From NCBI GenBank assembly GCA_017962085.1, contig JAGCWA010000001.1, positions 1 through 38,549 on the forward strand: a stretch of 38,549 nt of DNA, given 5' to 3'. The stretch comes from Paludibacteraceae bacterium (GTDB taxonomy: Bacteria; Bacteroidota; Bacteroidia; Bacteroidales; Paludibacteraceae). Made by a program: the position numbers and the translations under genes. The notes beneath the pieces were generated by a model. It was not told the origin of the DNA, did not search any database, and saw nothing but the letters and a program-made list of their open reading frames with translations. Shown here one piece after another: positions 1-38,549 of the stretch; positions within the stretch are counted from its first letter, which is position 1, and the number at the start of each line of letters is the position of its first letter.

Positions 1-1920
1 GAGATCCTTCTCCGACACAATATCTATGCCGTCAGTGAACGGATTCGGGTATATACTTATGTCATCAGAACTGTTTTCTTCCACGGCTGATCCTTCTGAG
101 AAGTAGGCCTTGACTGTCACCACATCCTTGACGGATGGGACTATATATCCTCCGTCTTCGGTTGCCTCCAAGCGATCTCCACGGTCGGTCAACACACTAT
201 CCACCCTATAGCCTTTTTCCGGAACTATCTGCACCTCACAATCATTTCCGAACCATGTAAGTGTATCTGGAACAATCACCTTGCCTTTGCCATAAGATTC
301 TCCCTTCACTCTGAACGTCTCCCGATAAATTGCAAGAAAACAGGATTTCACTCCCCCATCGTTCTCCCGGCTCGATACGATCTGGTTCTTCTCCCATGGA
401 TTCCAGTTTAAGGCTGAACCATTTACATTATAATCAAAATCTCCTTCTCCAGACACAAATAGGCACCCCAATAATGGACTGGTTTTTATTACTGGCTGTA
501 GTATCGGCATAATATAGGTATAGCAAAAATCTGTTTCTCCCGTATATTTTACAAACTCTTCCGCATTAGAAACATTTTTGTATTGAATGTCCTTCGCCTT
601 GTCAGAAAACGACATCACATGATCTTTGCCAAACAACATATTTAATTCGACATGATTAAAATCCTCATCATAATCAAAATAAAACTCCTCCTTCTGATCT
701 ATTTGGTGCATATACTGCGAATTAATACCCTTATATGGTTCTTCTATCGCAGTGAAAGACAAATCTGAATTGACTTTGTAACACCTTAATGTGTCATAAT
801 TTCTTAAATCATTCCAATAAAACAACGCCTCAAGCGTACCATCCTTTCCTTGGCGGATGATCTGAGGCACGCTGTCCCATCCCACTTTTTTGTATGCAAG
901 CAGTTTTATCGTATCATCAGCTATGCTGAGTTTTTCGATTACCGCATCTAGATTATGAAGACCCAAGCCAGATATACCCATCTCATAGCAGGAAGAATAG
1001 ACATAGACAGGATTACTTTGATCCGGATTTATCTGGATGGAATCACTCTGGAATGGATAGGCAAGGTACATCGTGTCTCCGAATATATACATCCGCGTTT
1101 CGGGTTCATTGAATCCGAACGCATGATATAGATATTCTATACGTTCTCCTCCGATAGCATATTCCCACACTGGCTCTAAATCAGCTGTAAGTTTAGCAAA
1201 GTACCATTTGTCTACACCACATTGCCAATCCTCTCCCTCAAAATTGTTATAGATTTCTCCTATATGATAAATGCCATCACTCTGACCTTCAGCACATATA
1301 AAATCACTTAGCCTTTTATGGTAAGGAATTTGAATGGATTTTATAAAGTGACCATCATAAGTATCTACTGAAATTAAGAACTGATCCTGATTTTGTAATG
1401 TTTTACCTGTGTCCAAAACAGCAACAATGTGATTCTCATAATAAAGAGTATCCACATGGATACTATCAGATTTTTCCACATGAACATATACATACATTCT
1501 ATCTTCATTTGGGTCAAAAAACATTTCGTCACATACTATATTCAATTCCAGACGTTCATCATCTTTCGTATTTACATTAACTTCCTTATACCACAACACT
1601 TCATAGTCAGACGAAAATTTAATAATAGCATTTGCATATATATTCGGATTGTTTTTCACATTTCCATCGGGAATCTCCAGTCTATATCCAAAACGAACAG
1701 AAGAGTAAATATTACCTTCTTTGTCATATGTGTATTGTCTCATCAAGGGTGTCCAAGTATCATTGCACTTGAACTGCAGCAATTTTTCCAATGCCAACCC
1801 TCTATCACCCTCCGTAATAAGCACCGTACTAAGCGTGTCATTCGCTAACAAATAGGAGATTTGAAAGGCTGGCAATGCAATTAGCATTGCCAACCTAATT
1901 AATATTGCGTTTATCCTCAT
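1..1920 (-). CDS. Secreted T9SS-type surface protein of unknown function (partial, runs off left edge)
   Basis: The reverse strand is open for 640 codons from an ATG at 1920 to the window edge with no stop, so the C-terminus is missing. The N-terminus is a signal peptide: a short basic start, then a hydrophobic stretch (about residues 4-25) ending near Leu-Leu-Ala. The middle is rich in Tyr, Asp and aromatic residues with beta-propeller-like phrases. The last visible residues (about 621-640) contain SIYPNPF, the usual opening of a type A T9SS sorting domain, so the protein is probably exported by the type IX system and attached at the cell surface. I do not recognise the passenger domain. The ATG overlaps the stop of the upstream small ORF (ATGA), implying coupled translation. 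Base composition is visibly AT-richer than the dcw genes. The open frame is certain; the T9SS assignment is strong; function is unknown. Confidence 0.85.
   Translation of the reverse strand, partial: MRINAILIRLAMLIALPAFQISYLLANDTLSTVLITEGDRGLALEKLLQFKCNDTWTPLMRQYTYDKEGNIYSSVRFGYRLEIPDGNVKNNPNIYANAIIKFSSDYEVLWYKEVNVNTKDDERLELNIVCDEMFFDPNEDRMYVYVHVEKSDSIHVDTLYYENHIVAVLDTGKTLQNQDQFLISVDTYDGHFIKSIQIPYHKRLSDFICAEGQSDGIYHIGEIYNNFEGEDWQCGVDKWYFAKLTADLEPVWEYAIGGERIEYLYHAFGFNEPETRMYIFGDTMYLAYPFQSDSIQINPDQSNPVYVYSSCYEMGISGLGLHNLDAVIEKLSIADDTIKLLAYKKVGWDSVPQIIRQGKDGTLEALFYWNDLRNYDTLRCYKVNSDLSFTAIEEPYKGINSQYMHQIDQKEEFYFDYDEDFNHVELNMLFGKDHVMSFSDKAKDIQYKNVSNAEEFVKYTGETDFCYTYIMPILQPVIKTSPLLGCLFVSGEGDFDYNVNGSALNWNPWEKNQIVSSRENDGGVKSCFLAIYRETFRVKGESYGKGKVIVPDTLTWFGNDCEVQIVPEKGYRVDSVLTDRGDRLEATEDGGYIVPSVKDVVTVKAYFSEGSAVEENSSDDISIYPNPFTDGIDIVSEKDL
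1867..1895 (-). repeat. Perfect 12-bp inverted repeat inside signal-peptide codons
   Basis: GGCTGGCAATGC at 1867-1878 and GCATTGCCAACC at 1884-1895 pair over 12 positions (one G-T wobble in the RNA) around a 5-nt loop. It covers roughly codons 9-18 of the T9SS gene and is followed on the minus strand by a short T-rich stretch. It could slow early translation or act as an attenuator; that role is inference. Confidence 0.6.
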
Positions 1921-2201
1921 TTTACCACAAACGTTGAAGAACATACCTGATTATCTATCATCACTTTCAACACATACGTATTGGGTGCGAGCTGGTTACC
2001 AAGTCTCAAATCCTGATCCGCAGCATGTTGCATGCTCGGTCCATAATGCAATCCTGTAGGAGTACCGCTCAGACTGAGAACTTCCATATATACCACCGAT
2101 GGTTTCTCCACATGGACATTTGCCAATGTGACATACTGAGTGATGAGATATTGGAGGCATGTAGCCACCATTTCTTGCACAAACATCAAGGTTTTGTTCA
2201 T
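1917..2201 (-). CDS. Small ORF resembling a T9SS C-terminal sorting domain
   Basis: This 94-residue ORF is read from the ATG at 2201; an open frame extends upstream to 2318 but begins with an unhelpful basic stretch. The last 60 or so residues resemble the beta-sandwich end of type A T9SS sorting domains or of small secreted DUF3244-like proteins: a VYMEVLSLSG strand-turn, then APNTYVLKV and a final STFVVK. No clear passenger domain precedes it. Its stop overlaps the start of the downstream T9SS gene by 4 bases. A good Bacteroidetes promoter lies about 130 bases upstream. It may be a genuine small secreted protein or the surviving C-terminus of a decayed surface-protein gene. Start choice is uncertain and no clear ribosome-binding site is seen. 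Confidence 0.5.
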   Translation of the reverse strand: MNKTLMFVQEMVATCLQYLITQYVTLANVHVEKPSVVYMEVLSLSGTPTGLHYGPSMQHAADQDLRLGNQLAPNTYVLKVMIDNQVCSSTFVVK

Positions 2202-2334
2202 AAAAAACATCTTAAATATAATTATTATTAAACGTACATGGATATATTTCCTTTCCACATCATTCGTTTCCCGCCACGATGGGATAAGATGTCGCTGCGC
2301 CGATGCCCTTGGTCGCATTCGGACACTTCGGTTG

Positions 2335-2365
2335 CAAAAGTAAATGTTTTTTACGAAACATCAAG
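2335..2365 (-). promoter_or_regulatory. Bacteroidetes-type promoter for the T9SS gene pair
   Basis: Read on the minus strand, CTTG (2365-2362) is followed after 19 bases by TACTTTTG (2342-2335), matching the TTTG/TAnnTTTG consensus of the Bacteroidetes primary sigma factor. Transcription would start near 2329, giving a leader of about 130 bases before the small ORF. Confidence 0.6.
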
Positions 2366-2445
2366 CATTGCAAATGATTTTTCAAAAACATTTTTAACAG
2401 TCTTGCGGAACAGCCGTGAAAGAGCGCAGACGTCTGGGAGGGCAA

Positions 2446-2709
2446 CCTATTGCCAATCCTATATTCGTTCAACTTAGCGAATGAAAGAGTTGTCATTAAT
2501 GTATTTTTACTTCTTAATATCTTTTTCCACATAACTGTCCCATTTGAGTCGCATTTATATAACGTATAATAGTCGTGATATTACATATATCCGTCTTCAT
2601 CTGTTATTATTTCCATAGGGCCTTTCTCCGGTTGTTTTGCCCAATCCAACTCTAAAGCACAATCACCAGTAGAAAGCACTTCGGAATTAGTTGTTTTTTT
2701 TGTTAAGTT
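2446..2709 (-). pseudogene. Decayed fragment of a surface or propeller-type protein, interrupted by an in-frame stop
   Basis: One minus-strand frame reads as convincing protein on both sides of a single TAA at 2583-2581. Before it come phrases such as LDWAKQPEKG and EIITDEDGYM; after it come YTLYKCDSNGTVMWKKIL and further residues to about 2446. The motif 'DSNG-x-V-x-WKK' is typical of repeated beta-propeller segments in Bacteroidetes secreted proteins. The frame has no ATG before the stop codon upstream at 2712-2710, so the 5' end is also missing. It is probably a remnant of a gene related to the neighbouring T9SS proteins. The identification of the family is inference. Confidence 0.45.
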
Positions 2710-2992
2710 TCAAACAAATCGACCATTTTTGTGATAAGTTTACATATGTTATTTACGTAAAAACGACATACGAAACAAAAAAGACTAAAAGTTTTTTTTC
2801 AACAAGTTTTTCAAACAATTTGTAAGTCAATCCGTCATTCCGTTCGATAAAAATAGCAAAATGATAGTTTAAGCATCGATTTTTATACAAAGTGTCATCC
2901 AAAACTATCATTTTTAATTGTTTACAAAAGAAAAATATTCATTTTGTTAGCAAAAAAAGTTGTTAAGATATACTTCGATTAGGGAAAATTGT
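2710..2992. other. AT-rich intergenic stretch
   Basis: Apart from poly-A and poly-T tracts I see no credible ORF, RNA gene or strong hairpin between the pseudogene and the serC promoter. Confidence 0.5.
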
Positions 2993-3000
2993 TACCTTTG
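2993..3000 (+). promoter_or_regulatory. Probable serC promoter, -7 element
   Basis: TACCTTTG fits TAnnTTTG and is followed by a leader of about 65 bases before the serC ATG. No good TTTG-like -33 element is found at 19-21 bases upstream, so the assignment rests on the -7 box and its position. Confidence 0.45.
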
Positions 3001-3070
3001 CGACGAATTTCCGAAAAGGAAAGGGAACGAATAAATTAAAATACAAACATATAACTAATTGGTTTAGAAT

Positions 3071-4156
3071 ATGAAAATGCACAATTTTAATGCTGGTCCA
3101 TCCATCCTTCCACGCGAAGTGATCGAGGACACCGCAAAAGCAGTTTTGGATTTCGAGGGACACGGTCTTTCCATTCTTGAAATCAGTCACCGCGCAAAAT
3201 ACTTCCAACCGGTAGTAGACGAGGCGGAGGCATTGTTCAAGGAGTTGTTAAACATTCCTGACGGATACAAAGTACTTTTCCTCGGTGGCGGTGCCAGCCT
3301 GGAATTCTGCATGGTTCCATACAACTTCCTCCACAAGAAGGCAGGTTATGTGAACACTGGCGTATGGGCAAAGAAGGCCATGAAAGAGGCTAAGCGCTTC
3401 GGTGAGGTCGTAGAGGTAGCATCCAGCGCGGACACTACTTACAACTACTTGCCAAAGGGTTACAGCGTACCAGCTGACTTGGATTACTTGCACATCACCA
3501 CCAACAACACGATCTACGGAACGGAGTTGCACGCAGATCCGAACGTACCAGTACGTTTGATCGCCGATATGTCTTCCGACATCTTCTCCCGTCCAATCGA
3601 CGTGGCTAAGTACGATTGCATCTACGGTGGCGCACAAAAGAACTTGGCTCCTGCCGGTGTCACTTTCGTCATCGTGAAAGAGAGCGCATTGACCAAGGAA
3701 GAGGGTTCCATCCCTACGATGTTGGACTACCGCACACACATAGCCAACGGTTCCATGTTCAACACTCCTCCGGTATTGCCGGTTTACACCGCATTGTTGA
3801 ACCTCAGATGGATCAAGAAGCAAGGTGGTGTGAAGGAGATGCAACGTCGCGCCGAGGAGCGTGCCAACCTGCTCTACAGCAAGATTGACAACAGCAAGAT
3901 CTTCAAGCCAACGATCGCCGACAAGAACGACCGTTCCTACATGAACATCTGCTTCGTGTTGAAGGACGAGTTGCTCGACAGGAAAGAGGAGATCGAGAAG
4001 GACTTCATGGCATTCGCTACGGAGAGAGGCATGGTAGGTATCAAGGGTCACCGTTCAGTGGGCGGTTTCCGCGCTTCTTGCTACAACGCACTGCCGCTTG
4101 AGAGCGTGAAGGCTTTGGTTGACTGCATCGACGAGTACGAGGCAAAATTCAAATAA
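3071..4156 (+). CDS. serC: Phosphoserine aminotransferase
   Basis: SerC converts 3-phosphohydroxypyruvate plus glutamate to O-phosphoserine and 2-oxoglutarate, using pyridoxal phosphate. It can also act on the parallel vitamin B6 intermediate. The 361-residue length is normal. Visible family features are the N-terminal [11 protein letters not shown], the phosphate/cofactor segment GGGAS (72-76), NNTIYGTE (145-152), ADMSSD (165-170) and the cofactor lysine in [12 protein letters not shown] (Lys190). The ATG at 3071 gives the standard N-terminus seen in Bacteroidales homologues. serA follows 70 bases downstream on the same strand, with a palindrome between them, so the two form a serine-synthesis operon. 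Confidence 0.97.
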
Positions 4157-4179
4157 TCAGAAATAATAATCCATGATAG

Positions 4180-4205
4180 TAGAGACGTAGCGTGCTGCGT
4201 CTCTA
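4180..4205. repeat. REP-like palindrome between serC and serA
   Basis: The arms AGAGACGTAG and CTGCGTCTCT, plus one flanking T-A pair, form an 11-bp stem (one G-T) around the loop CGTG. Palindromes beginning AGAGACG and ending CGTCTCT are common dispersed intergenic repeats in several bacterial groups. There is no T-tract, so it is unlikely to be a terminator. It may adjust the relative levels of serC and serA or stabilise the mRNA. Confidence 0.6.
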
Positions 4206-4226
4206 TATCATTAAAAAGATACAGAT

Positions 4227-5144
4227 ATGAAGGTATTAGTAGCCACAGAAAAACCGTTCGCTAAAGTAGCCATCGACGGTATAAAGAAAGAGTTGGACGC
4301 TGCCGGATTCGACATGGTCCTTTTAGAGAAATACACCGAGAAGAAGCAGTTGTTGGACGCAGCGGCTGACGCTGAGGCAATCATCATCCGTAGCGATGTG
4401 ATCGACGCTGAGGTGTTCGACGCAGCGAAGAAGTTGAAGATCGTCGTTCGCGCAGGTGCAGGATACGACAACGTAGACTTGGCAGCAGCCACCGCACACA
4501 ACGTATGCGTGATGAACACTCCAGGCCAGAACGCCAACGCGGTAGCTGAGTTGGTATTCGGTTTGTTGGTATTCGCCGCACGTAACTTCTACAACGGAAA
4601 GTCCGGTTCTGAGTTGATGGGCAAGAAGCTCGGTTTGTTGGCATTCGGAAACGTAGGCCGCAACGTGGCTCGCATCGCGAAGGGCTTCGGCATGGACGTA
4701 TACGCTTACGACGCGTTCTGCCCAGCATCAGCCATCGAATCAGCTGGTGTGAAGGCGGTAGCCAACCAGAACGAGTTGTTCAAGACTTGCGACATCGTTT
4801 CTTTGCACATCCCTGCAACACCTGAGACGAAGAACAGCATCAACTACGATATGGTAGGCCAGATGAAGAAGGGCGCCGTGTTGATCAACACAGCCCGCAA
4901 GGAGGTTATCGACGAGGCTGGTTTGCTCAAGTTGATGGCTGAGCGCGAGGATCTGAAGTACATCACGGACATCATGCCAGCAGCCAACGACGAGTTCGCT
5001 AAGTTCGAGGGCCGTTACTTCTCAACGCCTAAGAAGATGGGTGCGCAGACCACTGAGGCCAACACCAACGCCGGTATCGCAGCCGCTAAGCAAATCGTAG
5101 ACTTCATCAAGAACGGTAACGAGAAGTTCAGAGTGAACAAATAA
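4227..5144 (+). CDS. serA: D-3-phosphoglycerate dehydrogenase, short form without ACT domain
   Basis: SerA oxidises 3-phosphoglycerate to 3-phosphohydroxypyruvate with NAD, the committed step of serine synthesis. The protein has 305 residues: the catalytic and Rossmann domains of the D-2-hydroxyacid dehydrogenase family, ending before any ACT regulatory domain (E. coli SerA has about 410 residues). Visible elements are RAGAGYDNVDLAAA (75-88), the nucleotide-binding GLLAFGNVGRNVAR (136-149) and the substrate arginine in LINTARKEVIDE (Arg224). Where most relatives have HIGxxT with the catalytic histidine, this protein reads STPKKMGAQTTEA (266-278), placing lysine there. I recall similar KKMGAQT forms in other Bacteroidales. 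It is co-transcribed with serC and followed by a strong terminator. Confidence 0.93.
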   Translation: MKVLVATEKPFAKVAIDGIKKELDAAGFDMVLLEKYTEKKQLLDAAADAEAIIIRSDVIDAEVFDAAKKLKIVVRAGAGYDNVDLAAATAHNVCVMNTPGQNANAVAELVFGLLVFAARNFYNGKSGSELMGKKLGLLAFGNVGRNVARIAKGFGMDVYAYDAFCPASAIESAGVKAVANQNELFKTCDIVSLHIPATPETKNSINYDMVGQMKKGAVLINTARKEVIDEAGLLKLMAEREDLKYITDIMPAANDEFAKFEGRYFSTPKKMGAQTTEANTNAGIAAAKQIVDFIKNGNEKFRVNK

Positions 5145-5167
5145 CAAACGCATAAAGATCAACGGAG

Positions 5168-5204
5168 AAGGCGACGAGTCGATGGCTTGTCGCCTTTCTT
5201 ATTT
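5168..5204 (+). terminator. Intrinsic terminator of the serC-serA operon
   Basis: AAGGCGACGAG (5168-5178) pairs with CTTGTCGCCTT (5186-5196), giving an 11-bp stem with one G-T and a 7-base loop, followed by TCTTATTT. It lies 23 bases after the serA stop. Confidence 0.85.
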
Positions 5205-5238
5205 GTAGAACGGAAGGATATTCTCCCCTTACAGGGAC

Positions 5239-5310
5239 AAAAAAACCACCGGAGGAAAGGAATCACTCCGATGGCTTTGGGCATGGCTAAGAATCGCAAT
5301 CAACCATACC
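5239..5310 (-). repeat. Two-hairpin module, copy 1 (ends as a terminator on the minus strand)
   Basis: Read on the minus strand, hairpin A pairs GGTATGGTTG with TAGCCATGCC (10 pairs including G-U) around a loop containing TTGCGATTC. It is followed by a terminator hairpin CCATCGGAG/CTCCGGTGG (one mismatch) and seven T residues. This is the first of three copies spaced 454 and 456 bases apart. Confidence 0.6.
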
Positions 5311-5571
5311 TAACGCTCATAGACAAATGATGTCGTGAGCAAGTTTACAAATAAAAGGTGTTTTTTTATATATCTTCCAAATCATTTCCCATCCGCAACG
5401 GCCAACCAACAACCAAAGCTATACAATCACATCATTCACTTAACCCGTAAGCGAAAACAGGGAAAGATATTTGTCAATAATTTCACACACATAATTAACG
5501 CAAAGAACAAAGGGATTCTTCCCAAAAGCAACCTGGTAACATGACAAATCACAATTGTCGAATCACCTTTA
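5239..5571 (-). ncRNA. Candidate structured small RNA, unit 1
   Basis: There is no credible ORF here. A -7-like box TATATTTG (minus strand, 5584-5577) would start an RNA near 5571 that ends at the copy 1 terminator, about 333 nt long; the -33 element is poor. Shared with unit 2 are the 14-mer TTAC[AG]AATAAAAGG (plus-strand reading, here 5345-5358), a small hairpin next to it (5315-5340), the conserved-loop hairpin A and the terminator. Function is unknown; expression is inferred. Confidence 0.3.
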
Positions 5572-5576
5572 CATTG

Positions 5577-5584
5577 CAAATATA
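5577..5584 (-). promoter_or_regulatory. Possible promoter of RNA unit 1, -7 element
   Basis: TATATTTG on the minus strand matches TAnnTTTG exactly. No TTTG-like element is present at the expected distance, so this is tentative. Confidence 0.3.
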
Positions 5585-5692
5585 GTCTTTCCGCAATAAA
5601 AAACCATATTTCATACAAAAAAATTCAAAAAATTTTTCAAATATTTTTTCAACCCAAAATTTACGATGAAAAACAAAGCGAGGAAGTGAGAC

Positions 5693-5758
5693 AAAAGCCA
5701 CCGAAGCGTATCACTTCGGTGGCAATTAGCATGGTTGGGAATCGCAAAACAACCATAC
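5693..5758 (-). repeat. Two-hairpin module, copy 2
   Basis: Minus-strand hairpin A pairs GTATGGTTG with CAACCATGC around a loop containing TTGCGATTC. The terminator hairpin is perfect over 10 bp, GCCACCGAAG/CTTCGGTGGC with a 7-base loop, followed by TTTTGTCTC. It shares loop, order and spacing with copies 1 and 3. Confidence 0.65.
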
Positions 5759-6027
5759 AATAAAACATTAGGAATCAATACGTTCCTAACAATATATTAC
5801 GAATAAAAGGATTGTTCAGTTCCCTCAAGCCAGACGCATCGCGACAATGCGCCATCTGACATACATCAAAAAATTTCAAGTCGAGAAACATCATGGAGCA
5901 AAGTTTCCGAAAAAAAGACACTAATTTCCCATCCGTCATTTCTAACAGATTGTTCCACAGTCGATTGAAAACTTCGATTCACTTTGTTTCATAAGAAATA
6001 TAACAAACTCTTCTGCAATCATTCTTA
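5693..6027 (-). ncRNA. Candidate structured small RNA, unit 2
   Basis: A predicted promoter at 6064-6033 would give an RNA of about 335 nt ending at the copy 2 terminator, almost the same length as unit 1. The unit holds a perfect 7-bp hairpin TTAGGAA/TTCCTAA (5768-5789), the conserved 14-mer (5797-5810) and a bulged stem around GTCAG...GCGCAT/ATGCGTCTGGC. No ORF longer than about 16 codons with protein-like character is seen. The two-unit structural match supports an RNA gene; transcription is inferred. Confidence 0.35.
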
Positions 6028-6032
6028 TGAAT

Positions 6033-6064
6033 TAAATATAAGAAATATTTTAAAATAAATCAAA
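6033..6064 (-). promoter_or_regulatory. Possible promoter of RNA unit 2
   Basis: On the minus strand TTTG (6064-6061) is followed after 20 bases by TATATTTA (6040-6033), one base off TAnnTTTG. Confidence 0.4.
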
Positions 6065-6148
6065 TCAAACAGATGATTTTTTTAAATACGACCCAGACAA
6101 AATCAATTAATTACCAAATATCAATAGAAATAGATATATATCTATTAT

Positions 6149-6218
6149 AAAAGCCACCGAAGGAGGAGTTCCAACGATGGCTTATTTTGGGCGGTTGGGA
6201 ATCGCAATACAACCGCCC
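6149..6218 (-). repeat. Two-hairpin module, copy 3 (probable terminator of the dcw operon)
   Basis: Minus-strand hairpin A is a perfect 9-bp stem GGGCGGTTG/CAACCGCCC around a loop with TTGCGATTC. It differs from copies 1 and 2 in both arms, so pairing is kept. It is followed by AAGCCATCG/CGGTGGCTT (one mismatch) and TTTTATAAT-like sequence. It starts about 20 bases after the yqeY stop and so probably ends the dcw transcript. An alternative 6-bp hairpin CCGAAG/CTTCGG (6217-6233) overlaps its upstream edge. Confidence 0.65.
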
Positions 6219-6239
6219 GAAGGAGCACTTCGGCCGAGA

Positions 6240-6689
6240 TTAAGCCAGAAGTGATTTAACTTTTTCGGAGATTGCCCTACCCTCCGCCTTGCCGGCGAGT
6301 TTTTTAGAGGCGACACCCATCACCTTACCCATTTCCTTAGCGGACGTGGCGCCCACCTCGGCGATAATCGCCTTCACGGCGGCGGTAAGTTCCTCGTCGC
6401 TCATCTGCTTCGGCAGGTATGCCTCGATGACAGCCGCCTCAGCCAATTCGTTCTCGGCCAATTCAGGGCGGTTCTGTTCCGTAAAGATAGCAGCGGACTC
6501 CTTTCTTTGTTTCACCATTTTTTGGAGGATCTTCAGGGCCGCATCATCGCTCAATTCACCATCGGAGTTCTTAGCCGTTTTAGCCTCGATGAACTCCTTC
6601 TTGACGCCGCGGAGCGCCTCCAGTTTCACTTTGTCGCGAGCGAGCATCGCCTTTTTGATGTCCTCGCTGATTTGATCAAATAAAGCCAT
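6240..6689 (-). CDS. yqeY: GatB/YqeY domain protein
   Basis: This 149-residue protein has the full YqeY family length. The N-terminus MALFDQISEDIKKAMLARDK and the helical body with EAYLPKQMSDEEL (about 88-100) and the C-terminal GKVMGVASKKLAGKAEG (about 121-137) are typical. The domain is related to the tail of the amidotransferase subunit GatB and is thought to bind tRNA; the cellular role of stand-alone YqeY is not established. It lies 25 bases after ftsZ2 on the same strand and is the last gene of the dcw run, followed directly by the copy 3 hairpin module. YqeY next to ftsZ is common in Bacteroidales. Confidence 0.93.
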   Translation of the reverse strand: MALFDQISEDIKKAMLARDKVKLEALRGVKKEFIEAKTAKNSDGELSDDAALKILQKMVKQRKESAAIFTEQNRPELAENELAEAAVIEAYLPKQMSDEELTAAVKAIIAEVGATSAKEMGKVMGVASKKLAGKAEGRAISEKVKSLLA

Positions 6690-6714
6690 AGACGTATATA
6701 TTTTTATTAACCAT

Positions 6715-7827
6715 TCAATTCATTCTGCCATAGGCGGGGGTAGACATATCCTCCTCCGTCATATCACCGAAATCCGCGAACGATCCGACACTGGCATGAG
6801 CCGGGGTGAAATCCTCCTCGTCATCCCAATTGGTTTTCACATGGGTTCTAATCACAGGGCGCAGACCAGTGGCGACGATCGTGATGCTCAAGTCGTCGCC
6901 CAAGCTATCATCCACCATCACGCCAAGGATAAGGTTGGTCTTGCTGTCGACGCCCTCCTTTTTCCGCAGGTAGTCGCGTATCTCGTTCAGCTCGTTGGCG
7001 TACAAGGATTTCTTCCTGGATGTCATGACGTTGAGCAGCATATCCTTCGCGCCCGACAATTTAGGCTGCAGCAGCAAAGGGGAGTTCAGCGCCTTGGAGA
7101 GCGCCTCCTCGATGCGGTTCTCGCCAGAGGCCTTGCCGTAAGCCATCACCACATCCCCACCATTGCGCAGGGCAGTGCGCACATCCGCCAAATCGATCGT
7201 CATACGTCCGCTCTTGACCACGATGTCCACCATAGCCTTCGCAGCATCCGCCATGAGGTCGTCCGCCTTATCGAAGGCATCCTCGATGGAGAGTTCGCTG
7301 TACAGGTCGAAGATACGCTGGGTATCCACCACCACGACGGCATCCGTGTTCCTCCGCATCTCCTCCAAGCCCTTCAGCGCAAGCTCCATCTTATGCTCCC
7401 CCTCGATTTCAGGAGGCAAACAGACGAAACCGACAGAGAGGATGTCCATGCTCTTGGCGACATGAGCCACGAAAGGACCCGCACCCGTGCCGGTTCCCTT
7501 TCCCAAGCCCGCGGTGATGAAAGCCATTTGGGGGTTATCGCCGAAGAGTTCACGTATCGCATCCAACTGGCTCTCCGCGATCTTAAGGCCCGTTTCAGGG
7601 TCTCCTCCCGCACCCAAGCCATCGCCCAGCTGTAGTTTGTCAGGGATGGTCAAGTCACGCAGCGCCTTGCGGTCGGTATTACAGATGGCGAAGGAGACAT
7701 CCCTCAGCCCCGTGTCGTAGACATGCTGCGCCACATTGCCGCCGCACCCGCCTACGCCGACCACCTTCACGACGGAGGATTGCACCTCGATCACCGGTTG
7801 AATAGATATGCCATCAGCCAAACCCAT
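6715..7827 (-). CDS. Second, divergent FtsZ paralogue
   Basis: This 370-residue tubulin-family GTPase lies 7 bases after ftsZ. The fold is complete: GVGGCGGN (24-31), NTDRKAL (50-56), a G-box reading GLGKGTGTGAGP (107-118), T7 loop TIDLADVRT (210-218) and a C-terminal domain to about residue 322. Two key positions differ from its neighbour: the G-box has Lys110 where FtsZ has glycine, and the T7 loop starts with Thr210 instead of the usual asparagine, though both aspartates (212, 215) remain. It lacks a long linker and ends in a short acidic tail rather than the FLYDNVD-type peptide of the first copy. It may copolymerise with or modulate FtsZ; that is inference. The intact frame and conserved core argue against a pseudogene. 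Confidence 0.9.
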   Translation of the reverse strand: MGLADGISIQPVIEVQSSVVKVVGVGGCGGNVAQHVYDTGLRDVSFAICNTDRKALRDLTIPDKLQLGDGLGAGGDPETGLKIAESQLDAIRELFGDNPQMAFITAGLGKGTGTGAGPFVAHVAKSMDILSVGFVCLPPEIEGEHKMELALKGLEEMRRNTDAVVVVDTQRIFDLYSELSIEDAFDKADDLMADAAKAMVDIVVKSGRMTIDLADVRTALRNGGDVVMAYGKASGENRIEEALSKALNSPLLLQPKLSGAKDMLLNVMTSRKKSLYANELNEIRDYLRKKEGVDSKTNLILGVMVDDSLGDDLSITIVATGLRPVIRTHVKTNWDDEEDFTPAHASVGSFADFGDMTEEDMSTPAYGRMN

Positions 7828-7834
7828 GGTTCAA

Positions 7835-9292
7835 TCAATCCACATTATCGTATAAGAAACCATTCTTCTTTTTAGAAAGCGCGTTCTCCTCGTCCAAGTC
7901 CATCACAGAGATTTGGCCAGACCTTCTCTGCGCGTCGTATTGAGGGTTAGACCTTTGGTACGAAGGCATGTCGAAGTCGGAGTCGTCCATATCCAAGGAG
8001 ACATGAGTCATCTGCCCCATCTGCTTACCGTCAGCATGTTCGTTTCTACCGCCATACTGGTTTTCAGACTTGTAATAGAAACCGTAAGGATCCTGTTGCG
8101 GAGCCTGCTGTTGACTCGGCTGGGACTGCTGATAAGGCTGTGAATTCCTTTGAGGCTGCGTCTGGGATATGGTGAAGACGATATTGTTCTGTTGTTGCTG
8201 TGGCTGGTTCATGTTACGTTGCATATTCGAGCCAGCCCCCATGCCACCGTCCAACGACACATGCTGAGGAGTGGACATAGGACGTTGCGCCTGGTTAGCG
8301 CCCCTCTGCTTGGAGAAGTCGAAACCAGTAGCCACGATGGTGACGCCCAAGTTGTCGCCCAAGGTATCATCCTGCATGACACCCCAGATGATCTTCGTGC
8401 TACCGTCGATTTGCTTAGACAAGTAATCACGGATGATAGTCACCTCGTTGGTAGTGATTCTGCACTCCTTGCTATGGGTGATGTTCAGCAAAATATTCTT
8501 CGCGCCGGAGAGGTTGGTGCTAACCAGCAATGGAGAGTCCAAAGCCTGTTGGATAGCGGCGATGGCACGATCTTGTCCGTTCGCCTTGGCCGCACCCATG
8601 ATAGCGTCTCCACTGTCCGTCATGACCGTTCTGACATCCGCCATATCTATGTTCATACGTCCCGAAAGGGTGATGATCTCCGCGATGCCCTTAGCGGCGG
8701 TCGCCAGGATCTCGTCGCCTTTGGAATAGGCGTCTTCCAGGAACATATCACCGTACATGTCCAGTATCTTCTGCGAATTGATGATGAGGATCGCGTCGAC
8801 GTTCTTCTTCATCTCCTCGACGCCAGCCAAAGCCTGGTTCACCTTCTCGTCGCCCTCGAAGAGTGCGGGGATGGTGACGATAGCCACCGTGAGGATACCC
8901 TTCTCCTTAGCAGTTTTGGCGATGAGGGGAGCGGCGCCCGTACCCGTACCGCCACCCATGCCGGCAGTGATGAAGACCATCTCGGTATGGTCGTCCAAGA
9001 TAGCGTTGATCTGTTCGATAGACTTCTGCGCCTCTTGGTAGCCCACTTCAGGGATGCAACCAGCGCCCAAGCCCTTTTCGCCCAATTGGATCTTCGTAGG
9101 AACAGGCGATTTGCGCAAATCCTGCTTATCCGTGTTGCAGACAACAAAATTCACGTTCTTCACGCCCATGTTGTACATATAGTTGACAGCGTTTCCACCG
9201 CAACCACCCACACCAATCACCTTGATGATCGGTTGTTCTTGCTCCTCAATCTCTTCGTTGAGTTCGTCTTCTGTAAATTGGTTCTCGTTCAT
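7835..9292 (-). CDS. ftsZ: Cell division protein FtsZ
   Basis: FtsZ is the GTP-dependent tubulin homologue that forms the Z ring at midcell and recruits the divisome. The 485-residue protein has the nucleotide-binding GVGGCGGNAV (27-36), the canonical G-box GMGGGTGTGAAP (111-122), T7 loop NIDMADVR (214-221) and an intact C-terminal domain to about 325. A long Gln/Asn/Pro-rich linker (about 330-470) follows, then a terminal KKKNGFLYDNVD, likely the peptide that binds FtsA and other partners. It is longer than E. coli FtsZ (383) because of the linker. It sits after ftsA in the dcw run with a 50-base gap and directly before the paralogue. Confidence 0.98.
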   Translation of the reverse strand: MNENQFTEDELNEEIEEQEQPIIKVIGVGGCGGNAVNYMYNMGVKNVNFVVCNTDKQDLRKSPVPTKIQLGEKGLGAGCIPEVGYQEAQKSIEQINAILDDHTEMVFITAGMGGGTGTGAAPLIAKTAKEKGILTVAIVTIPALFEGDEKVNQALAGVEEMKKNVDAILIINSQKILDMYGDMFLEDAYSKGDEILATAAKGIAEIITLSGRMNIDMADVRTVMTDSGDAIMGAAKANGQDRAIAAIQQALDSPLLVSTNLSGAKNILLNITHSKECRITTNEVTIIRDYLSKQIDGSTKIIWGVMQDDTLGDNLGVTIVATGFDFSKQRGANQAQRPMSTPQHVSLDGGMGAGSNMQRNMNQPQQQQNNIVFTISQTQPQRNSQPYQQSQPSQQQAPQQDPYGFYYKSENQYGGRNEHADGKQMGQMTHVSLDMDDSDFDMPSYQRSNPQYDAQRRSGQISVMDLDEENALSKKKNGFLYDNVD

Positions 9293-9342
9293 ATATTTAA
9301 TGTTTTTATTTCCTTACAATTAACAAGCGGTGTGCGGTGGCA

Positions 9343-10707
9343 TCACTCCTCGAAGAACTCGTCCACCTTGCCTTCCACCTTCCCTTTCAGTTTACCCCAG
9401 AGGGAAGGGAAGATACGGCCGGTATTAGCGTCCTTCTTGCTCTTCTTAGGCCTCGTGTCCGAAGACTCGCGTATCGTGACGCAACCACTCTCAGCGGCCA
9501 TCATGATGCCCATCACGGAAGCGTATGACACATCCGCGAACTCCTCCGACTCCGTATGGTTCGAGAGCACACGGATATCGCCGAAACGGGTCGGGATGCC
9601 AGTCTCCTTCTCGATCTTCTCGATCAGGTTGCATTGCTTAGCGCCGCCACCCACCACGACGATGGAATCCAGGCAAGAGCTATAGCCGGACTTGGTCATC
9701 GCAGCAGTGATGCGCGCGAGGAAGTCCGTCAAGCGGGACTCGATGATACCCGCCAGATAGTCCGTCTGCACTTCGCGCACGACGCCCTCACCCACGACAA
9801 CGTCCAGTATGAGCGGCTCCGTGACCATAGACTGCAAGGCCAAGCCATACTTGCTGGTCTTCAATTTCTCCGCACACCTCCAAGGCAATTTCAGGGAGGC
9901 GATATCCTGCGTGATCAGGTCGCTACCGAAGTTGAAGACATGCAAGTAGCGGAGTTTATTCTCGTGATAGATGGAGAGCGAAATGGTCTGTGCACCGAAA
10001 TCGAGGAGCATACAGCCCAACTCCTTCTGTCCAGGAGAGAGCACCGCATCCGACAGATGGCGGGACGACAAGACGAAGTGAGGAGTAACCCTGATGTTGG
10101 AGGCGGCATCCGGGCTTGAGCTGGAATTGATACGCTCGAAGCATTTTATCAAATTATCCTCCACGGAATTATCTCCATGGATATTCAGGAAACGCGCGCG
10201 CAGGTTATCGCACACGCAGCCCACAGGGTCATCCACCACCATGCCATCCACGACATACTCCAGCGGAACGACCTCCAGGATCCTATGCGAAGCGTCAACC
10301 CTCATGCGTTTATTCTCCTCCTCCATCGAATAGATGGTCTCTTCGGAGACCGGCTCGGAGCTCAACAAACGGCTCAGTTCATTCACCTCGCCATGGATGG
10401 TCCTGCCATGGACACCCACATACACGTTCGAAATATCATACGAAATGCGCAAAGAGGGATCATCCGCCGACGAGTTCAACAAACTATTCAACAGGTTCCT
10501 CAGCTTTATGATCAATTGTTTGATATGAAGCGCCGCATTATCAATATTAATAACGACACCATTCACGATACTACCCTCAGAAGGGACAGAAATCGCCCGA
10601 AGGATATCCAATTTACCCTCCTTGTTCTTGTGGCCAATCACGCCACGGATATTGCGGCTTCCCAAATCCACCGCAACCACCACATCCGAATACTTAATCT
10701 CGTCCAT
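9343..10707 (-). CDS. ftsA: Cell division protein FtsA
   Basis: FtsA is an actin-like ATPase that tethers FtsZ to the membrane and recruits later divisome proteins. I chose the ATG at 10707 (454 residues, MDEIKYSDVVVAVDLGS) rather than the longer frame from 10749. It is preceded by TAGGAGGAGCAAT, an unusually clear Shine-Dalgarno for this phylum, and the longer start would overlap ftsQ. Visible elements are phosphate-1 DLGSRNIRG near the start, phosphate-2 LLDFGAQTISLS in the middle, the adenosine segment VVVGGGAKQ near residue 360, and a C-terminal amphipathic segment SLWGKLKGKVEGKVDEFF for membrane attachment. Confidence 0.95.
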   Translation of the reverse strand: MDEIKYSDVVVAVDLGSRNIRGVIGHKNKEGKLDILRAISVPSEGSIVNGVVINIDNAALHIKQLIIKLRNLLNSLLNSSADDPSLRISYDISNVYVGVHGRTIHGEVNELSRLLSSEPVSEETIYSMEEENKRMRVDASHRILEVVPLEYVVDGMVVDDPVGCVCDNLRARFLNIHGDNSVEDNLIKCFERINSSSSPDAASNIRVTPHFVLSSRHLSDAVLSPGQKELGCMLLDFGAQTISLSIYHENKLRYLHVFNFGSDLITQDIASLKLPWRCAEKLKTSKYGLALQSMVTEPLILDVVVGEGVVREVQTDYLAGIIESRLTDFLARITAAMTKSGYSSCLDSIVVVGGGAKQCNLIEKIEKETGIPTRFGDIRVLSNHTESEEFADVSYASVMGIMMAAESGCVTIRESSDTRPKKSKKDANTGRIFPSLWGKLKGKVEGKVDEFFEE

Positions 10708-10717
10708 ATTGCTCCTC

Positions 10718-11473
10718 CTATTTTTTTGTACAAACGACCTGGCCTTCATACTTCAGCGTGATCTGTTTGTATTTATTCCAACCTATTTTATTAAAACCCT
10801 CCACGTATAAAGCGTAGAGCTTGTCCAACTTTTCCTTGTAATTTTCCAACGTGCCCATAAGAATCAGTTGGTCGCCCACGCGAGGCACCAGCGTCACCTC
10901 CCCGTTCTTCGCCACATCGATCTGCTCGATCTGCGCATTCCAGAAAGAATGGTCACGGAGAAACAAGGCAAATTCGCCCAAATCGCCCAACGCCAACTCC
11001 TTAGTGACGTAACCCGTAGCAATCGGCACGTAAGCGGTGAAGACTGAAGAGAGCGGCATTATCTTGCGCTCGCTATCGACATAGAAATCACCATACATTC
11101 CCTTCACCCGCAGGATCGGCTCACGCTGCGTTACCACAATCCGCAACTCCCCGTTAGGCGTCTTGAAACACTCGGCGGTCTTGATACGGGACTTTCCCCT
11201 CAGGTAATTCTCCATATAATCCGTATCGATATGGTCCAAGCGCTTACCGTCAGGGCAGACCGACTTGTCCTTCAAGAGTTCCTTCACATCATCCTGGGTC
11301 ACAAAATTCAGTTGGTCAGCATCACTGATGGTCACACGAATCATAGGCCATTTACAAATCATCTCGTCCTGATTACAGCGAGCCATCTTATAGGCGAACA
11401 TCTTCGCGAACGACAAATAGCCGATCACCAAGACAACCAACGATATTTTCACCCAACGTTTATGTAACATCAC
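10718..11473 (-). CDS. ftsQ: Cell division protein FtsQ
   Basis: FtsQ is a bitopic membrane protein that links early and late divisome proteins by binding FtsL/FtsB-type partners. The 251-residue protein has a short basic cytoplasmic start, one membrane span (about 9-28), a POTRA-like segment (about 45-115) and the FtsQ domain containing REPILRVKG and the FWNAQIEQIDV region. Family sequence conservation is low, but size, topology and position between murC and ftsA are decisive. The gap to ftsA is 10 bases and to murC 14 bases. Confidence 0.92.
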   Translation of the reverse strand: MMLHKRWVKISLVVLVIGYLSFAKMFAYKMARCNQDEMICKWPMIRVTISDADQLNFVTQDDVKELLKDKSVCPDGKRLDHIDTDYMENYLRGKSRIKTAECFKTPNGELRIVVTQREPILRVKGMYGDFYVDSERKIMPLSSVFTAYVPIATGYVTKELALGDLGEFALFLRDHSFWNAQIEQIDVAKNGEVTLVPRVGDQLILMGTLENYKEKLDKLYALYVEGFNKIGWNKYKQITLKYEGQVVCTKK

Positions 11474-11487
11474 CCAACGCTTAACTC

Positions 11488-12864
11488 TTAATTCTTAACT
11501 CTTAACTCCCTCATCTTCTTCTCCACCTCCGGAATCAGCAGGTCAAGGTCACCCGCCCCCACCATCAGCAGCACGTCGAAATCCTTGTGCGACAAGCAAT
11601 CGACCAATCCCTGCTTCGAAGAGAGACATTTATCCTTGATGGTCACCTTATCCAGCAACATCTGGGAGTTGACCCCCTCGATCGGTTTTTCCCTAGCCGG
11701 ATAGATGTCCAACAGCACCAGTTCATCCAGCAAGGAGAGGCTACGGGCGAAGTCATCCGCCAAGTCACGCGTACGAGTGTACAAGTGAGGCTGGAAGACG
11801 CCGCAGATACGCTTGCCAGGGTACAGGGCACGCACCGACTCGATGCTCGATTTCAGCTCCTGCGGATGGTGCGCGTAATCGTCCAAGAAGGCGAAGTCCT
11901 TCGTCTTGATGTGGAAGTCGAAACGACGCTTCACACCCGCGAAGCTCTTCATCGCCGCACGGATCTCCTGCTCGGTCACACCGTTCAGGTAGGCCATCGC
12001 CATGGCGGCCACGCCGTTCTCTATGTTGACATAGACCGGCACCCCCAATTGGATGTCACGGATGACACACTCCGGCGTCACGAAGTCGAAAATGATCTCT
12101 CCTCCACCGATACGGATGTTCGCCGCATGGAAATCACCCTCCTCAACAGAATAGGAATATAGTCTAACATCCTTGTTCAGCTTAGGCTCGATAGGCAAGT
12201 CCTTCTTCATCAGCAGGACACCGCCCGGGAGGATCAGGGAGACAAAGTCCTCGAAACCTTTCCGGTAGTTCTCGACCGTCCCGTAGATATCCAGATGGTC
12301 CGCATCCACAGCCGTCACGACAGCCATGTAAGGGGAGAGGGTAAGGAACGAGTGGTCGAACTCATCCGCCTCCACCACCACCAAGTCACTCTTGTCAGAG
12401 AGGAGCAGGTTGCGGGAGAAGTTCTTCGATATACCGCCCAAGAAGGCGTTGCACTCCACGTGAGAGTTATGCAAAAGATGCGAAATCATCGTGGAGGTCG
12501 TGGTCTTGCCATGGGTACCTGAAACGCAGATGGCACGTTGCATGCGCGTCACCTCGCCTAAGATCTGAGAGCGTTTCATCACCTCGAACCCATTGTCGCG
12601 GAACCAAGAGAATTCAGACATGGAGGCAGGTACCGCAGGCGTATAGACAACCAGCGTCTTCTCCGCATTACGGAAAGACTCAGGGATCAAATCGACGCCA
12701 TCCTCATAGTGGACATCAATGCCCTCCTGCTCCAGTTCACTTGTCAGAGTGGAACGAGTACGGTCATAGCCAGCCACCTCAAAGCCTTTCGCCTTGAAAT
12801 ACCTCGCCAAGGCGCTCATGCCGATGCCTCCGATACCCAGGAAATAAACACTCTTCTTTTTCAT
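11488..12864 (-). CDS. murC: UDP-N-acetylmuramate--L-alanine ligase
   Basis: MurC attaches L-alanine to UDP-MurNAc with ATP in the cytoplasm, the first step of stem-peptide synthesis. The 458 residues show the three Mur-ligase domains: N-terminal UDP-binding GIGGIGMSALARYF (10-23), central ATPase with P-loop GTHGKTTT (116-123) and EADEFDHSF, and the C-terminal domain after DDYAHHP. Its start overlaps the murG stop by 4 bases (ATGA). Confidence 0.97.
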   Translation of the reverse strand: MKKKSVYFLGIGGIGMSALARYFKAKGFEVAGYDRTRSTLTSELEQEGIDVHYEDGVDLIPESFRNAEKTLVVYTPAVPASMSEFSWFRDNGFEVMKRSQILGEVTRMQRAICVSGTHGKTTTSTMISHLLHNSHVECNAFLGGISKNFSRNLLLSDKSDLVVVEADEFDHSFLTLSPYMAVVTAVDADHLDIYGTVENYRKGFEDFVSLILPGGVLLMKKDLPIEPKLNKDVRLYSYSVEEGDFHAANIRIGGGEIIFDFVTPECVIRDIQLGVPVYVNIENGVAAMAMAYLNGVTEQEIRAAMKSFAGVKRRFDFHIKTKDFAFLDDYAHHPQELKSSIESVRALYPGKRICGVFQPHLYTRTRDLADDFARSLSLLDELVLLDIYPAREKPIEGVNSQMLLDKVTIKDKCLSSKQGLVDCLSHKDFDVLLMVGAGDLDLLIPEVEKKMRELRVKN

Positions 12865-13964
12865 TTCTCTATCAATTTTAATATCTCGTCCGCGATTCGA
12901 TCCGCAGAATCCAGCTGCGCCATCTTCTTCGCGTTCTCACCCAATTCATTCAGTAAAGCCTCGTCCTCGATCATACGAATCGCCTCGTCCAACAAAAGAC
13001 TGTTCGCATCCTTATCCGCCACCATGACCGCCGCATTTCTCGTGGCGAGCGCCTGGGCGTTCTTGGTCTGGTGATCCTCCGCCACATTCGGGGAAGGCAC
13101 CAAGATGGAAGGCTTGCCCAAGAGGCAAAGTTCCGAAATGGAACTTGCGCCCGCACGGGAGACCACCAAGTCCGCGATGGAGTAAGCGTAATCCATCCTC
13201 TTCACAAAGTCAGTCACCACAATATCATCCGTCTTGAAAGGCTCGTAAGCCTTCAAGGCTCCCTCGTAGTAAAGTTTGCCCGTCTGCCAGAGCACCTGGA
13301 TGCCAGCCTCCTTCAGCTTCGAGAGTCCTGCGATGACGCTCTGGTTGATCGTCCTCGCGCCGAGGCTACCACCGATGATCAGCAGGGTCTTCTTCGCCGG
13401 ACTGAAGTGGAAGAAGTCATACGCCTCCTGCGCCTTAGGGGTCACCTCCAGGAAGTCCTGACGGACCGGGTTGCCCGTAAGGATGATCTTATCCTGCGGG
13501 AAGAAACGCTCCATGCCCTCATAGGCCACACAAATCTTCGCCGCCTTCTTCGCCAGCAGTTTGTTCGTCACGCCAGCGTAGGAGTTCTGCTCCTGCAAGA
13601 CGGTAGGGATACCCGACCGATGCGCCATGTAGAGCGTAGGACCGCTGGCATAGCCGCCCACACCCACAGCGATATCCGGTGCGAAATCACGCACCACCTT
13701 CTTGGCCATCCGCAAGCTCTTGAACAAGCGGAAGAGCACCTTGAAATTCTTCAAAAGGCTACCGCGATTGAACCCACTCACGGGCAGTCCCACAATCTCG
13801 TAGCCTGCATTAGGGACCTTCTCCATTTCCATGCGTCCCTCCGCCCCGACAAATAAGAACTTAGCGTCGGGGCGTTTCTTCTTAAGTGCGTTGGCGATGG
13901 AAATGGCCGGGAAGATATGTCCTCCCGTACCACCGCCGCTTATAATAAATTTTTGATTTGCCAT
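12861..13964 (-). CDS. murG: Lipid II synthase MurG (GlcNAc transferase)
   Basis: MurG adds GlcNAc from UDP-GlcNAc to lipid I to form lipid II on the inner face of the membrane. I use the ATG at 13964 (367 residues), which puts the glycine loop SGGGTGGHIFPA at residues 9-20, the usual place. The longer frame from 13988 would overlap ftsW. A second glycine-rich region IIGGSLGARTIN and the donor-binding VVSRAGASSISEL and PSPNVAEDHQTKNA are clear GT28 features. It lies between ftsW and murC. Confidence 0.97.
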   Translation of the reverse strand: MANQKFIISGGGTGGHIFPAISIANALKKKRPDAKFLFVGAEGRMEMEKVPNAGYEIVGLPVSGFNRGSLLKNFKVLFRLFKSLRMAKKVVRDFAPDIAVGVGGYASGPTLYMAHRSGIPTVLQEQNSYAGVTNKLLAKKAAKICVAYEGMERFFPQDKIILTGNPVRQDFLEVTPKAQEAYDFFHFSPAKKTLLIIGGSLGARTINQSVIAGLSKLKEAGIQVLWQTGKLYYEGALKAYEPFKTDDIVVTDFVKRMDYAYSIADLVVSRAGASSISELCLLGKPSILVPSPNVAEDHQTKNAQALATRNAAVMVADKDANSLLLDEAIRMIEDEALLNELGENAKKMAQLDSADRIADEILKLIEK

Positions 13965-13980
13965 AACCCAATATCTTTTA

Positions 13981-15333
13981 TTAGACACTTAATTCCGCAA
14001 CTACGCCCGGGTCCGCAGTCTTCGCCTGCTTCTCGTCGGCCTGAGCCTTCTTGGAGGAAGAGGACTTGCTCTCCGCACCCTTCGTTTGCTTCTCCTCCGT
14101 CACCGTACGGCTCAGGGCCAATATGATGCCGAAGTAGCAACTGGTGGTCAGGATGGAGGTACCACCACGGCTAATGATCGGAAGCGGCTGACCCGTCACT
14201 GGAATCAGACCCAAGACGACGGACATATGGATGAACGCCTGCAGCACAATCATCGCCGACAGACCTATCACCGCGAACGAATTGCTGTAGCTCTCGCTCT
14301 TATTCATGATCACACACGCACGATAGAAAAGCGCCAAATAGAGTATGACGAGCAGTATGCTCATCACTCCACACTCCTCGACAATGATGGCGAAGATGAA
14401 GTCGGAGAAACTCTGAGGGATAAAGTCCCGCTCGATACTATTACCGATGCCTCGACCAAACCATTTGCCATTGGCGATGGCGATGTGGGAATGACCCGTC
14501 TGCACCTTGTCGTCGCTGGTCACGTCGAACTTAGCGTTCATGCGCTCCTCCGGCGACAAATCGGCTCCCGAGTGACGTTTGAAACGGTTGATCCACGTAC
14601 CCACACGGTGCGTCACGAAAGAGACACACGTGCGTTCGGAGGTCTGCTCGACACCCTCCACCTTCAATCCGGACTTCTCCGGTGCGATCCAACTCTCCGC
14701 AAAGGTGAGGAGCACCACAAACAGAAGGGCGCCTAAGATGACACCAGCCGTCGGCAACATCTTCTTGAGGGAGATACCCCCCACGAAGAAAAGCAGCGCC
14801 GCCACAGTAGCCAGCAAAATAAACGTGGAGAGGTTCTCCAACATAATCAACACCGCAGGGAGGATCAATATCGCCAAGTAATACCTCAGACCATCGTCCA
14901 CACTCTTCTTCCGATGGAAGTAGCCCATCAGCGAGGAGAGCAGCAGCACCACCGAAATCTTCGCGAACTCGGAAGGCTGGAGGTTGACGCCTACGCCCGG
15001 CACATGGATCCAACGGGAAGCTCCGTTCGCAGAGGTTCCGAAGGCCAATGCGCACACCAGCATGAGGATGCTCACCACATAGCCCACAGCACCGCCCCAG
15101 AAGAAAATCTTCTTCGGCTGCACCAGATGGATCATATAGGCGAGGGCGAATCCACCACCCAGGAAAACCATATGCGACAAAATAGGTTTAAAGGCAGTAC
15201 CATGGAAACGACGGTCATAGACCAGCATGCTCGAGGCACTGAACATCTCCAACGTAGAGACGACAATCAGCACCAAGAACACGATCCATATAATCGCGTC
15301 ACCCTTGAAATGTTTTGCCAAAAATTCCTTCAT
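13981..15333 (-). CDS. ftsW: Septal peptidoglycan polymerase FtsW
   Basis: FtsW is a SEDS-family glycosyltransferase that polymerises lipid II at the septum with FtsI. The 450-residue protein has about ten hydrophobic segments. Family signatures include LQPSEFAKIS, the large extracytoplasmic loop with GRGIGNS, SDFIFAIIVEE and the late PIISRGGTSIL motif. The C-terminal cytoplasmic tail (about 410-450) is Lys/Ser/Ala-rich. RodA is the alternative SEDS member, but position in the dcw cluster settles the call. Confidence 0.96.
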   Translation of the reverse strand: MKEFLAKHFKGDAIIWIVFLVLIVVSTLEMFSASSMLVYDRRFHGTAFKPILSHMVFLGGGFALAYMIHLVQPKKIFFWGGAVGYVVSILMLVCALAFGTSANGASRWIHVPGVGVNLQPSEFAKISVVLLLSSLMGYFHRKKSVDDGLRYYLAILILPAVLIMLENLSTFILLATVAALLFFVGGISLKKMLPTAGVILGALLFVVLLTFAESWIAPEKSGLKVEGVEQTSERTCVSFVTHRVGTWINRFKRHSGADLSPEERMNAKFDVTSDDKVQTGHSHIAIANGKWFGRGIGNSIERDFIPQSFSDFIFAIIVEECGVMSILLVILYLALFYRACVIMNKSESYSNSFAVIGLSAMIVLQAFIHMSVVLGLIPVTGQPLPIISRGGTSILTTSCYFGIILALSRTVTEEKQTKGAESKSSSSKKAQADEKQAKTADPGVVAELSV

Positions 15334-15371
15334 GCCAACCTATTTAGCCGAGTTACTGTTTTATCCTACAA

Positions 15372-16706
15372 TCATAATTTCTTCACGCAATCCTTGAACT
15401 GCTCGCCACGGTCCTCGTAGCAAGTGAACAAGTCGAAGCTTGCGCAACAAGGAGAGAGCAGCACCGTGTCACCAGGCTTAGCGAAGGCGAAGCACTTGTC
15501 CACAGCCTCCTTCATCGAGCGTGCGTCGTCCGTCTGCGCCACCTTTCCATCGAAGAAATCATGCAGTTTCTTATTGTCCACACCCAAGTAGACGATCGCG
15601 CGCACCTTTTCCTTCACGAGGTTCTCTATCTCCGAATAATCGTTACCCTTGTCCGTTCCGCCGAGGATCAGCACCACCGGCGTATCCATGCTCTGCAAAG
15701 CATACCAGCAGGAGTTCACGTTCGTCGCCTTGGAGTCGTTGATGAAGCGAACGCCCCTCACGGAAGCGACCGGCTCCAACCTGTGCTCCACGCTGCGGAA
15801 CGACTTCAACGCCTCACGGAGCGTCTCGTCGCTGATATCCGACAAGATAGCGGTGATACCAGCCGCCATGGAGTTGTACATGTTGTGTTGCCCACGCAGG
15901 GAGAGGTCGGAAACGGCCATCTCGAAGGAGCGCTTCGGCGTGTGGATCTTCAACAGCTCATCCTCGATGTAAGCAGCCAAGCCAGCCGCCTTGTTCAGGG
16001 AGAACGGACAGGCCGTCGCCCCGATTGTACGCACCTCCAACTCCTTCTTAATGACAGGGTCATCGTTCCAATAGATGAAGTAGTCGGACGGTTTCATGTT
16101 CTGCACGATCCTGAACTTGGAGTTGATGTAGTTCTGGAACTTATATTCGTAACGGTCCAAGTGGTCAGGCGTGATGTTCAGCAGGATGGCCACATCCGCC
16201 TTAAACTCATACATGCCGTCCAGCTGGAAGCTGCTCAACTCAATCACATAGTAATCATGATTCTCCAGCGCCACCTGACGCGCCAAGCTGAAGCCGACGT
16301 TACCCGCCAAGCCCACGTTCAAGCCAGCGTTCTTCAGGATATGGTGAATCAACATCGTTGTAGTGGTCTTTCCGTTGCTACCCGTGATGCAAATCATCTT
16401 AGCGTTCGAATAGCGGGAAGCGAACTCGATCTCAGAGATGATAGGCGTGTTCTGCGCCCTCAACGCCTTGATGATCGGAGCCTTCTCGGGAATGCCAGGG
16501 CTCTTGACGATCTCATCCGCCGCCAATATGCGCGCCTCGGTATGGTTCCCCTCCTCCCACTCGATGCCGAAGGAAGAGAGTTCCTCTTTGTAATTAGGCT
16601 TGATCCCCGACTTATCGGAGACGAACACCTCAAAACCTTTTTGTTTCGCGAGGATAGCGGCTCCCACGCCACTCTCGCCTGCTCCCAACACTACAATTTT
16701 TTTCAT
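15372..16706 (-). CDS. murD: UDP-MurNAc-L-alanine--D-glutamate ligase
   Basis: MurD adds D-glutamate to UDP-MurNAc-L-Ala with ATP. The 444 residues include the N-terminal VLGAGESGVGAA (6-17), P-loop GSNGKTTTTM (109-118), the ELSSFQLD motif specific to MurD, NITPDHLDRY and a C-terminal domain with FINDSKATN. It lies between mraY (20 bases upstream) and ftsW (38 bases downstream). Confidence 0.97.
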   Translation of the reverse strand: MKKIVVLGAGESGVGAAILAKQKGFEVFVSDKSGIKPNYKEELSSFGIEWEEGNHTEARILAADEIVKSPGIPEKAPIIKALRAQNTPIISEIEFASRYSNAKMICITGSNGKTTTTMLIHHILKNAGLNVGLAGNVGFSLARQVALENHDYYVIELSSFQLDGMYEFKADVAILLNITPDHLDRYEYKFQNYINSKFRIVQNMKPSDYFIYWNDDPVIKKELEVRTIGATACPFSLNKAAGLAAYIEDELLKIHTPKRSFEMAVSDLSLRGQHNMYNSMAAGITAILSDISDETLREALKSFRSVEHRLEPVASVRGVRFINDSKATNVNSCWYALQSMDTPVVLILGGTDKGNDYSEIENLVKEKVRAIVYLGVDNKKLHDFFDGKVAQTDDARSMKEAVDKCFAFAKPGDTVLLSPCCASFDLFTCYEDRGEQFKDCVKKL

Positions 16707-16726
16707 AATGTATTATAAATACTTAA

Positions 16727-17941
16727 TTATCTCATTTTCAGTGTAACAATAGTGAACATCGCCAGCAACAACGCCACGATCCAGAAACGAGCCACAATCT
16801 TAGGCTCAGGGATATTCATCTTCTGGTAATGGTGGTGCAACGGCGCCATCTTGAAGATCCTTCGTCCCTCCCCGTATTTCTTCTTCGTATACTTGAAGTA
16901 GGAAGTCTGGATGATGACGGAGAGGCTCTCCATGAAGAAGATACCGCACAATACCGGCAAAAGCAACTCCTTGCGGATGATGATGGAGCTCACAGCGATG
17001 ACACCACCGATCATCAAGCTACCCGTGTCGCCCATGAATACCTGCGCCGGGTAGGCGTTGTACCACAAGAAACCGATCAGCGCGCCCACGAAGGCGCAAA
17101 GGAAGATCACCAACTCCTCCGAATAAGGGATATACATGATGTTCAGGTAGCTGGCGAACTCAGCGTGGCAGGAGAGATAAGCCAGGATACCCAATGCGGC
17201 CCCCACGATGGCCGAGACGCCCGTCGAGAGTCCGTCCAGGCCATCCGTCAGATTCGCGCCGTTCGAGACCGCCGTCACGATGAAGATGACAACGAGCACG
17301 AAGAATATCCAGCCTAATGTCTGCGCATAATCGCCCGCCCAACCGAACAAATCCGCATAGTCGAAGTTGGGGTTCTTGACGAACGGGATGGTCGTCTTGG
17401 TCGATTTCTCCGGCACCTTGGCATATTCGACCACCTCCGTGGTAGCGGAGACCGTCGTGGTATTCTCATAGATGACCACGTTATCGTTCATGTATAAGGT
17501 CAAACCCACAATCAAGCCGAGACCAACCTGTCCCAAGATCTTGAATCTACCGTGCAAGCCCTCCTTATCCTTCTTGAAGACCTTGATATAATCGTCGAGG
17601 AAACCCATGGCACCGAGCCATAAGGTCGTCACGATCATCAATAAGATATAGACATTGTCCAACTTGCCGAAGAGAAGCACCGGCAATAGGATGGAGATGA
17701 TGATGATGATACCACCCATCGTAGGCGTACCCTTTTTAGCCATTTGTCCCGCAAGGTCCAAATCACGGATTGTCTCACCTATCTGTTTCTTCTGCAAGAA
17801 ACGGATGATCCTTTTGCCAATGAGCGTAGCGATCAGCAACGCAAAGATGAACGCAAAAGCGGAACGGAAAGAGACGTACTTGAACATTCCCGCACCCGGC
17901 ACGCTCATTTGTGACAAATAGTTGAACAAATAATAAAACAT
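16727..17941 (-). CDS. mraY: Phospho-MurNAc-pentapeptide translocase (lipid I synthase)
   Basis: MraY transfers phospho-MurNAc-pentapeptide to undecaprenyl phosphate to make lipid I. The 404-residue integral membrane protein has about ten spans and the family motifs [53 protein letters not shown] and the C-terminal [10 protein letters not shown]. The extra segment between [10 protein letters not shown] and [11 protein letters not shown] is a loop insertion also typical of Bacteroidetes MraY. The start YYLFNYL matches relatives. It sits 29 bases after murE. Confidence 0.97.
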
Positions 17942-17970
17942 AATCGTATACTGTAAAAATTAATACCCAA

Positions 17971-19422
17971 TTAACCCATCACCTCACGGACCACCTCATG
18001 GTCATCGAAGTGATGCTTCACGCCCTTGATATCCTGGTAATTCTCATGGCCCTTGCCCGCCACCAGGATGACGTCGCCCGACTGTGCCAACGCGCAAGCC
18101 GTCTTGATGGCCTGATAACGGTCTTCGATCGCGATCACCTTCTTTTTAGCGACAGGGTCCAAGCCCGCCAACATATCGTTGATGATATCCTGAGGCTCCT
18201 CATTCCTCGGATTGTCCGAGGTGATGATCACCTGCTCGCTTCCCCTCACCGCTTCCTGCGCCATGATCGGACGTTTTCCCTTGTCACGGTTTCCGCCACA
18301 GCCAACCACCGTGATCAGCTTGCCCTCGCCGCAACGCACATCGTTGATGGTGTTGATGACATTGGTAAGTGCGTCAGGCGTATGCGCATAATCGACGATG
18401 ATCTTATAGCCCGAAGGAGCCGATATGCATTCGAAACGGCCGGAGACAGGGTGCATGGCGCTCAAGTGCACCAAGGCATCCTCCTCAGAGATGCCCAAGG
18501 CAACCGCCGCCCCGAAGACAGCCGTCAAGTTAGAGGCATTGAACTTGCCGACGAAGGAGACGAAGAGATCCTTGCCATTCATATTCAAGGACATACCCTC
18601 GAAGGAATCCTCCACGATCTTTGTCTTGAAGTCCGCTATCGTCCGCACGGAATAGGTGAGTTTCCTCGCCTTCGTGTTCTGGAGCATCACCGGACCGTTC
18701 TTGTCGTCCAGGTTCGTCAAAGCGAAAGCCTCGTCCGAGAGGTCATCGAAGAAACGTTTCTTCGCCTTGAGGTAATTCTCCATCGTGAGGTGATAGTCCA
18801 AATGGTCGCGCGTCAGGTTCGTGAAGATACCGCCGTCGAAATCCAAGCCCGCTATACGTCTTTGGTCCACGGAATGCGAACTCACCTCCATGAAAGCATA
18901 TTCGCAGCCAGCCGCCACCATGCGGGCCAGCAGACCGTTCAGTTCCAGTTGGTCAGGGGTCGTATGGGTAGCAGGCACCGCCTCGTCGTCCACATAGTTG
19001 CAGACGGTGGAGAGCAAACCAGCCTTATGCCCCGCCCTGCGGAAGAGATGGTAGAGCAGCGTGGCGATGGTGGTCTTACCGTTCGTACCCGTGGCGCCCA
19101 CCAGCTTCAGGGAAGCGGAAGGATAGTCGAACCAAGCCGAAGCCATACGGCCCAGCGCCTCGTTGGAATCCGCCACACGGACATAGACGACACCCGGTGC
19201 GAAGGACTCCGGCATCTTCTCGCAAACGATCGCCACAGCCCCCTTTTCGATGGCCGCGCCGATAAACGTATGTCCATCCACCTGCGTACCGCAAGTAGCC
19301 ACGAACAAAGAACCCTTCTCCACCTTACGGGAATCGAACTGGAGGGAAGAGACCTCAATGTCCGCATTCCCAACTGTCTCCAGCACGTCAACCGTAGCTA
19401 ATATGTCGACCAATCCATTCAT
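17971..19422 (-). CDS. murE: UDP-MurNAc-tripeptide synthetase, meso-diaminopimelate type
   Basis: MurE adds the third stem-peptide residue. The 483 residues hold the N-terminal [12 protein letters not shown] (31-42), P-loop [12 protein letters not shown] (109-120), [10 protein letters not shown] and the amino-acid selectivity motif DNPRNEEP near residue 407. DNPR is the signature of ligases using meso-diaminopimelate rather than lysine, which predicts DAP-type peptidoglycan. It follows ftsI by 13 bases and precedes mraY, the usual dcw order. Confidence 0.97.
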
Positions 19423-19435
19423 ACGCTATATCTAT

Positions 19436-21559
19436 TTATCTTAAAACCAATTTTATCGTCTCACCTTTATTGATGAAGCGGCCCTCCTCCAGGGATTGGC
19501 TCTTCACCACGCCCGTGCCTTCGGCATAGACCTTCAAGCCTCTGTTCTCCAGCAAGAAGATAGCATCCTTCAGACCCATGTCGGTCACATCCGGCACACG
19601 ATCCTTCGCATAGCCCGCTATCACCTTATTCTCACGCACGCCCTTATCCGTCACGTGCGTACGGACCCACTCGCCAGCGACTTTGCTCTTGTGGTAATCC
19701 ACATCCAGCTCCTCCATCACCATCTCCAACGACTTACGGTCGCCCGCCTTCGTGACAGGAGAGAGCAATCTCGTCGTATCCCCCCTCATCGTCGGGGCAG
19801 TCTGCATCAGCGGACTTTGCGCGTAGATATGCTCCGCGATGTCCTTGAAGGTAGCGCCCGAGAGGCTACCCGCACCTGTCGCACCCTTTTTCGGATACCA
19901 AGCCACCACAATCATGCTGTACTTGGGAGCGTCCGCAGGAAAGAAGCCACAGAAGGTCAGCTGTTGACGCTTAACCGATGAGTGATAGACTTGGTTGGCC
20001 GTACCCGTTTTACCAGCGATCTTGAAGTACTTGGACTTCGCCGCAGTGGCGGTACCATGCTCCACCACATCCACCATCATCTGCTTCACCTTACCGAGGT
20101 TACCCTCGCTGCATATCTTAGACTTCAGCACCTCCGAGCCGTAAGACTTCACCACCTTACCATTCTGCATCTCCGCCTTGAGGAGGTGAGGACGCATCAT
20201 CTTTCCTCCGTTCGCCAGAGCGTTGTAGAAGGTCAGTATCTGGATAGGCGGCATATCCGTCTCATATCCATGGGCGATCCACGGCAAGGAAGTCTTGTAC
20301 CATCCGTTAGGGCCCTTGTCCGAAGGATGCTTGATGTGCGGAGGCTTAGCGCCTGGGATTTCCAAGCCGAGCGGCATGGAGAGACCCAAATCGTACAATG
20401 CCTCGATATACTCCTCCGGGTTGCTCTTGAAAGCATTGTCAATCACCTTCGCCACCGCAATATTCGAAGACTGTTGAATCGCCTTGTTGAACGAAATCGT
20501 CCCGTTCGCGTGGGAGTCGTGCATCGTCCTGCCGTAGAAAGGCCACGAGCCATTGCCCGTCTCGATGATTGTGGAAGTATCCACCTTACCCTTCTCCAAA
20601 GCGACAACCGCGCTCGCGATCTTAAACGTGGAGCCCGGTTCACACTTGAAATGACCGTTCGTGACGTAGTTCTCACCCTCCGCATACGAGCCGTTCGACA
20701 ATCTCTTCAGGTTCGACATCGCCTTGATTTCGCCTGTCGCCACCTCCATGACGGCCGCACAGCCATACTCAGCTTCCGACATCGCCAGCCTATGGCGGAG
20801 GTCACTATCCACAATGTCCTGTATGTTCACGTCGATGGTCGTCACAATGTCCAAACCATTCTGCGCATCCACATCGTTGATCTCACGGTATGCGCCCGCC
20901 ACCTTCACGCGGGAAGCCAAGCCCGGATGCCCCTTTAGCAACGAATCGCAGTACTTCTCGATACCGCTCTTGCCACCCTTGTCCAACTCGGCGTAGAGTC
21001 CGCCGATCGTTCGGGAAGCCATATCGCCATACGGCAATTTACGGTTCACACGCTTGTTGAAACCGTAACATTTCACCTTATTCAATAGAGGGAAGGTCTT
21101 CACCCGTTTCATCTCCACGTAGGAGAGGTTACGCTTCCCCACGCAATACCAACGGCTGCCCTTCTTGAATCCCGTCATCAGGTGTTGCTTCATCTGCGCC
21201 GGAGACTTATCCGTGTAGACGGTGGAGAGATAGTAGGAAAGACTATCCACATGCGCCAGGAACGAGTCCCGTTGCAGAGCATCCGCCTGAAAATCCATGT
21301 GCAGGACATAGACAGGGATGGAGCTCGCCATCAGTTGACCGTCGCACGCCAAGATATTACCGCGCACCGGCAGCACCATCAGGCTATCCGCCGCGATCTT
21401 CCTCGAACGCTTCTTCCACTCGTCGCCGTCCCTCACCATCGTATTGTAGAGGCTCACGCAGAAAGGCACCAAGAAAGAAACCATCATGCAGAAGACGATG
21501 ATGGTCCTCCACTTGATTTTCTTCTTCATTTCCTTCGTCATCGCCATGGTCAAAGTCAT
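19436..21559 (-). CDS. ftsI: Septal transpeptidase FtsI (class B penicillin-binding protein) with PASTA domain
   Basis: FtsI cross-links septal peptidoglycan and works with FtsW. The 707-residue protein has a short cytoplasmic start, one membrane span (about 17-36), a PBP dimerisation domain, and a transpeptidase domain with SxxK at Ser310-Thr-Phe-Lys313, SSN at 364-366 and KTG at 517-519. The last 60 or so residues (about 645-707) form a PASTA domain, beginning near VPDVTDMGLKDAI. The ATG at 21559 overlaps the ftsL stop by 4 bases; several in-frame ATGs follow within ten codons, so the exact start is uncertain. Confidence 0.96.
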   Translation of the reverse strand: MTLTMAMTKEMKKKIKWRTIIVFCMMVSFLVPFCVSLYNTMVRDGDEWKKRSRKIAADSLMVLPVRGNILACDGQLMASSIPVYVLHMDFQADALQRDSFLAHVDSLSYYLSTVYTDKSPAQMKQHLMTGFKKGSRWYCVGKRNLSYVEMKRVKTFPLLNKVKCYGFNKRVNRKLPYGDMASRTIGGLYAELDKGGKSGIEKYCDSLLKGHPGLASRVKVAGAYREINDVDAQNGLDIVTTIDVNIQDIVDSDLRHRLAMSEAEYGCAAVMEVATGEIKAMSNLKRLSNGSYAEGENYVTNGHFKCEPGSTFKIASAVVALEKGKVDTSTIIETGNGSWPFYGRTMHDSHANGTISFNKAIQQSSNIAVAKVIDNAFKSNPEEYIEALYDLGLSMPLGLEIPGAKPPHIKHPSDKGPNGWYKTSLPWIAHGYETDMPPIQILTFYNALANGGKMMRPHLLKAEMQNGKVVKSYGSEVLKSKICSEGNLGKVKQMMVDVVEHGTATAAKSKYFKIAGKTGTANQVYHSSVKRQQLTFCGFFPADAPKYSMIVVAWYPKKGATGAGSLSGATFKDIAEHIYAQSPLMQTAPTMRGDTTRLLSPVTKAGDRKSLEMVMEELDVDYHKSKVAGEWVRTHVTDKGVRENKVIAGYAKDRVPDVTDMGLKDAIFLLENRGLKVYAEGTGVVKSQSLEEGRFINKGETIKLVLR

Positions 21560-21915
21560 TTAGAAATTTTGAATGGCGGCTCAACGGATGGCAAGAGGGA
21601 CGAATCACGTTCCGCCACCATGCGTTTGATCTGCGACTGCTTCCCCAATCCCTGTAGTTCAGCGGAACGGGACAAATATTCCAAACGGACATCCTCCAAC
21701 TGTTTCTGAAGCAGGTCAATCTGTTTCACCTGATTCTCGCAGCTGAAGCGTAAGCCGATGTGGCAGAAGAGGAAAACGACACACATGACAATCACGAACG
21801 CCTGACGTCTAATGAAATCCTTCTTGAAGATCCTACCCGTCATGACATCCGCGAAGGAATCACCCGCCATGGAGGCGAAGCCCTTCAGATTGTCCAACTG
21901 CCGTTTGAATATCAT
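21556..21915 (-). CDS. ftsL: FtsL-like cell division protein
   Basis: This 119-residue bitopic protein has a cytoplasmic N-terminus of about 38 residues, one membrane span (about 39-55) and an extracytoplasmic coiled coil (about 58-90, ENQVKQIDLLQKQLEDVRL). FtsL forms a complex with FtsQ and an FtsB-like partner and helps activate FtsW/FtsI. Sequence conservation is weak; the call rests on topology and on its place between rsmH and ftsI, overlapping ftsI by 4 bases. Confidence 0.85.
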   Translation of the reverse strand: MIFKRQLDNLKGFASMAGDSFADVMTGRIFKKDFIRRQAFVIVMCVVFLFCHIGLRFSCENQVKQIDLLQKQLEDVRLEYLSRSAELQGLGKQSQIKRMVAERDSSLLPSVEPPFKISK

Positions 21916-21932
21916 AACACAACAACTAAATA

Positions 21933-22847
21933 CTATCTTAACAACTCCGCGACGCGCAGTTTCGCGCTACGGGACCTCGGGTTCGCCTCAATCTCGGCAT
22001 CGTCCGGCACGATCGGTTTGTTGTTCACCAGCCGGAAAGGAGAGAGCCTATTACCGAAGAAATCCTGTTCCACATTGCCTTCCATATTGCCCGCCCGCAT
22101 GAAGTTCTTCACGAGGCGGTCCTCCAAGGAGTGGTAGGTCAGCACCACCAGTCTACCGCCCGGATTCAGTGAGGAGACCGTCTGCGCCAAGAAGCGCTTC
22201 AAGGCGTCCATCTCACCATTCACCTCGATGCGGATCGCTTGGAAGAGCTTCGCCATATCCTTTTTCTGGCGGTCCCTACCCACGAACGGGTCAGCCACCT
22301 CCAGCAGGTCAGCCACCTTCTCGAAACGTTTCGTCGCCCTCGTCCTCACGATGGCAGCGGCCAAGCGTTTGGCGGAGGAGAGTTCACCATAAAGGCGGAA
22401 TATATCAGAAAGGCGCTCCTCCTCGTAATTGTTCAGCACATCAGCCGCGGAGAGGCGAGCCTGTTGGTTCATGCGCATATCCAGGTCACCGTCGAAACGG
22501 AAGGAAAAACCACGCGAAGCATCGTCGAAATGGTGGAAGGAGACACCCAAGTCGGCCAATATACCGTCCACCTTCTCAGCACCGTAGAACTTGAGGAAGT
22601 TCGAGAGGTGCTTGAAATTACCCCTCACGAAAGTGAAGCGGGGGTCATCGAAAGCGTTTTGGGCAGCATCCAGATCCTGATCAAAAGAAAGGAGGCGGCC
22701 CTTCGGAGAGAGCCGGTTAAGAATCTCTCGGGAATGTCCGCCACCGCCGAAGGTCACATCCACGTAGGTCCCGTCGGGACGGATGGACAGCCCCTCCATG
22801 CAGGGGAGCAACAACGCCGGTGTGTGATAAACGATCTCCTTTTCCAT
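21933..22847 (-). CDS. rsmH: 16S rRNA (cytosine1402-N4)-methyltransferase
   Basis: RsmH (MraW) methylates N4 of C1402 in the ribosomal P site using S-adenosylmethionine. The 304 residues show the N-terminal YHTPALL and the SAM-binding DVTFGGGGHSREIL, then LADLGVSFHHFDDASRGFSF and RLVVLTYHSLEDRLVKNF near the C-terminus, all typical. Its start shares one base with the mraZ stop (TGATG arrangement), implying coupled translation. Confidence 0.97.
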   Translation of the reverse strand: MEKEIVYHTPALLLPCMEGLSIRPDGTYVDVTFGGGGHSREILNRLSPKGRLLSFDQDLDAAQNAFDDPRFTFVRGNFKHLSNFLKFYGAEKVDGILADLGVSFHHFDDASRGFSFRFDGDLDMRMNQQARLSAADVLNNYEEERLSDIFRLYGELSSAKRLAAAIVRTRATKRFEKVADLLEVADPFVGRDRQKKDMAKLFQAIRIEVNGEMDALKRFLAQTVSSLNPGGRLVVLTYHSLEDRLVKNFMRAGNMEGNVEQDFFGNRLSPFRLVNNKPIVPDDAEIEANPRSRSAKLRVAELLR

Positions 22848-23302
22848 CAGATTGACACGTTACCCATTTTAGACTGCAAAGCATCGGAGAAGTCGGCGTC
22901 TCCATAGAGGTCGGCCTCGAAGTTCGCCTTGTTCCAGATCTCGAAGTAGTTACCCACGCCGACGAAAAGCACGTCGGTTGAAGCTTGTATAGCATCAATA
23001 TGCTTCTTCTGCAAGAGGATACGTCCGCTTGCGTCCAGCTCGACCATCTCCACGCCGGCGGTGAACTGGCGGTAGAGGCGGAGGTCATCCTTGTTCCACA
23101 TATTGATGTGGGAGACGAACTCCTCGTTGAGCTTGTTCCACTCCGAGGAAGGATAAAGCTTCACGCACTTCGTCACCGTATCCAGCCTCAGGTACAAAGC
23201 GCCATCCCCCTCTTTTTCAAGGGCACGACGGTAGGCCGCCGGGACGAACACGCGTCCTTTGACGTCCAATTTCGCTTCTATGTTGCCTAAAAATTGCTGC
23301 AT
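22847..23302 (-). CDS. mraZ: Transcriptional regulator MraZ
   Basis: MraZ is a DNA-binding protein with two SpoVT/AbrB-type repeats, known in other bacteria to repress its own dcw operon. I choose the ATG at 23302 (151 residues, MQQFLGNIEAKLDVKGR). The longer frame from 23371 would start upstream of the promoter found at 23328-23359. The two conserved DxxGR(V/I) loops are DVKGRVFVPAAYRRAL (about 13-28) and DASGRILL in the second half. It is the first gene of the cluster. Confidence 0.95.
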   Translation of the reverse strand: MQQFLGNIEAKLDVKGRVFVPAAYRRALEKEGDGALYLRLDTVTKCVKLYPSSEWNKLNEEFVSHINMWNKDDLRLYRQFTAGVEMVELDASGRILLQKKHIDAIQASTDVLFVGVGNYFEIWNKANFEADLYGDADFSDALQSKMGNVSI

Positions 23303-23327
23303 ACGACAATCCAATGATTCACAATTA

Positions 23328-23359
23328 CAAAGATAAAACATTTTCCTTTCCCCCACAAT
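23328..23359 (-). promoter_or_regulatory. Promoter of the dcw operon (mraZ)
   Basis: On the minus strand ATTG (23359-23356) is followed after 20 bases by TATCTTTG (23335-23328), a good TTTG/TAnnTTTG promoter. Transcription would begin near 23322, leaving about 20 bases before the mraZ ATG at 23302. This excludes the longer upstream start. Confidence 0.7.
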
Positions 23360-23365
23360 GCCCCA
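23351..23365 (-). promoter_or_regulatory. Candidate MraZ operator (two TGGGG repeats)
   Basis: On the minus strand TGGGG (23365-23361), a 5-base spacer, then TGGGG (23355-23351). MraZ in E. coli binds TGGGN direct repeats separated by 5 bases. The -33 element lies in the spacer, so binding would block the promoter. Only two repeats are seen where E. coli has three. Confidence 0.55.
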
Positions 23366-23460
23366 CTTCACTTTTTTTACACTCTCTTTCCACTATTTTT
23401 CAACAATTTACAAACAACACTGAAACCCCACAAAAAAGGGCGTTTTACGAAGGAAATCAC

Positions 23461-23468
23461 TATATTTG
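23461..23468 (+). promoter_or_regulatory. Probable promoter of the glsA-glsB pair, -7 element
   Basis: TATATTTG matches TAnnTTTG and sits 27 bases before the ATG at 23496. A clear -33 element is not seen. Confidence 0.4.
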
Positions 23469-23495
23469 CACTAGAAATTCAACAAATTAGATATC

Positions 23496-24323
23496 ATGGA
23501 GACTAAAAATTCATCAAAGGATAAGATAAATATTGACGAGATATTGGATAAAAAAATACCAAAAATCAAAAAAAGAATTCCCAAATTTCTCATCAATTGG
23601 CTGAAAAAGACCATCCATGAGGATGAAATCAACTATATTTTCAGGACTTACGGACATTTATGGGGGCATGATTTCGCGGAGACGGTGCTGCGCGACCACT
23701 TCCACATCCGTTTCAACATCATCGGAGAGGAGAACATTCCGCAGGATTCGAAGGTGATCTTCGCCTCCAACCACCCGTTGGGCGGCGCGGACGGCATCGC
23801 GCTGATCCAGGTGCTCACCAACCACTACAAGCAGCTGCAGGTGCCGGTGAACGACTTCCTCATGTACGTCGACAACCTGAAGGAGTTCTTTATCCCGATC
23901 AGTAAAATAGGGGGTCAGGCTAGGAATACGGGCGAACTCATCAACGAAGCGTGCGAATCGGACGCCGCCATCCTCTTCTTTCCAGCCGGACAATGTTCGA
24001 GGAGACAAAAAGACGGAAAAATAAAAGATAACGAATGGAAAAAAACTTTCATTAAAAAGGCTGTACAATATCATCGAAATATTATACCTTTGTATTTCGA
24101 GGGGGAAAACTCAAAGTTCTTTTACAACTTAGCCTACTATCGCTCCAAGTTGGGGATTAAAGCCAACATCGAGATGTTGTTCCTCTCCGACGAGCTATTC
24201 AAACAGAAAGACAAAACTTTCACTGTTAAGATAGGAGAGCCCATCCCCTACGAGACTTTCACGAAGGAGAAAACCGAGTCAGAATGGGCAGAATGGGTAA
24301 AGCAGAAGGCTTACAGTTTATAA
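23496..24323 (+). CDS. glsA: Lysophospholipid-type O-acyltransferase, probable glycine-lipid synthase subunit
   Basis: This 275-residue PlsC-family acyltransferase has the catalytic segment SNHPLGGADG (91-100, His93 and Asp99) and the acceptor-binding LFFPAGQCSRRQ (about 164-175). The N-terminal 40 residues are very basic, suiting a peripheral membrane enzyme. In Bacteroides thetaiotaomicron a PlsC-like GlsA lies beside the GNAT-like GlsB, and together they make glycine lipids: GlsB N-acylates glycine and GlsA adds the second, ester-linked acyl chain. The same pairing here supports the name. An alternative is a general 1-acylglycerol-phosphate acyltransferase. The first and middle parts differ in base composition, AT-rich at the start and GC-rich around 23680-23900. 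Confidence 0.72.
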   Translation: METKNSSKDKINIDEILDKKIPKIKKRIPKFLINWLKKTIHEDEINYIFRTYGHLWGHDFAETVLRDHFHIRFNIIGEENIPQDSKVIFASNHPLGGADGIALIQVLTNHYKQLQVPVNDFLMYVDNLKEFFIPISKIGGQARNTGELINEACESDAAILFFPAGQCSRRQKDGKIKDNEWKKTFIKKAVQYHRNIIPLYFEGENSKFFYNLAYYRSKLGIKANIEMLFLSDELFKQKDKTFTVKIGEPIPYETFTKEKTESEWAEWVKQKAYSL

Positions 24324-24361
24324 GGAAGGAAAGTTACCCAAACGACAAAAAAACACATTAA

Positions 24362-25336
24362 ATGGAAGACATCATCGACCCAATTAACCCCGACCTGTTA
24401 GTCGAGGAGTTGACAAAAGATAAGTTGTTGCGCAAGACAAACAAGTGCAACAACGAAATATATGTGGTCACACAACACAATGCTCCCAACGTCATGAGAG
24501 AGATTGGTCGTTTGCGCGAGATCTCGTTCCGCACCGCCGGTGGTGGCGTGGGATTATCCTGCGACATCGATGAATACGATACCATGGAGCACCCTTACCA
24601 CCAACTCATTGTGTGGAATCCGGAAGAGAGGGAAATCATCGGAGGATATAGGTACTTGCATGGCTCCGAGGCTTCGTTCTTCGAGGACGGCAGCCCTAAG
24701 CTCACCTCTTCCCACCTCTTCGCCTACTCAGAGAAGTTCATCAAGGAGTTCCTTCCTTACACCATAGAGCTCGGACGCTCCTTCGTCCGTCCGGAATACC
24801 AATCATCCCGCATGGGCGCCAAAAGCCTCTATGCCTTGGACAACCTTTGGGACGGATTGGGCGCATTGATGGTATCCATCCCTCAATCCAAGTATTTCTT
24901 CGGGAAAGCGACCATCTACCCTTCCTTCAAGGAGGATGCGAGGTCCTTCATCATGTACTTCATGCACAAGTACTTCCCGGACAACGACAAACTGGTCTTC
25001 CCTAAGATTCCAGTGAAATTCGACGACAACATCAAGGAGATGGAGAAAATCTTCTGCGGAGGAAACTACAAGGAGGACTATAGTATCCTGAAGAAACAGA
25101 TCAAGCTTCTGGGACACAACATTCCACCGCTCATCAACGCCTACATGGCGCTCTCCCCTACCATGCGCACCTTCGGCTCCTGCATCAACGACGAGTTCAA
25201 TGATGTGCTGGAGACGGGCCTCATGATCACCATCGAGGAGATCTTCGAGGAGAAACGCGTCCGCCACGTGCAAACGTACTTGGAGGAGAAGATCAACGAG
25301 GATAATATGGGGGTCGGATACGGAAAGATTTGCTAA
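24362..25336 (+). CDS. glsB: GNAT-fold N-acyltransferase, probable glycine-lipid synthase subunit
   Basis: This 324-residue protein belongs to the 'hemolysin'/OlsB-like GNAT acyltransferase group, which transfers acyl chains from acyl-ACP to an amino acid amine. Visible features are VMREIGRLREISFRTAGG (about 45-62), REIIGGYRYLHGSEA, TIELGRSFVRPEYQ (a GNAT core strand, about 133-146) and MYFMHKYFPD. Downstream of the GNAT core there is an extra domain of about 120 residues. It starts 38 bases after glsA on the same strand and is followed by a strong terminator, so the two form a two-gene operon. The product would be an N-acyl glycine, precursor of Bacteroides glycine or serine-glycine lipids. 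Confidence 0.75.
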   Translation: MEDIIDPINPDLLVEELTKDKLLRKTNKCNNEIYVVTQHNAPNVMREIGRLREISFRTAGGGVGLSCDIDEYDTMEHPYHQLIVWNPEEREIIGGYRYLHGSEASFFEDGSPKLTSSHLFAYSEKFIKEFLPYTIELGRSFVRPEYQSSRMGAKSLYALDNLWDGLGALMVSIPQSKYFFGKATIYPSFKEDARSFIMYFMHKYFPDNDKLVFPKIPVKFDDNIKEMEKIFCGGNYKEDYSILKKQIKLLGHNIPPLINAYMALSPTMRTFGSCINDEFNDVLETGLMITIEEIFEEKRVRHVQTYLEEKINEDNMGVGYGKIC

Positions 25337-25393
25337 AGAAGATTGCCTAAGCGGGCCATCCGCCATAGGCACCACACCTCTGATAAACAATAG

Positions 25394-25429
25394 AAAGCAC
25401 TTGTGAGAAATCGCAAGTGCTTTTTTTTT
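25394..25429 (+). terminator. Intrinsic terminator of the glsA-glsB operon
   Basis: AAAGCACTTG (25394-25403) pairs perfectly with CAAGTGCTTT (25414-25423) around a 10-base loop, followed by a run of T to 25429. A poly-A side is absent, but the hairpin could also weakly stop the convergent ybaK transcript. The rest of the gap to ybaK has only the short tandem repeat listed separately. Confidence 0.85.
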
Positions 25430-25562
25430 GACTTCGTCAATGCGCCACCCAAATTAAGAATTCTGTTAAACAGATCGTAATGTGGTTTGACACTCCATGT
25501 TTCCTTTTGCCCCCACAGGGCGAACTTGAATATCCGTTCGTTTCCCCAAGGTGAACGTGAAT

Positions 25563-25607
25563 GGTCTTAGTAACAAAGTTATTAGTAATAGAGTTGTTAG
25601 TAATAAC
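25563..25607. repeat. Three tandem 15-bp repeats
   Basis: Three consecutive 15-mers with consensus GTTNTTAGTAAYARA (GGTCTTAGTAACAAA, GTTATTAGTAATAGA, GTTGTTAGTAATAAC) lie just beyond the ybaK stop. No function is evident. Confidence 0.6.
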
Positions 25608-25631
25608 CCTATCTATAAGTGCACCAAATGG

Positions 25632-26120
25632 TTATGTCTTCAGCACCAGTTCCGCCACTGTCATGGAACAACAGCCGATAAGCTCTTTCGGGTCTATCTT
25701 AATCTGCAACCCGCGCACCCCGGCACTCACATAGATGAATTCATAATCGGGAGCGGTGGAATGGATGTAGGTAGGATAGTTTTTCTTCATGCCTAATGGG
25801 GAACAGCCTCCGCGGATATAGCCCGTCAGTCCTAAGATCTCCTTCATCGGCACCAAGGCACAGCTCTTATTACCGGAGACCTTCGCCGCCAGCTTCAGAT
25901 CCACCTCATCAGCCCCCGGCACCACGCACACGAAGATGCCATTACGGTCGCCACGAAGCACCAATGTCTTAAAAACCAATTCGATGGGTTCATTCAACTG
26001 CGCCGCCACATGGATGGCGCTCAGGTCAGACTCGTCCACCACGTAAGGGACCAATTCATACTTGATCTTCTTGCTGTCAAGCAGTCTCGCCGCATTCGTT
26101 TTCTGTATTTTTTCCGCCAT
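25632..26120 (-). CDS. ybaK: Cys-tRNA(Pro)/Cys-tRNA(Cys) deacylase, YbaK/EbsC family
   Basis: YbaK-type enzymes hydrolyse mischarged Cys-tRNA(Pro). From the ATG at 26120 (162 residues) the protein starts MAEKIQKTNAARLLDSKKI, the standard family start; an open frame extends 11 codons upstream. Visible features are YELVPYVVDESDL, ELVFKTLVLRGD, the catalytic-region lysine in AAKVSGNKSCALVP and GYIRGGCSPLGMKK. The gene overlaps the 3' end of the GldA-like gene by 44 bases, and is the last gene of the long minus-strand run. Confidence 0.93.
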   Translation of the reverse strand: MAEKIQKTNAARLLDSKKIKYELVPYVVDESDLSAIHVAAQLNEPIELVFKTLVLRGDRNGIFVCVVPGADEVDLKLAAKVSGNKSCALVPMKEILGLTGYIRGGCSPLGMKKNYPTYIHSTAPDYEFIYVSAGVRGLQIKIDPKELIGCCSMTVAELVLKT

Positions 26121-27033
26121 TTTCCTGCTGTTTTGTATAATTACGGAAGACATCCTCCATCGATTTCTCCTGAAGCTTCAACGTCAACAAAGAGGTGTTT
26201 TGCTCCACCGCGTAACGGAACACCCGTTCCCGCACATCCGCGGCGCACTGCAGAAGATACGTGTTAGCGCCCGACTCCGTCACGGAAAGCACATCCGCCA
26301 TTTTCCGCAAAGCCTCAACGGATTGAGGTGCGGAGAATTCAGCCAAGATGGCGAAGTGGTTATCATCCTGCACCGACACGACGGCACGCTCCTTGTCATC
26401 CACCGCGATCCTTCCCTTGTTGATGATGATCACACGGTCGCAGATAGCGGAGACCTCCTGCATGATATGGGTGGAGAGCATTACGGTTTTCTCCCGTCCC
26501 ACCTCCTTGATCAGGGAACGCACCTCATCGATTTGGTTAGGGTCCAAGCCCGTCGTAGGCTCGTCGAGGATCAGCACCTCAGGGTCCGGAATCAGCGCCT
26601 GGGCCAACCCCACACGTTGACGATAGCCCTTGGAGAGCATACCTATTTTCTTCTTGTATTCACGGGTCAGGCCGGTGCGCTCGATCATCTCATCGACACG
26701 GGCATTCGCCCCCTTCCCCAATTTATAGAGCCCCGCCACAAACTGCAGGTACTCACGCACGTACATGTCAGGGTAGATAGGGTTATGTTCCGGCAGGTAA
26801 CCAATCTTACGGTGAGCCTCCAGCGTATGCTTCGCCACATCCACACCACACACATCGACATGACCGCTATCCGCGCTCAAGTAACCCGTGATGATCTTCA
26901 TGGTTGTGGACTTGCCGGCACCATTATTGCCGAGGAAACCTACAATCTCCCCGCTCTTGATGGAGAAGCTGATGTCATTCAGCACCAACTGCTTCCCATA
27001 GCTCTTGTATAGATGTTCTACCGTTATCGACAT
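26077..27033 (-). CDS. gldA: ABC transporter ATP-binding protein, GldA-like
   Basis: This 318-residue ATPase has Walker A GNNGAGKST (35-43), signature LSKGYRQR, Walker B VLILDEPTTGLDP and a switch histidine in MLSTHIMQE. A C-terminal extension of about 90 residues follows the ATPase core. It resembles GldA of the gliding-motility ABC transporter GldAFG found across Bacteroidetes, including non-gliding species, where the substrate is unknown. No permease genes (gldF, gldG) are next to it. Being alone in a housekeeping run, its partner is unclear, and 'DrrA-type ABC ATPase' is the cautious name. Confidence 0.78.
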   Translation of the reverse strand: MSITVEHLYKSYGKQLVLNDISFSIKSGEIVGFLGNNGAGKSTTMKIITGYLSADSGHVDVCGVDVAKHTLEAHRKIGYLPEHNPIYPDMYVREYLQFVAGLYKLGKGANARVDEMIERTGLTREYKKKIGMLSKGYRQRVGLAQALIPDPEVLILDEPTTGLDPNQIDEVRSLIKEVGREKTVMLSTHIMQEVSAICDRVIIINKGRIAVDDKERAVVSVQDDNHFAILAEFSAPQSVEALRKMADVLSVTESGANTYLLQCAADVRERVFRYAVEQNTSLLTLKLQEKSMEDVFRNYTKQQENGGKNTENECGETA

Positions 27034-27046
27034 GATGATTCACTAT

Positions 27047-27685
27047 TTATTTTCTACCGAAATCCGCGGGTATTTCTCCCCAGTCCCTCGTCTCCCACTT
27101 GCGGATAGGATTCGTGTAATTGTTCTCACGCAACCATTTCTCGGCGCGGACAATCAAATCGAAGATCCGCTCGTTCTTCTCCGTCTTCTCCAGCTTCGTC
27201 TTGCACTTCTTCTGCTTCACCCACGATATCGCATTGGCGCTATCCGAGTAGATAGGCAGCGAAAGGCTTTTCTGTTTCATCAAGGCCAGACCATGCACAA
27301 TGGCAAGGAACTCGCCTATATTATTCGTGCCCTGCTCCAACGGTCCCATGTGGAAGACCTCCTCCCTAGAGCGGAGGTATACGCCGCGGTACTCCATCTT
27401 GCCAGGGTTCCCGCTACACGCCGCATCCACGGCAAGCGATTCGAGGTCGGGTCCGCCCGTCTCCAAGTTACGGTAGTCGGGGAGCATGTGCTTCACGTCG
27501 GCCCGATGTGAGACATAATCCTCATGTCCGTTCTGGAAGGCCTCCAGAGCCTCCTCCTCCGTCTCGAACGATTTATATTTCGCCTTCGGGAAATTCTTTA
27601 TCTGCGCCTCACAATCTAACCAGGAACGGAAGACACCGATCTCCCTTCCCTCCCACACGACATAGAATTTCCGCTTTTGGGCCAT
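27047..27685 (-). CDS. rnhA: Ribonuclease H with N-terminal viroplasmin domain
   Basis: This 212-residue protein cleaves RNA in RNA-DNA hybrids. Residues 4-48 are a viroplasmin/RNase H N-terminal hybrid-binding domain (KFYVVWEGREIGVFRSW). The catalytic domain follows from about residue 83 with the acidic residues in VDAACSGNPG, NIGEFLAI and IYSDSANAI. The eukaryote-like two-domain layout is common in Bacteroidetes. The ATG shares one base with the stop of the upstream M20 gene, so translation is coupled; the GldA-like gene follows after 13 bases. Confidence 0.93.
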   Translation of the reverse strand: MAQKRKFYVVWEGREIGVFRSWLDCEAQIKNFPKAKYKSFETEEEALEAFQNGHEDYVSHRADVKHMLPDYRNLETGGPDLESLAVDAACSGNPGKMEYRGVYLRSREEVFHMGPLEQGTNNIGEFLAIVHGLALMKQKSLSLPIYSDSANAISWVKQKKCKTKLEKTEKNERIFDLIVRAEKWLRENNYTNPIRKWETRDWGEIPADFGRK

Positions 27686-28776
27686 TATTTCTCACCGCTA
27701 AATTTATCGAACGTCATACCGTCCAGCAACTGCACATAGGCTGGGATCGCGTCCCTGATTTCCTTCAGCACGATATATTCATCCGCAGTGTGGGAACGGG
27801 AGGATTCGCCCGGGCCCAACTTAATGCTTGGGAAGTGAAGGAACGCCTGGTCGGACAAGGTCGGGGAACCGAAGGTGGTCATGCCCATCTCCACGCCCCT
27901 ACGTACAATCGGAAGGGTCGGAGAAACGCCTGACGACGTCAGACGATAAGAGCGGGCCTTGATTTCAGACTCCAGACGGCTCTCCAATATTTCGAAGACG
28001 TTCTGGTTGGAATAGCACTCATTGGTGCGGACATCGATCACGAACGAACACTCGTCCGGGATCACATTGTGTTGCGTACCCGCATGCACCATGGTCACCG
28101 TCATCTTCACGGGGCCCAGGAACTCCGACACCTTAGGCAGGCGTTCGTTGCGGATCCACTCAATATCACGAATAGCCTTATAGATAGCGTTGACGCCCTC
28201 CTCACGGGCCGCATGTCCTGATTTGCCACGCGCCACACAATCCACCACCATCAAACCCTTCTCGGCGATGGCGATGTTCATGCCTGTAGGCTCACCCACA
28301 ATGGCGAAGTCCAAGTGCGGCAATTCGGTCAGCAACAGCTCCATACCGTTACTGCCGGAGACCTCCTCCTCGGCCGAGGCGGCGAAGATCAGGTTATAGG
28401 GTTGTTTCTTCTCCGTAAGGATAAAGAAGGAGAAGAGCAACGACACCAAGGAAGCCCCCGCATCGTTACTGCCCAATCCATAAAGCATACCACGCTCCAC
28501 AGCCGGCGCATGAGGGTCTTTCGTCCACCCGGAAGTCGGACGGACCGTATCAATGTGGGAATTGAGCATTACGGTAGGCTTCGTCTCGTCGAATCCTGCC
28601 CCCATAATCCACAGGTTATTCTCCTTGCGACGGACCATATAGCCCTTCGCCTCTATGTACTTTTGTAAATAATCAGCGCGCTTTACCTCTTCCCTACTAT
28701 AGGAGGGAATCGTAATCAAGGTCTGCAATAAATCTATCGCGCTGTCTTGTGCCTCCTGATAATCCATCTTTTTCAC
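27685..28776 (-). CDS. M20 family metallopeptidase, ArgE/DapE type
   Basis: This 363-residue enzyme is a zinc-dependent amidohydrolase. Metal-binding segments are LNSHIDTV (about 72-79), GLGSNDAGASL, SAEEEVSGSNG with the general-base glutamate, and the late SRSHTADEY. Length and motifs fit the acetyl- or succinylornithine deacetylase group; Bacteroides uses an ArgE-like M20 enzyme on N-succinylornithine in arginine synthesis. No other arg gene is nearby, so substrate is not settled and succinyl-diaminopimelate desuccinylase remains possible. A weak internal promoter (TATATTCG) may lie in the 32-base gap upstream. Confidence 0.82.
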   Translation of the reverse strand: MKKMDYQEAQDSAIDLLQTLITIPSYSREEVKRADYLQKYIEAKGYMVRRKENNLWIMGAGFDETKPTVMLNSHIDTVRPTSGWTKDPHAPAVERGMLYGLGSNDAGASLVSLLFSFFILTEKKQPYNLIFAASAEEEVSGSNGMELLLTELPHLDFAIVGEPTGMNIAIAEKGLMVVDCVARGKSGHAAREEGVNAIYKAIRDIEWIRNERLPKVSEFLGPVKMTVTMVHAGTQHNVIPDECSFVIDVRTNECYSNQNVFEILESRLESEIKARSYRLTSSGVSPTLPIVRRGVEMGMTTFGSPTLSDQAFLHFPSIKLGPGESSRSHTADEYIVLKEIRDAIPAYVQLLDGMTFDKFSGEK

Positions 28777-28808
28777 TAAAAATTACGCGAATATACAAAA
28801 AAAGTAGC

Positions 28809-29786
28809 TTAATGAACCATTTGGAAATACTTGTCCAACACCGCCAAGGAGATCAGTTTCTCCCGCGTCTGATCCATAAACTGCGACACGTATTCATGCG
28901 CATGGGCAATGATTGCCTTCGCCTCCTCGGGATGGTCGTTGTAATAGCGGGTACGCTCCTCCACGTCAGAGAAGTCTGGCTTCACCTCAACATAGTGGTA
29001 GTTAGGGATTAACTTACCCTCCATGAACCACGTCTCGCATGTAGGGCGAGGCATCACGGCCAACGAATTGGAGGACATCACCCATTTCAGGTTGCTCGCC
29101 ACGTCATTCCCCTCAATCGCCATGATGAACTTATAGTCCAGGTGCTCACGGATCGTCAACTTCTCCTTGCGCCACTCCATCGGGGAGTCTGTCCGACGCC
29201 CCACATCCCCCACATCAAAGAGCGGATTGTCGTAATAGGCCTGCATGAAGGCCCTCCTCGGCTCCTTCCCCTTCACCTTGCCACGGAAGAGCACCTTATA
29301 GGTTTTCTTTTCAAACGGAATATCATCCTCCACGAAAATGAAATGGCGGATTTTGTCCAGCTTGAGCAGGACGGAGTTGTCGTTGTCATCACATAGCGGT
29401 CTGCTCTTCACCACCGAAGGCTGAGCCGGCACCGTCACGATGTCGCCCGGCAGGAAGGCCCACCTCTTCTCCGGAGAGAAGTAGCGGGTGAACTCATAGG
29501 TGTCATGGTCATAGACCGTCCCGCCCCAAGCCTTTTTCCACGCTTGCCGAAGCGTGCCACAGGAATCCGGCAACTTCACGGAAGTGGACAACTTGCAATA
29601 ATAATCCACACGCTCCTGAATGTAGTCACGGTCAGGCCGTTCCTCCAGTTCGGACAACAGTTCGGACAATCTGTTCCGATAGATGAACCGAGGAATAAGC
29701 AAACGGCAATATGCCCTGAAATAATAGCCTAACTTGAAATTCTTACCGCTATGGAATATATAGTATAATTTTCTATTCATCTTCAA
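28809..29786 (-). CDS. GT90-type glycosyltransferase (CAP10/LPS family)
   Basis: This 325-residue protein belongs to the glycosyltransferase family 90 group that modifies lipopolysaccharide or capsule. Family features are VLFRGKVKGKEPRRAFMQ (about 165-182), LTIREHLDYKFIMAIEGND (about 212-230), SNLKWVMSSNSLAVMP and the WFMEGKLIPNYHYVEVKPD segment. It has no signal peptide, consistent with a cytoplasmic glycosyltransferase. Its ATG overlaps the stop of the glucanotransferase gene by 4 bases (ATGA). A sugar transferred to the O-antigen or lipid A core is the likely product; donor unknown. Confidence 0.85.
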   Translation of the reverse strand: MKMNRKLYYIFHSGKNFKLGYYFRAYCRLLIPRFIYRNRLSELLSELEERPDRDYIQERVDYYCKLSTSVKLPDSCGTLRQAWKKAWGGTVYDHDTYEFTRYFSPEKRWAFLPGDIVTVPAQPSVVKSRPLCDDNDNSVLLKLDKIRHFIFVEDDIPFEKKTYKVLFRGKVKGKEPRRAFMQAYYDNPLFDVGDVGRRTDSPMEWRKEKLTIREHLDYKFIMAIEGNDVASNLKWVMSSNSLAVMPRPTCETWFMEGKLIPNYHYVEVKPDFSDVEERTRYYNDHPEEAKAIIAHAHEYVSQFMDQTREKLISLAVLDKYFQMVH

Positions 29787-32452
29787 CCTCTTCCTCCATG
29801 ATTAATGACGTCCCTAATCTTCTGATTGAACTCCTCACGCCCCAACAGATCCTCCAGGGTGACATGCATCCGATAGCGCCAGTAATTATCAGGGTTGGAA
29901 GGATCATTGATTCGCTCATCCTTCACATTGGCGTTGCGCACCGAACCATCGATGGACATCCAATCCTGCAACGGTAGAATCACCCACACCGCCGGGGAGG
30001 CCATATGTTTCTCCACGATCAGCTGACAGATCCATGGCTCACACGTCTTAGGGGCGTCGCCATACTGCTTCAACTCGTTATTGAAGTAACGTTGCGTCAC
30101 CGAGGCATCCTCCTCCCACCATTGGCGCATCGTGCTCATGTCATGGGTGGAAGTGGTGCAGACAGACATGCGTGGAATCCTTTCGAGCGAACCGAACTCC
30201 ACGTACATCTCCTTCGGCATGCGCTGGATCTCTAAGCTCAGTATCTCCAAATCGCTCATGACGGAAGGGACACAACCCGGCACCATACCCAAGTCCTCGC
30301 CGCAAACCATCATATCCGTGCTACGAATCAACGAGCCTAACTTCTTGACCGCCCCTTCCCGCCAGAACTCCTCATGACGATGGTAGTAGAAGTATTCGTA
30401 GATATTCTTCAGCGCCTGCTTCAGTCCATCGTCGGCGGCACGGTAGGCCAGACTCTTCTCGATCGAGATGCGGGGATGATAGAACCCCTTCCGATGGCAG
30501 TCCTCGACAAAATAGACTTGACACACAAGGTAGAGCAAGCCGGTCTTGATCCGCTCCATCTCCTTAAAGCCGTGCGACTCGAACCAAGAGACGATCTTCG
30601 CCTGGGTAGCGACCTGCGGTTTCAACGCATAGGAGTCATCGCCCGTCTGGCGGAGGTAATCCTTCTTCACAGCCTCCTTCTGGTCGCCAAAGAGTTCGTC
30701 CAACATCCACTCGTTGATATGAGGCTTGCACAACTCCTCTTCCGGCAAGGAAATGCCGAACCTGCGGATCTCCTCCACCGAGAGCGGAAGAGCCGGATCG
30801 AACTGACCCAAGAGCCCCATCTGAGCATCTGAAGGCACCCTGAAGATACGGAAGAAGCCTAATATATGGTCGATACGATAAGCGTCGAAGTAGCGGGACA
30901 TGCACTGGAAGCGGTTGCGCCACCAAGCATAATTATCCTTCGCCATCTCTTCCCAGTTATAGATCGGGAAGCCCCAGATCTGTCCCGTCTGGGAGAAATA
31001 ATCAGGAGGTGCGCCCGCACTGCCTGTACGGTCGAACAAAGCGGGATGTTCCCACACGTCCGCACTGCAAGCATTCACACCGATAGGGATATCCCCCTTG
31101 ATCGCCACGCCAAGGCCATGGGCATATTCCACCGCCTCACGCAGCTGTTTATACAAATGATATTGCACGAAGAAATGTAGCGCAACACTTTTATAATCAG
31201 ACGATTTCGAAGAGCACAATTGCTCTATCCTACTCTTTTTCCACACACTGTCCTCACCCCATTGGGTAAAGTCAGAGGTATGATACTTGTCGCGGAGAAA
31301 ACAAAAGACCGCATAGGTCTCCAGCCAGAAGCGGTTCTTCGCATAGAAGTCGGCATACTCCTTCGTACCGAATGTCTCACCCGCATGATTCTTGTACAAC
31401 TCTTTGATGTAGCCCCATTTCTGGGAGATGACCGCCTCATAATCAACGAAACGTTCCTTCTCCAGCTTAGTCTTTTGGGCAATATATCTCTTCCGATCCT
31501 TCAACTCCCCTACCCGTTCGATGTTCAGGTACATCGGGTGCAATGCGAAAACGGATATGGCGCTGTAAGGGTAAGAGTCGCGCCACGTCCCATGCACGGA
31601 GGTATCGTTGACAGGCAAGGTCTGGATGATGCGTTGGCCCGTTTTGGCCACCCAATCCGCCAACGGTTTCAGGTCCAGGAACTCCCCGCAGCCGAAGCTG
31701 TTACCGGAGCGCAACGAGAAGACCGGCACCGCCGTGCCCGCCCCCTTGAACACAGGGAGATTGAATTGAGGCTCCTTGTCGTTGACCACAATCAAGTCGG
31801 TGGAGAGGGCAAATTCAATATTCAGGAGACGGTTCCATCCGCTCTCCCATGATATGACCTGCTCATTCGCAGGGTCATAGATGACATATTTATATTCAAG
31901 TGGAAAATTCAGCTTATTAGCGTCGAGGGTCAACGAGAAATTAGGGTAAGCGGACCCGTTCATGACCTTCGCATTGCTCTCCGTCCATTTCCCAAGGGAA
32001 ACGTCACTGCCGGAGATGGCCAGCCGCTGGTTGAAGTTCACACAGTCGGTCGCCGTGTTAAAGATAATAGGCACATTGCACTTCCCCCGCATCTTCCGGG
32101 TCTCCTTTTGTCTCTTCACCGCCTTGGAGAAGACGGACGAGAGGATCATGCGGGAGAATTTTGGGCGAGGGCCGTAATAATCGTATACGAGGACGTTCTG
32201 AAACTTCTTGTCGTAGCCTCCGAAATGGTGGGAAAGGGAATCTTCTTGGGAAATGATTTGTCCATCTTTCTTCACCAAGAAATGGTAGTCGAATTCAAAG
32301 GAAGAGGTATAGATGACGGTTGTCCAGCCATACCCATGGAAAGACATCGGCAGGGGCGCACCGTCCCCGTCGCGCAACTCCTCGATATTGCCCGAGACGA
32401 ACAACTCCTCCCCGTAGGAAGAGCGGTATGACAAGAAGAGCGTTACCTTCAT
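29783..32452 (-). CDS. malQ: 4-alpha-glucanotransferase, DPE2 type with two starch-binding domains
   Basis: This 889-residue GH77 enzyme transfers glucan chains between maltodextrins or onto glycogen. Two CBM20-like domains occupy about residues 1-95 and 125-225. The catalytic domain follows from about 235. Catalytic residues are visible as AYRIDH (nucleophile Asp528), CGEDLG (acid/base Glu719) and TSTHD (His770-Asp771). The 190-residue distance between nucleophile and acid/base, against about 48 in E. coli MalQ, reflects the insertion seen in plant cytosolic DPE2, as do the N-terminal CBM20 pair. Its start overlaps the upstream unknown gene by 4 bases. Confidence 0.95.
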   Translation of the reverse strand: MKVTLFLSYRSSYGEELFVSGNIEELRDGDGAPLPMSFHGYGWTTVIYTSSFEFDYHFLVKKDGQIISQEDSLSHHFGGYDKKFQNVLVYDYYGPRPKFSRMILSSVFSKAVKRQKETRKMRGKCNVPIIFNTATDCVNFNQRLAISGSDVSLGKWTESNAKVMNGSAYPNFSLTLDANKLNFPLEYKYVIYDPANEQVISWESGWNRLLNIEFALSTDLIVVNDKEPQFNLPVFKGAGTAVPVFSLRSGNSFGCGEFLDLKPLADWVAKTGQRIIQTLPVNDTSVHGTWRDSYPYSAISVFALHPMYLNIERVGELKDRKRYIAQKTKLEKERFVDYEAVISQKWGYIKELYKNHAGETFGTKEYADFYAKNRFWLETYAVFCFLRDKYHTSDFTQWGEDSVWKKSRIEQLCSSKSSDYKSVALHFFVQYHLYKQLREAVEYAHGLGVAIKGDIPIGVNACSADVWEHPALFDRTGSAGAPPDYFSQTGQIWGFPIYNWEEMAKDNYAWWRNRFQCMSRYFDAYRIDHILGFFRIFRVPSDAQMGLLGQFDPALPLSVEEIRRFGISLPEEELCKPHINEWMLDELFGDQKEAVKKDYLRQTGDDSYALKPQVATQAKIVSWFESHGFKEMERIKTGLLYLVCQVYFVEDCHRKGFYHPRISIEKSLAYRAADDGLKQALKNIYEYFYYHRHEEFWREGAVKKLGSLIRSTDMMVCGEDLGMVPGCVPSVMSDLEILSLEIQRMPKEMYVEFGSLERIPRMSVCTTSTHDMSTMRQWWEEDASVTQRYFNNELKQYGDAPKTCEPWICQLIVEKHMASPAVWVILPLQDWMSIDGSVRNANVKDERINDPSNPDNYWRYRMHVTLEDLLGREEFNQKIRDVINHGGRG

Positions 32453-33144
32453 ACTTCCTTTTCACCTTTTCTAAAATAATAGATCAGACCATACTCCTTG
32501 CACTTCTCCAGTTTCGTGGCAGGTTGCTGGTCCGCGAAAGTCGCCTCCACCTCATCCCAGATCTGCAGGATCAGTTCATCGGCGTATTTATTGAGTTGGA
32601 CGATGTTCTCGCTCGTCCGCACCGTATTATTCTGCAACACCTTCTGGTTGCCATACCCATCCGCGAAGATGTCATAATGCACCCGCACCTTGGCGATGGC
32701 GGGGTTGTAGATAGGCGTTCCACCCATGCTGAGCCGGCGTTGCTCCCCCTCTATGATCTTCTTGCCCCACTCATACAGACTATCGTCCGACGAGAGGTCC
32801 GGGGTGACATTGCTATCAGGCTTCAGCCCGTAGAACTCCTTGTATTCGGCACGTATCTCATGACGTTGCACGCACATGTTCAACACCTTGATGAAGTGGG
32901 AGACATACATGCGGGCATTCTTCGCAGACTCCTGGAACTCGACGCTCGTGGTGAACTGCTTCTCGGAGCATTGTTTATTCTCATTGATGGCACGCTGGTA
33001 CCTCACGAGGAAAGCCTTCGCATCCTCGAACAACTTGTAGGAATAGGCGAGGTCATATAGATTAGCCATTTCGCCCTTGCTCACAGCCTGTTGGATGGAG
33101 CGCAACCTTGCCTGGTTCGTGTTTGGTAATCTTCTATACGGCAT
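32449..33144 (-). CDS. Conserved-looking protein of unknown function
   Basis: I do not recognise a named family. The 231-residue protein is soluble, mostly helical and charged, starting MPYRRLPNTNQARLRSIQQA. A central stretch has GGTPIYNPAIAKVRVHYDIF and a C-terminal helical half ends in a basic tail. No signal peptide or membrane span is present. Similar short proteins starting 'MPYRRLP' are, as far as I recall, widespread in Bacteroidales without assigned function. It lies 11 bases after the trmB-polyprenyl synthase gene and overlaps the glucanotransferase by 4 bases, so it is translated with both. Confidence 0.8.
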   Translation of the reverse strand: MPYRRLPNTNQARLRSIQQAVSKGEMANLYDLAYSYKLFEDAKAFLVRYQRAINENKQCSEKQFTTSVEFQESAKNARMYVSHFIKVLNMCVQRHEIRAEYKEFYGLKPDSNVTPDLSSDDSLYEWGKKIIEGEQRRLSMGGTPIYNPAIAKVRVHYDIFADGYGNQKVLQNNTVRTSENIVQLNKYADELILQIWDEVEATFADQQPATKLEKCKEYGLIYYFRKGEKEV

Positions 33145-33155
33145 GACAGTAACGA

Positions 33156-34898
33156 TTAGTCTTCCCTATACATTAAATCATAAGCCAACTGATACAATAC
33201 CTCTTTCCGTTCCTTCTCAACACCCACCTTATCCAACGCCTCAATGGCACGGTCGTAGTATTCACGAATGGTCTGTTCCGCCAACGTTTTGATGCCGAGG
33301 CGCTCGTACAGACGAGTCACTGCGGAGACTTTTGCGTCACGGTCGGTGGTCTCCGCCAACAACCAGCGGTCCAGTTCCTTCTTCTCCTCCGCGTTCGCCT
33401 TAGCGTATGCGTTGATGAGGAGGAAGGTCTTCTTATTGCAACAGATATCGCCTCCGATCTTCTTACCGAACTTCTTCACGTCGCCCCAGACATCCAAGAG
33501 GTCATCCTTCAACTGGAAGGCAAGTCCGATACCGATACCATACTCGTACAACGCCTTGGCATCCTCCGCCTTGGCGCCTCCGCAGATGGCACCGATCTGT
33601 AGGCTGGCGGCCAAAAGAACAGCCGTCTTCAAGCGGATCATCTCCATGTATTCGTCGACAGTGACATCGTTCCTCGACTCGAAATCCATATCGTATTGTT
33701 GTCCCTCGCAAACCTCCACCGCCGTCTGGGAGAAGATGGCGGAGATGGCAGGGAACACATTCGGTTCACATTTAGCCAACAATTGGTAGGCCTTGATCAG
33801 CATAGCGTCGCCGGACAGGATGGCCGTGTTATCGTTCCATTTCACATGAACGGTCGGCTGTCCGCGCCTCATGTCCGCCTTGTCCATGATATCGTCATGC
33901 AAAAGCGTGAAGTTATGGAAGACCTCCAACGCAAGCGCAGGGTTCAGCGCCTTCGCATAATCATCGGAGAACATCCCGCACGCCAACAAAGCGCACGTAG
34001 GGCGGATACGTTTGCCACCCAATGACAGAACATAGGCGATTGGGTCATACAGTCCGTGCGGATTGATATCCCAATTCAGCTCCTTCAACGATTTCTTAAC
34101 CAAATTCTGCGCCGAGACGAAACTCAACGCACCTTCCTCATTGCTTTTTTCCATACCACGTCTGGTTCTATTATAACTTCTGTAATTATCATATTCGATC
34201 TCCACATCCGGCTCGACGAAAGTCTCACGCTTGTCCAGCACGAAACGGATGTGCTTGATGGTCAATCCCCGCTCTATCCACTGCTGCTCGTAGAAGGTCT
34301 TGATGGACAATATCTTATCGTCCGAGAAGTCCGAATGGTATAGATCATCATTCTGGAACTCCACCTTGTAGTGGTTCGCCTTCACCATCTCGCAGGTGTA
34401 TTGGTAGAGGAAGTTGCTGTCCGTCTTCAGATGGATCAGCCCACCATCCACCACAAACTTCTGGTACAAGTCCATGAAGCGGGTCGAGGTAAGGCGTTTG
34501 CGCACCTTCTTCATCTGCGGGTCCGGGAAGGTGAGCCAAATCTCAGCGACCTCATCAGGGGCGAAGAAAGCATCGATGATCTCGATGTTCGTGCGGATGA
34601 ACGCCACATTCTTCATCTCCTTCCGGAAAGACTCCTTCGCGCCCGCCCACATGCGGGCACCCTTGATGTCCACCCCTATGAAATTCTTTTCGGGGAATAG
34701 CTCCGCCAATGCCACGGTATACTCTCCGCGTCCGCATCCCAGCTCCAGCACGATAGGGTTCCCGTTGCCGAAGAACTCGCTCCACTTCCCTTTCAGGGGG
34801 AAAGCATCACCCGTCTCCTTCAGGGCTGAGAAGGTGTATTGGAACACATGGGGGAATGACTCCATTTCCCCGAATTTCGCTAACTTATTCTTTCCCAT
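33156..34898 (-). CDS. Fused tRNA (guanine46-N7)-methyltransferase TrmB and polyprenyl synthase
   Basis: One uninterrupted 580-codon frame encodes two complete enzymes. Residues 1-248 are Trm[15 protein letters not shown] (SAM site, 51-64), [27 protein letters not shown] (120-136), HLKTDSNF and the usual C-terminus [16 protein letters not shown]. Residues 249-580 are a trans-polyprenyl diphosphate synthase: GGKRIRP (294-300), first Asp motif LLHDDIMD (332-339), [12 protein letters not shown] second Asp motif (462-473). The junction is Arg-Gly then Met249, whose codon (34154-34152) could be the former start of the second gene, with essentially no linker. The start overlaps gldH by 14 bases. 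TrmB methylates tRNA position 46; the synthase makes a long isoprenoid for quinone or carrier lipid. The fusion appears to be due to loss of the trmB stop; a sequencing error is an alternative. Confidence 0.9.
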
Positions 34899-35382
34899 CC
34901 TTCAACACCCTCACTCCTATTTCCGTAATACCTGGCAACACATCCATGCGCATTCCCTGTATCAGGTCGAAATGGTACCTGCCCGCCTGGGGGAACTTCG
35001 TGTCCAAACGGAAGGCTACAGGCACATGATACATGGAGCCGGAAGACTTTCCGATCCACTTTCCGTAATTATCCGCCAACACACAATTCAGGGTGTCGGA
35101 GAACTCCGTCGAATCCGGCATCACCGTATGGACGAAGAGCCAGAAGTTCTGGAACGGATAGTCGTTATTGTTGCGGATATCCACCAACACATTATACGTA
35201 CCGGCCGTGTCAACCATATCGAAGTCGAACGACACCATGTCGCCCTTGCACCAACCCTCGTCAGGAATCATCCTCGACGCTTGGTAGAGTGCATCGTCTT
35301 TACATCCGGACAGAGAGGCCATAAGAGCCATTAGTCCGAACAGACATGCAATAATCCTATTACCCCTCATCGCCCTACTCAT
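34885..35382 (-). CDS. gldH: GldH-family lipoprotein
   Basis: This 165-residue protein has a lipoprotein signal peptide, with basic start, hydrophobic core (about 10-23) and lipobox SLSGC (Cys27). The mature part contains [21 protein letters not shown] and [17 protein letters not shown], the common pattern of the GldH family. GldH is needed for gliding in Flavobacterium, but is also present in non-motile Bacteroidales where its role is unclear. It is probably in the inner or outer membrane. It overlaps the C-terminal end of ricT by 8 bases and trmB by 14 bases. ricT-gldH adjacency is typical of the phylum. Confidence 0.9.
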
Positions 35383-36901
35383 TTACATTGTTAGACGATT
35401 GGTTGTTTTCTCCCTCGTTGCCACCACCGTTGCCACCATTCTGTCTCCGCTGGTTATTTCCTCTGCGGCGGTTATTGCGGTTGCGGTTCGGATTACCATT
35501 CTGGTTGGAAGGTTGGCCATTGTTCCTGCCTTCGTTGTCGCCTGCCCCTCCCTCTTCGTTACGGGCCGGAGCCGCCTCACCGTCCAACGGAGAAGGCTGT
35601 TGCTTCTGCTGTTGCGGACGTCTATTGTTGCGGTCACGGTTCTGGCGCTTATCACCACGCTGGGAACCATTGTTCCTCGCATTGTTTTGGCCTCCGTTGT
35701 CCGCCTTCGCCTCGGCATTGCCGGCAGCCTCCTGTGGTGCCTCGTTGCCCCCTTCATTAGCTGGGGAAGCGGATGCGCCTTCCGCATTGTCGGCAACGGC
35801 CTGAGCAGCGGCGGAACCATTGCCCTTGTTCTTCTTTTTCTTCTTCTTTTTCTTATCGAAACGGGTCAAGCTATCCTGACCGACCACATTCTCGTAATCG
35901 ATTGGCTTTCCGTCTTCCGTCTCCTCCAGCAAGGAATCCACCTTGATGCCCTGCTTGTTCAGCGCCATGATCTCCTTCACACGCTCGATCGGGATGGAGA
36001 CCACATTGGAGGCCATGTTCGGAGCGGACGAATATTGCATGATACGTCCGAACACATCCGTCTTGAAGTGGTAGAAGGTGGCATCCTTCGTCTCCAACGG
36101 AATGTTGCGAGGCGGAATATCCTTCTGCGCCTCCACGTAAGCGTCCACCTCGTAGTTAAGGCAACACTTCAGCTTTGCGCACTGGCCCGCCAGTTTCTGC
36201 GGGTTCAGGGAGATCTCCTGGTAACGCGCCGAACTCGTGGCCACGGAACTGAACTTGGTCAGCCATGAGGAGCAGCACAATGGCCTACCGCATGGACCGA
36301 TACCACCGATCCTGCCGGCCTCCTGTCTGGCACCAATCTGTTTCATCTCGATGCGCACATGGAAGGAATCCGCCAACACCTTGATAAGTTCACGGAAATC
36401 CACACGCTCATCAGCGATATAGTAAAAGATGGCCTTGTTACCATCCCCTTGGTACTCCACATCACCGATCTTCATGTTCAACTTCAGGTTCTCCGCGATC
36501 TTCCGGGCACGCAACATCGTGTCGTGCTCCCTCGCCTTCGCCTCCTCGAACTTCTCCAGGTCGTTCGGGCGAGCCTTCCTGTAGATACGTTTGATCTCCG
36601 TGCGGGTCTGGTCCACATGATACTTCTTCATTTGGGCCAGCACCAACTGTCCCGTCATGGAGACCGTTCCGATGTCGTGGCCCGGGGTAGCCTCAACCGC
36701 CACCACGTCGCCTTTCTCCAGCGCAAGGCCGTTCGTATTACGGAAATACCCCTTTCTCGTGTTCTTGAAGGTGACCTCCACCAGGTCCGTGGCATTCACC
36801 GACTCCGGTATGTCACACAACCAATCGTATGTGTCTAACTTCTGATCTGTTTTTTTGCTGCAACCCTTTCTGTTCAGTTGACAGCCGTTAAATACGCTCA
36901 T
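35375..36901 (-). CDS. ricT: PSP1/RicT-family protein with long low-complexity tail
   Basis: This 508-residue protein has a PSP1 domain (about 40-310) with the cysteine groups CGRPLCC (204-210) and CAKLKCC (241-247) that in Bacillus YaaT/RicT bind an iron-sulfur cluster as part of the RicA-RicF-RicT complex affecting RNA processing. From about residue 350 the protein is a disordered tail: KKKKKKKKNKGN, then Ala/Glu-rich and Asn/Gln/Arg/Gly-rich stretches to the end. No RicA or RicF homologue is in the window. The order holB-ricT-gldH is common in Bacteroidales. The tail is responsible for the repetitive look of 35395-35860. Confidence 0.88.
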   Translation of the reverse strand: MSVFNGCQLNRKGCSKKTDQKLDTYDWLCDIPESVNATDLVEVTFKNTRKGYFRNTNGLALEKGDVVAVEATPGHDIGTVSMTGQLVLAQMKKYHVDQTRTEIKRIYRKARPNDLEKFEEAKAREHDTMLRARKIAENLKLNMKIGDVEYQGDGNKAIFYYIADERVDFRELIKVLADSFHVRIEMKQIGARQEAGRIGGIGPCGRPLCCSSWLTKFSSVATSSARYQEISLNPQKLAGQCAKLKCCLNYEVDAYVEAQKDIPPRNIPLETKDATFYHFKTDVFGRIMQYSSAPNMASNVVSIPIERVKEIMALNKQGIKVDSLLEETEDGKPIDYENVVGQDSLTRFDKKKKKKKKNKGNGSAAAQAVADNAEGASASPANEGGNEAPQEAAGNAEAKADNGGQNNARNNGSQRGDKRQNRDRNNRRPQQQKQQPSPLDGEAAPARNEEGGAGDNEGRNNGQPSNQNGNPNRNRNNRRRGNNQRRQNGGNGGGNEGENNQSSNNVNE

Positions 36902-36915
36902 AAAAATAAAATTTT

Positions 36916-38049
36916 CTACATTTTCACCCGTCTCAGCAGAACCGCCACCTTCATGGCAAGGTCAAAAAAGACGATTTTAGCCTGCACATTCTGTCCGATG
37001 TGTTGCTGAGCCAGGTCCAGTTCGGATAGGAATTGCGCTATATTCAACTCGTTCACGTACGGGGCGAACTTCTGGGCGAAAGCCGCCTCCTCGGTCGTCA
37101 TATAGCTGATATCCTTATTATGAATATTATAAATAAAATTTTCGCGCACCATGTTTTGCACGTATGCGAGGAACGAGAGCTGCCGTTTACGCCCCAACGC
37201 ATTGGCCGACTCCATCCACGTCTTCATCTTCCGCGCGTCACCCATATAGGAGATACGCATCAGGGAGACGAACAAGTCGAAGTACTCCTTCGCGTCGTCA
37301 GCGGTTTCGACAATCCTTTCCGCCGCCACTAGATTGCCCTTCGCCACATGCGCCACGTCCTCGAGCGCAGTGCCTGATAGCCCAAACCGACGGGAGAGGG
37401 CTTCCCTCATGTCCGTTTCATCCAACGGCGGGACGAAGATCCGCTGCGTACGGGAGATGATGGTGGAGAGCAGCGTCTCCGGGCTTTCGCTCACCAAGAT
37501 GAAGTAGGATCTCTCCGGCGGCTCCTCCAGTATCTTCAACAGTTTGTTGGCGCACACCTCGTTCATCTTCTCCGGAAGCCAGATGATCATGACCTTGCAA
37601 TCCGCCTCATACGGCTTCGTATTGAACTTACGTATGATCGCCTCGCTCTCGCTGGCATAGATGATGGACTGCTTATTATCCGACTTCAAGTCCTCGTTCC
37701 ATTGGTCGTAACTGAAATACGGAGAGTGCAGCAAGCGGTTGCGCCACTGCGGCAAGAAATTCTCGCACGTTGTCGTGTCAGCGGATTTCTCCTTGTAGAT
37801 AGGGAATACGAAATGCTGGTCCGGGTGCACCAGTTTGGCGGACATGCGGCACGAATTGCAGCAACCGCACGGCTCATCCCCTTTCCGATCCTCACAACAA
37901 AGATATTGGGCCAAGGCCAAGGCAAGCCCCAACTTTCCAGTGCCTTCCGGTCCGCAAAGCAACACCGCATGAGGCAAACGGCCCTCCGTCACCTCCCTAA
38001 TCAGCCTTTGCTTGATGGCACTTTGCCCATAAACATCCTTAAACAACAT
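36916..38049 (-). CDS. holB: DNA polymerase III delta-prime subunit
   Basis: HolB is part of the clamp loader that loads the beta sliding clamp on primed DNA. The 377-residue protein has an N-terminal P-loop-like GPEGTGKLGLALALAQYL (33-50), a zinc-binding cysteine group CGCCNSC, the TTIISRTQRIFVPP region after the SRC-type motif, and an AAA+ fold followed by helical C-terminal domain. It is the first gene of the minus-strand run and has its own promoter at 38081-38112; ricT follows after 14 bases. Confidence 0.93.
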   Translation of the reverse strand: MLFKDVYGQSAIKQRLIREVTEGRLPHAVLLCGPEGTGKLGLALALAQYLCCEDRKGDEPCGCCNSCRMSAKLVHPDQHFVFPIYKEKSADTTTCENFLPQWRNRLLHSPYFSYDQWNEDLKSDNKQSIIYASESEAIIRKFNTKPYEADCKVMIIWLPEKMNEVCANKLLKILEEPPERSYFILVSESPETLLSTIISRTQRIFVPPLDETDMREALSRRFGLSGTALEDVAHVAKGNLVAAERIVETADDAKEYFDLFVSLMRISYMGDARKMKTWMESANALGRKRQLSFLAYVQNMVRENFIYNIHNKDISYMTTEEAAFAQKFAPYVNELNIAQFLSELDLAQQHIGQNVQAKIVFFDLAMKVAVLLRRVKM

Positions 38050-38058
38050 GCTACAAAT

Positions 38059-38080
38059 AAACGATTTTGCGAAATCGTTT
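38059..38080. repeat. Palindrome at the holB start site
   Basis: AAACGATTT (38059-38067) and AAATCGTTT (38072-38080) form a perfect 9-bp inverted repeat around TGCG, ending one base from the -7 box and 10 bases from the holB ATG. It may be an operator at the transcription start or a leader hairpin. Confidence 0.6.
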
Positions 38081-38112
38081 CAAAATTAGTAATTTGTTTC
38101 TAGTGCGGCAAC
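38081..38112 (-). promoter_or_regulatory. holB operon promoter
   Basis: On the minus strand GTTG (38112-38109) is followed after 20 bases by TAATTTTG (38088-38081), a good match to TTTG/TAnnTTTG. It would transcribe the packed run from holB onwards. Confidence 0.65.
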
Positions 38113-38127
38113 TTATTCATCGAAAAA

Positions 38128-38171
38128 GTGAGAATGGCGACCGAAAATAATTCAGAGGGCACCATTCTCAC
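38128..38171. repeat. Long-arm inverted repeat between holB and rpn
   Basis: GTGAGAATGG (38128-38137) and CCATTCTCAC (38162-38171) are perfect 10-bp arms around 24 bases. No T-tract follows, so a terminator is unlikely; an operator for either divergent promoter or a mobile-element remnant is possible. Confidence 0.5.
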
Positions 38172-38303
38172 ACCCCGGAAGTGTTCACAAAGGCACTATT
38201 TCCGCAGGGATTCGCACATACTCCCCAAAGGCAATCAAACACATGAAACGCAATGCATTGTTGTCAATATTGCGTAATATCATCACAAAATTACGTTAAA
38301 TTC

Positions 38304-38334
38304 TTTGGAACTTACCAAAAAACAATTACCTTTG
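38304..38334 (+). promoter_or_regulatory. Promoter of the rpn-type gene
   Basis: TTTG (38304-38307), 19 bases, then TACCTTTG (38327-38334): an exact Bacteroidetes consensus promoter, 20 bases before the first ATG. Confidence 0.7.
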
Positions 38335-38353
38335 CGGTGATAAAACGTTTCAA

Positions 38354-38549
38354 ATGATGAGAGACACCGACTACATACGTTTCGACTGGGCGATCAAGCG
38401 GCTGTTGCGCGACAAGGCCAACTTCGGCATCCTCGAGGGTCTCTTCACCGTGCTGTTAGGCAGGAAGGTGGAGATTGTGGAGGTGTTGGAGAGCGAGAGC
38501 AACCAGCAGACACTCGACGACAAGTTCAACCGGGTGGACATGATGGTCA
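38354..38549 (+). CDS. Rpn-family PD-(D/E)XK nuclease / putative transposase (partial)
   Basis: Only the first 65 residues are present; the gene runs off the right edge. The start DYIRFDWAIKRLLRDKAN, then ILEGLFTVLLGRKVEIVEVL and QTLDDKFNRVDMM are characteristic of the recombination-promoting nuclease family (PF12784), usually about 280-300 residues. These genes are numerous in Bacteroidales, multiply within genomes, and resemble transposases, although most lack defined ends. Two consecutive ATGs (38354, 38357) are possible starts. It is divergent from holB. Confidence 0.82.
   Translation, partial: MMRDTDYIRFDWAIKRLLRDKANFGILEGLFTVLLGRKVEIVEVLESESNQQTLDDKFNRVDMMV

Follow-up and report, generated by a model that had tools for sequence, protein, structure and literature searches.

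A conserved second FtsZ encoded directly behind the canonical ftsZ in a Paludibacteraceae genus: a candidate co-assembling paralog

Gene order at the locus

The stretch of DNA analyzed here (the window; 38,549 nucleotides of Paludibacteraceae bacterium contig JAGCWA010000001.1) carries on its minus strand the genes ftsQ-ftsA-ftsZa-ftsZb-yqeY, listed with their main features in Table 1. A preliminary description made from the letters of the sequence had pointed out a tandem pair of FtsZ genes, and two full-length FtsZ reading frames, on the minus strand and 7 bases apart, are confirmed; the genome of the window has exactly two FtsZ matches, ftsZa and ftsZb.

Table 1. Features of the ftsZa-ftsZb locus, in window coordinates
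Feature	Position	Strand	Evidence
ftsZb, second FtsZ, 370 aa	6715..7827	-	PF00091 116 bits, PF12327 61 bits, TIGR00065 273.4 bits (cut-off 295.2); predicted FtsZ fold
ftsZa, canonical FtsZ, 485 aa	7835..9292	-	TIGR00065 341.1 bits, above cut-off
7-base gap, ftsZa stop to ftsZb ATG	7828..7834	-	
Lys110 codon of FtsZb, T4 G-box (E. coli Gly106)	7498..7500	-	
FtsZb T7 loop T-I-D-L-A-D, residues 210-215	7183..7200	-	
FtsZb C-terminal peptide PAYGR, residues 364-368	6724..6738	-	PAY[GDE]R in 8/9 orthologs
FtsZa CTP-like PSYQR, residues 443-447	7952..7966	-	
FtsZa terminal FLYDNVD, missing from FtsZb	7838..7858	-	
ftsA	9343..10749	-	family match
ftsQ	10718..11473	-	name from position and length; no Pfam match
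yqeY-like gene, downstream neighbor of ftsZb	6240..6689	-	PF09424 161.9 bits

An assembly artefact is ruled out, since the identical arrangement recurs on nine contigs from nine genomes. The spacing between the two genes is 7 bases in six of these nine species and 4 and 23 bases in two others; ftsZb of genome G008 has no ATG nearby and a GTG at 10. From this close spacing we infer that ftsZa and ftsZb are probably carried on one transcript. A promoter and terminator scan placed no terminator between ftsZa and yqeY, but its site count was not above that of shuffled sequence, so that this absence carries little weight.

Family assignment and predicted fold of FtsZb

Both proteins match PF00091 and PF12327, with FtsZb passing the respective gathering thresholds of 33 and 27 bits. 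Against the TIGR00065 FtsZ equivalog model FtsZb stays under the cut-off, and it is therefore filed here as an FtsZ-family paralog and not as an FtsZ equivalog. With the window's FtsZa it shares 44% identity (E = 3e-96), and it matches 52 distinct PDB sequences, the best of which is an FtsZ (E = 1.3e-61). The AlphaFold2 model of FtsZb has a mean pLDDT of 79.6, with core blocks mostly above 80, an unstructured region at residues 329-354 (pLDDT below 50) and a short low-confidence helix at residues 358-362. A Foldseek search with this model returned FtsZ chains as top matches (E = 4.9e-38, TM = 0.90 by target), and the best 50 PDB matches are FtsZ, so that the suggestion of a kept fold is borne out at the level of a predicted structure matching solved FtsZ chains. 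Chance similarity is discounted because the E-value of the pairwise identity, the PDB matches and the predicted structure agree.

C-terminal tail

The tail of FtsZb comprises 49 to 66 residues across its orthologs vs 119 to 171 residues in FtsZa, and the loss of the long linker noticed in the preliminary description therefore holds. The accompanying claim that the terminal peptide had been lost as well has to be rejected: eight of the nine FtsZb orthologs, the window's included, end in PAYGR, PAYDR or PAYER, the exception being that of G009. Residues 364-368 line up with the position of the C-terminal peptide in other FtsZs (the fetched E. coli FtsZ sequence ends in ..LDIPAFLRKQAD), and P364 and R368 are invariant in 18/18 FtsZs of alignment A2, which consists of 18 hand-chosen rows, four of them FtsZb and none from Prevotella. 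The PAYxR end and this alignment together rule out loss of the anchoring peptide, and FtsZb likely carries an anchoring peptide of its own, held on a short linker.

The FtsZa tails contain PSYQR or PTYAR (PSFTV in G009), followed by FLYDNVD, FLYNNVD or FLHNNVD. A P-x-Y-x-R-like peptide is thus found in 8/9 FtsZb and 8/9 FtsZa, with G009 departing in both. Four genomes of the window's genus with a single FtsZ (G002, G003, G004, and G014) have no match to the peptide pattern in that protein, which does carry an FLxxNVD-like end, and many Prevotella rows have no match either. Because it is absent by pattern from G009, from these four single FtsZs and from many Prevotella, the C-terminal peptide may not be the sole anchor in this group.

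Nucleotide site, T7 loop and G-box lysine

Residues were compared in the numbering of E. coli FtsZ, the sequence of which was fetched; the functional roles of the numbered residues (nucleotide site, catalytic Asp of the T7 loop) are those we take them to have in E. coli. N43, T44, D45, T108, E138, D187, D209, and D212 are retained in 9/9 FtsZb, and the claim that both T7 aspartates are kept is thereby confirmed in all nine orthologs (FtsZb D212 and D215, corresponding to E. coli D209 and D212). The threonine opening the T7 loop of the window's protein (Thr210, E. coli N207) is indeed there, as the preliminary description had it; among the orthologs, the position is Thr in five and Asn in four. 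Five positions are altered relative to E. coli in 9/9 FtsZb, namely G106 and R142 (both Lys), G21 and T132 (both Cys), and N165 (Thr). Of these, the changes at G21 and R142 are common to FtsZb and FtsZa and for that reason probably predate the split of the two paralogs, and the E. coli N165 position is Ser in FtsZa and Thr in 8 of 24 single-copy FtsZs. We also noticed that the altered nucleotide-site positions of FtsZb are mostly found in FtsZa or in single-copy FtsZs too.

The lysine at position 110 lies in the T4 G-box, which reads GKGTGTG in 9/9 FtsZb and departs from GGGTGTG; the position is Gly in 9/9 FtsZa and in 24/24 single-copy FtsZs of a hand-picked comparison set from which Porphyromonas and Chlorobiales are absent. 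In precisely these groups, two Porphyromonas and 13 Chlorobiales loci carrying one ftsZ have the lysine, and whole-genome searches of six such genomes (completeness not stated) gave one FtsZ match in five and two in one. G058 and G381 likewise have the lysine in their second copy, as do 5/5 second copies read in genus g5. The residue singled out in the preliminary description is therefore real and conserved, and as a cue to function it is weakened by its presence in genomes with one FtsZ found. Because of those genomes, the lysine appears compatible with a sole division FtsZ and need not signal a dead GTPase, and reading FtsZb as a dead GTPase from this residue is unsupported, with T108, E138, and both T7 aspartates retained.

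These residues bear on the idea, put forward in the preliminary description, that FtsZb is a modulator that binds the ends of FtsZa filaments and caps or poisons them without proper hydrolysis. That idea rested on the supposed loss of the peptide and on the odd G-box. What would speak for it are the G-box lysine in all nine orthologs, the first-position T7 threonine in five of them, and fixed changes elsewhere, among them those at E. coli T132 (Cys) and N165 (Thr). The lysine is, however, shared with Porphyromonas and Chlorobiales FtsZs, and a sole FtsZ presumably must hydrolyze GTP; FtsZb moreover keeps T108, E138, both T7 aspartates and, in 8/9 orthologs, the C-terminal peptide. We regard capping as quite unlikely. 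Because of the peptide and the occurrence of the lysine in one-FtsZ genomes, FtsZb looks more like a polymerizing, membrane-linked FtsZ than like a cap.

Distribution, conservation and selection within the genus

FtsZb is encoded in 9 of 16 genomes of the genus, counting that of the window, every time between ftsZa and yqeY, and its orthologs are 57% to 99% identical to the window's protein. Six of the remaining genomes have one ftsZ match and one (G013) has none. MurC and MurG are 84% to 99% identical to those of the window in the nine FtsZb genomes and 72% to 78% in the six one-ftsZ genomes, where the loci extend that far; because of this greater closeness, the nine look like one subclade. 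Among named records, FtsZb was found in 3 of the best 80 of 516 matches, a scan that is no census: Paludibacteraceae RGIG9770 (yak omasum), Bacteroidales UBA1181, and Paludibacteraceae Tb.RUG.361. All three of these named clade genomes are metagenome-assembled genomes (MAGs).

Core identity between FtsZb proteins has a minimum of 65% and a median of 72%, vs 87% and 97% between FtsZa proteins, and FtsZa and FtsZb of one species are 47% to 52% identical over the core. FtsZb is under purifying selection, with pairwise dN/dS of 0.045 to 0.23 in pairs with unsaturated dS, the top value being that of the window vs G008. In eight unsaturated pairs of one set, dN/dS of FtsZb is higher than that of FtsZa in six and lower in two (0.050 and 0.045 vs 0.089 and 0.088). 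A recent, relaxed or decaying copy unique to this genome, the outcome that the preliminary description had named as speaking against its own reading, is excluded by the orthologs in 9/16 genomes, the long stem that they share (see below) and the dN/dS range.

A possible explanation of another kind is that FtsZb serves as a spare or decoy against inhibitors of FtsZ or FtsA from phages or rival bacteria, with the ftsQ-yqeY block diversifying for escape. The five genes from ftsQ to yqeY do have a median dS of 0.98 against G007 and 0.94 against G005, compared to 0.27 and 0.32, respectively, in a set of 24 further genes of the window (p < 0.0001 and p = 0.0005). The contrast does not appear in the comparisons with G001, G010, G015, G008, and G009 (p = 0.08 to 0.86), however, and ordinary recombination yields an equal pattern, which leaves a decoy role very improbable in our judgment. 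A phage origin is unsupported as well: among the viral_contigs sequences no relative was found, with 306 pattern matches and none of them confirmed by tblastn.

Origin of the duplication

FtsZa and FtsZb each form one clade, and the two clades are sisters, in trees of 55 rows (support 98/92), 96 rows (99/96), and 97 rows (99/93). The 96-row tree was drawn from 170 sequences, after the tails and the column of the G-box had been cut out, and the 97-row tree, which covers 7/9 species, from 186 sequences (both totals are our sums over the listed rows); both leave aside the Chlorobi rows altogether and most of those from Prevotella, along with rows that were truncated or odd and some near-copies. 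In the 96-row tree the stem of FtsZb measures 1.14 changes per column vs 0.26 for FtsZa. Four derived residues are common to FtsZa and FtsZb (Cys28, Arg208, Ile211, and Met304 in FtsZb numbering). Since the two paralogs of these species form a joint group, the duplication most likely occurred inside this lineage, which is the better reading and not a proven one. Duplication followed by specialization, as the preliminary description had suggested, is supported by the orthologs in 9/16 genomes, the long FtsZb stem, and the purifying selection.

A single clade comprising the second copies of the window's genus (g1) and of genera g5, g20, and g6 is ruled out by the AU test (p = 0.018), and the grouping of g1 with g5 second copies alone is not rejected (p = 0.157). 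The latter result would allow the second copies of g1 and g5, which have the G-box lysine and the downstream position in common, to go back to a single earlier duplication with losses elsewhere. We consider this improbable, because the trees place FtsZb with the FtsZa of its own genus at 99/96 and 99/93, FtsZb shares four derived residues with FtsZa vs one (the lysine) with g5 second copies, and the lysine is present in other lineages too. With g20 second copies FtsZb also shares one derived residue.

Proposed function

The reading that we favor, at slightly better than even chances, is that FtsZb is a working second FtsZ which arose by tandem duplication in the ancestor of the genus subclade and which, as a short-linker form, co-assembles with FtsZa. 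It would be translated from a message common with FtsZa, would bind and hydrolyze GTP, and would be tethered through its C-terminal peptide by the partner of FtsZa (FtsA or a functional equivalent), with both proteins co-assembling in one Z ring. As a short-linker, differently paced subunit, FtsZb could then govern the turnover rate of the filaments and how closely they are held to the membrane, a role that is modeled on the effect of the second chloroplast FtsZ on dynamics. What the comparisons establish is a fixed position in nine species, purifying selection, a predicted FtsZ fold, retention of most nucleotide-site residues and of both T7 aspartates, a C-terminal peptide in 8/9 orthologs, and a much shorter linker. 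Against this reading weigh the TIGR00065 score below the cut-off, the G009 ortholog and the single FtsZs of the genus without a peptide match, the nucleotide-site changes in 9/9 orthologs, the low identity to FtsZa with the faster evolution of FtsZb, the AU result for g1 with g5, and the fact that the three named clade genomes are MAGs.

FtsZb may instead polymerize without mixing with FtsZa, into its own filament or ring with a different timing or location (it could, for example, precede FtsZa or serve cell shape). A core identity to FtsZa of just 47% to 52% while each paralog is conserved is in keeping with this, the catalytic loops at both polymer faces appear intact, and archaeal FtsZ1 and FtsZ2 with distinct filaments and tethers exist (excerpt of PMC12583498). 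On the other hand, the adjacency of the genes, with a 7-base gap in 6/9 species, favors a shared dosage, and the PAYGR peptide suggests an anchor common with FtsZa, so that a separate ring seems unlikely to us. The low identity between the paralogs and the faster evolution of FtsZb would equally fit a separate filament.

Comparison with known dual-FtsZ systems

Bacterial division is usually modeled with one FtsZ per cell, and extra ftsZ copies occur in rhizobia. In the chloroplast FtsZ pair one paralog is without the C-terminal peptide, whereas here both paralogs have a P-x-Y-x-R-like peptide except in G009. As in the present case, chloroplasts have two FtsZ paralogs (FtsZ1/FtsZ2, or FtsZB/FtsZA), and there one paralog adjusts how dynamic or stable the other is: the second FtsZ co-assembles and raises ring dynamics (excerpt of PMC12343686) or restrains filament stability (excerpt of PMC8142252). 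The genes of the window pair differ in being adjacent and bacterial. Archaea such as Haloferax and Odinarchaeota likewise have two FtsZs per cell, and FtsZ1 and FtsZ2 of Odinarchaeota build filaments of different form and use different membrane tethers (excerpt of PMC12583498). The archaeal split is ancient, predating archaeal diversification (excerpt of PMC9871819), whereas that of the window is placed in one bacterial genus, with FtsZb beside the FtsZa of its own genus. Among bacteria, second ftsZ copies occur in CPR and Bipolaricaulota ("Bipolaricuta"); in the few two-copy bacteria, according to the same excerpt, the extra ftsZ sits outside the dcw cluster, and that of the window lies inside.

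The conserved in-cluster pair thus departs from that statement (PMC9871819) and from the picture of bacterial Z rings as comprising a single FtsZ (PMC8142252), as both are worded in the excerpts. Since the bacterial tree of PMC9871819 kept one sequence per order, going by its excerpt, tandem pairs could escape such a survey. In titles and abstract openings of the literature on FtsZ paralogs and duplication, no tandem dcw ftsZ pair in Bacteroidales was found.

Tandem ftsZ copies elsewhere in the order

The window pair is not a single case, since tandem ftsZ copies recur within the order. In 250 evenly drawn genomes of the family, 35 have at least two FtsZ matches; 23 of these were fetched, the window included, and gave adjacent pairs behind ftsA in nine genomes of g1, five of g5, one of g6, and four of g20. 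The copies are non-adjacent in G029, G030, and G179, and also in G109 within the fetched stretch. At the level of the order, 14 of 129 genomes (completeness 90 or more, 108 families) have at least two matches, and nine of them (8/108 families), the loci of which were all read, have adjacent copies, with triplets in G286 and G320. Three further adjacent pairs were found among the best 80 of 516 matches, in rumen-named Bacteroidales MAGs (L107, L110, and L118).

The adjacent copies outside the window's genus (G019, G020, G034, G051, G058, G286, G320, G323, G335, and G354, together with L107, L110, and L118) likewise lie behind ftsA. Judged by eye, the last copy has the FLxxNVD-like end and the upstream copies are without it in 7 of the 10 G genomes, while in the window's genus it is on the first copy. 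The end is on the last copy in G286, G320 (loosely), G335, G323, G058/G381, g5, and g20, on the first in the window's genus and G020, and on neither in G354, G051, and L107/L110/L118. An amphipathic membrane helix at the end of the upstream copies of other families was considered and dropped: across 16 tails, among them those of the window's FtsZb and of the downstream copy of G020, the hydrophobic moment clearly beat shuffled tails in one (G335, 2/500), with 41/500 for G354, 61/500 for G034, 75/500 for copy 1 of G286, and 193 to 462/500 for the other 12.

Clades uniting the copies of one pair have support of 90/85 and 99/84 for G020, 97/77 and 96/57 for the L107 type, and, for g20, 96/89 in the 97-row tree but 93/0 in the 96-row tree. 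These own-pair clades support separate duplications in g1, g20, G020, and the L107 type. The conserved pair of these uncultured gut bacteria, together with the recurrent neighboring duplicates, suggests that two-FtsZ division rings may have arisen more than once in bacteria. In its widest form, to which we give an even chance, the proposal would be that Z rings of two or three FtsZs evolved repeatedly and independently in one order by tandem duplication in the dcw cluster, with tails dealt differently among the copies and the G-box change from Gly to Lys recurring in second copies. If true, bacteria would have arrived independently, and many times over, at the two-FtsZ arrangement known from chloroplasts and archaea. 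A natural short-linker variant with parallel cases also offers paralog comparisons that could test the roles of linker length, the C-terminal peptide, and the G-box glycine. The repeated emergence of the G-box lysine in second copies deserves note in itself.

Divergence of the division-gene block

A comparison of the window with two other genomes, G007 and G005, gave dS values of 0.48 to 1.38 for the genes of the ftsQ-ftsA-ftsZa-ftsZb-yqeY block, with medians of 0.98 and 0.94, respectively, against 0.27 and 0.32 for 24 other window genes. The block looks like a set of recombined divergent alleles. The increase in dS is not significant for the window versus five other compared genomes.

Features of the window
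Feature	Position	Assignment	Neighbor
ftsQ-ftsA-ftsZa-ftsZb-yqeY	6240-11473		
glsA + glsB	23496-25336	glycine lipid synthesis (NCBIfam)	mraZ (adjoining)

Variation among FtsZ copies

Two genomes of the window's genus (G006 and G012; loci L037 and L043) each carry one very divergent FtsZ; the branch common to both has a length of 1.68 in the tree, and a pattern search of the two proteins found neither the C-terminal peptide nor the FLxxNVD-like end. In genus g5 (loci L046 and L162-L165), this end is lost from the first ftsZ copy and retained by the second, divergent copy, which has the G-box Lys, whereas in the window's genus it is the first copy that bears it, a reversed distribution. The ftsA gene of G286 and G320 (L189 and L190) is followed by three consecutive ftsZ genes, of which only the last matched the C-terminal peptide pattern. 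The G-box GKGTGTG also occurs in FtsZ of Chlorobiales loci (L119, L123, and L134 among them), and each Chlorobiaceae FtsZ tail contains two PAYxR motifs spaced 45 to 53 residues apart.
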